Positions 1-64,000 of a DNA stretch of 64,000 nt are shown in pieces. The DNA lies in contig NZ_CP054021.1 in NCBI RefSeq assembly GCF_005862305.2, forward strand, positions 2,418,001-2,482,000, written 5' to 3'. The position numbers were made by a program, and so were the translations under genes. This stretch comes from Rhizobium indicum. GTDB taxonomy: Bacteria > Pseudomonadota > Alphaproteobacteria > Rhizobiales > Rhizobiaceae. How positions within the stretch are numbered: the stretch's first letter is position 1; every line of letters starts with the position of its first letter. The notes beneath the pieces were generated by a model. The model was not told where the DNA came from, did not search any database, and was given only the letters and a program-made list of their open reading frames with translations.

Positions 1-53
1 TCGAACGTTTCCGGCGGGCGCATCCATCGGCTTTACTGACCGCCTGAAGCCCC

Positions 54-386
54 TCACCGCACCGGCTGATAGTGGCCGCGGAGCGGCACCTTGTCGTCCA
101 TCGAGATGAAGCCGTCGCGTTCGCAGACATACATCAGCGTCGGCATGCCCCCCGAACGGAAGATCTCGTCATAACGACGGCGGACCTGGACGGTTTCGGT
201 GCGGCAATTGTAGGATTCCTCCTCCTTCTTGTCCGGCTGCGCCTTGACGCCGGGAAGACCCCTATAGGGATAGAGGGGTTGAACGCCAGAATCGACCGAT
301 TTCGTCCAGTCGACGGCAAGGGCGGACGAGGGCGTAAGGCCGGACACGGCAACGAGCAATATGGGAAGCATCATCACAAGCCGCAT
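54..386 (-). CDS. small exported protein of unknown function
   Basis: This 110-residue protein starts at the ATG at 386, preceded by a GGAGAG ribosome-binding site; the open frame runs further upstream but without such a site. The N-terminus is a typical signal peptide: Met-Arg, a hydrophobic run, then SALA before VDWTKS. The rest is short and polar with one pair of cysteines (SYNCRTET and MYVCERDG) that could form a periplasmic disulfide. I recognise no catalytic motif. It lies 61 bases downstream of the Wzz-like gene on the same strand and may be cotranscribed, so a role near polysaccharide export is possible but only inferred. Confidence 0.7.
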   Translation of the reverse strand: MRLVMMLPILLVAVSGLTPSSALAVDWTKSVDSGVQPLYPYRGLPGVKAQPDKKEEESYNCRTETVQVRRRYDEIFRSGGMPTLMYVCERDGFISMDDKVPLRGHYQPVR

Positions 387-447
387 GGCAACTCTCCTGC
401 CGGCGTTGGTGGCCGCTCTGACGATGTAGGAAAGCTCAGCATCGTCA

Positions 448-2079
448 TCAAGCTGCCGCAGCAGGCGACTTCCTGAAATAACTTCTGATGACGGGATGGC
501 CGAAGAGGCCGGCAAGGATCGCAAAGCCAGCGCCGACGACAAAACCGGCCAGAAAACCGCCGATGATGCCGGCGACCAGCAGGATTTTCTTTCCCGGACC
601 GTCGGCCTTGACCGGCGGCTCGGCCGGCGAGATGACGCGAATGTTACTCTGATTGAGGTTCTGCTCCTCGCTCGTCTGGCTGGAGCGCTTCAGCACCGTC
701 TCGTAAATATCGCGCGCCGCAGTCGCCTTGCGCTGCAATTCGTTCAATTCCACCTGCTTGTCCGACGAACTGGCGTGCAGCGCCTTCTGCACGGCAAGCT
801 CCTTGGCGACGCTGTCCTCGGCGGCCTTGGCCTGCTCGTATTCGCCCCTTGCCGAGGTGGCGAGACGCTGCAATTCGCCCTTGATTTCGACTGATATGCT
901 CTGCAGCGACGAGCGGGCCGCCTGCAGGCGCGGATGACGCGTGCCCATCTGGCTTTCGAGGCTGCCGACGGCGGCGGCCTGGGTGGCATATTGCTGACGC
1001 AGACTGACGAGCGGCGAGGTGACGCCGCCTTCCGCCTGGTTGCCGGCGACGATGTCCTCGACGCGGAGATTGGCGACGGCATCGGCGCGCGCCTTTGCCT
1101 GGATGGTCTTTTCCTGTGCCGTCACCAGCATCGTGTTCAGCGAAACGAGCCGCTGGTCGGAGATCAGGTTACCCTCTGTCGCGGCCATGTCGTTGTCGGC
1201 GCGGAAGGTTTCGACAGCCTGCTCGGCCTCCAGCACCTTCTGGCGCAGGTCGTTGAGGCGTCCGTCGAGCGTCGAGGAGGTATTTTCGTAGATGCCGTTC
1301 GAAGCGCTGTTCTCCTCCTCGGTGAAGGAGGTGACGACCTGGTTGGCAAGCCTTGCGGATTTATCGGCATCATTGGTCGTGGCGGCAAGCGAGACGACAT
1401 AGGTGCTGGCCTCACGGGTGATAACCAGTGCCTTCTGCAAAGTGCCGATCACGGCGGCGCCATCCGTGCGGCCGCCGGTGAATTCGGGATCCTGGTCGAG
1501 CTTCATGGCTTCGGCGACGCGCCGCAGCACATTGCCCGAGGTGAGGATCTGCACCTGGCTATCGATCAGCGCCGAGATCATTTCCGGCGAGGGACCCGAA
1601 GATTGCGCGCCGGGATCGGCAAGGCCGATCTGGCGCGGATCGAAATAGAGGCTGCTGATGGCCGTGAATTTCTGGGCGATGCGCGGCGCCACCGCCCCGC
1701 CGGCGAGGGCTCCGAGAAGCGCCAGACCCAGCACGATCAGCCGTCGGCTCCAGATCGCGGCGATACTCGAGCGGAGGTCGAGCAGCGGTGCGGCCGGCAC
1801 GGACTCTACATTCGGCGGTGCGTCCGCGACAGGCTGTCTTGCAGGCTGAGGCTGAGGCTGAGGCTGAGGCTGAGGTGCCGGACGCTCATATTGGCGGGTT
1901 TCCGCAATGTTTGCCGGCGGCACGAAGGGGGGCGGGGCGGGTTCGGGCGATGGCCGGACGAAATCATCCGGGCGGACGACGGGACTGCGCACGCGCACGC
2001 CTTCCGGTGCAGTCTGAGATGGCTCAAAACTGCGCCAGCCAGGGAGCCGGCTTACCCTGTTCCTGTCATACTGGTTCAT
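448..2079 (-). CDS. Wzz/GumC-type polysaccharide chain-length determinant, no kinase domain
   Basis: 543 residues. A proline-rich cytoplasmic N-terminus (about 1-105, with a Pro-Gln repeat) leads into a first membrane helix near residues 110-132, a large periplasmic region with long coiled-coil stretches (about 270-480), and a second membrane segment near 497-525 ending in a short tail. This two-helix, coiled-coil plan is that of polysaccharide copolymerases that set chain length during Wzy-dependent export. The C-terminal Walker-type tyrosine kinase domain of ExoP/Wzc proteins is absent, so the protein is of the short class. The opposite-strand GH5, polymerase-like and acyltransferase genes next door support a polysaccharide cluster. 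Confidence 0.85.
   Translation of the reverse strand: MNQYDRNRVSRLPGWRSFEPSQTAPEGVRVRSPVVRPDDFVRPSPEPAPPPFVPPANIAETRQYERPAPQPQPQPQPQPARQPVADAPPNVESVPAAPLLDLRSSIAAIWSRRLIVLGLALLGALAGGAVAPRIAQKFTAISSLYFDPRQIGLADPGAQSSGPSPEMISALIDSQVQILTSGNVLRRVAEAMKLDQDPEFTGGRTDGAAVIGTLQKALVITREASTYVVSLAATTNDADKSARLANQVVTSFTEEENSASNGIYENTSSTLDGRLNDLRQKVLEAEQAVETFRADNDMAATEGNLISDQRLVSLNTMLVTAQEKTIQAKARADAVANLRVEDIVAGNQAEGGVTSPLVSLRQQYATQAAAVGSLESQMGTRHPRLQAARSSLQSISVEIKGELQRLATSARGEYEQAKAAEDSVAKELAVQKALHASSSDKQVELNELQRKATAARDIYETVLKRSSQTSEEQNLNQSNIRVISPAEPPVKADGPGKKILLVAGIIGGFLAGFVVGAGFAILAGLFGHPVIRSYFRKSPAAAA
1844..1873. repeat. five-copy hexanucleotide tandem repeat
   Basis: The unit GGCTGA is repeated five times without interruption inside the Wzz-like gene. 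On the coding strand it reads as alternating Pro-Gln codons (about five PQ pairs) in the disordered N-terminal segment. The unit is a multiple of three, so copy-number change would lengthen or shorten the linker without a frameshift. Confidence 0.9.
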
Positions 2080-2213
2080 ACGCGCACTCGTGTCCCGCCC
2101 AGCGTGAAAGACTGAAGCCGAGGTGCCGATACTTTAGAAATTCTTAGCTAACGGACAGTTAAAATAACTCTCGCGACGCCGATGTTGCGATTTGACGCGA
2201 TTGCGAGGATGCC

Positions 2214-3263
2214 ATGAGGACGACACGACATTTGACAGCGCTGCTGCTTGCGGCCGCTCTCGCCCCGTCGCCGGCCCTTGCGGCTGAGGCCCCCTGCTAC
2301 CGCGGCGTCAATCTGTCCGGCGGCGAATACGGCGAGCGTGGCGGCATCTACGGCACCAACTACACCTATCCGAGCGAAGACACGATCAGCTATTTCGCCG
2401 AAAAAGGCATGACGATCATCCGGCTGCCCTTCCGCTGGGAACGGCTGCAGCCCGCACTTGGCGGGCGGCTCGACGAGGATGAACTCAAGCGGATCAAAGA
2501 TACGATCGGCCTGATCCGCAAGCACGGCATGGCGGTTCTGCTCGACCCGCATAATTTCGGCTATTACGACAAGACCCAGATCGGCACGGCGCCGGCGACG
2601 GATGCCGCCTTCGGTGACTTCTGGGCAAGGCTCGCCGTCGAATTCGCCAATCAGGACGGCGTTCTCTTCGGCCTGATGAACGAACCGCACGACATCAAGG
2701 CGACGGACTGGCTGGATGCCGCCAATGCCGCGATCCGCAGCATCCGCGCCGTCGGCGCCCGTAACCTCATCCTGGTGCCGGGCACGGCATGGAGCGGCGC
2801 GGGCAGCTGGGAAAAGGATGTGATCGGCGGCGCCAACGGAACGGTGATGCTCGGCGTGCGGGACCCGCTCGACTTCTACGCCTATGAGGTCCATCAGTAT
2901 CTCGACGCCGATTCCTCCGGGACCCATCCGACCTGCGAAGGTGCAGGCGCCGCGGTCGCGGCGATCAACGGCGTCACTGCCTGGCTGAAGCAGAACCACA
3001 AGCGCGGCTTTCTCGGCGAATTCGGGGCCTCCGCCGACAAGGACTGCATGAGCGGGCTGACCGAAATCTACGCCACCATGTCTGATAATAGTGACGTCTG
3101 GCTCGGCTGGTCCTATTGGGCGGCCGGCGATTGGTGGCCGGCGAACGAGCCGTTCAACGTCCAGCCGCGCAAGGGCCCTGAGCGGCCGCAGATGCAGCTT
3201 CTTGCCGAGGTGGCAAAAGCCGGTGCCGGCACTTGCTCCGCCGTCAAGCCTGCGGGGAAATGA
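2214..3263 (+). CDS. secreted glycoside hydrolase family 5 (endoglucanase-like)
   Basis: 349 residues with a clear Sec signal peptide ending near ALAAEA (about residue 24). The fold markers of GH5 follow: CYRGVNLSGGEYG at the start of the barrel, IRLPFRWERLQP, the acid/base glutamate E157 in LMNEPHD, and the likely nucleophile E269 in FLGEFGAS. GH5 enzymes cleave beta-linked glucans or mannans in the periplasm or outside the cell. Its stop overlaps the start of the polymerase-like gene, so the two are translationally coupled. A role in trimming or releasing the exported polysaccharide is inferred from this; plant-cell-wall degradation is an alternative. Substrate specificity cannot be read from the sequence. 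Confidence 0.87.
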   Translation: MRTTRHLTALLLAAALAPSPALAAEAPCYRGVNLSGGEYGERGGIYGTNYTYPSEDTISYFAEKGMTIIRLPFRWERLQPALGGRLDEDELKRIKDTIGLIRKHGMAVLLDPHNFGYYDKTQIGTAPATDAAFGDFWARLAVEFANQDGVLFGLMNEPHDIKATDWLDAANAAIRSIRAVGARNLILVPGTAWSGAGSWEKDVIGGANGTVMLGVRDPLDFYAYEVHQYLDADSSGTHPTCEGAGAAVAAINGVTAWLKQNHKRGFLGEFGASADKDCMSGLTEIYATMSDNSDVWLGWSYWAAGDWWPANEPFNVQPRKGPERPQMQLLAEVAKAGAGTCSAVKPAGK

Positions 3264-4546
3264 GCATGGCGGTCGTCGATCAGAGGACAGCAACATTCAC
3301 TGTAGCCGGCAACCGGCTCGATGCCGCCCGCGAGGCATCGCGCACCGATCATACAGTGCTCTGGCTCGGCCTGCTCTCCGTGCTCTATAACGGCATTCTC
3401 GCCTTCATCAACCACAACATCGTGCCGCTTTCGATGACGCATGTCGCCGCCAGCGAAGGCCTGATCATGGCGAGCGCCATCATCTATATCCTGCATAAGG
3501 GGATCTACGAGACCGATCTTCCGGCCTTCCTGTTCCTGCTGTTCACGCTCGTCGTGACCATCTATGTCAGCGTGCTCAACCGCATGCTGTTCATCGATCA
3601 CTTCCGCAACGTGCTGATCATCTTCTGCTTCACCGGGCTCGGGGGCTGGAGCAATGAGAAAACGATGAAGCTCGCCTTTCGCTGGGCAAGCCTTGCCGTC
3701 ATGATCTTCCTGATCTTCGAGATCGTCAGCGTGCCGTTCTACGTCAGCATCGTCCATCCGTCCGATTATTTCGCCAATACGCGCGGGCTGCTGCCGCTGA
3801 GCTATAATACGACGGGCCTCTTCCAGAACGCCCTCGGCTTTCCCGAGCGCTTCTCCTTCGGCATCATCGACCACCGTTCCTCGTCGATCTTCCTCGAGCA
3901 GGTGTCGCTCGCCAATTTCTGCGGCGTGATCGCGGTCTACCTGATTTCGATGTGGGAAAAGCTTGGGCGCTGGGACAGGCTGCTGATGATCGGCACGGCC
4001 GTGCTGATCCTGGTGACCAACGACACGCGCACGATGCTGATCTTCTGCTTTGCCTGCATCGTCGGCTATTTCGTCTTTCCGAAGATCCCGAAGAATTTCA
4101 ATCTGGCGCTGATGCCACTGATCGTCGCCGCGGGCTTCCTCGTCTACGTCCTGAAACCCAACGCGACCGGCGACAACTTCACCGGCCGCATCAATCTGAC
4201 GATGAAGAAGATCATGGAGCTCGATCCGCTCGCCGTCCTTGGGCTTTCGGTCGACCGGGTCGCCGAATTCGCCGACAGCGGCTATGTCTACCTTATCTAC
4301 GCGGCGACGATCTTCGGCGTCATCGCCTTATGGCTGTTCGTCTGCCTCTTTCCCGCCGGGCGCACGGCGGCGCAGCGGCGCTGCGCCCATTCACTTTCTC
4401 TTTTCATTTTTCTGAATATGATGATCGGAGGAACCGCGGTCTTCTCGATGAAGATCGCCGGTCTCCTCTGGTTCGTCGTCGGATATATGCGTTTCCACGA
4501 CAGCCCGCGCATCCGGCAGGGTCGTCCGGCAGATGTATTGAGTTGA
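3260..4546 (+). CDS. polysaccharide polymerase-like membrane protein (Wzy/ExoQ type)
   Basis: 428 residues from the ATG that overlaps the stop of the GH5 gene (ATGA), preceded by a GGGGA ribosome-binding site; an upstream in-frame ATG at 3233 lies inside the GH5 gene and is less likely. The protein is highly hydrophobic, with about ten predicted membrane helices and a larger loop in the middle containing RGLLPLSYNTTG and DHRSSS. This is typical of O-antigen or exopolysaccharide polymerases, which are poorly conserved in sequence. Coupling to a secreted glycosidase and closeness to a Wzz-like gene support the call. The assignment rests on topology and context rather than a motif. Confidence 0.72.
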   Translation: MSMAVVDQRTATFTVAGNRLDAAREASRTDHTVLWLGLLSVLYNGILAFINHNIVPLSMTHVAASEGLIMASAIIYILHKGIYETDLPAFLFLLFTLVVTIYVSVLNRMLFIDHFRNVLIIFCFTGLGGWSNEKTMKLAFRWASLAVMIFLIFEIVSVPFYVSIVHPSDYFANTRGLLPLSYNTTGLFQNALGFPERFSFGIIDHRSSSIFLEQVSLANFCGVIAVYLISMWEKLGRWDRLLMIGTAVLILVTNDTRTMLIFCFACIVGYFVFPKIPKNFNLALMPLIVAAGFLVYVLKPNATGDNFTGRINLTMKKIMELDPLAVLGLSVDRVAEFADSGYVYLIYAATIFGVIALWLFVCLFPAGRTAAQRRCAHSLSLFIFLNMMIGGTAVFSMKIAGLLWFVVGYMRFHDSPRIRQGRPADVLS

Positions 4547-4575
4547 CCGCAGCGGGCGCCTGTCCGCGCGAGCCC

Positions 4576-4689
4576 TAGAACAGGATGATTTTAGGCCGGA
4601 TCGGCCTAAAATCTGAATCCTGTTCTAAATCAAAGAAATAGAGCATAATGTCGTCCGGAAACCGCCCACGCTTTTCGGCATCATGCTCT
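4576..4689. repeat. RIME-like intergenic mosaic repeat, copy 1
   Basis: 114 bases made of two imperfect palindromes. The first (4576-4627) has outer arms TAGAACAGGA and TCCTGTTCTA and an inner pair ATTTTAGGCC and GGCCTAAAAT. The second (4640-4689) has outer arms AGAGCAT and ATGCTCT. The same arrangement recurs in reverse orientation at 39603-39714. Length and two-palindrome build match the rhizobial RIME elements known from the literature. Confidence 0.88.
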
Positions 4690-4706
4690 GGGGAGCAAGA
4701 CGCTCG

Positions 4707-5726
4707 ATGCTTGTCCAGCTTCAATATCTGCGCGCCATCGCGGCGCTGATGGTCGTCTATTTCCACGCGGTATTGCAGCTTGCCAAGGTCAATCCCGCAG
4801 TCGACGCCACCGCCTTCGTCTATGGCGAAACCGGCGTCGACATCTTCTTCGTCTTGAGCGGCTTCGTGATGTGGCTGACGACGAGCGGACGCGCGATGAG
4901 CCCGATCGATTTCGCCCGCCGGCGCATCAAGAGGATCGTGCCGCTCTACTGGCTGGCAACGCTGTTTTCAGCGACAGTGGCGCTGGTCGCTCCATCATTG
5001 CTGAAATCGACGGTGTTCGACCTGCCGCATCTCATTGCCTCGCTGTTCTTCCTGCCATGGGCCAATCCCGCCGATCCCAGCACGATCACGCCGGTCGTCG
5101 TTCCCGGCTGGACGCTGAATTACGAAATGTTCTTCTATTTCGTCTTCGCGCTGCTATTGCCGCTACAGGAAGCTAGGCGCATCCCGGTGATGTTTGCCGT
5201 CTTTGCCGTCATCCTGATCGCCTGCCGACTGCTGCCGGAAACGACTGTGACCCGGTTCTACGGCGAACCGATCATGCTGGAGTTCCTCGCCGGTGTCGTG
5301 CTCGGCTGGCTCTATGGGCAGAAGGTGCTTCTGCCGAACCGCTGGGCTTGGGCGGCCCTTGCCATGGGCTTTGCGTTTCTCTTCATCAACGAGGCGCTGA
5401 TGCCACCGGAAAGCCGGTTCTATGCCTGGGGAATCCCGGCGATCTTCATCGTCTACGGCGCGATCTCCATCGATTTTTGCAGGCTACCGCTGATCGGATG
5501 GCTGAACTATCTCGGCGACTGCTCCTACAGCATCTATATCACCCACGCCTTCACCCTGGCTTTTCTCAGGGTCGTCGCCGATCGCCTGCCGATCGGCATC
5601 CTGCAGCAGCCCGTGCTCTTCGTCATCCTCTCGCTGGTGCTCTCGTCGATCGGCGGTGCGATCATCCATGAGATTACCTCACCGCGCCGCCGGAAGGTTG
5701 CGGTGGCGAGCCGGCCGCCGGCCTAA
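4707..5726 (+). CDS. acyltransferase family 3 (OafA/ExoZ-like) membrane protein
   Basis: 339 residues from the ATG at 4707, with GGGGAG about 11 bases upstream; an ATG at 4683 would start inside the repeat. The N-terminus LQYLRAIAALMVVYFHA carries the invariant arginine and histidine of the acyltransferase-3 family, followed by GVDIFFVLSGFVMW, then F-A-R-R-R-I-K-R-I-V-P-L-Y-W, all family hallmarks. About ten membrane helices follow. Such proteins add acetyl or similar groups to exported sugars. It is separated from the polymerase gene only by the repeat, so it probably modifies the same polysaccharide. Confidence 0.88.
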   Translation: MLVQLQYLRAIAALMVVYFHAVLQLAKVNPAVDATAFVYGETGVDIFFVLSGFVMWLTTSGRAMSPIDFARRRIKRIVPLYWLATLFSATVALVAPSLLKSTVFDLPHLIASLFFLPWANPADPSTITPVVVPGWTLNYEMFFYFVFALLLPLQEARRIPVMFAVFAVILIACRLLPETTVTRFYGEPIMLEFLAGVVLGWLYGQKVLLPNRWAWAALAMGFAFLFINEALMPPESRFYAWGIPAIFIVYGAISIDFCRLPLIGWLNYLGDCSYSIYITHAFTLAFLRVVADRLPIGILQQPVLFVILSLVLSSIGGAIIHEITSPRRRKVAVASRPPA

Positions 5727-5942
5727 AGCGCGTCGAAGGCGAGAATACGCATCCAAGCGGCGCTGACGGTACAGTTTTTCGCGCAACTTCTCCTAAGCTT
5801 CAGACTGAGCAATGACAGAACTTGCACAAACGTGATGGTTTATCTTGCAATTTGTCGCATGAATGAAAGTGCGCCGGCCTATTCGCGGTCCGGGCTTTGA
5901 TCTAAGCACAGCGGCGGCCTTGGAGAGGGAAGAGGGAAAGAC

Positions 5943-6827
5943 ATGACAAGTTACGTATTGACGGTATCCTGCAAGTCGACGCGCGGCATCGTGGCGGCGA
6001 TTTCGAGCTATCTGGCCGACAAGGGCTGCAACATCATCGATAGTTCGCAGTTCGACGATCTCGATACCGGCAGGTTCTTCACGCGCGTCAGCTTCATCTC
6101 CGAGGAAGGCGTGCCGCTTGCCGAACTCAAGGAAGGCTTCGAGCCGATCTGCAAGCGGTTCGCCATGAATGCCGAGATCCATGACGGCAATGCCCGCATG
6201 AAGGTGCTCTTGATGGTGTCGCGCTTCGGCCATTGTCTGAACGACCTGCTTTACCGCTGGAAGATCGGCGCGCTGCCGATCGATATCGTCGGCGTCGTCT
6301 CCAACCATTTCGATTACCAGAAGGTCGTGGTCAACCATGACATCCCCTTCCACCACATCAAGGTGACGAAGGAGAACAAGCTGCAGGCCGAAGGCCAGAT
6401 CATGGATATCGTCGAACAGACGGGCACCGAACTGATCGTGCTGGCGCGTTACATGCAGGTGCTTTCGGATGCGATGTGCCAGAAAATGTCCGGGAAGATC
6501 ATCAACATCCACCATTCCTTCCTGCCGAGCTTCAAGGGCGCCAACCCTTACAAACAAGCCTATCAACGCGGCGTGAAGCTGATCGGGGCGACGGCGCATT
6601 ACGTCACCGCCGATCTCGACGAAGGCCCGATCATCGAGCAGGATACGGCGCGCATCACCCATGCGCAGTCACCCGACGACTATGTCTCGATCGGCCGCGA
6701 CGTCGAAAGCCAGGTGCTGGCGCGTGCCATCCACGCCCATATCCATCACCGCACCTTCCTGAACGGCAACCGCACCGTGGTCTTCCCGGCAAGCCCGGGC
6801 GGCTACGCCTCCGAACGCATGGGCTGA
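5943..6827 (+). CDS. purU: formyltetrahydrofolate deformylase
   Basis: 294 residues. An ACT-type regulatory domain occupies about residues 1-85 (YVLTVSCKSTRGIVAAISS, with CNIIDSSQFDD). The formyltransferase-fold domain follows, with LMVSRFGHCLNDLLYRW, the catalytic-region motifs INIHHSFLPSFKGANPY, GATAHYVTADLDEGPII, and a SIGRDVE segment. PurU hydrolyses 10-formyltetrahydrofolate to formate and tetrahydrofolate, supplying formate and balancing the one-carbon pool. A purine-rich GGAGAGGGAAGAGGG run lies just upstream of the start. Full length for the family, and the call is firm. Confidence 0.96.
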   Translation: MTSYVLTVSCKSTRGIVAAISSYLADKGCNIIDSSQFDDLDTGRFFTRVSFISEEGVPLAELKEGFEPICKRFAMNAEIHDGNARMKVLLMVSRFGHCLNDLLYRWKIGALPIDIVGVVSNHFDYQKVVVNHDIPFHHIKVTKENKLQAEGQIMDIVEQTGTELIVLARYMQVLSDAMCQKMSGKIINIHHSFLPSFKGANPYKQAYQRGVKLIGATAHYVTADLDEGPIIEQDTARITHAQSPDDYVSIGRDVESQVLARAIHAHIHHRTFLNGNRTVVFPASPGGYASERMG

Positions 6828-6940
6828 GCGCAGCCCTGCATCTCTTTTGCTGGCAAACGACAATCCCCGTTGCCTGCTAGCGGCAAGTACTTGATTATCT
6901 CGTTCAATAGGTAATCGAATCATGCTGCGGGAGGGGTGTC

Positions 6941-9862
6941 ATGACCGACGAGGCGCTTGTTGATCGCATGGCGCTGCCGCGCCCCGACGTGACCGCCATC
7001 GACGCGGAAGAGATCCTCCTTGCTCATTACAGCCTCTCCGGCACGCTTGCCGAACTCGGCAGCCAGCAGGATCGAAACTATCGCGTCGATAGCGACAGGG
7101 GTCGTTACGTCCTGAAGATCTGCCATGCCGCCTACGAGATCCGCGAGCTCGAAGCACAGAATGCGGCGATCCATCACCTCAAAAGCAGGCAAGGTGCGCC
7201 GCGCGTTCCGAAGGTGATCGCCACCAATGACGGGCGGGAGATCGTCGTCCTTACCGTGCGCGGGCAGGGCTATCAGGCCCGGCTGCTGGAATATCTGGAA
7301 GGCCATGGGCTGACGGAGCTGACCTATCTGGCGCCGGCTTCCGTTGCAGCCCTCGGCGCGCTCTGCGCCAGGCTGGCGCAGGCGCTTGCCGATTTCGACC
7401 ATCCCGGTCTCGACCGCAGCCTGCAATGGGATCTCAGACGGGCAGGTCCCGTTGCCGTGCAGCTGCTTTCGGCCATCACCGACGGTGCGGCGCGCGACCG
7501 GATCGCCAAGACCATGGTGATGGCCGTTCGCCGCATCCAGCCGTTGGCGCCGTCGCTTCGGCTGCAGGCCGTGCATCACGACGTCACCGGTGACAATGTC
7601 GTCGGCCACCGTGACGCCCGTGGCCATATCGTCCCCGACGGGGTGATCGATTTCGGCGACATCATCCGCGGCTGGCTGGTCGGCGACCTCGCCGTCACCT
7701 GTGCTTCGCTGCTGCATCAGGCAGATGGCGACCCCTTTCATATCCTGCCCGCCGTCACCGCCTATCAGGCGATCTATCCGCTGAGCGACGAGGAACTGAA
7801 GGCGCTCTGGCCGTTGATCGTCGCACGCGCGGTCATTCTCGTCGCCAGCGGCGAGCAGCAGATTTCGGTCGATCCCGACAATGACTATGTCCGCGACAAT
7901 CTTGACCGCGAGCGGGCGATCTTCGATACGGCGATGTCGGTTCCCTTCGATCTCATGGAAGCAGCGATCCTCAAGGCAGCCGGCGCAGATGTGGCCGCGC
8001 CGGAAATATCGGGATGGCTGCCGTTGCTGCCGGACATCGATCCCGCCGGGATCGCCTATGTCGATCTCGGGGTACGGAGCCCGCATTTTTCCGCCGGCAA
8101 TTGGCTGAATACGGACATGGACTGGCGGCTGCTTGCCCGCATGGCAACCGAAAACGGTACGGCAGCGACGCGCTACGGCGAATATCGGCTTTCCCGCGCG
8201 GGAACCGCGAAGGGACAGGCGACCTGCGCCCTGCACGTCGACATATGCCTTGCCGCAGGCAGCGCGATTGCCGCGCCCTTTGCCGGCCGCATCGGCTGGA
8301 AGGACCAGCATCTGACGCTCGCCAGCGACACCATGACCCTGCATCTCGATGGGCTCGACCTCTCGGTCGAGGATGGAGCCGAGATCGCCGCCGGCGATTC
8401 GCTCGGCACGGTTTTCGGAGAGGCGTCGTCGCTCGGTGGGCTGCGCGTCCAGCTTTGCAGCGTCGCCGGTCTCGAACCGCCGCTCTTTGCTTCACCGCGC
8501 GCGGCGGCGGCCTGGTCGGTGCTCTGCCCTTCGCCCTCACTGCTTCTCAGCCCGCAAGCGGATGCGCCGCAAGCTGAAACCGCGGAGCTCTTCGCCAGGC
8601 GGCGGGTGCATCTCGCAAGGTCGCAGAAGAATTATTATGCAGCGCCGCCGCAGATCGAGCGCGGCTGGAAGGAGCATTTGTTCGATGTCGAGGGCCGCGC
8701 CTATCTCGACATGGTCAACAACGTCACCATTCTCGGCCATGGCCATCCCAAGCTCGCGGCGGCGATCAGCGCGCAATGGCTGCGGCTCAACACGAATTCG
8801 CGCTTCCACTATGCGGCGATTACGGAATTTTCCGAACGCCTCGCCGCCCTGTCACCGGATGGGCTCGACGCGGTCTTCCTGGTCAACAGCGGCTCGGAGG
8901 CGAACGATCTGGCGCTTCGGCTGGCGCAAGCCCATAGCGGCGCGCGCAACATGCTCTGCCTGCTCGAAGCCTATCATGGGTGGTCGGCGGCAAGTGATGC
9001 CGTCTCCACCTCGATCGCCGACAATCCGCAGGCGCGGAGCACCCGGCCGGACTGGGTGCATGCCGTCATTTCACCGAATACCTATCGCGGCGCATTTCGT
9101 GGTCCCGATACCGCGGCAAACTATCTCAGCGCGGTAACGCCGGTACTGGAGGCGATCGACGCCGGCGGCAACGGCCTTGCGGGCGTCATCTGCGAATCGG
9201 TCTACGGCAATGCCGGCGGCATTCCGCTTCCGGACGGTTATCTCAGGGAAATCTATGCGCAGGTGCGCGCGCGCGGCGGCCTCTGCATCGCCGATGAGGT
9301 GCAGGTCGGCTATTCCAGGCTCGGACATTATTTCTGGGGCTTCGAACAGCAAGGGGTGGTGCCCGATATCATCACCATCGCCAAGGGCATGGGCAACGGC
9401 CATCCGCTCGGCGCCGTCATCACCACGCGGGAGATCGCGCAATCGCTGGAGAAGGAGGGTACCTTCTTTTCCTCCACCGGCGGCAGCCCGGTCAGTTGCG
9501 TCGCCGGCATGACGGTGCTCGACATCATGGCCGAGGAAAAGCTGCAGGAAAATGCCCGGACGGTCGGTGATCATCTGAAGGCGCGGCTCGCCGCGCTGAT
9601 CGACCGCCATCCGATTGCAGGCGCCGTGCACGGCATGGGCCTCTATCTCGGCCTCGAATTCGTCCGCGACAGAACGACGCTGGAGCCGGCGACGGAAGAG
9701 ACGGCTGCAATTTGCGACCGGCTTCTCGAACTCGGCGTCATCATGCAGCCGACCGGCGATCACCAAAATGTGCTGAAGATCAAACCACCGCTCTGCCTCA
9801 GCATCGAAAGCGCGGATTTTTTCGCGGACATGCTGGAGAAGGTGCTCGAAGAAGGCTGGTGA
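6941..9862 (+). CDS. fusion: APH-type kinase + M23-like domain + class-III aminotransferase (phospho-lyase type)
   Basis: 973 residues, start supported by GGGAGGGG. Residues about 1-340 are an aminoglycoside/hydroxylysine-type small-molecule kinase with catalytic D214 and N219 in HHDVTGDN and metal-binding DFGD (237-240). Residues about 390-530 resemble the beta-sheet domain of M23 peptidases (GSAIAAPFAGRIGW, LHLDGL) but lack an intact zinc-site pattern. Residues about 550-970 are a PLP-dependent class-III aminotransferase with DEVQVGYSRLGHYFWGFE and Schiff-base lysine K815 in IAKGMGNGHP. The DEVQVG..R.G..FW.F string is that of ethanolamine-phosphate and phosphohydroxylysine phospho-lyases. 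Inferred action: phosphorylate an amino alcohol, then eliminate phosphate. Substrate unknown. Confidence 0.88.
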   Translation: MTDEALVDRMALPRPDVTAIDAEEILLAHYSLSGTLAELGSQQDRNYRVDSDRGRYVLKICHAAYEIRELEAQNAAIHHLKSRQGAPRVPKVIATNDGREIVVLTVRGQGYQARLLEYLEGHGLTELTYLAPASVAALGALCARLAQALADFDHPGLDRSLQWDLRRAGPVAVQLLSAITDGAARDRIAKTMVMAVRRIQPLAPSLRLQAVHHDVTGDNVVGHRDARGHIVPDGVIDFGDIIRGWLVGDLAVTCASLLHQADGDPFHILPAVTAYQAIYPLSDEELKALWPLIVARAVILVASGEQQISVDPDNDYVRDNLDRERAIFDTAMSVPFDLMEAAILKAAGADVAAPEISGWLPLLPDIDPAGIAYVDLGVRSPHFSAGNWLNTDMDWRLLARMATENGTAATRYGEYRLSRAGTAKGQATCALHVDICLAAGSAIAAPFAGRIGWKDQHLTLASDTMTLHLDGLDLSVEDGAEIAAGDSLGTVFGEASSLGGLRVQLCSVAGLEPPLFASPRAAAAWSVLCPSPSLLLSPQADAPQAETAELFARRRVHLARSQKNYYAAPPQIERGWKEHLFDVEGRAYLDMVNNVTILGHGHPKLAAAISAQWLRLNTNSRFHYAAITEFSERLAALSPDGLDAVFLVNSGSEANDLALRLAQAHSGARNMLCLLEAYHGWSAASDAVSTSIADNPQARSTRPDWVHAVISPNTYRGAFRGPDTAANYLSAVTPVLEAIDAGGNGLAGVICESVYGNAGGIPLPDGYLREIYAQVRARGGLCIADEVQVGYSRLGHYFWGFEQQGVVPDIITIAKGMGNGHPLGAVITTREIAQSLEKEGTFFSSTGGSPVSCVAGMTVLDIMAEEKLQENARTVGDHLKARLAALIDRHPIAGAVHGMGLYLGLEFVRDRTTLEPATEETAAICDRLLELGVIMQPTGDHQNVLKIKPPLCLSIESADFFADMLEKVLEEGW

Positions 9863-10118
9863 CCCAGGGCTTCCAGCATTAACCAAATCGGTCATTTCGA
9901 GGCATTTCGATTTTTAATGAAACGGGGCATTGCCTGATACAGCAAGGCTTCCTATGTCTGCCGCGGTGATCGATCGAAGTTCGATTCTGTCATGCGAATT
10001 TAACGAAGAGCTGATATGTTTCTTTCTGTAAGTTCGGGCTACGACGGAATTAATTTTTTCGGATGGTCGATATTTTGACACGTTTCGGAATATGTTTCTG
10101 ACAGGCTACCGGGTAATC

Positions 10119-10135
10119 TCTACCAAGTTAGTAGA
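10119..10135. promoter_or_regulatory. 17-base dyad upstream of the small genes
   Basis: TCTAC and GTAGA flank a 7-base spacer CAAGTTA, and the flanking bases extend the near-symmetry (GGTAATC against GATTATC). It lies about 75 bases before the first small open frame in an otherwise AT-rich 350-base stretch after the fusion gene. Size and symmetry resemble operators of dimeric regulators, including lux-type boxes, but no regulator can be named. Confidence 0.4.
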
Positions 10136-10210
10136 TTATCGAACGCAGCCTTCACCGGCCCCGGGCTCTACCGGGACCCCTCAAGTGCAACGCCAACACA
10201 AGGAACGAGC

Positions 10211-10306
10211 ATGATAGACATCGATATTCTCGCCGATCTCCTTGGGCGATCTGTGCTTGGCAATGACCGTCCGGGCGCCCTCTCCCGCCCGAACTGTCGA
10301 ATGTGA
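10211..10306 (+). CDS. possible 31-residue peptide
   Basis: An ATG at 10211 preceded by AAGGAACGAG opens a 31-codon frame with a TGA at 10304. The peptide begins MIDIDILADLLGRSVLG and ends in a Cys-Arg-Met. It has an acidic N-terminal half that could form a helix. I recognise no family. The good ribosome-binding site and its place between the dyad and the next small gene are the only support, so it may be a leader peptide or a chance frame. The stretch 9863-10210 upstream holds no other gene that I can support. Confidence 0.35.
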   Translation: MIDIDILADLLGRSVLGNDRPGALSRPNCRM

Positions 10307-10383
10307 CGTTCGTCCTCCTTTCAACGGTACCAGACAAGTCAATTCGCCATGGCTGCGCATATTGTGCGGCAGGAGTTCTATCT

Positions 10384-10578
10384 ATGAAGAAGCAAGTTAT
10401 CGAATATGCAGGCGTTCCCGTCGGGATCGTCATTCCCGATGAAGACCGGCTGAAGTTCATCGCCGTGAAATTTCATGTCCACGACCTCGACGAGCAGCGT
10501 TTCGGCTCGCCGGACGAGGTGCGGCTGGCCATCCATGACCTGATGACCCGCCGTCATCCGAAGCCGCTTCATGCCTGA
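10384..10578 (+). CDS. small conserved-looking protein, 64 residues
   Basis: Starts at ATG 10384 with AGGAG eight bases upstream; the longer frame from 10303 has no such site. The protein begins MKKQVIEYAGVPVGIVIPDE and continues with FIAVKFHVHDLDEQRFGSPDEVRLAIHDL. A beta-rich first half is followed by a helix, with coding-like composition and a strong terminator just after its stop. I do not recognise the family. The dyad and possible leader peptide upstream suggest a regulated small unit. No signal peptide or membrane helix is seen, so it is probably cytoplasmic. Confidence 0.7.
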   Translation: MKKQVIEYAGVPVGIVIPDEDRLKFIAVKFHVHDLDEQRFGSPDEVRLAIHDLMTRRHPKPLHA

Positions 10579-10621
10579 GGCATGAGGCCGCGATTAGAAT
10601 TCACGGCTTTTCCCGATGTCC

Positions 10622-10657
10622 GACCGGTCCCGCCAAATGGGGCCGGTCTTGTTTTTT
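10622..10657 (+). terminator. intrinsic terminator after the small gene
   Basis: GACCGGTCCC pairs with GGGGCCGGTC (ten pairs including one G-U) across a 7-base loop and is followed by TTGTTTTTT. It ends the small-gene unit 45 bases after its stop and isolates it from the P1 peptidase gene. Confidence 0.88.
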
Positions 10658-10664
10658 GAGGGCA

Positions 10665-10765
10665 TTACAGCGCCGCGCGTCTATATCAGACGCGCGGCGC
10701 TGTAACACTTTGAATTGCTGCATAATTTTATCCTTAAATCGATTCCGATTTAAGGAATTATGCAG
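10665..10765. repeat. two-palindrome intergenic repeat (family B), copy 1
   Basis: The first palindrome has perfect 18-base arms, TTACAGCGCCGCGCGTCT and its complement, around a 5-base loop (10665-10705). The second (10718-10765) pairs CTGCATAATT with AATTATGCAG and CCTTAAATCG with CGATTTAAGG. The same pair of palindromes, with the same TTTGAATTGCTGCA-type joint, appears inverted at 33696-33795. Confidence 0.9.
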
Positions 10766-10805
10766 TACAGTCCTACCGGCCGCCTTTCCGCATAAGGATC
10801 CGCCC

Positions 10806-11801
10806 TTGCCCGATCTTCTCAACCTCATCACCGATATCGAAGGCGTTTCCGTCGGCCATGCAACCGACCTTGCGCTCGGTTCCGGCGTCACGGTCATCGT
10901 CTTCGACGAACCGGCCGTCGCATCCGGCACGGTGCTCGGCGGTGCGCCGGGCGGGCGCGACACCGGCCTGCTCGATCCATCGATGACCGTCAATGCCGTT
11001 GATGCCTTCGCGCTTTCCGGCGGCTCTGCCTTCGGGCTGGATGCCGCCGGCGGCGTGCAGGCGGGCCTGCGCGAACTCGGCCGCGGCTTTACCGTCGGGT
11101 CGGTGCGCATTCCGATCGTGCCGCAGGCAATCCTGATGGACCTGCTGAACGGTGGCGACAAGGATTGGGGCCTTCACTCGCCCTATCGCGACATGGGCTA
11201 CGCGGCATTGAAGGCAGCCACCAAGGGTGCATTCGCGCTCGGCACGGCAGGCGCCGGCACGGGAGCGACGACGGCCACCGTCAAGGGTGGGCTCGGCTCG
11301 GCCTGCACCGTCAGCAGTGCCGGGCATCGCGTCGCGGCAATCGTCGCTGTCAACGCGCTGGGCTCGGCAACGATCGGCGACGGGCCGCATTTCTGGGCGG
11401 CACCTTTCGAAAAAGATGCGGAATTCGGCGGGCTCGGCATGCCTGATGTGGCCGACCACCGGATGCGGCTCAAGGGCATGAACACGCCGGCAACGACGAT
11501 CGGCGCTGTGGTGACCGATGCGCAGCTGACCAAGGCCGAGGCGCATCGGCTTTCGCTCGCCGGTCATGACGGGTTTGCCCGGGCACTGCTGCCGGCGCAC
11601 CTGCCGCTCGACGGCGACACCGTCTTTGCCGCATCGACGGCCAGGCATCGACGAGACGACATGGCAAGCCTGATGGAGCTTTGCCATCTTGCGACCATCG
11701 TCATGGCGCGGGCGATCGCCCGGGGCGTCTACGCGGCGACTGCGCTGCCGGTCGAGGGCGCACAAAAGGCATGGTGCGACCGCTATCCGAATGGTCATTG
11801 A
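10806..11801 (+). CDS. P1-family peptidase (DmpA/NylC-like N-terminal nucleophile hydrolase)
   Basis: 331 residues from a TTG at 10806 with AAGGA eight bases upstream; the 50 codons before it lie in the repeat and are not protein-like. Family markers are ITDIEGVSVGHATD at the N-terminus, TVIVFDEP, GGAPGGRDTGLLDP, ALSGGSAFGLDAAGGV, and TTIGAVVTDAQLTKAEAHRL. The self-cleavage site that creates the N-terminal nucleophile should lie at Thr230/231 before IGAVVTD. Relatives include L-aminopeptidase/D-esterase DmpA and the nylon-oligomer hydrolase NylC, so the substrate could be a peptide or other amide. It precedes a LysR gene on the same strand by 55 bases. Confidence 0.9.
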   Translation: MPDLLNLITDIEGVSVGHATDLALGSGVTVIVFDEPAVASGTVLGGAPGGRDTGLLDPSMTVNAVDAFALSGGSAFGLDAAGGVQAGLRELGRGFTVGSVRIPIVPQAILMDLLNGGDKDWGLHSPYRDMGYAALKAATKGAFALGTAGAGTGATTATVKGGLGSACTVSSAGHRVAAIVAVNALGSATIGDGPHFWAAPFEKDAEFGGLGMPDVADHRMRLKGMNTPATTIGAVVTDAQLTKAEAHRLSLAGHDGFARALLPAHLPLDGDTVFAASTARHRRDDMASLMELCHLATIVMARAIARGVYAATALPVEGAQKAWCDRYPNGH

Positions 11802-11856
11802 TTGAATAGGGTCTGAACCGGGCAGACCGAATATGCCGAATGGCGGAGAGATGTGA

Positions 11857-12777
11857 ATGCAGATCCGGGCGCTGATGTATTTCGACGAGCTGGTCAGGAC
11901 GAATTCGATGCGCCAGGCGGCCGAGAACCTGAATGTCGCGCCGACGGCGATCAGCCGGCAGATCGAGAACCTCGAATATCATTTCGGCGCGCCGCTCGTC
12001 GAACGCAGCGCCCGTGGCGTCAAGCTGACGGCCGCTGGCGAGCTGCTTGCCGCCCGCGCCGGCCGGACGCTGCGCGAGCTCGATCATGTGCAGCAGCTGA
12101 TCGAAGACCTCAAGGGCCTGCAGCGCGGCCGTGTCAGCATTTATGCCAATGGCGCCACCGTCGCCAATCTGCTGGCGCCGGCGCTTGCCGAATTCAGCCT
12201 GAAATATCCGAAGCTGCGTTTTACCGTGACGATCACCAGCGCGCGGCAGGCGGTCGATGCCGTCAACAGCGCCGAGGCGGATATTGCGGTCACGCTGTTT
12301 GCGCCTGTCATGTCCGGCACCAAGGTGCGGCTGCGCTCCGAGATCGCCTATGATCTCATCGCCACGCCGCAGCATCCGGCCGCCGCGCATGCCGAGATCC
12401 CGCTGAGGACGCTTGCCGACTACGCGTTGGCGCTGCCGGATCAATCCTTCGGCTTCCGCCAGGCCTTCGACGCGCTGTTCGAGAAGGAAGGGTTGAGCCT
12501 CGATCCCGTCTTCGTCACCAGCTCGCTCGAAATGCTGAAGGAACTCGTGCTCAGCGGGGCTGCGGTCACGCTGCTGCCGGCGCTAACCGTCCGCCGCGAG
12601 ATCGAGGCGGGTCAGCTCCTTGCCATTCCACTGGCCGGCAAAACCGGCATCCGCACCCATGTCGATCTCTGCGTCGCGCCGGACCGGCAGCTGTCCTTCG
12701 CCGCGACGAAACTGCTCGACTTCATCGAAAGGTTCATGCGCGAGCGCACGAACCGCCGGGCCGAGACGAAAGACTGA
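11857..12777 (+). CDS. LysR-family transcriptional regulator
   Basis: 306 residues. The winged-helix DNA-binding domain covers about residues 1-62 (ALMYFDELVRTNSMRQAAENL, then VAPTAISRQIENLE). A linker helix and a periplasmic-binding-like effector domain follow from about residue 90. Such proteins usually control neighbouring genes in response to a small ligand. It lies between the P1 peptidase gene and an oligopeptide-type ABC binding protein, so peptide or amide uptake is the likely target. Two inverted repeats lie between it and the downstream transporter gene. Confidence 0.93.
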   Translation: MQIRALMYFDELVRTNSMRQAAENLNVAPTAISRQIENLEYHFGAPLVERSARGVKLTAAGELLAARAGRTLRELDHVQQLIEDLKGLQRGRVSIYANGATVANLLAPALAEFSLKYPKLRFTVTITSARQAVDAVNSAEADIAVTLFAPVMSGTKVRLRSEIAYDLIATPQHPAAAHAEIPLRTLADYALALPDQSFGFRQAFDALFEKEGLSLDPVFVTSSLEMLKELVLSGAAVTLLPALTVRREIEAGQLLAIPLAGKTGIRTHVDLCVAPDRQLSFAATKLLDFIERFMRERTNRRAETKD

Positions 12778-12809
12778 CGCTTCGAGCTTGCATTGCCCGC
12801 GGATATCAG

Positions 12810-12830
12810 GTGTAGCTTTTTTGGCTACAC
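12810..12830. terminator. inverted repeat after the LysR gene, possible weak terminator
   Basis: GTGTAGC and GCTACAC form a perfect 7-base stem around a T-rich loop, 33 bases after the LysR stop. There is no T-run after the stem, so it could equally be a protein-binding site. Confidence 0.35.
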
Positions 12831-12833
12831 TGA

Positions 12834-12859
12834 GCACACAAAATCATCATTGTGTGTGC
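12834..12859. promoter_or_regulatory. candidate operator before the ABC binding-protein gene
   Basis: CACACAA and TTGTGTG form a 7-base inverted repeat with an 8-base spacer, about 70-90 bases before the start of the transporter gene and just after the LysR gene. Position and size fit a LysR-type site, but this is only a pattern match. Confidence 0.35.
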
Positions 12860-12924
12860 ACCGGCATAGTGTCACTCTCCTCGCAAAAGGTCGTCGTCAT
12901 CGACGCACGGCCAGATAAGGGAAC

Positions 12925-14457
12925 ATGATGATCAAGCTTTCGTTTGCGCCTTCAGCGCGATTCGCCCGGCGGCTTTCGCTCGGTGCCGCGCTTTCGGCCG
13001 GCCTGGTGATGACGGCGATGACGCCGGCCGAGGCGGCGAAGACCACGCTCAATCTCGGCATGAGCGTCGAGCCGACTGGTCTCGACCCAACGATCGCAGC
13101 ACCGGTCGCAATCGGCCAGGTGACCTGGCAGAACGTGTTCGAGGGCTTGGTGACGATCGACCAGGCCGGTAAGATCCAGCCGCAGCTGGCAAAAAGCTGG
13201 GAGATCTCTCCCGATGGCCTGACCTATACGTTCAAGCTGCAGACCGGCGTCAAATTCCATGACGGCGAGGCCTTCGATGCCGCGAGCGCCAAGTTTTCGC
13301 TCGACCGCGCCCGCGGCGCCGATTCGGTCAATCCGCAGAAGCGCTTTTTCGCCTCGATCGCCTCGATCGATACGCCCGATGCCGAAACGCTGGTGCTGCA
13401 TCTCTCGGCCCCGACCGGCAGCCTGATCTACTGGCTCGGCTGGCCAGCCTCGGTGATGGTCGCACCGAAGACGGCGGCCGGCGACAAGACGACGCCGGTA
13501 GGTACCGGTCCCTTCAAATTCGCCAGCTGGGCGAAGGGCGACAAGGTCGAACTGGAAAAGAATGCCGATTACTGGAACAAGGATGCGGCCGCCAAGCTCG
13601 ACAAGGTGACCTTCCGCTTCATTGCCGATCCGCAGGCGCAGGCGGCAGCGCTGAAATCCGGCGACCTCGATGCCTTTCCGGAATTTGCAGCACCCGAGCT
13701 GATGAGTTCGTTCGACGGCGATGCGAGGCTCGTCACCAAGATCGGCAATACCGAACTCAAGGTCGTTGCCGGCATGAACAATGCCAAGAAGCCCTTCGAC
13801 GACAAGCGTGTCCGCCAGGCGCTGATGATGGCGATCGACCGCAAGACGGTGATCGACGGCGCGTGGTCCGGCCTCGGCACACCGATCGGCAGCCACTACA
13901 CGCCGAACGATCCGGGTTACCAGGACATGACTGGCGTGCTGCCCTACGACGTCGAAAAGGCGAAGGCGTTGCTCACCGAAGCCGGCTACCCCAATGGCTT
14001 CACCTTCACGATCAAATCGCCACAGATGGCCTATGCGCCGCGCAGCGCCCAAGTGATACAGGCAATGTTTGCCGAGATCGGCGTGACGATGAATATCGAG
14101 CCGACTGAATTTCCGGCGAAATGGGTCCAGGACATCATGAAGGACCGCAACTTCGACATGACAATCGTCGCCCATGCCGAGCCGCTCGACATCGACATCT
14201 ATGCCCGCGATCCCTATTATTTCAATTACAAGAACCCTGCTTTCAACGCGCTGATGAAGAAGGTCCAGGAGACGGCCGATCCTGCCGCGCAGAATGCGAT
14301 CTATGGCGAAGCGCAGAAGATCCTCGCCGAGGACGTGCCGGCGCTCTACCTCTTCGTTATGCCGAAACTCTGCGTCTGGGACAAAAAGCTGAAGGGCCTG
14401 TGGGAGAACGAGCCGATCCCTTCCAACGTGCTGTCTGGTGTTTCCTGGGACGAGTGA
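12925..14457 (+). CDS. ABC transporter substrate-binding protein, peptide/nickel family 5
   Basis: 510 residues with a signal peptide of about 38 residues (twin Arg then LSLGAALSAGLVM, cleavage near AEAAKTT). The SBP family-5 pattern is complete: LNLGMSVEPTGLDPT, NVFEGLV, LAKSWEISPDGLTYTFKLQTGVKFHDGE, PVGTGPFKFASW and the C-terminal LYLFVMPKLCVW. It binds a ligand in the periplasm for the two permeases that follow. Family-5 ligands are di- and oligopeptides, nickel or opine-like compounds; the adjoining amidase and peptidases favour a peptide or amide. The cluster contains no ATPase. It could also start at the second ATG (12928). Confidence 0.93.
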   Translation: MMIKLSFAPSARFARRLSLGAALSAGLVMTAMTPAEAAKTTLNLGMSVEPTGLDPTIAAPVAIGQVTWQNVFEGLVTIDQAGKIQPQLAKSWEISPDGLTYTFKLQTGVKFHDGEAFDAASAKFSLDRARGADSVNPQKRFFASIASIDTPDAETLVLHLSAPTGSLIYWLGWPASVMVAPKTAAGDKTTPVGTGPFKFASWAKGDKVELEKNADYWNKDAAAKLDKVTFRFIADPQAQAAALKSGDLDAFPEFAAPELMSSFDGDARLVTKIGNTELKVVAGMNNAKKPFDDKRVRQALMMAIDRKTVIDGAWSGLGTPIGSHYTPNDPGYQDMTGVLPYDVEKAKALLTEAGYPNGFTFTIKSPQMAYAPRSAQVIQAMFAEIGVTMNIEPTEFPAKWVQDIMKDRNFDMTIVAHAEPLDIDIYARDPYYFNYKNPAFNALMKKVQETADPAAQNAIYGEAQKILAEDVPALYLFVMPKLCVWDKKLKGLWENEPIPSNVLSGVSWDE

Positions 14458-14547
14458 GAGGGTTAGGTCAGGCGCGATGTGATGAGGTGATGGCCTTGGC
14501 GCCGGAAGCAGAACAGTCGGATATGGTCGACTCACGCGAACCTCTCG

Positions 14548-14691
14548 CTCCCTCATTCCTGTGCTTGTCACAGGAATCCAGTGCGCCCAAGTCTTTGGGC
14601 GCGGGAGAAGTACTTACTCATCGCATGAGAGTTATTCACGGCGCAGACGCGCCGTGGCTGGATTCCTGTGACGAGCACAGGAATGAGGGAG
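14548..14691. repeat. long inverted-repeat element (family D) with nested hairpins
   Basis: Outer arms of 34 bases (14548-14581 and 14658-14691) match at 33 of 34 positions as inverted repeats. Each arm is itself a hairpin, TTCCTGTG with CACAGGAA. Between them lie further dyads: GCGCCCAA with TTTGGGCGC, ACTCAT with ATGAGAGT, and CGGCGC with GCGCCG. It fills most of the 265-base gap between the binding-protein gene and the first permease gene. Confidence 0.92.
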
Positions 14692-14731
14692 TGCGGGGAA
14701 GCCGCCGTTCCACATCGAAAGCGTGGCACGC

Positions 14732-15679
14732 ATGATCCCACTCCTCGCCCGCCGCTTCGCCGGTCTCATCGTCACGCTCGTCGTCGTCTCGCTGCTGATC
14801 TTTGCCGTCATGGACCTTCTGCCCGGCGATCCCGCCTCGATCATGCTCGGCACCTCGGCAACACCGGAAACCCTTGCAGCGCTCCGTGACAGTCTCGGCC
14901 TCGAGCAGCCGCTGTTGCTGCGCTACGGGCAATGGTTGGCCGGCGTGCTCTCCGGCGATCTCGGCAATTCCCTGACCTATGGCGTACCGGTGGCAGGATT
15001 GATCGTCGAGCGGCTGGCGGTAACACTGCCGCTGGCGCTGATGGCGATCGTGCTTTCGGTGGCGATTGCCCTGCCGCTCGGCGTGCTGGCCGCCTCGCGC
15101 CGCGGCGGTATCTTCGACGTCATCGCGACGCTGTTTTCGCAGATCAGCATCGCCGTGCCCGCCTTCTGGGTGGCGCTGCTGTTGATCATCCTGTTTTCGA
15201 CGAAGCTCGGGCTGATGCCGGCCGGCGGCTTCCCGGGCTGGAGCTCCGGTCTGATGCCGGCATTGCAGGCGCTGGTTATGCCCGCCGTCGCGCTGGCGAT
15301 GCCGCAGGCGGGCGTGTTGACGCGGGTGGCGCGCTCGGCTGTGCTTGACACGATGCACGAGGATTTTGCCCGCACCGCGGTCGCCAAAGGGCTGTCACGC
15401 AGTGCGGTGCTTTGGCACCATATCGTGCCGAATGCGCTGATCCCGATCCTGACGATGATCGGGTTGCAATTCACCTTTCTCGTCGCCGGCGCGGTGCTGG
15501 TGGAAAACGTCTTCAACCTGCCCGGCCTCGGACGGCTCGCGCTTCAGGCGCTCTCCCAGCGCGACATCATCGTGATGCAGGATGTCGTGCTGTTCTTCGC
15601 AGGCCTGGTCATCGTGATGAATTTCATTGTCGATCTCTCTTATCTGGCGATCGATCCCAGGATGAGAAAGGCGGCCTGA
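14732..15679 (+). CDS. ABC transporter permease, DppB/OppB type
   Basis: 315 residues from ATG 14732 (a GTG at 14723 is also in frame). It has the long N-terminal helix typical of DppB proteins (LARRFAGLIVTLVVVSLL), the LPGDPASIML segment, five further helices, and the transport-ATPase contact loop near FARTAVAKGLSRSAVLWHHIVPNA. The C-terminus ENVFNLPGLGRLALQAL is the DppB signature. It forms the inner-membrane channel with the next gene. No ribosome-binding site stands out, and the 144-base palindromic element separates it from the binding-protein gene. Confidence 0.92.
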   Translation: MIPLLARRFAGLIVTLVVVSLLIFAVMDLLPGDPASIMLGTSATPETLAALRDSLGLEQPLLLRYGQWLAGVLSGDLGNSLTYGVPVAGLIVERLAVTLPLALMAIVLSVAIALPLGVLAASRRGGIFDVIATLFSQISIAVPAFWVALLLIILFSTKLGLMPAGGFPGWSSGLMPALQALVMPAVALAMPQAGVLTRVARSAVLDTMHEDFARTAVAKGLSRSAVLWHHIVPNALIPILTMIGLQFTFLVAGAVLVENVFNLPGLGRLALQALSQRDIIVMQDVVLFFAGLVIVMNFIVDLSYLAIDPRMRKAA

Positions 15680-15682
15680 CGC

Positions 15683-16546
15683 ATGGCACCGATCGCATCC
15701 ACCGCAATTGCCAGCCGCCGTCGGGTCTTTATACTTAGCCGGCGAATGAATCTGATTTCAGGAGCTGTGATCATCGGCCTGCTCACCACCGTTGCGCTGC
15801 TGTCGCTCGTCTGGACGCCGCTGCCGCCGGCTAAAATGCAGATCATCCACAAATTGCAGCCGCCGCTTGCCTTCGGCCTGCTCGGCACGGACCAGTTCGG
15901 CCGCGATGTGCTTTCGATGCTGATGGCGGGCTGCTGGAATTCGCTGTCGATCGCCATCACAGCGGTTACGATCGGCGGGACGCTCGGCTCGATATCAGGC
16001 ATTTCGGCGGCGGCAATCCGCGGTCCCTTCGAAGCGCTGCTGATGCGCATTTGCGACGTCATCTTCGCGCTGCCGCCGATCCTGTCGGCCATGGTGCTCG
16101 GCGCCTTTCTCGGGCCAGGGCGGTTCACCGCGATCACCGCAATCGCCGTCTTCATGATCCCGGTCTTTGCCCGCGTCACACTCGCGACTTCGCTGCAGGC
16201 CTGGAGCCGCGACTATGTGACGGCGGCGCGCGCGATCGGCAATACGCGCCTGACCATTTCGCTGCGCCATGTGCTGCCGAATATCGCCAGCCAGATCATC
16301 GTGCATGGCGCGATTCAGCTGGGGCTGGCGATCCTGACCGAAGCGGGTCTCAGCTTCCTCGGACTCGGCATGGCACCGCCGGCGCCGACCTGGGGCCGGA
16401 TGCTTGCCGATGCGCAAACCTATCTGGCGCTCGCCCCCTGGCTGGCGATCCTGCCCGGCCTTGCCATCGCGCTCACCGTCTTCGGCTTCAACATGCTCGG
16501 CGACGGTTTGCGCGATCTGCTCGACCCGCGTGAGGCGAGCCGCTGA
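15683..16546 (+). CDS. ABC transporter permease, DppC/OppC type
   Basis: 287 residues starting three bases after the DppB-type gene, so translation is probably coupled. It shows the DppC-type opening helix (RRMNLISGAVIIGLL), LLGTDQFGRDVLSMLMAG, and the ATPase contact loop WSRDYVTAARAIGNTRLTISLRHVLPN. The end has GLSFLGLGMAPPAPTWGRML. It pairs with the preceding permease. The next gene downstream is an amidase, not the DppD/DppF ATPases normally found at this place. Confidence 0.93.
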   Translation: MAPIASTAIASRRRVFILSRRMNLISGAVIIGLLTTVALLSLVWTPLPPAKMQIIHKLQPPLAFGLLGTDQFGRDVLSMLMAGCWNSLSIAITAVTIGGTLGSISGISAAAIRGPFEALLMRICDVIFALPPILSAMVLGAFLGPGRFTAITAIAVFMIPVFARVTLATSLQAWSRDYVTAARAIGNTRLTISLRHVLPNIASQIIVHGAIQLGLAILTEAGLSFLGLGMAPPAPTWGRMLADAQTYLALAPWLAILPGLAIALTVFGFNMLGDGLRDLLDPREASR

Positions 16547-16582
16547 TGTCCTCCCAGGTCGAAAAGCCCGAAAGACCATGCC

Positions 16583-17974
16583 ATGACCGAAACCGACCTT
16601 ACCATCCACGAACTCAGGCAGCGCTTCGCCGATAAGAGCCTCTCCCCTCTCGAATACTGGCTCGCCCTCGAAGACCGTATTGCCGCCTGGGAGCCGTCGA
16701 TTTCGGCACTCTACCTCTACGATCCGGCATCGGCGCGCGCCCAGGCGAAAGCGTCGACGGAGCGCTGGGCGAAGGCAGAAACGCTAGGCCCCCTCGACGG
16801 CATCCCGGTGACGCTGAAGGAACTGATCGCCACGAAGGGCCAGCCGGTGCCATCAGGCACGAGGGCAGTGGAACTGAAGCCGGCAGAGGCCGACGCACCG
16901 GCCGCCGCGCGGCTGCGGGAAGACGGCGCGGTGATCTTCGCCAAGACCACCTGCCCCGATTACGGCATGCTTTCCTCCGGACTTTCGAGCTTTCATCCTC
17001 TCAGCCGCAATCCCTGGAACACCACACAGAATCCCGGCGGATCGAGTGCTGGGGCTTCCGCGGCGGCGGCGGCCGGCTACGGGCCGCTGCATATCGGCAC
17101 CGATATCGGCGGCTCGGTGCGCCTTCCCGCCGGCTGGACCGGCATCTTCGGCTTCAAACCGAGCCATGGACGCATTCCGGCCGATCCCTATTATGTCGGG
17201 CGCTGCGTCGGGCCGATGGCACGCACCGTCGAGGATGCGGCTTTTTCGATGGCGACGCTGTCACGGCCGGACTGGCGCGACGGCACCAGCCTGCCGCCGA
17301 ACGATTTCAACTGGATGGATCTCGACATCGACCTGTCGGGCATGAAGATCGGGTTGATGCTCGATGCCGGCTGCGGGCTTGCGGTGGACGACGAGATCAG
17401 GGCCGCGGTCGAAACGGCGGCGAAACAATTCGAGGCGGCCGGCGCGTCGATTCTATCGGTCCAGCCAGTGCTGACACGCGCGATGCTGGATGGGCTCGAC
17501 AATTTCTGGCGATCCCGGCTCTGGGGCGATATCGCCGATCTCGACGACAACAGGCGCAACAGCATCCTGCCTTATATCAGGGATTGGGCGAAGGGCGGCG
17601 CCGACATCCGCGGCATCGATGCGGTCAGAGGCTTCAACCAGACGATCGAGATGCGCAAGAGCTGCGGACGGCTGTTCACCGAGGTCGACGCCCTGCTTTC
17701 GCCGACCAATCCGATCATCTCCTATCCGGCCGAATGGGCATCTCCGACCAATGATCCGGCCCTGCCGTTCGAACATATCGGTTTCACGGTGCCGTGGAAC
17801 ATGTCGGAGCAGCCGGCCGCCTCGATCAATTGCGGTTTCTCCCGCTCGGGCATGCCGATCGGGTTGCAGATCGTCGGGCCGCGCTTCGACGACATGCGGG
17901 TGCTCAGACTGTCGAAGGCCTTCGAGGATTGGACGGGTGGAGTGAGATCGTGGCCGCAGCCTCCGATCGGCTGA
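16583..17974 (+). CDS. amidase signature family enzyme
   Basis: 463 residues. The amidase signature catalytic triad is visible: K79 in GIPVTLKELIA, the cis serine in PGGSSAGASA (154/155) and the nucleophile S178 in GTDIGGSVRLPAG. These hydrolases cut carboxamides. The gene follows the two permease genes by 36 bases and is likely cotranscribed, so the imported compound probably carries an amide group. The last codon abuts the stop of the convergent NlpC/P60 gene with no gap. It is shorter than GatA, and no gatB or gatC is adjacent, so a tRNA amidotransferase role is unlikely. Confidence 0.92.
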   Translation: MTETDLTIHELRQRFADKSLSPLEYWLALEDRIAAWEPSISALYLYDPASARAQAKASTERWAKAETLGPLDGIPVTLKELIATKGQPVPSGTRAVELKPAEADAPAAARLREDGAVIFAKTTCPDYGMLSSGLSSFHPLSRNPWNTTQNPGGSSAGASAAAAAGYGPLHIGTDIGGSVRLPAGWTGIFGFKPSHGRIPADPYYVGRCVGPMARTVEDAAFSMATLSRPDWRDGTSLPPNDFNWMDLDIDLSGMKIGLMLDAGCGLAVDDEIRAAVETAAKQFEAAGASILSVQPVLTRAMLDGLDNFWRSRLWGDIADLDDNRRNSILPYIRDWAKGGADIRGIDAVRGFNQTIEMRKSCGRLFTEVDALLSPTNPIISYPAEWASPTNDPALPFEHIGFTVPWNMSEQPAASINCGFSRSGMPIGLQIVGPRFDDMRVLRLSKAFEDWTGGVRSWPQPPIG

Positions 17975-18832
17975 TCAGCTGATCGGGCGGCGATAGCCGG
18001 TGGGTTGCTCGTAGAGCCAACCGATGCGCTCGACCGTGGCCTCGAAATTCTCGCGCGCTACCGTCATGCTATGGCCGTTGGCGTGCAGAATGGTTTCCTG
18101 ATCTTCGAAGACGGCGACATGACCCTTCCAGAATACCAGGTCGCCGCGGCGGACTTCGGAGCGAGCGATCGGCTGGCCGAGACCTGCCGCCTGCAGGTCG
18201 GCATCGCGCGGCGCGGCTCTGCCCGTCATCAGCATCGCCAGCTGGACGAGGCCGGAGCAATCGATACCGAGGCCGGAACGTCCGCCCCAGAGGTAGGGCG
18301 TTTCCAGGAAACGGGCGACGATCTCCACGTAATCGGCGCCATCGAGAGCGCCGATCGGCTGGACGTGCTTGGCAAAGATCGCCGTTCCGTCCTCGAGCAC
18401 GACGTAGCGATTGCCGCGCGCTTCCGCCTCGCCGGCGACATGAACGCGGCTTCCCATCGACACGATGGCCTGGTGGGGCTTGCGCAGTTCCGGTTCGGGA
18501 TAGAGGAAGGTGCGCTGGACGGTGACGATATGGGTCGGCGCCGGGCTGCTTTCTAAGAGCGCGTCCGCCGCGACATAACCGACATAACCGTCCGAGGCCG
18601 CCTTCACCCAGCACCAGCCGTCGGCGCGATCGAAAACCGCCACATCCTCGCCAAGAAGCAGTTCCGTATCGATGCCGCGGGCAAGGTCCGGTTCAGGGCG
18701 CACGGCCAGGACAGGAACGGCGACACGCGCCGGCGCGCCTTTCACAAAGCGCAACGCCTCGACCTTGCCTTCGAGGCCGGCTTCCGCGAGATCGGGCCGG
18801 TAGGCATGTAGGCGGCGGTCGAGCATCGTCAT
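17975..18832 (-). CDS. NlpC/P60 peptidase with SH3-like domains
   Basis: About 285 residues. AAGGA touches the first ATG (18838) but sits five bases before the ATG at 18832, which I therefore prefer. The first 160 residues form SH3-like modules (DRADGWCWVKAASDGYVGYV). The NlpC/P60 domain follows with the catalytic cysteine in GIDCSGLVQLA (about residue 192), the histidine in WKGHVAVF and a third polar residue in LHANGHS. This is the YkfC-type plan of gamma-D-glutamyl-diaminoacid endopeptidases, which cut murein peptides. No signal peptide is seen, so it probably works on imported fragments in the cytoplasm. It follows a MarR-like gene closely. Confidence 0.9.
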   Translation of the reverse strand: MTMLDRRLHAYRPDLAEAGLEGKVEALRFVKGAPARVAVPVLAVRPEPDLARGIDTELLLGEDVAVFDRADGWCWVKAASDGYVGYVAADALLESSPAPTHIVTVQRTFLYPEPELRKPHQAIVSMGSRVHVAGEAEARGNRYVVLEDGTAIFAKHVQPIGALDGADYVEIVARFLETPYLWGGRSGLGIDCSGLVQLAMLMTGRAAPRDADLQAAGLGQPIARSEVRRGDLVFWKGHVAVFEDQETILHANGHSMTVARENFEATVERIGWLYEQPTGYRRPIS

Positions 18833-18843
18833 TCGCATTCCTT

Positions 18844-19194
18844 TCAGATCGGCAGCCGGCGGGCCTGATCTCGGATGAGATCGCCGAGCTTTTCCAGGTA
18901 AAGCGCGCCGCCGACGGTGCGCTTGATGATCACGTTGCGCCGGTCGGCATCGTCGCGCACGCGATCGACCAGGCCCATCTCGCCCATCGTGTCCAAGGCG
19001 CGGGTAATGACCGGCTTGGTGACCTCAAGCGTGGCGGCAAGCCCGCGCACCGTGTGCGGCGGCGGCACCAGATAAATATGCAGCAGGATCGCCATCTGGC
19101 GCAACGTCAAATCGCGATCGTCGTGGCGGACCTGATCGAGCGCCGCGCCATGCCAGAGCCCCAGCGCCTGCGAGGCGGTCAGTTCGATCGGCAC
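18844..19194 (-). CDS. MarR-like winged-helix regulator
   Basis: 116 residues. The core is a winged helix: LTLRQMAILLHIYL, then TVRGLAATLEVTKPVITRALDTMGEMGLVDRVRDDADRRN, with the DxxDRR wing motif of MarR proteins. It is short, with little beyond the DNA-binding domain. It lies immediately upstream of the NlpC/P60 gene on the same strand, so the two form an operon. The natural inference is control of murein-peptide use, but no effector can be named. Confidence 0.85.
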   Translation of the reverse strand: MPIELTASQALGLWHGAALDQVRHDDRDLTLRQMAILLHIYLVPPPHTVRGLAATLEVTKPVITRALDTMGEMGLVDRVRDDADRRNVIIKRTVGGALYLEKLGDLIRDQARRLPI

Positions 19195-19372
19195 GGCCCC
19201 TCCGGAAGATCGTTACGCTAACGTTTCATTTTCCGGTAGTTGCCATGCACATGCAAGAGGCGCTGGAAATTGCCGCCCGGCAGGGTGAATAAAATTCTAA
19301 CGATCAGCAGCGAGGCGCAGCGCGTGAACAGAGATCATGCGATGCGCCTCAACGCTTATTTCTGACAGGGCG

Positions 19373-20764
19373 TCAGCGCAAGCTTTCGCGGATATGGTGA
19401 AAGAGCGCGCGGATCGCCTGTGCCTCGCCGCCGCCCGGCGAATGTGGTCGTTCGGCTTGAGCCCAGCCGTAAATGTCGAAATGCGCCCAGCTCTTCGCCT
19501 TGCTGACGAAACGCTTAAGGAAGAGGGCTGCGGTAATCGCCCCCGCCATGCCGCCGGCGGGTGCATTGGTAAGGTCGGCGAATTTGGTGCGGATATCCTT
19601 TTCGTAGCCGGAATAGAGCGGCAGGCGCCAGATCGGATCGTCGGTTTCCAGGCTCGCTTCGGTCAGGTCATGCGCCAGATTGGCGTCATCGGTGAAGAAG
19701 GGCGGGAGATCCGGGCCAAGGGCAACGCGGGCAGCGCCGGTCAGCGTCGCCATGTCGATCAGCAGATCGGGCTCTTCCTCGTCGGCATAGGCAAGCGCAT
19801 CGGCAAGGATCAAACGGCCTTCGGCGTCGGTATTGTCGATCTGGACGGTCAGGCCTTTGCGGCTCCGATAGATGTCGCCGGGCCGGAAGGCATTGGACGA
19901 GATCGCGTTTTCTACGACAGGGACGATGACGCGCAGGTCGACCTTCAGCTTGGCGTCCATGATCATCAGGGCAAGCCCCATGACATTCGCCGCCCCGCCC
20001 ATGTCCTTCTTCATCAGCAGCATCGAGGCGGCAGGCTTGATGTCGAGACCGCCGGTATCGAAGCAGACACCCTTGCCGACGAGCGTCACCTTGCGATGGC
20101 CCTTCTTGCCCCAGCGCAGCTCGAGAAGGCGCGGCGCATCGGCGCTGGCGCGGCCGACGGTATGGACCAGCGGAAAGTTCTGCTTGAGCAGGTCGTCGCC
20201 CGATATAACCGATATCTCCGCCTTGTAATGTTCGGCCAGGCCGCGGAAAACGGCCTCGAGCTGGTTCGGCCCCATATCATTCGTCGGTGTATTGATCAGG
20301 TCGCGGGCGAGAAAGACGCCGGCAAGCTGGCGCTTGATGTCGGCGGCGTCGGCATCGCGGGGGATCATCAGCGTCGCCGCCGGCGATTTTTCGGATTTGT
20401 AACGGTCGAAACGGTAGCTGCCGAGGCCAAAGCCGAGGGCCAGGCGATTTGCCGTCAGCGGCGCGGTCTCAATGTGCCAGTCGCCGGCCGGCAGCGCACG
20501 GGCGAGCCTGCCGGTAATGTAAGGCTGCTCGGATGGATTGGTGCCGAGGCCGTAAAGCGCGCCGCCGAGATGGCCTTCGGCCGTCGGAATCAGCAGCAGC
20601 GACCCGCTTTCGGCCTTGTAGCCTGCCCTGCGCGCCCAATTGAGCGCGATCGGATCGATCGTGCCGGTCTCGATATGGGCAGGCGTAACGGCAAAGATCG
20701 GCAGCGTCGAACCGCCCTTCGTGTTGAAAGGAGTCGGTCTCTCGATAAACTGATAGGGGGCCAT
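19373..20764 (-). CDS. leucyl aminopeptidase, M17 family
   Basis: 463 residues. The C-terminal catalytic domain carries the di-metal and active-site motifs: VGKGVCFDTGGLDIKP, MKKDMGGAANVMG, VVENAISSNAFRPGDI and the M17 signature NTDAEGRLILADAL. The N-terminal 160 residues are the usual less conserved domain. It removes N-terminal residues from peptides in the cytoplasm. It runs in the same direction as the MarR-like and NlpC/P60 genes but 178 bases upstream of them. In many rhizobia an M17 peptidase and an NlpC/P60 protein are neighbours, consistent with a shared job in murein-peptide breakdown. Confidence 0.95.
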   Translation of the reverse strand: MAPYQFIERPTPFNTKGGSTLPIFAVTPAHIETGTIDPIALNWARRAGYKAESGSLLLIPTAEGHLGGALYGLGTNPSEQPYITGRLARALPAGDWHIETAPLTANRLALGFGLGSYRFDRYKSEKSPAATLMIPRDADAADIKRQLAGVFLARDLINTPTNDMGPNQLEAVFRGLAEHYKAEISVISGDDLLKQNFPLVHTVGRASADAPRLLELRWGKKGHRKVTLVGKGVCFDTGGLDIKPAASMLLMKKDMGGAANVMGLALMIMDAKLKVDLRVIVPVVENAISSNAFRPGDIYRSRKGLTVQIDNTDAEGRLILADALAYADEEEPDLLIDMATLTGAARVALGPDLPPFFTDDANLAHDLTEASLETDDPIWRLPLYSGYEKDIRTKFADLTNAPAGGMAGAITAALFLKRFVSKAKSWAHFDIYGWAQAERPHSPGGGEAQAIRALFHHIRESLR

Positions 20765-20908
20765 GATTGTCCTTCGGCGGTCGCAAGGAATCGTTCCTTA
20801 ACGGTCTGTTAGGGTTAACAGACTATTGCTGGAGCGAAGATTACGCGTCAAACCTTTCCCTGTTCCGCTTCGAGGTCAGGCGCCGATTTCGGAATCCAGG
20901 AACGCGCC

Positions 20909-21745
20909 ATGCCTGCCTCGCTCACCACCACATTCACGAATCGTATCCTGCAGGGCGCTGCGGCATCGCTGCTGGTCCTGGCACTTGCCGGTTGCTCGAC
21001 GACCAAGGACCGGATGACAACGGGCTCGGTACCGAAACTCACCAAGCCGGTCGAAGAGATGGACGCGACCGAGCTGCGCTCGGCGACGGACCGGCTCGGC
21101 CAGGCCTATGAAAAGAACCCGCGCGATCCCGTCACCGGCGTCAACTACGCCAATCTGCTGCGCATGAACGGTCGCGACACGCAGGCGCTCGCCGTCATGC
21201 AGCAGGTGGCGATCGCCAATCCCGGCGACCGCAACGTGCTGGCCGCCTACGGCAAGGCGCAGGCGGCGGCCGGCCAGTTTCAGCAGGCGCTCGACACGAT
21301 CGGCCGCGCCCAGACGCCGGACCGTCCGGACTGGAAGCTGATCTCGGCCCAAGGCGCTATCCTCGACCAGATGGGTCGAGCAAGCGATGCCCGGCAGCGC
21401 TACCGCGACGCGCTCGACATCCAGCCGAACGAGCCCTCCATCCTTTCCAACCTCGGCATGTCCTACGTGCTGACCGGCGATCTGCGCACGGCCGAAACCT
21501 ACCTGCGCTCCGCCGCCAACCAGCCGACCGCCGACAGCCGCGTCAGGCAGAACCTTGCCCTGGTCGTCGGTCTGCAGGGGCGTTTCCCGGAAGCCGAACA
21601 GATCGCTAGGCGCGAACTTTCGCCGCAGCAGGCCGATGCCAATGTCGCCTATCTCAGAGGCATGCTCTCGCAGCAGAATTCCTGGCAGAAACTCGCCGCC
21701 AAGGACAAGACGCCGCAAGCAGCAGGCGACAGCAGCACCAACTGA
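20909..21745 (+). CDS. tadD: Tad pilus assembly lipoprotein with TPR repeats
   Basis: 278 residues. A lipoprotein signal ends in LALAGC (cysteine near residue 29). At least four tetratricopeptide units follow from about residue 60 to 240, for example TGVNYANLLRMNGRDTQALAVMQQ and ILSNLGMSYVLTGDLRTAETYLR. TadD is the outer-membrane-associated TPR protein that helps assemble the Tad secretin. It lies about 0.9 kb from tadC, in the opposite orientation. Low-complexity Gln/Ala-rich C-terminus. Confidence 0.87.
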   Translation: MPASLTTTFTNRILQGAAASLLVLALAGCSTTKDRMTTGSVPKLTKPVEEMDATELRSATDRLGQAYEKNPRDPVTGVNYANLLRMNGRDTQALAVMQQVAIANPGDRNVLAAYGKAQAAAGQFQQALDTIGRAQTPDRPDWKLISAQGAILDQMGRASDARQRYRDALDIQPNEPSILSNLGMSYVLTGDLRTAETYLRSAANQPTADSRVRQNLALVVGLQGRFPEAEQIARRELSPQQADANVAYLRGMLSQQNSWQKLAAKDKTPQAAGDSSTN

Positions 21746-21792
21746 CCGAATCATGTCGTCGAAAGGCTTACGCTTTCGGAGAGGTCCTGATC

Positions 21793-22425
21793 TTAGCGGG
21801 CGCTCAGGCCTGAAAGAATGAGACGCAAACCCAGGCCGCCCATGACGGCACCGGCGGCCCGGTCGATCCAGCCCTTGGCGGCAAGATAGAGACGCCGCGG
21901 ATGGCGGGCCGAAAAGGCGAAGGCCACGATCGAATACCACCCGGCCTCCACGGCAAAGACGCCGAGCGGCAGCGCGACGATGAGATCGAGCGGCACCGTC
22001 CTCGGCAGGAGTGCCGCAAAGAGGCTGGCATAGACGATGATGGTTTTCGGGTTGCTGATCTGGGTCAGCAGCGCAGTCATGAAGCTCAATCTCAGCGCGC
22101 GGTTGCCGTTGACGGCGTCAGAGACTTCGAGCGGCTGACCGGCGCTCCTCCAGATATTGACCGCGATATAGACGAGATAGGCGCCGCCTGCGACCTTCAG
22201 CAGGACATAGAGCCATTCGAACTGAGACAGCAGCGCCGTCAGCCCGGCAAGCGCCAGCACGGCAAAAACGACACCGCCGGCGCCCATGCCGAGTGCGGCC
22301 GCAAGGCCATCCAGCCTTGAACGCGAGATAGCGATCCTGGAGACGACGACGAAGCTCGGGCCGGGGCTCATCGCGCCGACGGCCAAGGCTGCCATGATGC
22401 TGATGAAAATGCCGGCAGAAGACAT
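21793..22425 (-). CDS. LysE/RhtB-family amino-acid exporter
   Basis: 210 residues from ATG 22425, preceded by AGAGAGG; the longer frame upstream has no hydrophobic character. The N-terminus has the family hallmark AVGAMSPGPSFVVVSR, and the middle has LTQISNPKTIIVYASLFA. Six membrane helices are expected. Members export lysine, homoserine, threonine or similar compounds. It lies between tadD and tadC, convergent with tadD, and has no known link to pilus formation, so it looks like an insertion into the tad locus. Confidence 0.9.
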   Translation of the reverse strand: MSSAGIFISIMAALAVGAMSPGPSFVVVSRIAISRSRLDGLAAALGMGAGGVVFAVLALAGLTALLSQFEWLYVLLKVAGGAYLVYIAVNIWRSAGQPLEVSDAVNGNRALRLSFMTALLTQISNPKTIIVYASLFAALLPRTVPLDLIVALPLGVFAVEAGWYSIVAFAFSARHPRRLYLAAKGWIDRAAGAVMGGLGLRLILSGLSAR

Positions 22426-22627
22426 CGGAGACCTCTCTCTTGGATTGAACGCGCGCCAGGGGCACTGCGGCTGCATCCGCGCGCTTGCCAATGGTCGTCC
22501 ATCCCGTTTACCAGCTATGCTGGCGGCGGTCACCCGTGATTGAAGGCTGCAGATCGGACCAATGGTCTTTGAGGCAACATCGCCTTCTGCCGAAAGCGGC
22601 ATCCGCTTTCCGGGGCTGGCGCAATCG

Positions 22628-23614
22628 TCAGAACTTGTCTGCCACCTGAATGCCGGCCGGACCGAGAATGACGGCGATCAGCACCGGCAGGAAGAACAGG
22701 ATCATCGGCACCGTCAGTTTCGGCGGCAGCGCGGCCGCCTTCTTTTCCGCCTCGTTCATACGCTCGTCGCGTCCTTCCTGGGCGAGAACGCGCAACGCCT
22801 GCGCGACCGGCGTGCCGTAGCGATCGGCCTGGATCAGCGCCTGAGTTACCGAACGCACCAACTCGATCTGGGTGCGCGTGGCAAGATTTTCGAGCGCCGC
22901 GCGGCGATCCGGCAGGAAGGAGAGTTCGGCCGTGGTCAGCACCATCTCCTCGGCGAGCGCCGGCGACTGTTCGCCGAGTTCTTCCGACACGCGGCGCATC
23001 GCGGCCTCGATCGAGATACCGGACTCGACGCAGATCAGCATCAGATCCAGCGCATCCGGCCAGGCGCGTTTGATCGAGTGCTGGCGCTTGCCCATGCGGT
23101 TGGAGATATAGATGTTTGGCGCGTAGAATCCGAGATAACCGACGCCGATGACGGCGAAGAGGCGGATCGGCGTGCCCTTTTCGGCGAGATTGCCGAGGCC
23201 GAAGACCCAGAAGGCAGCTAGCGCCAGGAAAAGGAAAGGCAGCAGGAAACGCGCCACCAGGAAGGTATTCAGCGCATTCTCCGAACGGAAACCGGCGGCA
23301 CGCAGCTTGTTGACCGTGTTTTCGTCGACCAGCGCCTTGCGCAGGTTGAAGCGCTCGACGATCTGACGGACCGAGCGGTTATTCTGGCTCCTGAGCGAGG
23401 CCTTGCCGGCGCCGGTTTCCGTGTTCATGCGGGCGCGTTCGCGGGCACGGATCTGTTCGCGCTCTGTGGAAACAGCCTTCATGCGCTTGTTCAGATCGCC
23501 GCGCTCGAAGAAGGGAACGGCAATCGTGTAAAAAGTGGCGAAGACGGCGATCGCGACGAGAAGGGCGATCAGCATGCTCGGATTGGTCAGCGTTGCGGCA
23601 AGATCCTGCGACAT
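22628..23614 (-). CDS. tadC: Tad pilus inner-membrane protein TadC
   Basis: 328 residues. The N-terminal membrane helix is followed by a cytoplasmic region, then two helices with VARFLLPFLFLALAAFWVFG. The GspF-like four-helix domain has ALDLMLICVESGISIEAAMRRVSEE, and the end carries LTVPMILFFLPVLIAVILGPAG. This is the T2SS protein F fold of TadC. It starts 15 bases after the tadB stop in the same operon and should form the inner-membrane platform with TadB. Confidence 0.93.
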   Translation of the reverse strand: MSQDLAATLTNPSMLIALLVAIAVFATFYTIAVPFFERGDLNKRMKAVSTEREQIRARERARMNTETGAGKASLRSQNNRSVRQIVERFNLRKALVDENTVNKLRAAGFRSENALNTFLVARFLLPFLFLALAAFWVFGLGNLAEKGTPIRLFAVIGVGYLGFYAPNIYISNRMGKRQHSIKRAWPDALDLMLICVESGISIEAAMRRVSEELGEQSPALAEEMVLTTAELSFLPDRRAALENLATRTQIELVRSVTQALIQADRYGTPVAQALRVLAQEGRDERMNEAEKKAAALPPKLTVPMILFFLPVLIAVILGPAGIQVADKF

Positions 23615-23629
23615 GGTGCTTCCTTCCGG

Positions 23630-24637
23630 CTAAATGTCAAAATTGACCATGTTGCGCATGACGAAGATGCCGATCGACATCCAGATCGCCGAGACACCCA
23701 TGATGAAATGGCCGCGCGGATCGGTGAAAAGGATCATCATGTAGTTCGGCGACGTCATGTAGACGAGGGTCGCGACGATGAAGGGCAGAGCCCCGATGAT
23801 GACGGCCGACGCCTTGGCTTCCATCGAGAGCGCCTGGACCTTGGCCTTCATCTTTCTGCGCTCGCGCAGCACCTTGGAGAGGTTGCCGATCGCTTCCGAC
23901 AGATTGCCGCCGGCCTGTGACTGGATGGCGATGACGATGGCGAAGAAGTTGACTTCCTGGAGCGGCATGTGGATCGTCATGCGGGCGCAGGCGTCGGGAA
24001 TGCTGAGGCCTACCTGCTGCGCCTCGATCACCCGCAGGAACTCGCTCTTGACAGGCTCGGTGCCTTCGGTGGCGATAAGGCGGATCGCATCGTTGAGCGG
24101 CAGGCCCGATTTGATCGAGCGCGTGATGACGTCAAGCGCATTGGGGAACTCGTTCAAAAACTTGGTCTGGCGGCGTTTGATCAGGAAGCCGACGACCCAG
24201 CGCGGCAGGCCGAGACCGGCGACGACGGCGATACCGACCATGACCATCCACGATGCGCCGACGACCAAGGCGACAAGCAGCAGCACGGAGGCGAAGACGG
24301 CGCTGATGAGATAGAATTTCGCCGCTGTGATCGTCAGGCCGGCCTGCACCAGCCGCGATTTCATCGACACGGTCTTCTTGGTCTTTTCGTGCTGGCGCTT
24401 TTCCAGATCCTTCAGATTGTCCTGCACGGATTTGCGGCGCTTCGACAGCTCTTGCACGCGGTCACGGGCGGCCTTGACCTTGACCCGGTCGCTTTCGGCC
24501 GATTTGACGCGATTGATGCGGCTTGCCGATTTCTTGTCGGCCTCGATCTTCGAAAACAACAGGGCATAGGCGACCGCCGCCGCGGAGACGGCGGCGAGGA
24601 CGACGATTGCCAGCACTATCGGATCGAACCCGAACAT
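23630..24637 (-). CDS. tadB: Tad pilus inner-membrane protein TadB
   Basis: 335 residues from ATG 24637; the much longer open frame upstream overlaps the tadA gene and is not real. An N-terminal helix (DPIVLAIVVLAAVSAAAVAYAL) is followed by a charged coiled-coil stretch around residues 30-90 rich in Lys and Arg. The GspF domain has NALDVITRSIKSGLPLNDAIRLIATEG and SQAGGNLSEAIGNLSKVLRERRKM. It works with TadC as the platform for the TadA motor. Six bases separate it from tadA, so the two are coupled. Confidence 0.94.
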   Translation of the reverse strand: MFGFDPIVLAIVVLAAVSAAAVAYALLFSKIEADKKSASRINRVKSAESDRVKVKAARDRVQELSKRRKSVQDNLKDLEKRQHEKTKKTVSMKSRLVQAGLTITAAKFYLISAVFASVLLLVALVVGASWMVMVGIAVVAGLGLPRWVVGFLIKRRQTKFLNEFPNALDVITRSIKSGLPLNDAIRLIATEGTEPVKSEFLRVIEAQQVGLSIPDACARMTIHMPLQEVNFFAIVIAIQSQAGGNLSEAIGNLSKVLRERRKMKAKVQALSMEAKASAVIIGALPFIVATLVYMTSPNYMMILFTDPRGHFIMGVSAIWMSIGIFVMRNMVNFDI

Positions 24638-24642
24638 CTCGC

Positions 24643-26118
24643 CTATTCCTTCGTTTTCGCTTCCATCGCGTCGAGGGCGGCGGCAAGACGCTTTTCCTCG
24701 TTGAAGTAGCGGGCGCGATCCCAGAAATGCGGCTTGCCGACGCCGGTCGACATGTGCCGGCCGATCAGGCGGCCATTCGCATCCTCGCCATCGATCTCGT
24801 AGCGCATCAGATCCTGGGTGATGATGACGTCGCCTTCCATGCCGATCACCTCGGTGATCTGGGTGATGCGGCGCGAACCGTCGCGAAGGCGCGCCGCCTG
24901 AATGACGACGTCGACCGAGCTGGAAATGATCTCGCGCACCGTCTTTGCCGGCAGGGTAAAGCCGCCCATGGCGATCATCGATTCGATGCGGCTCAGGCAT
25001 TCGCGCGGCGTATTGGCGTGGATGGTGCCCATCGAGCCGTCGTGACCGGTGTTCATCGCCTGCAGCAGGTCGAAGACTTCCGGTCCGCGCACTTCGCCGA
25101 CGATGATGCGCTCGGGACGCATACGCAGGCAATTCTTGACCAGATCGCGCATGGTGATCTCGCCCTCGCCTTCGATATTCGGCGGGCGTGTTTCGAGACG
25201 GACGACATGCGGCTGCTGCAGCTGCAGTTCGGCGGTATCCTCGCAGGTGATGACGCGTTCGTCCCTGTCGATATAGTTGGTGAGGCAGTTCAGAAGCGTC
25301 GTCTTGCCGGAGCCGGTGCCGCCTGAAATGACGACGTTGCAGCGCACGCGCCCGATGATCTGCAGCACGGTTGCGCCTTCCGGCGTGATCGCGCCGAAAC
25401 GGACGAGCTGATCGAGCGTCAGCTTGTCCTTCTTGAATTTGCGGATGGTGAGCGCCGGCCCGTCGATCGACAGCGGCGGCGCGATGACGTTGACGCGCGA
25501 ACCATCCGGCAGGCGGGCGTCGCAGATCGGGCTCGATTCGTCGACGCGGCGGCCGACCTGGCTGACGATGCGCTGGCAGATCGAGAGAAGCTGTGCATTG
25601 TCGCGGAAGCGAATCTCGGATTCGATCGTCTTGCCGCCGACTTCGATGAAAGTCTGGCCGGCGCCGTTGACCATGATGTCGGCGATGTCGTCGCGCGCCA
25701 GCAACGGCTCCAGCGGGCCGTAGCCGAGGACGTCGTTGCAGATATCCTCGAGCAGTTCTTCCTGCTCGGAGATCGACATCGCAAAGTTCTTGATGGTGAT
25801 GATGTCGTTGACGATGTCGCGGATTTCCTCGCGGGCGCTTTCGCCGTCGAGCTTGGAAAGCTGCGAGAGATCGATCGTGTCGATCAGCGCGGAAAAGACC
25901 TGCGCCTTGGTGTCGTAATATTCATCGGTGCGGGCCGGGCGCTTGCGCTGCGGCGTCTGCATCGGCGGTGGCGTCACCTGCTGGCGTGCGGATTCGCGCG
26001 AGGGTTCAACCAGAATGGAGGGGGAAGAGGCCGCAGGGGCGGCGGCCGGATCCGGCGGCGGAGGAGCAATCGCCCCCCCGACCTTTCCGGAACCTTCGTT
26101 TCCGCGTTTTCCAAACAT
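24643..26118 (-). CDS. cpaF: Tad pilus assembly ATPase TadA/CpaF
   Basis: 491 residues. After a Pro/Ala-rich N-terminus (about 1-60) comes a secretion-ATPase domain with the Walker [14 protein letters not shown], the Asp-box and Walker-B-like segment [16 protein letters not shown], the His-box [15 protein letters not shown], and a C-terminal region with [10 protein letters not shown]. This is the cytoplasmic motor that powers pilin assembly. A palindromic repeat lies between its start and the stop of cpaE, but the genes share one direction and likely one transcript. Confidence 0.95.
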
Positions 26119-26143
26119 GCCACTCGATCCAATCTGCTCGTTC

Positions 26144-26244
26144 TAGAGCATTTCCCGATCTCTCCGAGTCAAGAAAATGCTCTATCTTTTTGTTTCCACG
26201 CAATTCCGGACGCAAAACCGCTGCACACTTTTGCTGGAATTGCT
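26144..26244. repeat. two-palindrome intergenic repeat (family C)
   Basis: The first palindrome pairs TAGAGCATTT (26144-26153) with AAATGCTCTA (26175-26184). The second pairs CAATTCC with GGAATTG and CGCAAAA with TTTTGCT (about 26200-26243). The build matches the other mosaic repeats here, and its AGAGCAT outer arm is the same as in the second palindrome of the RIME-like elements. It lies in the cpaE-cpaF gap inside the pilus operon. Confidence 0.8.
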
Positions 26245-26250
26245 CATCGT

Positions 26251-27528
26251 CTACTTGCGCTTCAGGAGGCCCAGCAGGCCGCCTTTCTTCGCCTTCTTGA
26301 TCGCGACCCGGCCGGTGACGATGTGCGATATCTGCGAAAAGGTTTCCGCCGTCGGCGACTTCGGGTCGACTTCGGAAATCATCCGGCCGCTATTGGCGGC
26401 GTTGCCGAAGAGATTGATGTCGAAGGGGATGATCGCGATCGGATCGATCTCCAGCGGCTCACAGAAATCCGACGGTGAAATCTCCGGCCGTTTCGGCATG
26501 CCGACCTGATTGAGGATGAGATGCGGCGGCCTGTCGTTCGGCCGCATCTTGCGCAGCGCGTCCAGCATGTTCTTGGCGTTGCGCAGATTGGCGAGATCGG
26601 GAACCGCTGCGATGACCACCTCGTCGACGCTCGACAGCACCGAGCGCGTCCATTCCGACCATGCATGCGGAACATCGAGCACGGTGACGGGCGCGCTGCG
26701 CTGCAGAACGTCGAGCACCGGCTGGAAGGCCTGGCCGTCGAAATCATAGGCACGGTCGAGCAGCGAGGGTGCGGCCAGCAGCGACAGATGTTCGGAGCAT
26801 TTCGTCAGCAGGCGGTCGAGGAAGACTTCGTCGAGACGATCGGGTGCGAAGACCGCTTCGGCGATGCCCTGGGCCGGATCCTGATCGAAGTCGATGTTGG
26901 CCGTGCCAAAGGGCAGGTCGAGATCGGCGAGGATCGTCTCGGTGGAGAAGAGATTGGAAATGCCGAAGGCGCAATTATGCGCGATGGTCGAGGCACCGGC
27001 GCCGCCCTTCGAGCCGATGAAGGCGATGCTGCGGCCGAGCGGCTCGGCGTCCGGATCGACAAAGATCGAGGCCATCGCCGTAAGGATATCGGGCATGGCG
27101 ACGGGCTGGACCATATATTCGGAAATGCCGTTGCGGATGAGTTCGCGATAAAGCCCGATATCGTTGTAATAGCCGATAATGACGACCTTGGTCGTCGGAT
27201 CGCAGACGGCGGCGAGCGGCGCGAGTTCGCCGAGCAGATTCGCGGCATTCGCCTTGGTCTCAAGGATGATGAGGTTCGGCGTCGGGGCGCCGGAAAACAT
27301 ATTGGCGGCAGCGGCGATGCCGCCGCTGGTGATGCGCATGCTGACCTTCGCGACGCGCCGATCATTGGCGCAGCGTTCCATGACTTGTTGTAGGGCCTCG
27401 CTCTCGCAGAAAGCATGGACGGAGATGCGCGGCAGCGGCCGCATGCTTTCCAGATCCGCCATGCGCACCGCCTCCTCGGCGTTGCGAAGCTCGCTGGGAT
27501 TCCTGATTTCGTATTCGATCGCGCTCAT
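26251..27528 (-). CDS. cpaE: CpaE/TadZ pilus localisation ATPase
   Basis: 425 residues. An N-terminal response-regulator-like domain (about 30-155, NLIILETKA, VVIIGYYNDIGLYRELIRNGISEY) precedes a ParA/MinD-type ATPase domain with the deviant Walker A IGSKGGAGASTIAHN and DLDLPFGTANIDFD. TadZ/CpaE proteins place the pilus machine at its site in the cell. It lies 15 bases before the cpaD stop in the same operon. Confidence 0.93.
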   Translation of the reverse strand: MSAIEYEIRNPSELRNAEEAVRMADLESMRPLPRISVHAFCESEALQQVMERCANDRRVAKVSMRITSGGIAAAANMFSGAPTPNLIILETKANAANLLGELAPLAAVCDPTTKVVIIGYYNDIGLYRELIRNGISEYMVQPVAMPDILTAMASIFVDPDAEPLGRSIAFIGSKGGAGASTIAHNCAFGISNLFSTETILADLDLPFGTANIDFDQDPAQGIAEAVFAPDRLDEVFLDRLLTKCSEHLSLLAAPSLLDRAYDFDGQAFQPVLDVLQRSAPVTVLDVPHAWSEWTRSVLSSVDEVVIAAVPDLANLRNAKNMLDALRKMRPNDRPPHLILNQVGMPKRPEISPSDFCEPLEIDPIAIIPFDINLFGNAANSGRMISEVDPKSPTAETFSQISHIVTGRVAIKKAKKGGLLGLLKRK

Positions 27529-27542
27529 CGTTCCGTTCCGCC

Positions 27543-28271
27543 TCAGAATCCGCTGTCGCCAGCATCTTCGATCGTCGTCGTTGTTGTCCGGTATTCCTGG
27601 ATCGCATTGTTGCGCCGCTGCGCATCGATCGGAGTCATACCGCGGGGCGCCACCAGATCTTCCGGATTGGCGATCTGGGCGGCAAGGTTGTTCTGCGAGG
27701 CGCAGCCGAAATTATAGTAGTTCTGGTTGGTCAAATCGTTCGATATGTCCTTTGGCCACTGACCGCATTGCGTGGTGACCGCGGTGGTGCCGGTAAAGCT
27801 CAGCCGGATGGGCGCCGCATCACCGGGACCGACGGCGGCATAGGAGGTGTTGACGATTTTCGAGCTTGCAATCCCCCTCGATGTCAGCTCGGCACGAACC
27901 TGATTGCGCAGCTGATAGGCGGCCGCCGAATTGGGCGAGCCTTGTGGCGACAGCACGTAAACCGGGCCCGAGGCGCGCGAGATATAGTTTGCGGCAAAGC
28001 CGCGGATGAGATCGCGCTGGGCGATGGTCAGGCGGCGATCGGTGGAGGCAACAGGTATATCCACCGTCTGCTCCGCTTCCGTCACGATGATCGGGTGGCG
28101 GGCACGGTAATCGTCCGGAATGCCGCCGGTCGTCAGTTGGTCATGCGGGCCGGCGCATCCGGAAAGTATCGCCACCGACATGGCGACCGTGGCAAAAAGC
28201 GCCTTCGAGTTTCCGAGGCGGGGTGTCGTCGCATTCATATGGGCCATCGCCTGATCTCTGTTTTCTGCCAT
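27543..28271 (-). CDS. cpaD: Tad pilus lipoprotein CpaD
   Basis: About 242 residues; the frame opens at 28295 overlapping the cpaC stop, and ATGs at 28271, 28247 and 28238 are all possible starts, none with a strong ribosome-binding site. A lipoprotein signal ends in VAILSGCAG. The body has the CpaD pattern of a secretin-associated periplasmic protein, HPIIVTEAEQTVDIPV, with a cysteine pair in TQCGQWPKD and YNFGCASQNNLAAQI. It assists the CpaC secretin in the outer membrane. Confidence 0.88.
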   Translation of the reverse strand: MAENRDQAMAHMNATTPRLGNSKALFATVAMSVAILSGCAGPHDQLTTGGIPDDYRARHPIIVTEAEQTVDIPVASTDRRLTIAQRDLIRGFAANYISRASGPVYVLSPQGSPNSAAAYQLRNQVRAELTSRGIASSKIVNTSYAAVGPGDAAPIRLSFTGTTAVTTQCGQWPKDISNDLTNQNYYNFGCASQNNLAAQIANPEDLVAPRGMTPIDAQRRNNAIQEYRTTTTTIEDAGDSGF

Positions 28272-28291
28272 CGCTGCCGCTCGCGCCCCGC

Positions 28292-29797
28292 TCATTTGTA
28301 AATGAACCCGATCGAGCCGTGGAACTGCGCATCGGCAACGGGCGCCTCGCGGCGGCCATAGACCTTGTTGACACGGTTGAGGAAGAAGGTTGCACCGTCG
28401 TTCTCAGGGCTGAAATTGTCGTCCGGCCGGTTGAGCTGGTTGCGCGCCACCGGGCGCACCAGATAGGGCGTTGCGATGATGACGAGTTCGGTTTCCTGAC
28501 GCTCGAACCCCTTCTGGCGGAAGAGGGTCCCGAGCAGCGGGATCTTCGAAACGCCGGGTGTGCCGCCCATCGTCTGGGAAACATTGTCGCGGATCAGGCC
28601 GGCGAGCGCGATCGAACCGCCCGAGGGCAGCTCCACCGAGGTTTCCGCCGAACGACGCTGGTAAGTGGCGTTGCCGCTGCCTGCCACCGGTTCGGAGACA
28701 TTGGTCTTGATCTGCAGGCTGATGCGTCCCGATGACAGCACGACCGGTTTGAAGGCGAGGTTGATACCGTAGTTGAACGGGACGACGGTGACATTGCCGT
28801 CGCTGTCCGTCGTCGAATAAAGCTGCTGGCCGCCGGAATTGAAGGTCGCGGCCTGGCCCGATATCGCCGTCAGCGTCGGTTCGGCGAGCGTCTTGACGAC
28901 CTTGGCCTGTTCCAGCGCATTGAGGTAGGTCGAAATGTCGTATTTGCCGATCGAGCTCTTGAAGAGCGCCGCCAGGCCGCCGCCGACCGTCGATGTGGCG
29001 CTGTCGGCGGTTGGGCTGCCGAGCTGGGCGACCGTCATGCCGGAAGAATTGGAAACCAGATTGTCGAAGCCGAGCTGCTTCAGCACCTCGCGACGAACCT
29101 CGGCGATCGTCACCTTGAGGGTGACCTGGTCCTCGCCCTCGATCTGCAGGAGGTTGACGACCTGCGAGCTCTGGCGACCTTCGGCAAAGAGCGCCACCGA
29201 GCTGTCGCCGCCGGTGCCGGATGCCGTTTCGGTTCTGGTCGTCGCTTCGCCGCCCTTCAGGAAGACCTGTGCCAGATCGGCCGCCTGTGTGGCATCCTGT
29301 GGCGTGCGCACCGTGCCGGTCAGCACGATGTTGTCGGAGACGATTTCAACGTTGATGTTTGAGTCGCGAATGAAGCGACGGAGATTGACTTCGAGGCCGG
29401 AGACGTCGCGCTCGATCTCGATGTCGAGATTGACGATCTCCTGTCCACCGGCGCCGAAGACGAAGATATTCGTCTGGCCGACCTTCTTACCGAACAGGTA
29501 GATGCGCCGCGAGGTGCGGGTCACGGCATCGGCCATGGTCGGATCGGAGACGAGGATATCATGCGCATCCTCCGGCAGATCGACGACGACAGCCTTGTTG
29601 AGCCCGAGCTTCAGCCGGCGATGGGCATTGGAGCCGGTCTGCGAGATCCGGACCAGGCTATCGGAATCGGCGCGCGCCTCGCCTGCAGCGAAAAGCGGGG
29701 CGAACGAGGCCGGCGCCATACCGGAGACGCCGATTGCCAGAGAAAGACAGCCTGTCAGGAGAGGTCCGGCGCGCCGCGTTGAATTGCCCATTTGCAC
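28292..29797 (-). CDS. cpaC: Tad pilus outer-membrane secretin CpaC
   Basis: 501 residues with a signal peptide of about 43 residues. The N-terminal pilus domain (NKAVVVDLPEDAHDILVSDPTMADAVTRT) and a BON-like region (NINVEIVSDNIVLTGTV) precede the secretin domain, ending with GSIALAGLIRDNVSQTMGGTPGVSKIPLLG and ELVIIATPYLVRPV. It forms the ring in the outer membrane through which the pilus passes. It starts six bases after the cpaB stop. The separate small protein at 31931 resembles its N-terminal domain. Confidence 0.95.
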   Translation of the reverse strand: MQMGNSTRRAGPLLTGCLSLAIGVSGMAPASFAPLFAAGEARADSDSLVRISQTGSNAHRRLKLGLNKAVVVDLPEDAHDILVSDPTMADAVTRTSRRIYLFGKKVGQTNIFVFGAGGQEIVNLDIEIERDVSGLEVNLRRFIRDSNINVEIVSDNIVLTGTVRTPQDATQAADLAQVFLKGGEATTRTETASGTGGDSSVALFAEGRQSSQVVNLLQIEGEDQVTLKVTIAEVRREVLKQLGFDNLVSNSSGMTVAQLGSPTADSATSTVGGGLAALFKSSIGKYDISTYLNALEQAKVVKTLAEPTLTAISGQAATFNSGGQQLYSTTDSDGNVTVVPFNYGINLAFKPVVLSSGRISLQIKTNVSEPVAGSGNATYQRRSAETSVELPSGGSIALAGLIRDNVSQTMGGTPGVSKIPLLGTLFRQKGFERQETELVIIATPYLVRPVARNQLNRPDDNFSPENDGATFFLNRVNKVYGRREAPVADAQFHGSIGFIYK

Positions 29798-29802
29798 GTC
29801 CC

Positions 29803-30618
29803 TTACTCCGCCTTCGGCGCGGCGCCGGCATCCGTGACGATGGCGCCCGATTTGATGACCTGGATGATCGCACTGCCGTTGTCGCCGCTCAGCAGATAGT
29901 CTGCGGCGCTGGTATCCTGCTCCTGCGCATCGGCGACCGAGCGCAGCGCGAGCGACAGCCGGTCCGCCATCTGCTGGGCAACGGCAAGAACCTTCGTTTG
30001 GTCGGGCGTGAGCTCGAGCGTCGCGGTCGTGCCAACCACCGATTTCGAGCCATCGTCCTTTTCCTGGATCTGCTGGTCGATGGCGAGGACGCGGACATTG
30101 CTCAGCACCGTTTCGGTGATGAGCTTGTCGGCTTCAGCGCCCTTGCGGACCATGATGACGTCGACGCGATCATTCGGCAGGATGAAACCGCCCGCACCGG
30201 TTGCCACCGATATCTCGGTCGCGACGGCGCGCTTGCCGGCTGGCAACAGCGAAGAGAGGATACGGCTGCTGGAATCAGCGACCTTTTCCGGCCTGATCGG
30301 TTCGCCTTCGAAGATCGGCAGACGCACGACGGCACCCTGCAGATCCTTGATCGCATCCGGCTTTTCGGCTTCGGTGATGAGGCCAGGGACGACGCCGCCC
30401 TGCGGCCAGGCCATCCAATGCACCGACTGGTCGTCCAGCCTTGCGCCAACCGCCAGATTGGCGCTCGAGACGAGGATGTTGACAGTCGGTTCCTTCTCGA
30501 CGACCGAGCGGACCTGGGTAACGACACCGCCACTGCCCGCCATTTGCATTGCCAGGAGGCCGGCAAGGCCGGCTGCCACCACGGCGACAGCTAGGATTAT
30601 AAGGCGGGCCGGTTTCAT
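29803..30618 (-). CDS. cpaB: Tad pilus assembly protein CpaB
   Basis: 271 residues. A single N-terminal membrane anchor (RLIILAVAVVAAGLAGLLAMQMA) is followed by an SAF-type domain (VNILVSSANLAVGARLDDQSVHWMAWPQ), then RAVATEISVATGAGGFILPNDRVDVIMV, typical of the RcpC/CpaB family. The protein is periplasmic and thought to help align the secretin with the inner-membrane platform. It is followed closely by cpaC in the operon. Confidence 0.93.
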   Translation of the reverse strand: MKPARLIILAVAVVAAGLAGLLAMQMAGSGGVVTQVRSVVEKEPTVNILVSSANLAVGARLDDQSVHWMAWPQGGVVPGLITEAEKPDAIKDLQGAVVRLPIFEGEPIRPEKVADSSSRILSSLLPAGKRAVATEISVATGAGGFILPNDRVDVIMVRKGAEADKLITETVLSNVRVLAIDQQIQEKDDGSKSVVGTTATLELTPDQTKVLAVAQQMADRLSLALRSVADAQEQDTSAADYLLSGDNGSAIIQVIKSGAIVTDAGAAPKAE

Positions 30619-30728
30619 CGATCATTCCTCAGGGCACGATATGTTCGCCCTGTAGAATGCTCAGCAATTGGTATAATTATGGTTAATGGAATGCTTAGAT
30701 TTTAAGTTAACAGGCATTTAAAATGCCG

Positions 30729-31247
30729 TTATTTCAGGCTTTCCAGCGCGGCGAGGAACAGCGGCGAGGAGGGGAAGGCCATGAAGCCGCCGATGGCGAT
30801 GGCAATCCCGTAGGGGATCTTCTTGGCAAGCAGGACGGAGTTCGGCACCGGCAGCCCGATGGCGAGGATGGTGTCCGATTGCGCTCTTACCAGTAGGATC
30901 AGCAAGGTGATGAGGCCGCCGATCATGGCGATGTCGGTCATCAGGAAAAGCAGGGATTCGTTCAGACCAAACCAGAGCGCGGTGGCGCTCATCAGCTTGG
31001 CGTCGCCGCCGCCCATCACATTGAAGGCGAAAAGAGCAAAGCAGGCGCTGAAGACGATGGCGGCGCCGGCAAGATGCATGCTGATCATTTCCAGACCCAA
31101 GCCGGAGAACGGCGCGAGGACGAGGAAAGAGGCGATCAGGATCACGGAAATGCGGTTCGGGATCGTCATGGTGAAGAGATCCGAGAAGGCCGCCATCGCA
31201 AGGCAGAGTGGCAGTATCAGGAAGACTGCGGCTGCGATCATGCTCAT
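30729..31247 (-). CDS. cpaA: prepilin peptidase CpaA
   Basis: 172 residues, six hydrophobic helices, short A24-family peptidase without the methyltransferase domain, as usual for TadV/CpaA. The two catalytic aspartates are D23 (AFSDLFTMTIPNRI) and D82 in the GxGD motif (MGGGDAKLM). It should process the pilin encoded just upstream and the two TadE-like proteins. A 110-base gap separates it from cpaB and a terminator-like hairpin separates it from the pilin gene. Confidence 0.95.
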   Translation of the reverse strand: MSMIAAAVFLILPLCLAMAAFSDLFTMTIPNRISVILIASFLVLAPFSGLGLEMISMHLAGAAIVFSACFALFAFNVMGGGDAKLMSATALWFGLNESLLFLMTDIAMIGGLITLLILLVRAQSDTILAIGLPVPNSVLLAKKIPYGIAIAIGGFMAFPSSPLFLAALESLK

Positions 31248-31268
31248 ACCCGATCGTGACTTGATGCG

Positions 31269-31300
31269 AAAAGGCTCACGGCCGTTCAGCCTGTGAGCCC
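31269..31300 (-). terminator. terminator/attenuator between pilin and cpaA genes
   Basis: Read on the minus strand, GGGCTCACAGGC pairs with GCCGTGAGCC across a short loop and is followed by TTTT. It follows the pilin stop by about 65 bases and precedes the cpaA start by about 20, so it probably makes pilin mRNA more abundant than the assembly-gene mRNA. Confidence 0.75.
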
Positions 31301-31365
31301 GCCCGATATATCGGCCAAAGCAAATCCGGCCGTATCAATTTCAGCGCCAGCTGGCAGCGCCTATC

Positions 31366-31551
31366 TTAGTTCGACGCCGTAACGCCGGTGTTCATCTTGG
31401 TGCCCAAGTTGTTGAACGTGGTGCCGATCCGGTTGCCGAGGGTCGTGGCGCCGGTGATGAGCGCTACGGAAATGAGAGCAGCGATCAGGCCGTATTCGAT
31501 TGCGGTCGCGCCGGATTCGTCCTTCAGAAAACGGCTAAAAAGCTTGGTCAT
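31366..31551 (-). CDS. pilA: Flp/Fap-type pilin
   Basis: 61 residues from ATG 31551 with GGAG six bases upstream; the open frame extends further but lacks support. The class-IVb prepilin pattern is exact: a short charged leader ending DESG, cleavage before ATAIEYGLIAALISVALI, with the conserved Glu-Tyr at mature positions 5 and 6. The tail is short and Thr/Asn-rich, as in Flp pilins. It is the major subunit of the Tad pilus, processed by CpaA. It is the first gene of the minus-strand cpa block. Confidence 0.95.
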   Translation of the reverse strand: MTKLFSRFLKDESGATAIEYGLIAALISVALITGATTLGNRIGTTFNNLGTKMNTGVTASN

Positions 31552-31930
31552 GGTAACTCCTAACTCCAGTTGATGTTCAGCACGTCCGCCAACTGTTTGC
31601 CGTTGATCGGATGACTGCAACCTAGCGAATGGCCGTTTCCATCGGCTTAAGGAAAAGAGTTAACGACATGTGAACGAGACAACATGCCACTGTGGAGTCA
31701 GTATTTTCCTACGCATTTCGCTCAATATTTAACGATATTCGTAAAATACCGCTGCATTCATCCGGAAATAGCACATATTCTGCTTCCAACCGGGGCGTGC
31801 GCCGTCCTAAATCCGTACCAAATCGGATCATTACGCTTCATCCCGGAACAGAGTGATGAGCTTAAGGCTTCGTTCACCATTTTTTTCCATTCTATGCGGA
31901 TATTGCGCTGTGATCGTGAAAGAGGACCCA
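31552..31930. promoter_or_regulatory. AT-rich divergent control region of the pilus genes
   Basis: 379 bases between the pilin gene (minus) and the pilus N-terminal-domain gene (plus) hold no convincing gene. The stretch 31640-31860 is far more AT-rich than its surroundings. It must hold the promoters for both transcription units. I could not assign a -35/-10 or sigma-54 pair with confidence. Confidence 0.5.
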
Positions 31931-32341
31931 ATGTCATCGAGCGGCAAAACCATTTTCTTTGCCGGCATGATCGCCGTTTTCGGTATTTCGGGAGTGTCCG
32001 CGGCCGCAGACGATGACATGCTGCGCGTCTATATGGATCACGCGCGCGTCTTGAAGCTCGACCGCCCCGTCAGCAAGGTGATTGTCGGCAATGCCGCAGT
32101 TGCCGATGCGACCGTGGCCGACGCCAAGACAATCGTGCTCACGGGACGCAGCTTCGGCACCACCAATCTGGTCCTCCTCGATGCCGACGGCAACGCGATA
32201 CTCGACGAACGCATCCTGGTGTCGATCGACGAGGGCAATACGGTGCGCGTCTACCGGCAGACCCAGCGCTCCGTGCTGTCCTGCACGCCGAACTGCGAGC
32301 AGCATGCGCAGCAGGCGACAACGGGCACCACCTCGCCTTGA
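31931..32341 (+). CDS. pilus assembly N-terminal-domain protein (stand-alone CpaC-like N domain)
   Basis: 136 residues from ATG 31931, with GAAAGAGGA upstream. A signal peptide ends near GVSAAADDD. The body has VYMDHARVLKLDRPVSKVIVGNAAVADATVADAKTIVLTGRSFGTTNLVLLDADG, the same fold pattern as the N-terminal domain of CpaC (compare NKAVVVDLPEDAHDILVSD). Two cysteines lie near the C-terminus. It is a periplasmic protein that could contact the secretin or pseudopilins. It is the first gene of the plus-strand block with the two TadE-like genes. Confidence 0.88.
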   Translation: MSSSGKTIFFAGMIAVFGISGVSAAADDDMLRVYMDHARVLKLDRPVSKVIVGNAAVADATVADAKTIVLTGRSFGTTNLVLLDADGNAILDERILVSIDEGNTVRVYRQTQRSVLSCTPNCEQHAQQATTGTTSP

Positions 32342-32455
32342 TCGGCTTGCCTCGGTTCTTCGGCCATTCGTTAAAATCGTCGTGTCAGGTTGAAACGGAA
32401 AATCAACGAACGGACCTTAGTCTGACGACTGGAAAATGTCGCTCGGATCCAGGCA

Positions 32456-33091
32456 ATGACGGTAATTGATCAGAAGACGGATAAGGGGCGCGCTTTTGCG
32501 CCGTTCCGTTTCTTACGGTTTCGCGCTCTCGCCCGCTCACGCGAGGGTGCTGCGGCGATCGAATTCGCGCTGCTCGCCATTCCCTATTTCCTGGTGATTT
32601 TCGCAATCCTCGAAACTTTCGTCGCCTTCGCTGCGGAGGAACTCGTCTCCAATGCCGTCGATACGATGAGCCGCCGGATGCGAACCGGGCAGATTACCTA
32701 TAATCTCGGCCGCACGACCGATATGAACCAGGCGCAATTCCGCCAGGCTTTCTGCGATGAGGTTTCGATCTTGATCCGCTGCTCGGCGACCGAAGTCGCC
32801 ACGCCGAGCAAGCTCTATCTGGATGTGCAGACGTTCAGCACCTTCTCGGCCATTCCAACGACGATCCCTAAGCTCTCCACCGATAAATATGCCGACATCA
32901 ACACGGCGGCCTTCAAATATGCGCCAGGCGGCGCCGGCACGATCAACATGCTGCGCGCTTACTATCGCTGGGAAATCACCGCGGATCTGGTCCGGCCTTA
33001 CATCACCACGATACGTCCCTCCGACACTTCGATGCCGAGGCAATATCTGATCGTCGGGACCGCGGCCTTCCAGAACGAGCAGTATCCATAA
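32456..33091 (+). CDS. TadE/TadG-like pseudopilin 1
   Basis: 211 residues. The N-terminal segment SREGAAAIEFALLAIPYFLVIFAI has the TadE pattern: cleavage after glycine and glutamate at mature position 5, followed by a hydrophobic helix. The remaining 150 residues are periplasmic, with a cysteine pair (AFCDEVSILIRC). TadE proteins are pseudopilins processed by the prepilin peptidase. Its stop overlaps the start of the next TadE-like gene (TAATG). Confidence 0.9.
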   Translation: MTVIDQKTDKGRAFAPFRFLRFRALARSREGAAAIEFALLAIPYFLVIFAILETFVAFAAEELVSNAVDTMSRRMRTGQITYNLGRTTDMNQAQFRQAFCDEVSILIRCSATEVATPSKLYLDVQTFSTFSAIPTTIPKLSTDKYADINTAAFKYAPGGAGTINMLRAYYRWEITADLVRPYITTIRPSDTSMPRQYLIVGTAAFQNEQYP

Positions 33092-33672
33092 TGGCGTTGC
33101 GCAACCCGTTCACCAGATTGGTCCTGACGGTGCGGCGGCTGGCCCGCGACCGCAAGGGCGCCGGCGCGATCGAATTCGCGATCCTCTTTCCCGTGCTCGT
33201 CATGCTCTATATCGGCGCTTTCGAGATCACGGTCGGCCTCAGCGTCAGCAAGCGCGTGACACGCGCCGCAGGAACGGTGGCCGACCTCGTCACGCAGCAG
33301 CAATCCGTCACGAAGAGCGCGCTCGCGCAGATGCCGTCGGTCGCAACGGCGATCTTCGTGCCCTATAATTCGACGTCGCTGACGCTGAAGATCACCGGGA
33401 TCACCATCGATGCCGGCGCCAATGCGAAGGTGCTCTGGTCCTGGGCGCAGGACGGAACAGTGCCCTATGCCAAGAACGCCACGGTGAGCAACGTGCCAGC
33501 GGATATGAAGACGGCGAACAGTTTCCTGGTCCGTACCGAGCTCAGCATTCCCTATACGATGTTCCTGTTCGCCCCGAACTTCATGCCGGACGGCATGCGC
33601 ACGATCACCATCAGCCGCAGTTATTTCTACCGCCAGCGGCAAGGCGACTCGATCCCCTGCGGCGACTGCTGA
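33091..33672 (+). CDS. TadE/TadG-like pseudopilin 2
   Basis: 193 residues, translationally coupled to the previous gene by a TAATG overlap. DRKGAGAIEFAILFPVLVMLYIGAFEI is the TadE-type prepilin segment with glutamate at mature position 5. The C-terminal part is a periplasmic beta-rich domain ending in a CGDC pair. With the first TadE-like protein it forms the minor pseudopilins of the Tad system. A family-B repeat follows its stop by 24 bases. Confidence 0.9.
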   Translation: MALRNPFTRLVLTVRRLARDRKGAGAIEFAILFPVLVMLYIGAFEITVGLSVSKRVTRAAGTVADLVTQQQSVTKSALAQMPSVATAIFVPYNSTSLTLKITGITIDAGANAKVLWSWAQDGTVPYAKNATVSNVPADMKTANSFLVRTELSIPYTMFLFAPNFMPDGMRTITISRSYFYRQRQGDSIPCGDC

Positions 33673-33695
33673 CGGCCGCCTCCTACTCTTCTCTG

Positions 33696-33795
33696 CTGCA
33701 TAACTCCCTCAATCGAAATCGATTGGGGAGTTATGCAGCAATTCAAAGTGTTACAGCGTCCTTTGCGCGTCTGAAAAAGACGCGCGGCGCTGTAA
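33696..33795. repeat. two-palindrome intergenic repeat (family B), copy 2
   Basis: This is the inverted counterpart of the element at 10665-10765. CTGCATAACTCC pairs with GGAGTTATGCAG (33696-33738) and TTACAGCG with CGCTGTAA (33751-33795), with an inner GCGCGTCT against AGACGCGC. It lies between the pseudopilin gene and deoB, so it marks the border of the tad locus. Confidence 0.88.
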
Positions 33796-33883
33796 TTTGC
33801 CAAGCCGGCCGCAGCATTATATGGCTGGATCCCAGCCGCCTCCGACATTCCAGAGGCCGGCGATCGGCTCTCTCGGGTGTAAA

Positions 33884-35104
33884 ATGGCGCGTGCCTTTCT
33901 TTTTGTTCTGGATTCCTTCGGCGTCGGCGGAGCGCCGGATGCGGCGGCCTATGGCGACGAGGGCGCTGATACGCTTGGCCATATCGCCGAGTTCTGCGCG
34001 GCCGGAGCCGCAGACCGCGCCGGATTGCGCGAAGGGCCGCTTTCCCTGCCCAACATGTCGGAACTCGGGCTGATGCAGATCGCACGGTCCGCCTCCGGCC
34101 GGTTTCCGTCCGGTATGCCCGTCCCGGAGAAGGTCTACGGCATTTATGGCGCTGCCACCGAAATTTCCCGTGGCAAGGATACGCCGTCGGGCCATTGGGA
34201 GATCGCGGGAACACCTGTCAGTTTCGATTGGGGTTACTTCCCGATAGAGGGCGACGCCTTTCCCCAGGAATTCATCGAGGCGCTATGCAGGCAGGCTGAC
34301 GTGCCCGGCATTCTCGGCAACTGCCATGCCTCGGGAACGGAGATCATCGCCCGGCTCGGCGAGGACCATATCCGCACCGGCAAGCCGATCTGCTACACCT
34401 CCTCGGATTCGGTCTTCCAGGTCGCGGCGCATGAGGTACATTTCGGCCTCGATCGTCTGCTCGCCTTCTGCCGTTTGGCCCGGGGGCTGCTCGATCCCTA
34501 CAATATCGGCCGTGTCATCGCCCGGCCCTTCATCGGTCAGTCCGCTTCTACTTTCCAGCGCACCGGAAACCGGCGCGACTTCTCCGTGCTGCCGCCGGAG
34601 CCGACACTGCTCGACCGGCTGATCGAGCACGGACGACACGTGCATGCTGTGGGAAAGATCGGTGACATCTTCGCGCATCAGGGCATTTCCAGGGTCATCA
34701 AGGCGAACGGCAACGAGGCGCTGATGGATGCGTCGCTCTCGGCGATCGACGCGGCTGAGGACGGCGATCTCGTTTTCACCAATTTCGTCGATTTCGACAT
34801 GATCTACGGCCATCGCCGCGATGTGCCGGGTTATGCCGCAGCACTCGAAGCCTTCGATGCGCGCTTGCCCGAAGTCCACAAGAAACTGAAGCCCGGCGAT
34901 CTCGTCGTGCTCACCGCCGATCACGGCTGCGATCCGACCTGGCGCGGCACGGACCATACGCGCGAGCGCGTGCCCGTCATCGCCTATGGCCCCGGCATCC
35001 GGTCGCGTTCGATCGGCGTGCGCCGCAGCTATGCCGATATCGGCGAGAGCATCGCCCGGCATCTCGACATCCCGGCCGGATCGCACGGAAGGAGTTTTCT
35101 GTGA
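33884..35104 (+). CDS. deoB: phosphopentomutase
   Basis: 406 residues from ATG 33884; the frame opens earlier but those codons lie outside the family. Alkaline-phosphatase-fold motifs: [14 protein letters not shown] and ADTLGHIAE (metal ligands), [10 protein letters not shown] with the catalytic threonine, [14 protein letters not shown], and the second metal site [22 protein letters not shown]. It interconverts (deoxy)ribose-1-phosphate and -5-phosphate, linking nucleoside phosphorylases here (DeoA, PunA) to DeoC and the pentose pathway. Its TGA overlaps the GTG start of the deaminase gene. Confidence 0.96.
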
Positions 35105-36069
35105 CATCGCATTTGAAGAAGGTCGAACTGCACTGCCATCTGGAGGGTGCTGCACCTCCGGCTCTGACCGCGGCGCAGGCACGGAAATATGGCGTCGACA
35201 TCAGCGCTGAGCTTCGCGACGGAGCCTATGTCTGGCATGATTTCGCAAGCTTCCTCGAATGTTACGACAAGGTTTCCGAGGTCTACAAAACCGAAGAGGA
35301 CTATGCGCTTCTGACCGAAACCTATCTCGACGAACTCGCCGGCATCGATACGATCTACAGCGAGCTCATCGTTTCGCCCGACCACGGCAAGCGCATCGGG
35401 CTGGGTGCCGATGCCTATATATCCGGTATCTGCGAAGGCATCCGGCGAGCCAAAAAAAAGAGCGGCATCGAGGCCCGGCTGATCGTCACCGGCGAGCGGC
35501 ATTTCGGTCCGGAGAGCGTGATTGGTGCTGCCGAATATGCGGCAAAGGCCGCTAACCCTCTGATTACCGGCTTCAACCTTGCCGGCGAAGAGCGCATGGG
35601 CCGTGTGGCCGACTACGCCCGCGCCTTCGATATCGCCCGCGATGCCGGCCTCGGGCTCACCATCCATGCCGGCGAGGTCTGCGGCGCCTTCAGCGTCGCC
35701 GACGCGCTCGATGCGGTGCGCCCCTCGCGCATCGGCCATGGGGTGCGCGCTATCGAGGATCTCGATCTCGTAACGCGGCTTGCCGATCTCGGCACCGTGC
35801 TCGAGATCTGCCCGGGCTCCAATATCGCGCTCGGGGTCTTTCCCGATTTCGCCTCCCATCCGCTGCCCCGGCTGAAGGACGCAGGCGTGCGGGTGACGAT
35901 CAGCTCGGACGATCCGCCTTTCTTTCATACTTCGCTCAAGCGGGAATACGAACTTGCGGCCGGGACCTTCGGCTTCAGCGACGCCGAGATCGATGCCATG
36001 ACGCGCACGGCGATCGAAGCCGCCTTCGTCGACGATGAGACACGCAAGGCCCTGCTCGCTCGAATATGA
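35101..36069 (+). CDS. add: adenosine (or adenine) deaminase
   Basis: 322 residues from a GTG that overlaps the deoB stop (GTGA). Zinc and catalytic motifs: [10 protein letters not shown] (HxH), [17 protein letters not shown], and the zinc aspartate in [13 protein letters not shown]. It deaminates adenosine/deoxyadenosine to inosine forms, which PunA can then cleave; some close relatives deaminate adenine. The deoB coupling favours nucleoside salvage. A run of eight A (35452-35459) reads as three lysines. Confidence 0.9.
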
Positions 36070-36172
36070 GGGTTAGAGGCTGGGGATGATCGGCACAAAT
36101 TGACCGCCACTCTTGCGGTCGGGCCGATTTCCGTGAAAGAAACATTCGATAGAAAGAATGAAAGGCTTCCCC

Positions 36173-36802
36173 ATGGACGGCGTCACGGTCATCGATCATC
36201 CGCTTGTGCAGCACAAGCTCACCATCATGCGGCGCAAGGAGACATCGACGGGAAGTTTCCGGCGCTTGCTGCGCGAAATCTCGACCCTGCTCTGCTACGA
36301 AGTGACCCGCGATCTCGAACTGACGATGGAAACGATCGAGACACCGCTGCAAACGATGGAGTCGCCGATCCTCGAGGGCAAGAAGCTCGTCTTCGCCTCG
36401 ATCCTGCGTGCCGGCAACGGGCTGCTCGAAGGCATGCTTGATCTCGTGCCTTCCGCCCGCGTCTCGCATATCGGCGTCTATCGCGACCACGAGACGCTGC
36501 AGCCGGTCGAATATTACTTCAAGGCGCCGGAGGACGTGGCCGAACGGCTGATCATCGTCGTCGACCCGATGCTTGCGACCGGCAACTCCTCGATCGCGGC
36601 GATCGACAAGCTCAAGGAACGCGGCGCCCACAATATCCGCTTCCTCTGCCTGCTTGCCGCTCCGGAAGGCATCCGCAACTTTCGCGCCGCGCATCCCGAT
36701 GTTCCGGTCTTCACAGCATCGATCGACAGTCATCTCAACGAGAAGGGCTACATCATGCCCGGCCTCGGCGATGCTGGCGACCGCATGTACGGCACCAAGT
36801 AA
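36173..36802 (+). CDS. upp: uracil phosphoribosyltransferase
   Basis: 209 residues from ATG 36173 with AAGG nearby; an ATG five codons upstream is also possible. Typical motifs are [34 protein letters not shown], and the PRPP-binding loop [17 protein letters not shown]. The C-terminal uracil-binding segment [18 protein letters not shown] is intact. It converts uracil plus PRPP to UMP, a natural partner of cytidine deaminase and the phosphorylases nearby. Confidence 0.96.
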
Positions 36803-36963
36803 TTTCAACCTTCCTTTACCAAATCGAAAGACTTTGAGGCCCGGAGGTTCGTTCCAGGCCTTTTGTTGTCGACATTAGCAACTTATCAGCACTTGAGGTT
36901 TAGCAAGCTTGGAGCATGAGGCCCTGCATGAAGCCGGGTTTATACAGGAAGGATTTCTGTTTC

Positions 36964-37497
36964 ATGCTCGTGCGTACCGTCCTATTCGCCAGCATCGCCG
37001 CGGTGCTCGCCACACAGGTGCCTTCCTTCTTCGGAGGCACCAGCCAGCAGCCCGCTGAAACTCTCTCCGCCAATTACGTATCGACCGAAACCGAGCAGCC
37101 GGTCGCACCGGAGCCAATCTACGGCAGCAATGCGATCCGCCTGCAGGCCGATGCGCAGGGCCACTATACCGGCAGCTTCAAGATTAACGGCAAGCCAGTG
37201 CAGGGCCTGATCGATACCGGCGCCACCTATGTGGCGCTCAACGAGACGCTCGCCCGCCGGCTGGGCTTTACCGCCAACCAGCTCGATTTCCGCTATGGGG
37301 TGAACACGGCGAACGGCCAGACGAAGGCCGCGCATGTGACGCTCGACCGGGTCGAGATCGGCGGCATTCGCGTGCGTGAGGTCGAAGCCTTCGTCCTGAA
37401 GGACGATGCGCTGACGACGACGCTGGTCGGCATGAGCTTCCTGCAGAAGCTCGCTTCCTATTCCGTCGCCGACGGTTCGCTAAGCCTCAAGCAATAA
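36964..37497 (+). CDS. retropepsin-like aspartic protease domain protein, membrane-anchored
   Basis: 177 residues from ATG 36964 (AGGAAGG upstream; ATGs at 36916 and 36928 are alternatives). An N-terminal hydrophobic helix anchors it. The body has GHYTGSFKINGKPVQGLIDTGATYVALNETLARRLGF, with the DTGA active-site motif of single-domain retropepsins, and a C-terminal LVGMSFLQKLASYSV. Related proteins in alphaproteobacteria act as TIGR02281-type clan AA proteases. Its function is unknown, and its place between upp and deoA gives no clear clue. Confidence 0.86.
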   Translation: MLVRTVLFASIAAVLATQVPSFFGGTSQQPAETLSANYVSTETEQPVAPEPIYGSNAIRLQADAQGHYTGSFKINGKPVQGLIDTGATYVALNETLARRLGFTANQLDFRYGVNTANGQTKAAHVTLDRVEIGGIRVREVEAFVLKDDALTTTLVGMSFLQKLASYSVADGSLSLKQ

Positions 37498-37503
37498 ACC
37501 GCG

Positions 37504-38811
37504 TCAGATCAGGCCCGCAATCACCGGTGTCAGCTCCGGCTTCTCCTCGGTGATGCGGTAGTGCGCAGCAAGTGCCGCAACTGCTCTCTCTGCGGCTGCG
37601 TCGTCGGCGGCGTGAACGAGCGCGATCGGTTCGCCCGCATTCACGCGGGTGCCGAGCGGCAGGAGTTCGGAAAAACCGACGCGATGATCGATCCGGTCCG
37701 CCGGATGGCGTCTTCCGCCGCCGAGATCGATGACACTGACCCCGATACCGCGCGCATCGCAGGCGGCTAGCCAGCCGGACCGGGCGGCCGGAACAGGCTT
37801 TGCGACCGGCGCTCTGGCCAGGTGTCGGTCAGGGTTTTCGATGAGATCGGCCGGGCCGCCGAGCATGGACACCATGCGCGCGAAGACCTCGGCCGCCTTT
37901 CCCGATGACAGCGCCCGACGCGCCATTCCCTCGGCTTCATCAGACGAGGCGGCGATACCCGATTTCACCAGCATTTCGGCGGCGAAAGCAAGAACGACGG
38001 TCTCAAGCCGCGTGTCGGCCTTTCTGCCCGCTAGGAAATCCAGGCAGTTGCGCATTTCGACGGCATTGCCGGCACTATCGGCGAGCGGTTGGTTCATGTC
38101 GGTGATCAGGGCCGAGGTCTTCACGCCTGCGCCATTGGCCACCTCGACCAGCGACTGCGCCAGGATCTCCGCCTGGCCGCGATCGGCCATGAAGGCGCCG
38201 TTGCCGACCTTGACGTCGAGCACCAGCGTCTCGAGCCCCGCCGCAAGTTTCTTCGAGAGGATCGAGGCGGTGATCAGGGGAATGGAATCGACGGTGGCGG
38301 TCACGTCGCGCACAGCGTAGAGCCTGCCGTCGGCGGGCGCCAAGGTCCCGGTCTGGCCGATGATGGCGCATCCCGCCTCCTTCACGACCTTGTGGAACAG
38401 CTCCGCGTCCGGGGTGATCATATAGCCGGGAATGGATTCGAGCTTATCCAGCGTGCCGCCGGTATGGCCGAGGCCGCGTCCGGAGATCATCGGAACGGCG
38501 AGGCCGCAAGCGGCGGCGATCGGCGCCAGCATCAGCGAAACATTGTCGCCGACGCCGCCGGTCGAATGTTTGTCAGCGATCGGGCGGTCGATATCGGTCC
38601 ACTGCAGCCTGTCGCCGGAATCGGCCATCGCCAGCGTTAAGGCCACGATTTCGGCCCGCGACATGCCCTTGAACCAGACGGCCATGGCGAATGCGCCGAT
38701 CTGGCCTTCCGACAATTGGCCGGCAGCCAACGCAGCGATGAAGGAGCTGATCTCGGCGGCGTCGAGTTCGTCACCATCGCGCTTACGTCGGATGATCTCC
38801 TGCGGAATCAT
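37504..38811 (-). CDS. deoA: thymidine phosphorylase
   Basis: 435 residues. Family motifs: DKHSTGGVGDNVSLMLAPIAAACGLAVPMISGRGLGHTGGTLDKLESIPGY and LVLDVKVGNGAFM. The C-terminal pyrimidine phosphorylase domain has VNAGEPIALVHAADD. It splits thymidine and deoxyuridine to base plus deoxyribose-1-phosphate, feeding DeoB and DeoC. It is convergent with the retropepsin gene and starts one base before the deoC stop, so the two are coupled. Confidence 0.96.
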   Translation of the reverse strand: MIPQEIIRRKRDGDELDAAEISSFIAALAAGQLSEGQIGAFAMAVWFKGMSRAEIVALTLAMADSGDRLQWTDIDRPIADKHSTGGVGDNVSLMLAPIAAACGLAVPMISGRGLGHTGGTLDKLESIPGYMITPDAELFHKVVKEAGCAIIGQTGTLAPADGRLYAVRDVTATVDSIPLITASILSKKLAAGLETLVLDVKVGNGAFMADRGQAEILAQSLVEVANGAGVKTSALITDMNQPLADSAGNAVEMRNCLDFLAGRKADTRLETVVLAFAAEMLVKSGIAASSDEAEGMARRALSSGKAAEVFARMVSMLGGPADLIENPDRHLARAPVAKPVPAARSGWLAACDARGIGVSVIDLGGGRRHPADRIDHRVGFSELLPLGTRVNAGEPIALVHAADDAAAERAVAALAAHYRITEEKPELTPVIAGLI

Positions 38812-38812
38812 T

Positions 38813-39589
38813 TCAGTAGCTCGACGCCGCAGCCGGTGCCGACTGTGTTCCGCTCAGAACCGCCAGGATATCGTCGAGCAGGTCGGAAGCGCCGAAGCGG
38901 AACGTCGACGGCATCGCCCAGTCCGGTGTCATGATGGTTTCGGCAAGGCTCAGATAGAGTGCGGCATCGGCCACCGAGCCGATGCCGCCGGCCGGCTTGA
39001 AGCCGACCTTGCGGCCGCTCTCGCGGATAGCGCGGATCATGATGTCGGCGGCTTCGAGCGTCGCATTGACGGCGACCTTGCCGGTCGAGGTCTTGATGAA
39101 ATCGGCGCCGGCTTCGATGGCGAGTTCGGAGGCATGGCGGATCAATGCGGCATCCTTCAGCTCGCCAGTCTCGATGATGACCTTCAGAAGAACGGGGCCG
39201 GCGCATTCTGCGCGCACGGCCTTGACCATGTCGGTCACCGCCTTCTCGTTGCCGGCGAGCAGCTTGCGGTAGGGGATGACCAGATCGATCTCATCGGCGC
39301 CATCGGCAATCGCCTCGCGTGCTTCGGCAGCGACATCGGCCACTTCCATATCGCCGGAAGGGAGGTTGACGACGGTCGCGATACGCACGGCATGCCCGGT
39401 GCCAAGGATATAGCGGGCCTGAGCGACGAACCGCGGCCAGATGCAGATCGCAGCGCTGGTGCCATAGGGCGTCTGCGCCCGGGCGCAGAGCGCTTCGATC
39501 TGCGCCTCGGTGCAATCATCCTTCAAATTGGTGAGATCGAGAAGAGAAAGGGCGACAGCCGCCGTCTCCCGGTTGGAATGGCTATTCAT
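38813..39589 (-). CDS. deoC: deoxyribose-phosphate aldolase
   Basis: 258 residues from ATG 39589, preceded by GAGGAAG; the upstream frame runs into a repeat element. The Schiff-base lysine is in EAGADFIKTSTGKV, and other markers are EIDLVIPYRKL and IGFKPAGGIGSV-type sequence (VGFKPAGGIGSVADA). It cleaves deoxyribose-5-phosphate to acetaldehyde and glyceraldehyde-3-phosphate. A RIME-like element lies just upstream, separating it from punA. Confidence 0.96.
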   Translation of the reverse strand: MNSHSNRETAAVALSLLDLTNLKDDCTEAQIEALCARAQTPYGTSAAICIWPRFVAQARYILGTGHAVRIATVVNLPSGDMEVADVAAEAREAIADGADEIDLVIPYRKLLAGNEKAVTDMVKAVRAECAGPVLLKVIIETGELKDAALIRHASELAIEAGADFIKTSTGKVAVNATLEAADIMIRAIRESGRKVGFKPAGGIGSVADAALYLSLAETIMTPDWAMPSTFRFGASDLLDDILAVLSGTQSAPAAASSY

Positions 39590-39602
39590 CTTCGCTTCCT
39601 CT

Positions 39603-39714
39603 AGAGCATGATGCCGAAAAGTGTGCGCGGTTTCGGACGACATCATGCTCTAACTATAGAATGTAGAACAGGATTCAGATTTTAGGCCGACCCGGCCTAA
39701 AATCATCCTGTTCC
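39603..39714. repeat. RIME-like intergenic mosaic repeat, copy 2
   Basis: 112 bases, in reverse orientation to the copy at 4576-4689. The palindrome with AGAGCAT / ATGCTCT arms is at 39603-39651; the one with AGAACAGGA / TCCTGTTC arms and the inner TTTTAGGCC / GGCCTAAAA pair is at 39665-39713. The punA stop codon (39703-39705) lies inside the second palindrome. Confidence 0.9.
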
Positions 39715-40503
39715 AGCCGCAATCATGTCTTTCAATATGGCGGCGAGACGGGCGCCGCCGATGGGCGCCATCTCCTTGGTTTCTTCATGGCTGAGCTCAT
39801 TGCCGGTCATGCCTGCCCCATAGTTGGTGATAACGGAGGCGGCTGCAACCCTCAGGCCCAGCATTCTTGCGATGATGACCTCGGGCACCGTCGACATGCC
39901 GACGGCATCGGCGCCAAGGATGCGCGCCATACGGATTTCCGCTGGCGTTTCGAAGCTTGGACCGGAGAACCACATATAGACCCCCTGCGCCAGCTCGATT
40001 TCAAGCTTTACCGCTGCCCTCTGCATCGCTGCGGCAAGCTCGGCATCATAGGCATTGGTCATGCCGACGAAACGGTGATCGCTTTCCTCGCCGATCAGCG
40101 GGTTCATGCCGGAATAGTTGATGTGATCGGTGATCTGCATCACCGAACCGGGCGGCAGGTCGTCGCGCAGCGATCCGGCCGAATTGGTCAGGATCAGCGC
40201 CTCGACGCCGAGCGCCTTCAGCACCTCGATCGGCAGGCGCATGGCGTTGGCATCGCCCTTCTCGTAATAATGCACGCGGCCGGAGAGCATGACGACAGGC
40301 ACACCGCCGAGGCGGCCGGCGACAACTTCGCCTGCATGGCCGGAGACGGCACTGACGGGAAAGCCCGGCAGGTCGCGATAGGAAACACGCACGGCGCCGT
40401 CCAGCTCACCGACGAGAGAGCCGAGACCGGAGCCGAGCACGATGCCGTGGCGCGGCTTGATGCCGCCGAGCAGTGCGGCGAGCAGGTTGACTGTCGCCTT
40501 CAT
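39703..40503 (-). CDS. punA: purine nucleoside phosphorylase (trimeric type)
   Basis: 266 residues. Motifs: IVLGSGLGSLV, AVSGHAGE, LSGRVHYYEKG, LILTNSAGSL, and the purine/substrate segment YMWFSGPSFETPAEIRMARILGADAVGMSTVPE. The Glu-rich PSFETPAE with GMSTVPE marks the trimeric PNP family acting on inosine and guanosine. The last residues and the TGA come from the RIME-like element, so the natural C-terminus has been changed or capped by the repeat. It overlaps cdd by four bases (ATGA). Confidence 0.95.
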   Translation of the reverse strand: MKATVNLLAALLGGIKPRHGIVLGSGLGSLVGELDGAVRVSYRDLPGFPVSAVSGHAGEVVAGRLGGVPVVMLSGRVHYYEKGDANAMRLPIEVLKALGVEALILTNSAGSLRDDLPPGSVMQITDHINYSGMNPLIGEESDHRFVGMTNAYDAELAAAMQRAAVKLEIELAQGVYMWFSGPSFETPAEIRMARILGADAVGMSTVPEVIIARMLGLRVAAASVITNYGAGMTGNELSHEETKEMAPIGGARLAAILKDMIAAGTG

Positions 40504-40889
40504 CCGAGTTCGGTCTCGAAGCTGAAGGGGAGAAGCTCTTCCATCGTCATGGTCTTCTTCACGCCTGCCTCATCGCAAAGGTAGATCTTCGTCTCCTTGG
40601 AGGCGAATTCGGAGATCTTCTGGCGGCAGCCGCCGCAGGGCGGGCAGAGCGGCAGCTTCTCGGCAATGACCGCCATTTCGACGATCTTCTTTGCGCCGCC
40701 CATGATCATGGCGCCGATCGCCGTCGGCTCGGCACACCATCCTTGCGGAAAGGAGAGGTTTTCGATGTTGGCTCCGGTATAGACCTTACCGTCCTCGGCG
40801 CGGATCGCCGCACCGACCGGGAATTTCGAATAGGGCGCATGGGCAAAGGCCATGGCGCCGCGGGCGGCTTCGAACAGATCGTGAGACAT
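40500..40889 (-). CDS. cdd: cytidine deaminase
   Basis: 129 residues from ATG 40889; a longer upstream frame overlaps the permease gene and is not real. The zinc-binding deaminase motifs are CAEPTAIGAM (Cys-Ala-Glu) and PPCGGCRQ, with NIENLSFPQGWCAE, the tetrameric short-type cytidine deaminase pattern. It converts cytidine and deoxycytidine to uridine forms. It starts one base before the permease stop and overlaps punA at its end, a tight operon. Confidence 0.95.
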   Translation of the reverse strand: MSHDLFEAARGAMAFAHAPYSKFPVGAAIRAEDGKVYTGANIENLSFPQGWCAEPTAIGAMIMGGAKKIVEMAVIAEKLPLCPPCGGCRQKISEFASKETKIYLCDEAGVKKTMTMEELLPFSFETELG

Positions 40890-40890
40890 A

Positions 40891-41862
40891 TCAACGCTCC
40901 TTGGTATAGGGCACGCCACCGGCTTTCGGCGGGGTCGCGACGCCGATGAAGCCGGCAAGCAGGACGCAGGTCAGGACATAGGGCAGCGCCTGGAAGACCT
41001 GAACCGGCACTTCGCCAATCAGCGGCACCTGCTTTCCCTGCATGAAATTTGCCAGCGCATCGAGGAAGCCGAAGAGCAGGCAGGCAAACATGACGGGCAC
41101 CGGCTTCCACTTGGCAAAGACGAGAGCGGCGAGCGCGATGTAGCCCTTGCCGGCCGACATGTCCTTGATGAAGGCGGCGGACTGGGCGATTGCCAGATAG
41201 GTGCCGGCAAAGCCGCAGAGAATGCCGGCACACATGACGGCGCGGTAACGCAGCCAGGCGACCGAGATACCGGCCGTATCGACCGCGCCCGGGTTTTCGC
41301 CGACGGCGCGCAGCCGCAGGCCGAAGCGTGTGCGGTAAAGCACCCACCAGGAAAACGGCACGGCAAGAAAGGCCAGGTAGGTGAGGATATTGTTGCCGGA
41401 TATGACATTGGCATAAAGCGGGCCGATGATCGGTATGTCGCGGGCGGCGTCGGCGCCCGGCAGGATGATCGGCGCAAAACGCGAATCCGGCGCCAACTGC
41501 GGCGTGCGCCCGCCCTGGCCGAACCAGGCCTGACCGAGCACGATGGTGATGCCGGCAATGAAGAAGTTGATCGCCACACCTGACACAATCTGGTTGCCGC
41601 GGTTGGTGATCGAGGCAAAGCCGTGCACCAGGCTCAGCGCCACCGAGCAGAGGATGCCGGCACCGAGCCCGAGCCAGGCCGAATCGGTGAGATAGGCAAC
41701 GCAGGCGGCGGCAAAGGCCGAGCCCAGCATCTTACCCTCGAGGCCGATATCGAAGATGCCGGCGCGTTCCGAAAACAGACCGGCAAGGGCGGTGAAAATC
41801 AGCGGGATCGACAGGCGAATCGTGGAGGCTAGAACGCTGATGAAGATGTCATAATAATCCAT
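40891..41862 (-). CDS. nucleoside ABC transporter permease 2 (BMP-type system)
   Basis: 323 residues with about nine membrane helices, of the branched-type permease family 2. LIFTALAGLFSERAGIFDIGLEGKMLGSAFAAA and SMVHGFA-type sequences (SLVHGFASITNRGNQIVSGVAIN) match the NupQ/YufQ-like subunit of BMP-type nucleoside importers. It follows permease 1 by 10 bases and precedes cdd by one. It forms the channel for a nucleoside with its partner. Confidence 0.9.
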   Translation of the reverse strand: MDYYDIFISVLASTIRLSIPLIFTALAGLFSERAGIFDIGLEGKMLGSAFAAACVAYLTDSAWLGLGAGILCSVALSLVHGFASITNRGNQIVSGVAINFFIAGITIVLGQAWFGQGGRTPQLAPDSRFAPIILPGADAARDIPIIGPLYANVISGNNILTYLAFLAVPFSWWVLYRTRFGLRLRAVGENPGAVDTAGISVAWLRYRAVMCAGILCGFAGTYLAIAQSAAFIKDMSAGKGYIALAALVFAKWKPVPVMFACLLFGFLDALANFMQGKQVPLIGEVPVQVFQALPYVLTCVLLAGFIGVATPPKAGGVPYTKER

Positions 41863-41872
41863 CGTCCGCTCC

Positions 41873-42976
41873 TCAGGCTCGCTTTAACTGTTGATAGAGG
41901 CGGACCATCGCCGGCCGGAACATGTATTCCAGCGCGCCGGCAAAGAGGATCACCAGACCCTGGATGACCAGGATCATCTCGCGGGTGATATTCGGCATTT
42001 CGAAGGAAACCCAGTCGCCGCCTTGGTAGAGAATACCGAAGAGGATCGCCGCCATGATGATGCCGAGCGGATGGTTGCGGCCCATCAGCGAGACGGCGAT
42101 GCCGACGAAGCCGGCACCACCGACGAATTCGACCTGCAGACGGGCCGACGAGCCCATGACGGGGTTCAGCGCCATCATGCCGGCGAGCGCGCCGGAGAGC
42201 AGCATGGCGATGATCACTGTGCGGGCATAGGGGATGCCGGCATAGGTGGCCGCCGTGGGGCTGACGCCCAAGGTGCGCATCTCGAAGCCGAGCTTGGTGC
42301 GCCAGACGAGCAGCCAGACGAGGTAGCTGACGACGAGCGCAATGATGAAGGAGACGTTGAACGGGGCAGCCCCCAGCTTGGCGCCGAACAGTTGCATGAC
42401 CCAACCGAGCTTCGGCAATTGGCCGCCTTCGAGGAAGGTGCGGGTTTCCGGCGCCATCTTGCCTGGTACGATCAGCACATGCACCAGGAGGTACACCATC
42501 AGTGCTGCGCCGATATAATTGAACATGATCGTCGTGATGACGATGTGGCTGCCGCGTTTTGCCTGCAGGAAAGCCGGGATGAAGGCCCAGGCTGCGCCGA
42601 ACAGACCGGCGCCGACAACCGCGATCGGCATCGTTACATACCATGGCACGTAGCGGTCGAGCGCCAGCGCCACCAGCGCGCAGCCGAGGCCGCCGAGATA
42701 GGCCTGGCCTTCGGAACCGATGTTGAAAAGTCCGGCATGGATCGCCACCGCGACGGAGAGGCCGGTGAAGATGAAGCTCGTCGCATAATACAGCGTGAAG
42801 CCGATGCCTTCGCCATTGCCGAGCGCGCCCTGGATCAGCAGCGACAGCGCATCGAGCGGGCTCTCGCCGATCAGCCAGACGACGAAGCCGGAGATCAGGA
42901 AGGCGACGGTGAGGTTCAAAAGCGGGATGAGGCCGTAGTTGATCCAGTTTGGCAGCGGAACGGAAGCAGTGCTCAT
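41873..42976 (-). CDS. nucleoside ABC transporter permease 1 (BMP-type system)
   Basis: 367 residues from ATG 42976; an ATG six codons upstream overlaps the ATPase gene. About ten hydrophobic helices, with ATSFIFTGLSVAVAIHAGLFNIGSEGQAYLGGLG and RMLTLGVSPTAATYAGIPYART-type segments, match the NupP/YufP-like subunit. The two permeases together with the ATPase and BMP protein form a complete nucleoside importer. Confidence 0.9.
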   Translation of the reverse strand: MSTASVPLPNWINYGLIPLLNLTVAFLISGFVVWLIGESPLDALSLLIQGALGNGEGIGFTLYYATSFIFTGLSVAVAIHAGLFNIGSEGQAYLGGLGCALVALALDRYVPWYVTMPIAVVGAGLFGAAWAFIPAFLQAKRGSHIVITTIMFNYIGAALMVYLLVHVLIVPGKMAPETRTFLEGGQLPKLGWVMQLFGAKLGAAPFNVSFIIALVVSYLVWLLVWRTKLGFEMRTLGVSPTAATYAGIPYARTVIIAMLLSGALAGMMALNPVMGSSARLQVEFVGGAGFVGIAVSLMGRNHPLGIIMAAILFGILYQGGDWVSFEMPNITREMILVIQGLVILFAGALEYMFRPAMVRLYQQLKRA

Positions 42977-42983
42977 AAAGGCC

Positions 42984-44495
42984 TCATGCGGCAATGCCGG
43001 CCATCATCAGGCCGAGGGTCTGTTCACCAGCATCGGGCGTCTTCTCGCCGACGACATGGCCGGCAAACATGACAAGGATACGGTCTGAAAGGGAGCGGAT
43101 TTCATCGAGTTCGACGGAGACGAGCAGGATCGCCTTGCCCGCATCACGCATTTCGATGATTCGGCGGTGGATGAATTCGATGGCGCCGATATCGACGCCG
43201 CGTGTGGGCTGGCCGATGATCAGCATCTTCGGATCGCGTTCGATCTCACGGGCAACGACGATCTTCTGCTGGTTGCCGCCGGAGAAATTCGCCGTCTTCA
43301 GCCGCGGGTTCGGCGGACGGATGTCGTATTTCTCGATCTTCTCCATCGCATCCTTGCGGATCGCTTCGAGATCGAGCAGCGGGCCTTTGCTGTAGGCCGG
43401 GCGGCGATGATAGCCGAGCACGGAATTTTCATATTCCTCGAATTTCAATACCAAACCCATATGGTGGCGGTCCTCTGGAATATGAGCGAGGCCGAGATCA
43501 CGCAGGCGGGCGGGATCGGCCTTGTCGATCGTCTGGCCGTCGAGAAGAATTTCACCGGAGGTCGGTTTTCGGATGCCGGCAATCGCCTCCAGCAATTCGG
43601 ACTGGCCATTGCCGGCCACACCGGCGATGCCGACGATCTCACCGGCGCGCACGTCGAAGGAGACATTGTCGACCATAGTGACGCCGCGATTGTCCTTGAC
43701 CGTGAGGTTGCGGACGGACAGCACGGCGGCTTGCGGGTTCGCCTCGCCCTTCTGCACACGCAGCAGCACGCGGCGGCCGACCATCAGCTCGGCGAGTTCC
43801 TCCACCGTCGTCTCCGACGTCTTGCGGGTCGCGACCATTTCGCCGCGGCGCATGACCGAGACCGTATCGGTGATTGCCATGATCTCGCGCAGCTTGTGGG
43901 TGATGAGGATGATCGTCTTGCCCTGATCGCGCAGTACCTTGAGGATGCGGAAAAGGTGATCGGCCTCGGCCGGCGTCAACACGCCCGTCGGCTCGTCGAG
44001 GATCAGGATCTCGGCGCCGCGATACATGGCTTTGAGGATTTCGACGCGTTGTTGCAGACCAACAGGTAGCTCTTCGATCAGCGCGTCCGGATCGACCTCG
44101 AGGCCATATTCCGTTTCCAGCCGCTTGAGCTCGGCACGGGCCGAGGCGACGCCCCTCGCCAGCAGCATGCCGCCTTCGGCGCCAAGCATGATGTTCTCGA
44201 GCACCGTGAAATTGTCGACCAGCATGAAATGCTGGTGCACCATGCCGATGCCGGTGGCGATCGCCGCCTGGCTGTCGCGGATAGTGACGGGATTGCCGTT
44301 GACCCGGATCTCGCCGCTATCGGCATGGTAGAAACCATAAATGATCGACATCAGGGTCGATTTGCCGGCGCCGTTTTCGCCGATGATGCCGTGGATCGTC
44401 CCCTTGGCAACGGTGAGGTTGATGTCCTTGTTGGCATGAACGGCACCGAATTTCTTGTCGATGCCGACAAGCTCGATAGCGGGCTTATCTGTCAC
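42984..44495 (-). CDS. nucleoside ABC transporter ATPase with two ATP-binding cassettes
   Basis: 503 residues from GTG 44495 with GGAG seven bases upstream; a TTG at 44507 is also in frame. The first cassette has IIGENGAGKSTLMSI and LPVGLQQRVEILKAMYRGAEILILDEPTGVL; the second has GVAGNGQSELLEAIAG and FSGGNQQKIVVAREIERDPKMLIIGQPTRGVDIGA. The second Walker A and Walker B are non-canonical (GNGQSE, IGQP), as is usual for RbsA/NupO-type proteins. It energises the two permeases. Confidence 0.93.
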   Translation of the reverse strand: MTDKPAIELVGIDKKFGAVHANKDINLTVAKGTIHGIIGENGAGKSTLMSIIYGFYHADSGEIRVNGNPVTIRDSQAAIATGIGMVHQHFMLVDNFTVLENIMLGAEGGMLLARGVASARAELKRLETEYGLEVDPDALIEELPVGLQQRVEILKAMYRGAEILILDEPTGVLTPAEADHLFRILKVLRDQGKTIILITHKLREIMAITDTVSVMRRGEMVATRKTSETTVEELAELMVGRRVLLRVQKGEANPQAAVLSVRNLTVKDNRGVTMVDNVSFDVRAGEIVGIAGVAGNGQSELLEAIAGIRKPTSGEILLDGQTIDKADPARLRDLGLAHIPEDRHHMGLVLKFEEYENSVLGYHRRPAYSKGPLLDLEAIRKDAMEKIEKYDIRPPNPRLKTANFSGGNQQKIVVAREIERDPKMLIIGQPTRGVDIGAIEFIHRRIIEMRDAGKAILLVSVELDEIRSLSDRILVMFAGHVVGEKTPDAGEQTLGLMMAGIAA

Positions 44496-44583
44496 TGCAG
44501 ACTCCAAATAAGAAAAGGGCGTATGGCGAAAATCCCCTCCGCCATACGCCCGATCTCAATCGTCGATCACATTCGGGCGCGGA

Positions 44584-45576
44584 TCACTTCGGGCAAGCGT
44601 TGTCCGAGGTGTAATCGTGAACCTTGACGGTTCCCGCGATGATGTCGGCCTTGGCCTTGTCGACGGCAGCCTGCATTTCCGGTGTGATCAGCGACTTGTT
44701 GTTGTCGTCGATCGCGGCGCCAACACCGTCTTCCTTGACGCCGAGCGCCTGGACGCCAGCGGTGAACTTGTCGTTCTTGGTGTCGTTGTAGGCATTGTAG
44801 ACAGCGAGGTCGACGCGCTTGACCATCGAGGTCAGGACCGAGCCCGGATGCAGATGGTTCTGGTTGGAGTCGACGCCGATCGACAGCTTCTTGTTGTCGG
44901 CGGCCGTCTGCAGAACGCCGAGACCGGTGGCACCGGCTGCCGCATAAACGACGTCAGCGCCTTGGTCGATCTGGTTCTTGGCCAGCTCGCCGCCGCGGAC
45001 CGGGTCGTTCCAGGCAGCGCCCGTCGTGCCGGTCATATTCTGGAACACTTCGATATCGGCCTTGACGGAGCGGGCGCCCTGCTCGTAGCCGCATTCGAAC
45101 TTGCGGATCAGCGGAATGTCCATGCCACCGACGAAGCCGACCTTGCCGGTCTTGGAGGCCATGCCGGCGAGAACGCCGACGAGGTAGGAGCCTTCTTCTT
45201 CCTTATAGACAACCGAGCGGACGTTCGGCTTGTCGACGACGGAGTCAACGATGATGAATTTGGTATCCGGGAATTCGGCTGCAACCTTCTCGATGGCCGA
45301 GGTCCAGGCGAAGGAAACGGCAACCACTGGATTGAAACCGCGGCTTGCAAAGTTGCGGATGGCCTGTTCGCCCTGAGTGTCGCCCGTCGGCTCGAAGTCG
45401 CGATAGGCAATGCCGGTCTCGGCCTTGAACTTCTCGGCACCGTTATAGGCCGCCTCGTTGAAGGACTTATCGAACTTCCCGCCGGTGCCGTAAACCAGCG
45501 CCGGCTTGACATCGGCGGCAAGCGCCGTCGTCGACATGGCAGCCACGGCAAAGAGAGTGAGAAGGGATTTTTTCAT
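44584..45576 (-). CDS. BMP-family nucleoside-binding protein of the ABC transporter
   Basis: 330 residues with a Sec signal peptide (LLTLFAVAAMSTTALAAD). The Med/BMP fold markers are GGKFDKSFNEAAYNGAEKF, GYEQGARSVKAD, VGFVGGMDIPLIRKFECGY and DSNQNHLHPGSVLTSMVKRVD. There is no lipobox, so it is a free periplasmic protein. The company of punA, cdd, deoA and deoC suggests purine and pyrimidine nucleosides as ligands. It is the first gene of the operon. Confidence 0.93.
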   Translation of the reverse strand: MKKSLLTLFAVAAMSTTALAADVKPALVYGTGGKFDKSFNEAAYNGAEKFKAETGIAYRDFEPTGDTQGEQAIRNFASRGFNPVVAVSFAWTSAIEKVAAEFPDTKFIIVDSVVDKPNVRSVVYKEEEGSYLVGVLAGMASKTGKVGFVGGMDIPLIRKFECGYEQGARSVKADIEVFQNMTGTTGAAWNDPVRGGELAKNQIDQGADVVYAAAGATGLGVLQTAADNKKLSIGVDSNQNHLHPGSVLTSMVKRVDLAVYNAYNDTKNDKFTAGVQALGVKEDGVGAAIDDNNKSLITPEMQAAVDKAKADIIAGTVKVHDYTSDNACPK

Positions 45577-45744
45577 TGTGCAGCCCTGTTGTTGCTATTC
45601 GTTAGGGGTCCTCCCGCAAGCCCTTTCCGGGCATGTCTGCGGAACCACCGACCTCCCCCCGGAGGCCTGGCTGCGTGCATCCTTGCATGGCTCACGGAAA
45701 AATTCACCAGAAATTTTTCAGGCGGTAAAGATTTGCAGCGATTG

Positions 45745-45776
45745 CCAAAAATCAGCTCTTCGGGACTGATTTTTGG
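45745..45776. terminator. perfect 11-base stem upstream of the BMP operon
   Basis: CCAAAAATCAG and CTGATTTTTGG flank a 10-base loop. It lies in the 316-base gap between the small membrane-protein gene and the BMP gene, both on the minus strand, about 120 bases after the former ends. It may be its terminator, although the T-run is inside the stem. A second GC-rich hairpin (GCCTCC/GGAGGT) lies closer to the BMP gene. I see no gene in the gap. Confidence 0.55.
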
Positions 45777-45892
45777 ACATTCTCTCCCTCAGAATGCGGA
45801 TTTTCTAGCCAGTCCGGCGGTAAATACCGAGGTCGAAGAGCGGGCGACGCCACAGGGATTTCTCGCCGGATCGCGCCGGCAAAACCACCTTG

Positions 45893-46210
45893 CTATGCAG
45901 TAAAGCGACCGGCTACCGGCGGCTTCTTGTAGCCGATCATCCACAGAAGCAGCGCGATCACCAGGAAAACGGCAAAGGCCGGCTGGAGCATCAGCCACTG
46001 GAAGATGAGAGTGTAGAAACGCGGGTGGATATAATAGGAAAGGGAGGATTGCAGCGACGTCAGCGTTGTCGGGCTGACATCCTGCCAGGCATCGGAGATC
46101 GGCGTCATCACCACGGAGGACGCCGCAACCGATTGGATCGAATCGATGGTCCCGGCAATAACGGCCGCCGCAAGCGCGACAAGACTCGCCAGACGCAACA
46201 GGAAACGCAT
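45893..46210 (-). CDS. small inner-membrane protein of unknown function
   Basis: 105 residues from ATG 46210, preceded by GGAGG. It has an N-terminal hydrophobic helix (LLRLASLVALAAAVIAGT) and a second near the C-terminus (AFAVFLVIALLLWMIGY), with a periplasmic loop of about 45 residues between. A basic tail KKPP follows. I recognise no family. It is likely an inner-membrane hairpin protein. It lies downstream of a divergent region before the tRNA gene. Confidence 0.72.
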   Translation of the reverse strand: MRFLLRLASLVALAAAVIAGTIDSIQSVAASSVVMTPISDAWQDVSPTTLTSLQSSLSYYIHPRFYTLIFQWLMLQPAFAVFLVIALLLWMIGYKKPPVAGRFTA

Positions 46211-46438
46211 CAATTCCTCCGACGCTCGATATGCCGGACAATTCCGGCCGGCCGCGCCATTCTCCACCTTAGAGAATTACATAGTCATCGATGAGGTGAA
46301 GCACAATGGAGTGGCCGAGGCGAGTTTTATCGCAAGAAGTCAAAAAACTGTTAGATTTCGGTTGATCGGCAAAAATTCATCGGTATATATCGCGCCGTTC
46401 CGACGATTTGCTCCTATCCGGGCGCGAACGCCAAAAAA

Positions 46439-46528
46439 GGACAGGTGGCCGAGTGGTTTAAGGCGCACGCCTGGAACGCGTGTGTACGTGAAAGCGTACC
46501 GTGGGTTCGAATCCCACCCTGTCCGCCA
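46439..46528 (+). tRNA. tRNA-Ser (GGA anticodon)
   Basis: 90 nucleotides. The acceptor stem pairs GGACAGG with CCTGTCC, and the discriminator G is followed by an encoded CCA. The D arm starts TGGCCGAGTGG, the anticodon loop is CTGGAAC with anticodon GGA, the long variable arm is typical of class-II serine tRNA, and the T loop is GGTTCGAATCC. It reads UCC and UCU serine codons. Confidence 0.96.
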
Positions 46529-46631
46529 TATCCCTCGTTTTTCAATATTGATTCAAACCGTATCGAGAGCGGGACGCGGAAGCGTTTATGGCGGCACGCT
46601 TCGATAGAACAAGCTGGTCGTCCGCATATTC

Positions 46632-47108
46632 TCAAACTCGCTGAAGCAGGGCGCGTCCAATCGGCTTCGGGTTCTCGCTGCGCAACACCAGAGATGTCGT
46701 CACGGCCCCGAAACGCGCGATCGTGTCCACGATCGTTTCCAGCTCTCCCGGCGACGGAAGCAGCACCTTCAAAAGAAAACAGTCCTCTCCGGTGAGGCGG
46801 AATACTTCCATGACCTGCGGCATCTCCGCGAACTGTTTTAGACAGGATTTGATATGCTCATGCGTCGTGCGCAAGCGAAGCACAGCCGTCATTCCAATTC
46901 CCAAAGCGGTGGGGTCGATGCGGGCGGCGTAACCGACAATGATGCCGCGGTCTTCCAGCCGCTTGACCCGTTCCGATGCTGCCGGCTGAGAGAGCCCGAC
47001 CCGCCGACCGAGTTCGGAAATTGCAATGCGTCCATTTTCCTGCATCGCTTCGATAATGGCGATATCGGTTGGATCGAGCAGTACCCGATTGTTTTCCTGA
47101 AAAGCCAT
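46632..47108 (-). CDS. Lrp/AsnC-family transcriptional regulator
   Basis: 158 residues. The helix-turn-helix covers [33 protein letters not shown] (about 28-62), followed by the RAM-type ligand-binding domain ([42 protein letters not shown]). Such proteins often sense amino acids and control a divergent neighbour. Its start is 110 bases from that of the hydrolase gene in the opposite direction, and a perfect 21-base dyad lies between them. Confidence 0.93.
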
Positions 47109-47171
47109 GGGATCACCTTGAAATCATCGGAAAGAGACGCGGTTTTCCGATGATCATTCATTCCGAAGCAA

Positions 47172-47192
47172 ATGAAAATGCATCATTTTCAT
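47172..47192. promoter_or_regulatory. perfect dyad between divergent Lrp-type and hydrolase genes
   Basis: ATGAAAATG and CATTTTCAT form perfect 9-base arms around CAT. It is AT-rich, lies 64 bases from the Lrp-family start and 26 bases before the hydrolase start. Lrp/AsnC proteins bind AT-rich imperfect palindromes, so this is a good candidate operator for the adjacent regulator. Confidence 0.6.
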
Positions 47193-47218
47193 CTGCGCGG
47201 ATGATCAGAGGAAAAGAC

Positions 47219-47770
47219 ATGGAGGACATCATCATATTGCCGGGGATTGGCGGTTCGGGCGAGGCTCATTGGCAAACACGCTGGGAAAGGTCGAGCCCGG
47301 ACATGCGGCGTTTCCAACCGGCCAATTGGGAAAAGCCCGATCTGGCGGACTGGATTTCAGCCCTGGAGCGCGCCGTCGGCGCATCGGCAACCCCTCCCCT
47401 GCTGGTCGCCCACAGCCTTGCCTGTCTGCTGGTCGCTCATTGGCAGCAGGTTTCTTCGCTTGCCGTTGCCGGAGCGTTTCTAGTCGCGGTCCCGGATCCG
47501 CAGTCCGCGTCATTCCCTGAGGAGGCGGCCGGATTCGCCGATCCGCCGTCGCAAAAGATGCGCTTCCCCACTCTGATCATCGCAAGCGCCGATGATCCTT
47601 TCGGCACGCTCGACCATGCCCATGCGCGAGCAGATCTGTGGGGCAGCGGCCTTGTCGCTATCGGTCCTTTCGGCCATATTAACGGGCAAAGCGGCCTTGA
47701 AGACTGGGGCCAGGGAAAGGCCTTGCTGACGGCGTTTTCCGCCGGATTGGCAAAATCTGATCGGACTTAA
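47219..47770 (+). CDS. small alpha/beta hydrolase, RBBP9/YdeN type
   Basis: 183 residues from ATG 47219 with AGAGGAAA upstream. It opens with IIILPGIGGSGEAHWQTRWE, then FQPANWEKPDLADWISALE, the family pattern. The catalytic triad is the serine of VAHSLACLL, the aspartate of ASADDPFG, and the histidine of GPFGHINGQSGLEDWG. Members are small serine hydrolases with unclear substrates. The divergent Lrp-type regulator probably controls it. Confidence 0.88.
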   Translation: MEDIIILPGIGGSGEAHWQTRWERSSPDMRRFQPANWEKPDLADWISALERAVGASATPPLLVAHSLACLLVAHWQQVSSLAVAGAFLVAVPDPQSASFPEEAAGFADPPSQKMRFPTLIIASADDPFGTLDHAHARADLWGSGLVAIGPFGHINGQSGLEDWGQGKALLTAFSAGLAKSDRT

Positions 47771-48015
47771 TCTTGTTTTCGAGTTCACGATCAAATGGCT
47801 CAAACGGGCCTTTGCCTGTGCTGGATGCGTCGAGACGGAGCAACGAAATGCTCCGCTCGCAAGCGTGCGTTCGAGGCTCATCGAGCCTGTCTTTTCCGAC
47901 CGCGCGGCGAGATTTAAAGCGCCCAAAGATTCCTGAATTTTTACCATGCGGCTTCACCGCGTCTTTGCACGTTTGGGTTTACCGTCTGCAAAATTAAAAA
48001 ACAGAGGTAAAACAG

Positions 48016-48225
48016 GTGCAAGAACTTTCGGTAAAGTCGAAGATCATCAAATCCGTCTATTTCAGCCAGGACGACGGACGGCTACGGATTTGTTTCAAGA
48101 ATGGCGAGGAACGTCTATTTGCAGGCGTTCCCTCCTCGGAAGTGCACGCGATGACGGTGGCGCCGTCTCCCGGCCATTATTATCTCGACCGGATCAGAAC
48201 CCGGTTTCGCAGATTGGCAGCCTGA
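48016..48225 (+). CDS. KTSC-domain small protein
   Basis: 69 residues from GTG 48016, with AGAGG upstream. The sequence KSKIIKSVYFSQDDGRLRICFKNGEERLFAGVPSSEVHAMTVAPSPGHYYLDRIRTRF has the beta-rich pattern of KTSC domains (S-V-x-Y and G-x-x-Y/F-x-x-V-P, then APS.G..y...I). The 3 cysteine-type final residue of the KTSC motif is not evident, as one expects for a variant. The function of the family is uncertain; some members appear near RNA- or phage-related proteins. Confidence 0.75.
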   Translation: MQELSVKSKIIKSVYFSQDDGRLRICFKNGEERLFAGVPSSEVHAMTVAPSPGHYYLDRIRTRFRRLAA

Positions 48226-48639
48226 AAAACCCGAAGGATAGCTTGTGCGAAATCGGGACGAGGCCGGTGGATATTAACCGGCTGTAAGCCCTCGATATCA
48301 TCTGGGTTGGATCGCCCCTGCCGGAAAGCGCCAACGTGTCGGCGCTGCCGGCCTGTTCAAGGTCGGCCAGCCGGGAGGCTCGGCGGCGGACCCCAGCCAG
48401 GAAGTCGAGCCTCCCCGTCACGGGTGCTCGTTGAGCTTAGTGGCGAAACACATGAGCGGCTTTCGGACGCCGCTACGCCCCTGCTGCCTGATTGAGATGT
48501 CCCCGGGCCGTTACGACCAATCATCCCCTAGGCTAGCGAATAGGGGCTAATCCTGTGAAAAACCCAAATTATCGCATCCGGACTCGACAATGCTTTATTA
48601 GAATGATTGCATAAATCGGGATAAAGACGGGGGGTAACG
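48226..48639. other. 414-base stretch without a recognised gene
   Basis: No convincing open frame is seen here. The stretch contains several stem-loops: AGCGCC/GGCGCT (48327-48346), AGCGGC/GCCGCT (48455-48474) and CCCCTA/TAGGGG (48525-48546), plus a CCCGTCACGGG dyad. It could encode a structured RNA, but it has no hallmark of the SRP, tmRNA, RNase P or 6S RNAs that I can verify. Confidence 0.4.
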
Positions 48640-48879
48640 ATGTTCGAGAATCTGCTTGAGATGCAGGAGCGTGGCGCACGGGACCGTGCGCGTGGCCGCA
48701 GTCTGGCCGACAATCCGATGTCGAAGCCGGATATCCTGCCGATCGCCGACTTCCAGGAGTGGTACTCGATGTTCGACGCCTGGCGCTTCGGTTGGTCGAT
48801 CGAGGATGCGATGGCGGGGCACATCAATATGCCCCGGGACAGCGGCACATTGGCCCAGACCTACACCAGAACGGTCTGA
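48640..48879 (+). CDS. 79-residue protein of unknown function
   Basis: 79 residues, ATG 48640, with GGGGG upstream at 48630-48635. It is acidic/basic mixed, with [19 protein letters not shown] and then [21 protein letters not shown]. The GRSLADNP turn and W..GW spacing weakly recall ribosome modulation factor-like proteins, but the match is not strong enough to assign. It is soluble, without a signal peptide. Its 3' end overlaps that of pncB by 19 bases in opposite orientation. Confidence 0.7.
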
Positions 48880-50165
48880 TCGATCCTGTCCTCGGCGCCG
48901 AAGAATTTCAGGTAGCGTTCGACCTCGGCCGGGTCGCCGGTCGCCTTCTGCGGGTTGTCGGAGAGCTTCACCGCCGGACGACCGTTGGCGTCGCTGACCT
49001 TGCAGACGACGGAGATCGGGTTGAGGCCGGAGATCTCGATCGGCGCGCAGCCGGAAAAATCGTTCGTCAGGTTCGTGCCCCAACCGAAGCTCATGCGCAC
49101 GCGGCCTTCGAAATGCCGGTAGGTATCGATGATGGCGTCGACATCGAGACCGTCGGAGAAGATCAGCAGCTTCTGGCGCGGATCGCGGCCCATCTTCTTC
49201 CACCAGTCGATAATCTTCTCGCCGCCTTCGATTGGCGGGGCACTGTCCGGGCGGAAGCCGGTCCAGTCGGCGACCCATTCCGGTGCGTCGCGCAGGAAGG
49301 CGGCGGTGCCGAAGGCATCCGGCAGGACGATCAGCAGGTTGCCGCCATAGAGCTTGTTCCAGTCGCGCAGGATCTTGTAGGGCGCGTTGCGCAGTTGCTC
49401 GTCGGTTTCGGCAAGGGCGGCGGCCACCATCGGCAGCTCGTGAGCATTGGTGCCGACGGCCTCGAGATCGGAATCCATCGCCAGCAATACGTTGCTGGTA
49501 CCGGCAAAGGCCGGGCCGATGCCTTCCTTCAGCGCCTCGACGCACCAGCGCTGCCAGAGGAAACTGTGGCGGCGGCGGGTGCCGAAATCGGAGATACGTA
49601 GGCCCGGCAATTCCTTCAGCCGTTCGACCTTCGACCACATCTTCGCCTTGGCCCGGGCATAGAGTACATCGAGGGTGAAGGGACCGAGCGCCTTCATCGC
49701 CGAGCGCGACCGCAGCTCGTTGACGATGGCAAGCGCCGGGATCTCCCACATGGTGGTTTCTTTCCACGATCCGTGGAAATCCAGCACATATTGCCCGTCC
49801 TTCTTCGACAGCTCGTATTCGGGCAGCTGGAAATTGGAAAGCCAGGCAAGGAATTCCGGCTCGAAGATCTGGGCGCGGCCGTAGAAGCTGTTACCCGCAA
49901 GCCAGATCATCTCCTTCTTAGAGAGTCTCAGCGTGCGGGCATGATCGAGCTGCTCGCGCAATTCGCCTTCGTCGAGCTCATCGGCGAGACGCACGCGCTT
50001 GGTGCGGTTAATCAGGGTGAAGGACGCGTTCACGTCAGGATAGAGCTTCCAGATCATCTGCAGCATCAAAAGCTTGTAGAAGTCGGTATCGATCAGACTG
50101 CGGATGATCGGATCGAGTTTCCAGGCGTGATTGTAGACGCGTCTTGCGATATCGGTCCTGGCCAT
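48861..50165 (-). CDS. pncB: nicotinate phosphoribosyltransferase
   Basis: 434 residues from ATG 50165 with GGGAG upstream; a longer frame opens at 50240 without support. Family motifs: [45 protein letters not shown] sequence ([15 protein letters not shown]), [28 protein letters not shown] and the PRPP-region [24 protein letters not shown]. It makes nicotinate mononucleotide for NAD salvage. Convergent overlap with the preceding small gene. Confidence 0.95.
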
Positions 50166-50352
50166 CAAACTCCCGCCCCTGTCCACTCCGGTCAGGTGCT
50201 GCCAAATTCCCGGGTACTGCCAAGTTCCCAGCCGGCGCACAAATCCGGCTCGTGCGCCTTCTTATCGAAAAATCAGCAGACAAAGTCCAGACAAAACAAT
50301 AAACGTCCTGCAGCAGTGGCGCGGCGGGACGTGAACATGATTTTGCTCACGT

Positions 50353-50697
50353 TTACTGGGCTGGCGTTGCGGGCGCCACATTCGGAGCAGCCGGCGTGGT
50401 GTTCGGCGTTTCGGTTGGAACGGCAGTACCGTTCTGTAGCGCCGGCGCGGGGGCCGGAGCAGGCTGCTGCGACTGAAGCTGCTGGCCTGGCTGCTGCGGT
50501 GCCACCTCGTTCGCCTCGCGGTTGCCCCAAATCTCGACCGGTATCCAAACCACGAAGGCAAGCACCAGCGCGACGATCAGCACCGTCAGGATGCGATAAC
50601 CCGTGCGTCCCTGCCTTGCCTTCACGGGCGGGATCAGCTCTTCCTTGTGAAGCTTGCCATCCGACTTTTCCCAGCGTGTTTCGGTCTGATGCGCCAT
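50353..50697 (-). CDS. single-pass membrane protein with Pro/Gln-rich tail
   Basis: 114 residues; AAGGAG precedes two ATGs and suits the second (50697) best. A polar N-terminus of about 35 residues leads to one membrane helix (ILTVLIVALVLAFVVWIPV), then a long low-complexity tail rich in Pro, Gln, Ala and Thr (about 63-114). The tail should be periplasmic. I recognise no family and can see no domain beyond this. Confidence 0.68.
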   Translation of the reverse strand: MAHQTETRWEKSDGKLHKEELIPPVKARQGRTGYRILTVLIVALVLAFVVWIPVEIWGNREANEVAPQQPGQQLQSQQPAPAPAPALQNGTAVPTETPNTTPAAPNVAPATPAQ

Positions 50698-50789
50698 CAT
50701 CGTCTCCTTCCGCTGTCCTTAACGGGCCAATCCGGCCGCGAAGAATATCCGCAGAAGAAACGGGTGGCAGTCTGGAAGGTTCCGAAAGC

Positions 50790-51749
50790 TCAATAGCCGG
50801 CGGCGCGGTCGACCACGAATTGCAGCGGCTCGCCGCGCTCGAAACGGCCGATCTGCGTCTCGACATGACGGAACAGCGCGTTTTCTTCGGAGACGGCCGC
50901 GTCGTGCGGCGTGAGGAAGACGTTCCGTAATTCCCACAGCGGGTGGTCTGATGCAAGCGGCTCCGCCTCGAAGACATCGAGGGAAGCCCCGCCGAGAGTG
51001 CCGTCACGAATGGCGGAGACGATATCGGCCTCGACCTGGCTCTTGCCGCGGCCGGCATTGATGAAGACCGGCTGCCCGAGCGCGCCGTTGCGGCGCAGCT
51101 TCGCAAACAGCCCGGCGTCATAGAAGCCTGATGTTTCAGGCGTCAGCGGCAGCAGGCCGACGAGGATGTCGGTCCTTGCGAGGAAATTATCCAACTCGCT
51201 GGCATCGAAGGTTTCGACGCCATCGATCTGCTTGCGGCTGCGTGACCAGCCGATGACGTTGAACCCCATCACTCTCAGCTTGGCGACCGCATCCTGCCCG
51301 AGAATGCCAAGACCCATGACGCCGACCGTCACCTCTGCCGCCTCTGGCGCGATCAGCTTGGCCCACTCACGCTGCCGCTGATGGCTGTCATGGGCGTATT
51401 GGCCGCGCAGATGCATCAGGCATTGCATGACCACCCATTCGCTCATGCGCGTCGTCAGGCTGCGGTCGACGAAGCGGACGATCGGGATCTCGGGCAGATC
51501 GGCCATGCCGATGATGTGGTCGACGCCGGCGCCGCCGGAGAAGATCACTTTCAGGTTCGGCGCCCGTTTGAAGAGATCGGCATCCGGTTTCCAGAGAAGC
51601 GCGTATTCGACCGCTTGGAGATCGCGTGCCCGATTGCCCGGATCGGCGAGGTTGATGCTGCCGCGGTCGGCAAAGGCGGTCTTCAGCACGCGGGCGACGC
51701 CTTCGGGATTGAACTTGATGTCGACGAGAATGGGAGGACGGGCGGACAT
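50790..51749 (-). CDS. ghrA: D-2-hydroxyacid dehydrogenase (glyoxylate/hydroxypyruvate reductase-like)
   Basis: 319 residues. The Rossmann motif VGVMGLGILGQDAV with the basic residue for NADP (WSRSRKQ) is followed by the catalytic residues: Arg in INAGRGKSQVE, Glu in DVFEAEPLASDHPLWE, and His in FLTPHDAA. The gene arrangement and the PLWELRNVFLTPH form match GhrA-type reductases that act on glyoxylate and hydroxypyruvate. The symbol is a subfamily assignment. It ends nine bases after the yejF stop in the same direction, so it may be cotranscribed. Confidence 0.82.
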   Translation of the reverse strand: MSARPPILVDIKFNPEGVARVLKTAFADRGSINLADPGNRARDLQAVEYALLWKPDADLFKRAPNLKVIFSGGAGVDHIIGMADLPEIPIVRFVDRSLTTRMSEWVVMQCLMHLRGQYAHDSHQRQREWAKLIAPEAAEVTVGVMGLGILGQDAVAKLRVMGFNVIGWSRSRKQIDGVETFDASELDNFLARTDILVGLLPLTPETSGFYDAGLFAKLRRNGALGQPVFINAGRGKSQVEADIVSAIRDGTLGGASLDVFEAEPLASDHPLWELRNVFLTPHDAAVSEENALFRHVETQIGRFERGEPLQFVVDRAAGY

Positions 51750-51757
51750 GATCTTCT

Positions 51758-53395
51758 TTATTGCTGTACGGCGGGCGTCGGCACCGCCTCGATGTTGAAA
51801 GCAGCGGCCATCAGTGCCCGGGTGTATTCGTCCTTCGGTGCGCGGAAGATTTCGGCTGACGGGCCCTGCTCCACCACCTTGCCGAACCGCATGACGATGA
51901 CGTCGTTGGCGAGCGCCTTCACCACCTTCAGGTCGTGGCTGATGAAGAGATAGGCGAGATCGTGCTTCTTCTGCAGATCGCGCAGGAGATCGACCACCTG
52001 CGCCTGCACGCTCATGTCGAGCGCGGAGGTCGGCTCGTCGAGCATGACGAAGCGCGGTTTCAGCACCATGGCCCGGGCGATGGCGATACGCTGGCGCTGG
52101 CCGCCGGAGAATTCGTGCGGATAACGCCAGCGGGTCAGGGGATCGAGACCGACCTCCTCCAGGGCCCAGCAGACGCGCTGGTCGCGTTCTTCTGATGTCA
52201 GCGAGCGCTCGTGCACTTTCAGGCCTTCGGCGACGATATCGCCGACCGACATGCGCGGGCTCAGCGATCCATAGGGATCCTGGAAGACGACCTGCAGCTG
52301 GTTGCGCAGTGGCCGCATCTCGCTAAATGAATAGCCGGCTATATCCTTGCCGACAAAGGCAATTCGCCCTTGCGAGGAGATCAGCCGGGTGAGCGCCAGG
52401 CCGAGCGTGGTCTTGCCCGAGCCCGACTCGCCGACGACGCCGAGGGTCTGGCCGGCGCGCAGCGAAAGATCGATGCCGTCGACTGCCTTGACGTGATCGA
52501 CGACGCGGCGCATCAGCCCTGATTTGATCGGGAACCAGACGCGGATATCCGAACCTTCCATCACCAATGGTTTCGACGGATCGGCCAGCGGCGGCTCGCC
52601 GCGCGGTTCGGAGGCGAGAAGGTGCCGGGTATAGTCGTGCTTCGGATTGGAAAAGACGTCTTCGACGGTGCCGGTTTCGACGATCTTGCCCTTGGTCATG
52701 ACGCAGACGCGATCGGCGAATTTGCGGACGATGCCGAGATCATGGGTGATGAACAGCAGCGACATGCCGTGGACGGCCTTCAACTGCCGGAGCAATTCGA
52801 GGATCTGCGCCTGCACGGTGACGTCGAGGGCGGTGGTCGGCTCGTCGGCGATCAGCAATTCCGGCCGGTTGGCGAGCGCCATGGCGATCATGACGCGCTG
52901 TCGCTGGCCGCCTGACAGTTCGTGCGGATAGGCCTTCAACCGCTTTTCCGGTTCGCGGATGCCGACCTGGTTCAGCAATTCCAGGACGCGCTCACGCGCC
53001 GGCTGGCCGGTGAGGCCCTGGTGCAGAGCGAGGATCTCGGCGATCTGCTTCTCGATCGTATGAAGCGGATTGAGCGAGGTCATCGGCTCTTGGAAGATCA
53101 TGGTGATGTCGTTGCCGCGCACTTCCCGCAGTTCCCGCTCCGACGCCTTCAAGAGGTCCTTACCCTTGAACAGGATTTCGCCGGAGGGATGGCTTGCGGA
53201 GGGATAAGGCAAAAGTCGCAGGATCGAATTGGCCGAGACCGACTTGCCGGAGCCGGATTCGCCGACAAGCGCCACGACCTCGCCTTTGGCGATATCGAAG
53301 GAGATGTGATCGACGGCGAGCGAGGTTTCGCCGCCCTGATGAAAGGCAACCGAGAGATCGCGGACGGAAAGCAGCGGTTCTGGCATGTCACTCAT
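51758..53395 (-). CDS. yejF: peptide ABC transporter ATPase, two cassettes (YejF)
   Basis: 545 residues from ATG 53395, which overlaps the yejE stop (ATGA); the longer open frame upstream lies in yejE. Both cassettes are complete: Walker [16 protein letters not shown] and [15 protein letters not shown], signatures [15 protein letters not shown] and [15 protein letters not shown], and Walker B LLIADEPT and FVMLDEPT. It supplies energy for YejB/YejE. It could in principle also serve the ATPase-less permease pair at 14.7-16.5 kb, but nothing in the sequence shows this. Confidence 0.95.
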
Positions 53396-54540
53396 TGAAA
53401 CGTCTTCCTCGGATCGAAGGCATCGCGCACGGCTTCGCCGATGAAGATCAGCAGGGAAAGCATGATCGACATGGCAAAGAAGGCCGTCAGCCCGAGCCAT
53501 GGCGCCTGCAGATTGGTCTTGCCCTGCGCGATCATCTCGCCGAGCGAGGGGGAGCCTGGCGGCATGCCGAAGCCGAGGAAATCGAGCGAGGTCAGCGTCG
53601 TGATCGAACCGGAGAGGATGAAGGGCAGGAAGGTCAGCGTCGCGACCATGGCGTTCGGCAGCAGGTGGCGCCACATGATGGTGCGATTGTTGACGCCGAG
53701 CGCGCGGGCGGCGCGGACATATTCGAAATTGCGGGCGCGCAGGAATTCGGCGCGCACGATGCCTACGAATCCGACCCAGGAAAACAGCAGCATGATGCCG
53801 AGCAGCACGAAGAAGCCGGGCGGCAGGAGTGCGGCGATGATCAGCAGGATGTAGAGCACCGGCATCGACGACCAGATCTCGATGAAGCGCTGCAGCAGCA
53901 GATCGGTCCAACCGCCGAAATAACCCTGCACCGCACCCGCCGTCACGCCGATGATTGCAGAGCAGATGGTCAGCACCAGGCCGAAGAGCACCGATATGCG
54001 AAAGCCGTAGATGACGCGCGCCAGCACGTCGCGCGCCTGATCGTCAGTGCCGAGCCAGTTGAGATTGCCGAGGGTGCAATCCGGATCGTTCACCCCTTGC
54101 GGGTAGCCGGCGCAGCGCTCCTCCTTCGTCATCAGCCAGAAGGGGGCGGTGGGGGCCGAATGCGGAATGTTGGAATTGACCGAGCGGTAGGAATAACGGA
54201 TCGGCGGCCAGATCATCCAGCCATTGGCATTGATTTCGTCGGCAATCACCGAGGAACGATAGTCGGTTTCGGCCAGGAAGCCGCCGAACTTCTCCTCAGG
54301 ATAATCAACGAGGACGGGAAACAGGATCTCGCCCTTGTAGGAGGCGATGATCGGCCGGTCGTTGGCGAGGAACTCTGCAAACAGGCTGAGGATAAACAAG
54401 ACCATGAACAGCCACAGCGACCAGTAACCGCGGCCGTTCGCGCGGAAATTCTGCCAGCGGCGAATGTTGGTCGGCGAGAGCAGGCCTTTGCGCGGCGGCT
54501 TGACGGGTGTTGCGACAGCGGGATTTGCGGCGGCGTCCAT
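53392..54540 (-). CDS. yejE: peptide ABC transporter permease YejE
   Basis: 382 residues. A DppC-type permease with a long N-terminal segment: FLFILSLFAEFLANDRPII-like start (VLFILSLFAEFLANDRPI), a large periplasmic loop with conserved YSYRSVNSNIPHSAPTAPFWL, then the membrane domain with ATPase contact loop NFEYVRAARALGVNNRTIMWRHLLPNAMVATLTFLP. The long loop is a hallmark of YejE. Its start shares a base with the yejB stop (TGATG). Confidence 0.94.
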   Translation of the reverse strand: MDAAANPAVATPVKPPRKGLLSPTNIRRWQNFRANGRGYWSLWLFMVLFILSLFAEFLANDRPIIASYKGEILFPVLVDYPEEKFGGFLAETDYRSSVIADEINANGWMIWPPIRYSYRSVNSNIPHSAPTAPFWLMTKEERCAGYPQGVNDPDCTLGNLNWLGTDDQARDVLARVIYGFRISVLFGLVLTICSAIIGVTAGAVQGYFGGWTDLLLQRFIEIWSSMPVLYILLIIAALLPPGFFVLLGIMLLFSWVGFVGIVRAEFLRARNFEYVRAARALGVNNRTIMWRHLLPNAMVATLTFLPFILSGSITTLTSLDFLGFGMPPGSPSLGEMIAQGKTNLQAPWLGLTAFFAMSIMLSLLIFIGEAVRDAFDPRKTFQ

Positions 54541-55628
54541 CAGACATCCCTCCGCTCGAAATCGATGCGCGGATCGATCCAGGTGTAGATCAGGTCGGAA
54601 ACCAGACTGACGACGAGGCCGAGCAGCGAGAAGATGTAGAGCGTGGCGAAGACGATCGGGTAATCCCGGTTGATGACCGAGAGATAGCCGAGGCGACCGA
54701 GGCCATCGAGTGAGAAGATGTTCTCGATCAGCAGCGAGCCGGTGAAGAAAGCGGAAATGAAGGCGCCGGGAAAACCGGCAATGATGATCAGCATGGCGTT
54801 ACGGAAGACATGGCCATAGAGCACCTGCCGCTGGTTCAGGCCCTTGGCGCGGGCGGTGACGACATATTGCTTCTTGATCTCCTCGATGAAGGAATTCTTG
54901 GTCAAAAGCGTCGTCGTCGCGAAGGCGGACAGGGAAAGCGAGATCAGCGGCAAGGTCAGGTGCCAGAAATAGTCGAGCGGCTTCTGCCACCAGGCAAGCT
55001 CGTCGAAATTGTCGGAGACCAGGCCGCGCAACGGAAACCAGTCATAGAAGGAACCGCCGGCGAAAAGCACGATCAGGAGAATGCCGAAGAGGAAGCTCGG
55101 GACGGCGTAGCCGACGACGATGACGCCCGACGTCCAGACATCGAAGGTCGATCCATCCTTGACTGCCTTGCGGATGCCGAGCGGGATGGAAATGGCATAG
55201 GAGAAGATCAGGATCCAGATGCCGAGCGAGATCGACACCGGCAGCTTCTCCTTGATGAGTTCGAGCACGGAGGTGTTGCGGAAGAAGCTCTCGCCGAAAT
55301 CGAAGCGGATGTAATTCCACATCATCTCGCCAAAACGGGTCAGCGGCGGCTTGTCGAAGCCGAATTGCTTTTCGAGCTTGGCGATCAGTTCCGGATCGAG
55401 CCCCTGGGCACCGCGATATTTCGAGCCTTCATCGCTGCCGCCGCCGCTGAGAAGATCGCCACCGCCGGACAGGCGCTGGTCGGCACTGTCGGCCTGACCG
55501 GTCAATTGGGCGATCACCTGCTCGACGGGACCGCCGGGCGCGAACTGAATGACGATGAAAGAGATGGCCATGATGCCGACGATGGTCGGGATCATCAGAA
55601 GCAGGCGGCGAAGGATATAGGCGCCCAT
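54540..55628 (-). CDS. yejB: peptide ABC transporter permease YejB
   Basis: 362 residues. DppB-type permease with an extended periplasmic insert after the first helix (residues about 45-85, Gly/Ser-rich). FIVIQFAPGGPVEQVIAQL opens it, and the C-terminal part has VTARAKGLNQRQVLYGHVFRNAML and ENIFSLDGLGRLGYLSVINRD. It forms the membrane channel with YejE. Confidence 0.94.
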   Translation of the reverse strand: MGAYILRRLLLMIPTIVGIMAISFIVIQFAPGGPVEQVIAQLTGQADSADQRLSGGGDLLSGGGSDEGSKYRGAQGLDPELIAKLEKQFGFDKPPLTRFGEMMWNYIRFDFGESFFRNTSVLELIKEKLPVSISLGIWILIFSYAISIPLGIRKAVKDGSTFDVWTSGVIVVGYAVPSFLFGILLIVLFAGGSFYDWFPLRGLVSDNFDELAWWQKPLDYFWHLTLPLISLSLSAFATTTLLTKNSFIEEIKKQYVVTARAKGLNQRQVLYGHVFRNAMLIIIAGFPGAFISAFFTGSLLIENIFSLDGLGRLGYLSVINRDYPIVFATLYIFSLLGLVVSLVSDLIYTWIDPRIDFERRDV

Positions 55629-55778
55629 CAGCCTTCAGCCTCCGGGAATGTTTTTCCTGTCTGCCTGCCGTCCAGTCTCATGCCGCTCAATCCGTCAGCC
55701 TTCCCTTGCCGGCCCTGCCGGCTTGTCGTGATTCGCTCGTGCCATTTGGAGCCGAGGGCCCCTGCATTGCAAGCCCGC

Positions 55779-57611
55779 TCATTTTGCCGAGGTCGACCAC
55801 CAGGCATCGGGGAAGCCAAGGCTGTAGGCCGGAAACTCGGCCGGATGCGTGACCGTGTTCCAATAGGCGATGTTATAAGTGTCGCGGTAGAACAGCGGGA
55901 TGACGTAGTGATTTGCAAGCAAGACCCGATCCATGGCCTTGATTGCTGCGATCTGCTCGTCGCGGTTCGGCGCGAAGATAATCTTGCGAATGAGCTCATC
56001 AACGGCTTGGTTGGCAATGCCGGCATAATTGCGGGAACCCTGCTGATTGACCGAACCGGATCCCCAATAGTCGGCTTGTTCGTTGCCCGGATTCATGGTC
56101 TCCGCCCAGACATTCCAGATCATATCGTAGTCGAAGCTGCGTTCACGGTTGACAGATTGCGACGCGTCGACTGTCCGGATCCGCGCATCTATGCCGATTT
56201 TCCTGAGATTGTTGGCATAAGGCACCGCCCAGCGCTCCAACATGGGGCTCGACAACAGGATCTCGAAACTCATCGGCTGGCCGGTCTTGGTATTGACCAT
56301 GCGATTGCCCTTGAGCTCCCAGCCGGCTTCTTTGAAAAGCGCAATTGCCTTGCGGAGGTTATCGCGGCTCTTCTGCGGATCGCCGCCGACGGGATTGGTA
56401 TAGGGCGTTGTGAAGATTTCTGCCGGCACCTTATCTTTCATGCCCTGCAGAATTTCCAGTTCTCTACCCTGGGGCAGGCCGGAGGAGGCGAGTTCGGTAT
56501 TCCAGAAATAACTGTCGATGCGTTTGTAACTGTTAAAGGCAACGGTGCGGTTCAGCTCCTCAAAATCCAGACCGTAGTTCAGAGCCTCGCGGACCCTGAT
56601 GTCCTTGAAGAGGTCGCGTCGCATGTTGGGCACGAGAGCTTGCATGATGCCGGTGGCGCGCAGCGGGTTTGCAACCTCCTCTTTCTTGACACGTCCTTCC
56701 TTCACTGCGGGAAAATCATATCCCGTCGCCCAGCGGGCAGCCGTGGTTTCCTGCCAGTAGTCGCTGTTGCCGGCGCGAAAGGCCTCGAACTCGACATCCC
56801 GATCACCGAAATAGGTGTAGTTGACGTTGCGGAAATTGTTCTGACCGACATTCACATTGAGGTCCTTGCCCCAATAGTCGTCACGCAATTCATAACGGAT
56901 CGTTGCGCCGGGCGAGAAGGAAGCGATCTTGTACGGCCCCGAACCCATCACGGGCTCCAGCGTCGTTTTAGAAATGTCGCGCGGCTTGCCATCCGGTCCG
57001 GGCGCTTCCCACCAATGCTTCGGCACGACCATCAACTGGCCGAGAATATTCGGCAGTTCGCGGTTGTTCTTCTCATCGAAGGTGAAGGTGACGTCACGCT
57101 CGCCGGTCTTTTCCGCTTTGACAACGTGGTGGTAATAGTTCGAGGCGAGGGGATTTAATTCCTTGGTCTTGTCCAGACTGAAGATGACGTCTTCCGGCGT
57201 GACCGGCTGACCATCCGCCCATTTCGCTTCCTTGCGCAGGCGGAAGGTCGCGCTCGAGACGTCGGTGGGAAAAGACAATCCCTCGGCAAGCAGACCGTAG
57301 GAGACGAGAAGCTCGTCGTCGGCGGGCTTCATCAACGTGTCGTAAACGAGCGTCAGGCCCACTGCCGCCTGGCCTTTGGCGAGCAGCGGGTTGAAGGTGT
57401 CGAAGGCGCCGCTTGCGGAGAGGCGCAGATCTCCGCCTTTCGGTGCATCGGGATTGACGTAGTCGAAATGCGCAAAGCCCGGCTTGTACTTCATCTCGCT
57501 GATGACCGAGCTTCCGATCTGAAAGGGCTGGTCCTGACCCGTTGCCGGCATTGGCGCCAGAGCACCCGCAAGCGATAGAAACAATCCGATCTTCGACCAC
57601 AGAGCCGCCAT
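55779..57611 (-). CDS. yejA: periplasmic peptide-binding protein of the Yej system (YejA/YepA-like)
   Basis: 610 residues with a signal peptide (SLAGALAPMPATGQ). SBP family 5: YKPGFAHFDYVNPDAPKGGDLRLSASGAFDTFNPL, LAEGLSFP, ADGQPVTPEDVIFSLD, and the C-terminal YAGIANQAVDELIRKIIF. YejA-type proteins bind peptides, including microcin C in enterobacteria; in Agrobacterium a YejA-family protein (YepA) with YejBEF is reported to import murein peptides. The divergent mepA gene fits that role. Confidence 0.9.
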   Translation of the reverse strand: MAALWSKIGLFLSLAGALAPMPATGQDQPFQIGSSVISEMKYKPGFAHFDYVNPDAPKGGDLRLSASGAFDTFNPLLAKGQAAVGLTLVYDTLMKPADDELLVSYGLLAEGLSFPTDVSSATFRLRKEAKWADGQPVTPEDVIFSLDKTKELNPLASNYYHHVVKAEKTGERDVTFTFDEKNNRELPNILGQLMVVPKHWWEAPGPDGKPRDISKTTLEPVMGSGPYKIASFSPGATIRYELRDDYWGKDLNVNVGQNNFRNVNYTYFGDRDVEFEAFRAGNSDYWQETTAARWATGYDFPAVKEGRVKKEEVANPLRATGIMQALVPNMRRDLFKDIRVREALNYGLDFEELNRTVAFNSYKRIDSYFWNTELASSGLPQGRELEILQGMKDKVPAEIFTTPYTNPVGGDPQKSRDNLRKAIALFKEAGWELKGNRMVNTKTGQPMSFEILLSSPMLERWAVPYANNLRKIGIDARIRTVDASQSVNRERSFDYDMIWNVWAETMNPGNEQADYWGSGSVNQQGSRNYAGIANQAVDELIRKIIFAPNRDEQIAAIKAMDRVLLANHYVIPLFYRDTYNIAYWNTVTHPAEFPAYSLGFPDAWWSTSAK

Positions 57612-57875
57612 TCACGCTTTCCCCCGATATTGATGGGTTCGACAATACGAAAAATACGGGCGAAAAACAGGAGAGAGTTTGGTTTTTGCCGGGCGCGCGA
57701 AATTTTGAGCATCGGCGGCGCAACGCCGCGACGAGGGATCGTAGGCTGCGGCAACGACGATGCGGCGATCGGTCACCGCCGCTTCCCATCGCCAGCCAAA
57801 ACATCGATTCACCAAAATCGCTTTTCACGATAGATTCGATCGCAAATCACTTCGGCAGCGGTTCAAGGGAACAGT

Positions 57876-58952
57876 ATGGCTTTCGGCTTCTCTCAGGCTT
57901 TCAGGACATTTGGCAAACTGACGCTTGCCGGCGCAATCGGCGCAAGCCTTGCCGCCGGTGACGTCGGCGCCCAGCAGAACACGCCGAGCCCGGGCAGCGC
58001 CAAGGGGCAGTTCGGCGCCGTCGGTCTGCCGACGCAGGGACCAGCGCAGCCGATCGGCTTTTACGCAAAGGGCTGCATGACGGGTGCGGTGGCGTTGCCG
58101 ACCGACGGGCCGACCTGGCAGGCGATGCGGCTTTCGCGCAATCGCCGCTGGGGCAATCCGGCGATGATCGCGCTGCTCGAACGTCTTTCGCAGGACGGGG
58201 CCAAATATGCCGGCTGGCCGGGAATTCTGGTCGGCGACATTGCGCAGCCGCGTGGTGGGCCGATGCTGAACGGCCATGCCTCACACCAGATCGGTCTTGA
58301 TGCCGACATCTGGTTTACGCCGATGCCCACGCGCCGCATGACGGCCGAGGAGCGCCAGGATATGCCCTTCACTACCATGCTGCAGAAGGGTAAGTTCCTG
58401 ACCGTCGACCCCAAGGTGTGGACGCAATCGCACGCGCGGTTGCTGATGCTGGCGGCAAGCTATCCCGAGGTGGAGCGTATCTTCGTCAATCCGGCGATCA
58501 AGAAGAAGATGTGCGATACCTGGACCGGCGACCGCACCAATCTTGGCAAGCTCCGGCCGGAATACGGCCATGACTCGCATTTCCACATCCGCATCAAGTG
58601 CCCGCCCGGTGCCAAGGGATGCACGCCGCAGGCCCCAGTCGTTGCCGGTGACGGCTGCGACAAGTCGCTCGCCTGGTGGTTCACGCCGGCGCCCTGGGCA
58701 CCGCCGAAACCGCCGAAGCCCGGCGCCAAGCCGCCGAAGCCGCCGCGCGAGATGATGGTCTCCGACCTGCCCAAGGCCTGCGCCGCCGTGCTCGATGCTG
58801 CTTCCGTCGCCTCGATGCAGGCCGCCACCTATGGCGGATCTTCCGCCGCAAGCGCACTCACCGCCGCTCCAGCCGCAGCGCCTGCCGCCGCCGACGACGG
58901 CGCTTTGCCCGATGTCGGTCCGGTTCCGAACGACAAGCCGGCGATACAATGA
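57876..58952 (+). CDS. mepA: penicillin-insensitive murein endopeptidase, M74 family
   Basis: 358 residues with a signal peptide ending near GDVGAQ. The zinc-binding motifs are GGPMLNGHASHQIGLDADIWF (His and Asp) and the later GHDSHFHIRIKCP (HxH). The LAS-type fold places it with MepA, which cuts D-alanyl-meso-diaminopimelate cross-links in murein. A Pro/Ala-rich low-complexity C-terminus follows. It is divergent from yejA, suggesting release of peptides that YejABEF can import. Confidence 0.93.
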   Translation: MAFGFSQAFRTFGKLTLAGAIGASLAAGDVGAQQNTPSPGSAKGQFGAVGLPTQGPAQPIGFYAKGCMTGAVALPTDGPTWQAMRLSRNRRWGNPAMIALLERLSQDGAKYAGWPGILVGDIAQPRGGPMLNGHASHQIGLDADIWFTPMPTRRMTAEERQDMPFTTMLQKGKFLTVDPKVWTQSHARLLMLAASYPEVERIFVNPAIKKKMCDTWTGDRTNLGKLRPEYGHDSHFHIRIKCPPGAKGCTPQAPVVAGDGCDKSLAWWFTPAPWAPPKPPKPGAKPPKPPREMMVSDLPKACAAVLDAASVASMQAATYGGSSAASALTAAPAAAPAAADDGALPDVGPVPNDKPAIQ

Positions 58953-59079
58953 TCGAGGTCCTGGGACCGAACCCTGAGACCAAATCCGAGGACGTGACCC
59001 GGTATAACGCTGTCTTTCAAATCGCAAATTCTTGGTATAAAGCGGTCAAATCGATTGAATTTCTCGGGCGGAGGGGTTG

Positions 59080-59460
59080 ATGGCCGGCGGCAAATGCCTT
59101 GCATTGATTGCGCATGACCAGAAGAAAGACGACATGGCGGATTTCGCCCGCACCAACCGGGACGTTCTCTCTCATTGGAAGATCGTCGCCACCGGCACCA
59201 CCGGCGGGCGCGTGCTCGACGCTGCCCCCGACCTCCACGTTACGAGGCTGAAAAGCGGACCGCTCGGCGGCGACCAGCAGATCGGCGCGCTGATTTCGAC
59301 CGGCGAGGTCGACGCCCTGATTTTCTTCGTCGACCCCTTGACGCCGATGCCGCACGATGTCGACGTGAAGGCGCTGATGCGACTGGCGATCGTCTACGAT
59401 ATTCCGATGGCGCTCAACCACGCGACCGCTATAAAACTTCTTCCCACACTCGAAGCCTGA
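59080..59460 (+). CDS. mgsA: methylglyoxal synthase
   Basis: 126 residues from ATG 59080, preceded by GGAGGGG; a TTG one codon earlier is in frame. Family motifs: [68 protein letters not shown]. It converts dihydroxyacetone phosphate to methylglyoxal plus phosphate, a bypass of lower glycolysis. It is 17 bases from glk and cotranscribed with it by spacing. Confidence 0.95.
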
Positions 59461-59477
59461 TCAGCACGGAACCGGCC

Positions 59478-60503
59478 ATGCCAAAACCGAACAACAGCAC
59501 CGCTCCGCAGCCTTTCCCGATCCTGATCGGCGATATCGGCGGCACGAATGCCCGCTTCTCCATCCTGACCGATGCCTATGCCGAGCCGAAGCAGTTTCCG
59601 AACGTGCGCACGGCGGATTTCGCCACGATCGACGAGGCGATCCAGCAAGGCGTGCTCGACAAGACCGCCGTGCAGCCGCGCTCGGCGATCCTCGCCGTCG
59701 CCGGCCCGATCAACGACGACGAGATCCCGCTGACCAATTGCGACTGGGTGGTGCGACCGAAGACGATGATCGAGGGCCTCGGCATGGAGGATGTGCTCGT
59801 CGTCAACGATTTCGAGGCGCAGGCGCTGGCAATCGCCGCGCTTTCGGATGAAAATCGCGAACGGATCGGCGACGCTACCGGCGACATGATCGCCTCCCGC
59901 GTCGTACTGGGACCAGGCACCGGCCTCGGCGTCGGCGGGCTCGTGCATGCCCAGCACAGCTGGATCCCGGTTCCCGGCGAAGGCGGCCATGTCGATCTGG
60001 GGCCGCGCAGCAAGCGCGATTATGACATCTTCCCGCATATCGAGACGATCGAAGGCCGCGTTTCGGCCGAGCAGATCCTCTGCGGGCGCGGCCTCGTCAA
60101 CCTCTATCACGCCATCTGCGTGGTCGACGGCATCGAGCCGACGATGAAGGATCCCGCCGACATCACCTCGCACGCGCTTGCCGGCAGCGACAAGGCGGCC
60201 GTAGAGACCGTCTCGCTGTTTGCCACCTATCTCGGCCGCGTGGCGGGCGACATGGCGATGGTGTTCATGGCGCGCGGCGGCGTCTATCTCTCCGGCGGCA
60301 TCTCGCAGAAGATCATCCCGGCGCTGAAGAAGCCGGAATTCCGCATCGCCTTCGAGGACAAGGCGCCGCATACGGCGCTGCTTCGCACCATCCCGACCTA
60401 TGTGGTGACACATCCGCTGGCAGCGCTTGCCGGGCTTTCCTCCTATGCGCGCATGCCGGCGAATTTCGGTGTCTCGACGGAAGGCCGCCGCTGGCGGCGC
60501 TAG
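59478..60503 (+). CDS. glk: glucokinase
   Basis: 341 residues from ATG 59478; the much longer frame upstream is a shadow of mgsA. Motifs: [16 protein letters not shown] (phosphate-binding), [22 protein letters not shown], the sugar-binding [12 protein letters not shown] and [13 protein letters not shown]. It phosphorylates glucose with ATP. Coupling to mgsA links sugar entry with the methylglyoxal bypass. Confidence 0.95.
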
Positions 60504-60521
60504 GCCCGCACGCAAAGCAAA

Positions 60522-60564
60522 TAGAGCGTCCTTGGCGCGTCCTATCCGGGCGCGCGGCGCTCTA
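60522..60564. repeat. single-palindrome derivative of repeat family B
   Basis: TAGAGCG and CGCTCTA are the outer arms and GCGCG / CGCGC the inner arms. Its core GCGTCCTT and CGCGCGGCGC are shared with the first palindrome of the copy at 33751-33795, but the second palindrome is missing. It lies in the gap between glk and the ABC exporter gene. Confidence 0.78.
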
Positions 60565-60652
60565 GCCAAACCGGTCCCAACTCTTTATAGACCCCGGCAA
60601 ATGTGCGCGTCGCCTTCGCGGGGCGCTTGGTCCGAGACAGGAAACCTCATTT

Positions 60653-62440
60653 TTGGAAGCGGCGGAAAGCAGAACGCAGAGCGTCAGCAGCGATACCGTA
60701 ACCGGCATCCTGAAGCGCATCATCGCTGAAAACGGCCGGGACCATCTCTGGGGCTATGTCTTTGCGATTGCCTGCCTCATCGTGGTGGCGCTTTCGACGG
60801 CGTTCACCGCCTGGATCATGCGGGCGATCATCGACGAGGCCTTCGCCAATCGGCGCGCCGACGTCGTCTGGATCATCTGTCTTTCGATCTTCATCGCCTT
60901 CGTGCTGCGCGGCTTTGCGAGCTATGGCCAGGCGGTGGCGCTGTCCAGGGTCGGCAACGATATCGTCGCGCGCTACCAGCGCCGACTCTATGCGCATCTG
61001 ATGACGCTTTCGGTCGGCTTCTTCAGCGAGGCGCGCTCGGCCCATATCGCCGCGCAGGTGAGCCAGAATGTCAGCGGCATCCGCGACGTGCTCAATCTGA
61101 CGATCACCTCGACGGTGCGCGACCTGCTGACCTTCGTTTCGCTGCTCGCCGTGATGATCATCCAGGATCCGCTGCTCAGCCTTGCCGTGTTCATCATGGC
61201 GCCGCCGCTGCTCTATGCACTGCGCTATGTTTCCAAGCGGCTGCGCTCGGCGACCCGCGAGGCAGTGCATCTGAACAGCCACGTTCTCGGCGCCATGCAG
61301 GAGACGATCCAGGGCATCGCCATCGTGAAAGCCTTCACGATGGAAGAAGAGTTGGAGCGCAAGGTCAACAAACTCATCAAGGGCGCCGAAAGCCGGGCCA
61401 ACCGGATTGCCCGGCTTTCCGAACGCACCTCTCCTCTGACGGAGAGTTTCGCGGGCTTTGCCGTCGCCAGCGTGCTTGCCTATGCCGCCTACCGCTCGAT
61501 CTACTTCAATGTGCCGCCTGGCGCCTTCTTCTCCTTCGTCACGGCGCTGCTGCTTGCCTATGACCCGGCCCGTCGGCTTGCCCGGCTGCAGGTGCAGATG
61601 GAGCGCGCCGTCGTCAATGCGCGGATGATCTATGAACTGCTCGACATGGAACCGCGCCAGCGGGACCTGCCGGATGCCCGGCCGCTGACGGTGACGCAGG
61701 CGAGGATCGAATTCCGCAATGTGTCCTTCGCCTACGGCAATGAGAGCGTGCTCAGCGGCGTCAATTTCATTGCCGAGGGCGGCGCGACCACAGCGCTGGT
61801 CGGCCCCTCCGGCGCCGGCAAGTCCACCGTCATCAGCCTCATTCCGCGCTTCTACGATCCGCGCGAGGGCGAAATCCTGATCGACGGGCAGGACATCGCC
61901 CACATCACAAAGAAGTCGCTGCGCCAGCAGCTCGCCTATGTCTCGCAGCAGCCCTATCTGTTCGAGGGCACGATCCGCGACAATATCCGCTATGGCCGGC
62001 CGGAAGCGACCGATGCCGAGGTGGAAGAGGCCGCCCGGCTTGCCTATGCGCATGACTTCATCTCGGCACAGCCGCAGGGTTATGAGACGCCGGTCGGCGA
62101 GAACGGCGTGACGCTTTCGGGCGGCCAGCGTCAGCGGCTGTCGATCGCGCGCGCCCTGGTGCGCAATGCGCCGATCCTGCTTCTCGACGAGGCGACCTCG
62201 GCCCTCGACACCGAATCCGAGGCCGCCGTGCAGAAGGCGCTCGATGAAGCGATGAGCGGACGCACCGTCGTCGTCATCGCCCACCGGCTTTCGACCGTGG
62301 TGCGCGCCGACAAGATCGTCGTCATGCAGCAGGGCCGTGTCGTCGAGGAAGGCAATCACGAGACGCTTGCGAAGGTCAGCGACGGTCTTTACGCTCGCCT
62401 CAACAATCTGCAGAGGCCTTCGGCCTCCGATTCAAACTGA
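60653..62440 (+). CDS. MsbA-like ABC exporter, membrane and ATPase domains fused
   Basis: 595 residues from a TTG start at 60653 (a weak ribosome-binding site ACAGGA lies upstream; no nearby ATG). Residues about 20-320 form a six-helix transmembrane domain (DHLWGYVFAIACLIVVALSTAFTAWIM). Residues about 355-590 form the ATPase: Walker A VGPSGAGKSTVISLI, the Q-loop, signature [15 protein letters not shown], Walker B ILLLDEATSALD and H-loop IAHRL. It is a half-transporter of the lipid A/lipid exporter type; the substrate is not shown by sequence. Confidence 0.92.
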   Translation: MEAAESRTQSVSSDTVTGILKRIIAENGRDHLWGYVFAIACLIVVALSTAFTAWIMRAIIDEAFANRRADVVWIICLSIFIAFVLRGFASYGQAVALSRVGNDIVARYQRRLYAHLMTLSVGFFSEARSAHIAAQVSQNVSGIRDVLNLTITSTVRDLLTFVSLLAVMIIQDPLLSLAVFIMAPPLLYALRYVSKRLRSATREAVHLNSHVLGAMQETIQGIAIVKAFTMEEELERKVNKLIKGAESRANRIARLSERTSPLTESFAGFAVASVLAYAAYRSIYFNVPPGAFFSFVTALLLAYDPARRLARLQVQMERAVVNARMIYELLDMEPRQRDLPDARPLTVTQARIEFRNVSFAYGNESVLSGVNFIAEGGATTALVGPSGAGKSTVISLIPRFYDPREGEILIDGQDIAHITKKSLRQQLAYVSQQPYLFEGTIRDNIRYGRPEATDAEVEEAARLAYAHDFISAQPQGYETPVGENGVTLSGGQRQRLSIARALVRNAPILLLDEATSALDTESEAAVQKALDEAMSGRTVVVIAHRLSTVVRADKIVVMQQGRVVEEGNHETLAKVSDGLYARLNNLQRPSASDSN

Positions 62441-62455
62441 CCTGGTGAGACTGAG

Positions 62456-63280
62456 ATGAGCGATGCTGCGATGAAACTGGTGGTGGTTGGCGCAGCAGGA
62501 CGCATGGGGCAGACGCTGATCCGGCTCATCCATTCGATCGAGGGCGTGAACCTGCATGCCGCGGTCGAGCGCGCCGGCTCGCCCTTCGTCGGCAAGGATG
62601 CCGGCGAAATCGCCGGTCTCGGCCCGACCGGTGTCATCATCGGCGACGATCCGCTCAACGCCTTTCTCGATGCCGAAGGCGTGCTCGACTTCACCTCGCC
62701 TGCCGCAACGGTGGAATTCTCAGGCCTCGCCGCGCAGGCCCGCATTGTCCATGTCGTCGGCACGACGGGCTGTTTACCCGACGACAATACCAAGATCGCG
62801 GCGGCGGCCCGCCATGCCCGCATCGTCAAGTCGGGCAATATGAGCCTCGGGGTCAATCTGCTCAGCGTGCTCGCAGAGCAGGCAGCGCGTGCGCTCGATC
62901 CTGATGACTGGGATATCGAGATCCTGGAAATGCACCACAAGCACAAGGTGGATGCGCCTTCCGGCACTGCTCTTCTCATCGGCGAGGCTGCGGCAAAGGG
63001 GCGTGGCATCGATCTTGCCTCGCAATCGGTCCGAGTGCGCGACGGCCATACCGGCGCCCGCGAAGCGGGCACCATCGGCTTTGCGACGCTGCGCGGCGGC
63101 TCGGTCATCGGCGAGCATTCCGTGCTTTTTGCCGGCGAGGGTGAAGTCGTCACCCTGTCGCACAGTGCGGCCGATCGCTCGATCTTCGCGCGCGGCGCCA
63201 TCAAGGCGGCGCTTTGGGCGCGCGACGAGAAGCCGGGTCTCTATTCCATGCTCGATGTGCTCGGGCTCACTTCCTCATAA
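62456..63280 (+). CDS. dapB: 4-hydroxy-tetrahydrodipicolinate reductase
   Basis: 274 residues. The dinucleotide-binding start [16 protein letters not shown] and the C-terminal substrate motif [22 protein letters not shown] are the DapB signature. The enzyme belongs to the diaminopimelate/lysine route, so it also supplies murein precursors. It is 16 bases after the exporter gene and 21 bases before gpm. Confidence 0.96.
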
Positions 63281-63301
63281 CGATACTACGGAGGCATATT
63301 C

Positions 63302-63937
63302 ATGAGCGGTACCCTCGTCCTCGTTCGCCACGGCCAGAGTGACTGGAACCTGAAGAATCTCTTCACCGGCTGGAAGGATCCCGATCTGACCGATCTCGGC
63401 GTCCAGGAAGCCAATGCAGGCGGGGCGGCGCTCGCCGAATACGGGATCAAATTCGACGTCGCGTACACCTCGGTTCTGGTGCGTGCGCAGCACACGCTGA
63501 AGCTCATCCTCGACAAGGTCGGCCAGCCCGATCTCCTGACCATCCGCGACCAGGCACTGAACGAGCGCGACTACGGCGACCTCTCCGGCCTCAACAAGGA
63601 CGATGCACGCGCCAAATGGGGCGAGGAGCAGGTGCATATCTGGCGCCGCTCCTATGACGTGCCGCCTCCCGGCGGTGAAAGCCTGCGCGACACCGGCGCC
63701 CGCGTCTGGCCCTACTACCTCACCGAGATCCTGCCGCGCGTGCTCAGGGGCGAGAAGGTGCTGGTTGCCGCACACGGCAATTCGCTGCGCTCGCTGGTGA
63801 TGGTGCTCGACAAGCTGAGCAAAGAAGGCGTGCTCGCCCTCAACCTCGCGACCGGCGTGCCGATGGTCTACAAGCTGAAGGCGGATTCCACCGTCGCTTC
63901 CAAGGAAGTGCTCGGCGACATGTCGGGCGCGCATTGA
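63302..63937 (+). CDS. gpmA: 2,3-bisphosphoglycerate-dependent phosphoglycerate mutase
   Basis: 211 residues. The phosphohistidine motif [28 protein letters not shown] opens the protein, and the second catalytic His lies in [30 protein letters not shown] and [19 protein letters not shown] complete the family pattern. It converts 3- to 2-phosphoglycerate in glycolysis. GGAGG lies just before the ATG. It ends the operon before a strong hairpin. Confidence 0.95.
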
Positions 63938-63948
63938 TCTCAGCTGAT

Positions 63949-63972
63949 CTTTCCCCGCTTCGGCGGGGAAAG
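63949..63972. terminator. hairpin terminator after gpmA
   Basis: CTTTCCCCGC and GCGGGGAAAG form a perfect 10-base stem with a TTCG tetraloop, 12 bases after the gpmA stop. There is no downstream T-run on the plus strand; it may serve both converging transcripts. Confidence 0.8.
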
Positions 63973-63976
63973 GCGC

Positions 63977-64000
63977 TCAGTTCTCGATGGTGAACTGGAC
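63977..64000 (-). CDS. C-terminal end of a minus-strand gene cut by the window edge
   Basis: Read on the minus strand the last bases give Val-Gln-Phe-Thr-Ile-Glu-Asn and TGA. It follows a terminator that suits converging genes. Eight codons are too few to identify the product. Confidence 0.35.
   Translation of the reverse strand, partial: VQFTIEN

What the first reader, a model, noticed from the sequence alone, without database searches (positions are those of the whole stretch)
6941..9862. Three-domain fusion of small-molecule kinase, M23-like domain and PLP phospho-lyase
One polypeptide carries an APH/hydroxylysine-type kinase with intact HHDVTGDN and DFGD, a degenerate M23-like beta domain, and an aminotransferase-fold domain with the DEVQVG..R.G..FW.F string of ethanolamine-phosphate and phosphohydroxylysine phospho-lyases. 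In animals the hydroxylysine kinase and phospho-lyase are separate proteins. A fused kinase plus lyase would give one-step phosphorylation and elimination of an amino alcohol. The M23-like middle part is unexplained.
Basis: partly seen in the sequence, partly recalled or inferred. Interest (0 to 1): 0.75.

Follow-up and report, generated by a model that had tools for sequence, protein, structure and literature searches.

The report
Fused amino-alcohol kinase and phospho-lyase
One Rhizobium protein joins a small-molecule kinase and a phosphate-eliminating PLP enzyme through a dead peptidase-like domain; it belongs to a widespread, already catalogued bacterial family and probably turns an amino alcohol into an aldehyde plus ammonia.

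Summary
The 973-aa ORF at 6941..9862(+) carries an APH-type kinase, a middle domain with the M23/LytM fold but without its zinc ligands, and a class III PLP domain whose nearest solved structure is human O-phosphoethanolamine phospho-lyase. As a fusion it is not new: it is a full-length member of NCBI family PRK06149 (1653 bits, cut-off 973), with relatives in Rhizobiaceae, Pseudomonas and Actinobacteria. From recall, such bi- and tri-functional bacterial proteins were the published clue (2012) to the animal hydroxylysine kinase and phospho-lyases.

Added here: the unexplained middle part is the dead form of a domain that is intact in alphaproteobacterial relatives (zinc motifs in 22 of 22 aligned rows, against 0 of 81 rows of the window's type). 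It keeps the fold and is under purifying selection. Kinase and lyase residues are nearly invariant. Elsewhere the two activities are adjacent genes or a fusion without a middle domain.

Best reading: ATP phosphorylates an amino alcohol, then the PLP domain removes phosphate and ammonia to give an aldehyde. The substrate is not settled; the genome also has an ethanolamine ammonia-lyase large subunit, which weakens ethanolamine.

The parts
6930..6936 (+). GGAGGGG, ribosome-binding-like, just upstream of the ATG
   Evidence: read; by eye
6941..9862 (+). Whole gene: kinase, dead M23-like domain, PLP phospho-lyase-like domain (973 aa)
6941..7975 (+). Kinase domain, residues 1-345 (Pfam APH 39-264)
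   Evidence: boundaries
7574..7597 (+). Kinase catalytic motif HHDVTGDN, residues 212-219
7649..7660 (+). Kinase metal-binding motif DFGD, residues 237-240
7976..8581 (+). Middle domain, residues 346-547: M23/LytM fold without zinc ligands
8582..9859 (+). Class III PLP domain of phospho-lyase type, residues 548-973
8786..8803 (+). LNTNSR string, residues 616-621, typical of the lyase relatives and absent in six own-genome paralogues
   Evidence: it was also a search pattern
9293..9310 (+). DEVQVG, residues 785-790, with the PLP-ring aspartate D785
   Evidence: role of D785 by homology
9383..9385 (+). K815, expected PLP Schiff-base lysine
   Evidence: 111 of 111 rows; role by homology

Best explanation
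A bifunctional catabolic enzyme. The N-terminal kinase transfers phosphate from ATP to the hydroxyl of an amino alcohol or hydroxy-amine. The C-terminal PLP domain (K815 Schiff base, D785) takes the vicinal amino O-phosphate, eliminates phosphate, and releases an enamine/imine that hydrolyses to an aldehyde and ammonia. Net: amino alcohol + ATP + H2O -> aldehyde + NH4+ + ADP + Pi. The middle domain is a catalytically dead M23 (LytM) domain kept as a structural spacer or contact module. SHOWN: domain content, conserved catalytic residues, fold of the middle domain and loss of its zinc ligands, family membership, spread, unfused relatives. INFERRED: the reaction, hand-over between domains, the substrate. 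On the substrate I commit only to a vicinal amino alcohol from amino-acid or amine catabolism (such as 1-amino-2-propanol, a hydroxylated diamine or hydroxylysine) rather than ethanolamine alone.
For: Catalytic positions in 111 aligned rows: kinase D214, N219, D237, D240 in 110-111; lyase K815, D785, E786, Q788, R793, H679, N617, N619, R621 in 111. Nearest solved structures: 6tor, human O-phosphoethanolamine phospho-lyase (41% identity), then 5g4i, a bacterial phospholyase. Lyases of fusions, unfused lyases and both known phospho-lyases stand apart from 8 transaminase-like rows, SH-aLRT 99. Of 20 fetched regions around unfused lyases 16 have a related kinase gene next to the lyase on the same strand and one more an APH gene there; fusion without a middle domain exists (8 rows). 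A related unfused lyase lies beside an ethanolamine permease gene (TIGR00908, 615 bits, cut-off 382). Middle domain: M23/LytM fold, zinc ligands gone in 81 of 81 type II rows, dN/dS 0.20-0.43.
Against: No activity is known for any type II protein. Type II is sister (support 89) to the clade holding both characterised phospho-lyases, so its function is not bracketed by them. Class III enzymes are mostly transaminases. Neighbour genes give no single substrate. Conservation of the LNTN.R and GG[SN]PV strings is partly built in, as 80 loci were found with them. The lyase part of the full model has stretches under pLDDT 50.
Confidence: 0.8

Rival explanations
1. It is specifically an ethanolamine-utilising enzyme: ethanolamine kinase plus phosphoethanolamine phospho-lyase, turning phospholipid head groups into acetaldehyde and ammonia.
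For: Nearest solved structure acts on phosphoethanolamine. A related unfused lyase sits beside an ethanolamine permease gene.
Against: The own genome has EutB, the ethanolamine ammonia-lyase large subunit (713.8 bits; EutC was not searched). No ethanolamine permease was seen beside a type II gene among the neighbours tested by family search. Neighbours of type II point to other amines and amino acids: aguB and aguA, hutC, hutF and hutI.
Confidence: 0.17
2. The PLP domain is a transaminase or another class III enzyme and the kinase acts on an unrelated or regulatory target, as the database name 'aminotransferase' suggests.
For: NCBI names the family 'aminotransferase'; most class III enzymes are transaminases (stated in PMC8154272, passages).
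Against: Closest solved structures are phospho-lyases; grouping with them against 8 transaminase-like rows; repeated pairing with the same kinase, fused or unfused.
Confidence: 0.1
3. The middle domain of the window's protein is still an active enzyme or a metal site of another kind.
For: It keeps its fold and is under purifying selection in 8 comparisons; relatives have an intact zinc site.
Against: 0 of 81 type II rows keep the zinc set. It is the least conserved of the three domains in all 18 comparisons that have it, and has the highest dN/dS in all 8 (dS is near or above 1 in six of the eight for that domain).
Confidence: 0.07

Closest known systems
NCBIfam NF004800 (PRK06149, equivalog, 'aminotransferase')
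   Same: Full-length match 1-973 at 1652.6 bits, cut-off 973
   Different: Nothing; this protein is a member. The family name says nothing of the kinase or of a lyase reaction.
NCBIfam NF004799 (PRK06148, 'hypothetical protein')
   Same: Same three-domain order; window scores 697.7 bits
   Different: Below its cut-off of 1128; members such as L158-L166 keep an intact M23 zinc site
Animal ethanolamine-phosphate phospho-lyase (ETNPPL, PDB 6tor) and 5-phosphohydroxy-L-lysine phospho-lyase (PHYKPL)
   Same: Lyase domain 41% identical to 6tor with the PLP residues kept
   Different: Animal enzymes are separate from their kinase; no PHYKPL sequence was available to compare
Arthrobacter phospholyase A1RDF1 (PDB 5g4i)
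   Same: Lyase domain 34% identical
   Different: Solved as a single-domain protein; groups with the unfused bacterial lyases
M23/LytM peptidases (lysostaphin, LytM) and LytM domain of EnvC
   Same: Fold of the middle domain
   Different: No zinc ligands and no Pfam M23 hit; here it lies between two metabolic enzymes. That EnvC is itself inactive is recalled

Membership tests
NCBIfam PRK06149 | Whole-protein score over the curated cut-off | tested here: met
   1652.6 bits, cut-off 973
Class III phospho-lyases (ETNPPL, PHYKPL, A1RDF1) | Fold type and PLP-binding residues | tested here: met
   Aminotran_3; K815 and D785 in 111 of 111 rows; 6tor nearest structure
Class III phospho-lyases (ETNPPL, PHYKPL, A1RDF1) | Falls inside a clade bounded by characterised phospho-lyases | tested here: inconclusive
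   Groups with both known enzymes against 8 transaminase-like rows (99), but as sister to the clade that holds them (89)
Class III phospho-lyases (ETNPPL, PHYKPL, A1RDF1) | Releases phosphate and ammonia from an amino O-phosphate | not testable with these tools
   needs an assay
APH-type small-molecule kinase | APH fold family and HxD..N / DFGD catalytic residues | tested here: met
   Pfam APH 88.3 bits, cut-off 23.2; residues kept
Hydroxylysine kinase (HYKK/AGPHD1) | Specific kinship to, or activity of, hydroxylysine kinase | tested here: inconclusive
   Two fungal relatives (59% and 53% identical) bear that name in UniRef, an automatic name; no PDB kinase found by sequence; no HYKK sequence compared
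M23 peptidase | M23/LytM fold | tested here: met
M23 peptidase | Zinc ligands HxxxD and HxH | tested here: not met
   Absent in the window and in all 81 type II rows

The most novel reading that the evidence does not exclude
The family began as a true three-enzyme machine: a zinc amide hydrolase (M23), a kinase and a phospho-lyase acting in turn on one molecule, the hydrolase freeing an amino alcohol from an amide or peptide. The alphaproteobacterial type I proteins would still do all three steps; the window's type lost the hydrolase, whose work is done by separate enzymes or no longer needed. Hints: zinc motifs kept in 22 of 22 type I rows, a free-standing copy of this M23 domain in two genomes of one genus (Pfam M23 54 bits for the one tested), M20 hydrolase genes beside unfused kinase and lyase genes, and C-N hydrolases within 3 genes in 12 of 60 loci (near 13/357 genes, far 9/645, permutation p 0.0065, families chosen after looking).
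Probability: 0.15. Interest if true: 0.65.

Novelty: new member of a known kind. Interest (0 to 1): 0.36.

Why it matters
The family is widespread and is named simply 'aminotransferase', which is probably wrong about the reaction and hides the kinase. Older biochemistry (recalled) describes kinase plus phospho-lyase breakdown of 1-aminopropan-2-ol and ethanolamine in Pseudomonas; whether those activities have been given genes was not checked, and this family is a testable candidate. The split between intact and dead M23 domains poses a clear question: what does a peptidase-like domain do inside a metabolic enzyme?

Tried and rejected
Substrate from gene neighbours, tried at scale: no single theme. 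In 60 chosen loci (of 119 with a located gene), within 3 genes against further away: Pot-type ABC transporters 10/357 against 20/645 (p 0.63), amino-acid permeases 7/357 against 5/645 (p 0.13), Lrp regulators 9/357 against 3/645 (p 0.003), C-N hydrolases 13/357 against 9/645 (p 0.0065). The families were picked after looking at neighbours, so the p-values flatter. My first version of this test was faulty because one seed was the fusion itself; its counts are discarded.

The first gene calls chose antisense frames in some high-GC loci and were redone with the fusion as training seed. In one search many minus-strand loci were read on the wrong strand; one search mended most, another the last three (L012, L020, L037). 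In one search one of seven own-genome paralogues (L002) was read antisense and is not counted. Some of my gene starts are off (L074 too long; L080, L114, L167 too short), which does not touch the counts of residues.

A HutD reading of a Sinorhizobium neighbour, made by eye, was not borne out: its only NCBIfam hit, a Ves model, is far below cut-off. A promoter scan found one site on the other strand and the terminator scan one hairpin (10622-10648), fewer than shuffles give (1.3 and 3.1), so neither is used as evidence.

Literature: ten text searches. In the listings I saw no title or abstract start about these fusions; nearly all listed papers were not opened, so this is weak absence. The 2012 JBC paper is not held: what I say of it is recall. 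PMC8154272, PMC9283133, PMC9007349, PMC13406643 and PMC4013574: passages only. A nitrogen-source fitness paper was not held.

Rows dropped: two partial loci (L093, L112) and pieces under 650 aa are not in the 111-row alignment. The tree used 35 of 81 type II, 13 of 22 type I and 8 of 8 type III rows; that used 11, 9 and 6; the kinase tree 13, 9 and 6. All are quick searches without bootstrap. Of the 20 regions several were picked because one search showed a kinase match beside the lyase, and some are near-copies (L172, L173, L179; L176, L177, L178), so 16 of 20 is not a frequency in nature.

Full report
WHAT IS THERE. The ORF at 6941..9862(+) codes for 973 aa, with GGAGGGG just upstream. Pfam finds an APH kinase (residues 39-264) and Aminotran_3 (571-969) and nothing between. 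NCBIfam PRK06149 matches the whole chain at 1652.6 bits, cut-off 973. Of the 120 listed database hits (1041 in all), 119 cover the whole query at 64-92% identity. The own genome has one full copy; its nine other matches reach only the PLP part.

THE LYASE DOMAIN. The best PDB sequence match is 6tor (ethanolamine-phosphate phospho-lyase, 337 bits), then 5g4i (a bacterial phospholyase, 260 bits), then dialkylglycine decarboxylase and racemases. The structure model (mean pLDDT 79, some lyase stretches under 50) gives the same order, 41% and 34% identity. In 111 aligned rows K815, D785, E786, Q788, R793, H679, N617, N619 and R621 are present in all; the LNTN.R string was also a search pattern, so its conservation is partly built in. 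The motif is absent in six own-genome paralogues. In a 48-row tree, fusions, unfused lyases and both known phospho-lyases stand apart from eight transaminase-like rows (SH-aLRT 99). The window's type (100) is sister to the clade (89) that holds human ETNPPL and A1RDF1, not nested in it. The reaction type is well supported, the substrate not.

THE KINASE DOMAIN. D214, N219, D237 and D240 are present in 110 or 111 of 111 rows as aligned; one row, L150, has no kinase domain, so a count of 111 includes an alignment accident. No PDB chain matches the kinase by sequence. Standalone relatives include five fungal proteins at 51-62% identity, two of them named 'Hydroxylysine kinase' in UniRef. In a 46-row kinase tree the five form one clade (100) beside the window's Rhizobium branch (89), within a type II group (100). 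This suggests transfer of the kinase part from a Rhizobium-like donor to fungi.

SPREAD AND HISTORY. Named type II relatives occur in Rhizobium, Sinorhizobium, Neorhizobium, Mycoplana, Pseudomonas and many Actinobacteria (best 80 kept). In 199 genomes of the own order 3 pass the PRK06149 cut-off, all of the own genus, and 15 more hold near-full-length relatives below it. In 398 genomes of the phylum 9 pass the PRK06148 cut-off. In the lyase tree type II is one clade, and Pseudomonas with Rhizobiaceae form a group (99) inside it, with actinobacterial rows outside that group. With the root on transaminases this suggests movement from Actinobacteria to Proteobacteria. In 20 regions fetched around unfused lyases, 16 have a related kinase gene next to the lyase on the same strand, most of them overlapping or within 41 bases, and one more (L187) has an APH gene there; several were picked with that in view.

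NEIGHBOURS. In the window: purU 113 bp upstream; downstream a 64-aa ORF found in 11 rhizobial loci, then an S58 peptidase, a LysR gene, an SBP/permease set and an amidase, separated by gaps of 521 and 227 bases. Elsewhere: an agmatine deiminase cluster in 29 of 31 Pseudomonas loci, with aguB and aguA confirmed by family in the one tested; hutC upstream and hutF divergent in Sinorhizobium; a HAL-family lyase below the hutH cut-off in Neorhizobium; hutI, a RidA-family gene and an HpaB-like gene in a Thermoleophilia bacterium; Lrp/AsnC regulators and amino-acid permeases; an ethanolamine permease beside an unfused lyase, L182; M20 hydrolases beside unfused pairs L175 and L176. Near-versus-far counts favour Lrp and, less so, C-N hydrolases, but families were chosen after inspection. 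The common denominator is amine or amino-acid catabolism; no single substrate emerges. The own genome carries EutB, which weakens ethanolamine.

MECHANISM. Shown: domains, residues, fold, conservation, history. Inferred: ATP-dependent O-phosphorylation of an amino alcohol, then PLP-dependent removal of phosphate and ammonia to an aldehyde, with the dead M23 domain as spacer.

NOVELTY. The fusion is catalogued by NCBI. From recall, Veiga-da-Cunha et al. 2012 used such bacterial bi- and tri-functional proteins as the clue to the animal enzymes; that paper is not held, though a held paper cites it for the animal lyases (passage). [quoted passage not shown] In ten searches of the held library I saw no listing about these fusions or about the dead-versus-intact M23 split; most listed papers were not opened. 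I rate it a new member of a known kind, of moderate interest.

Noticed in passing
P0121, P0126, P0137, P0139, P0140: Fungal standalone kinases, 51-62% identical to the window's kinase part (the three read end near the kinase/M23 boundary), group beside the Rhizobium branch: likely transfer of the kinase part into fungi.
   Followed up: partly
L148:8967-9746 and L149:9085-9879: A free-standing M23 protein of about 260 aa that resembles the middle domain of the type I fusions, motifs intact, in two genomes of one genus, with no kinase or lyase among the called neighbours.
   Followed up: partly
L150:8720-10795: A 692-aa M23 plus lyase protein without the kinase, with a permease related to ethanolamine permease below its cut-off (170 bits, cut-off 382) and a type III glutamine synthetase gene within 7 kb.
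   Followed up: no
L176, L177, L178: Kinase gene ends in TAG and the lyase gene starts at the very next codon in the same frame, in three related genomes; the genome search lists open frames of 790-821 aa there, which does not agree with a stop between them.
   Followed up: no
10384-10578: A 64-aa ORF just downstream of the fusion, found in 11 rhizobial loci at a like distance; function unknown.
   Followed up: no
10656-17974: S58-family peptidase, LysR regulator, solute-binding protein, two permeases and an amidase in a row: looks like a peptide or amide uptake and hydrolysis set.
   Followed up: no
L055 (Sinorhizobium medicae), about 14.1-15.9 kb: A second, 590-aa relative of the fusion on the opposite strand, with a solute-binding-like gene between it and the full copy.
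   Followed up: no
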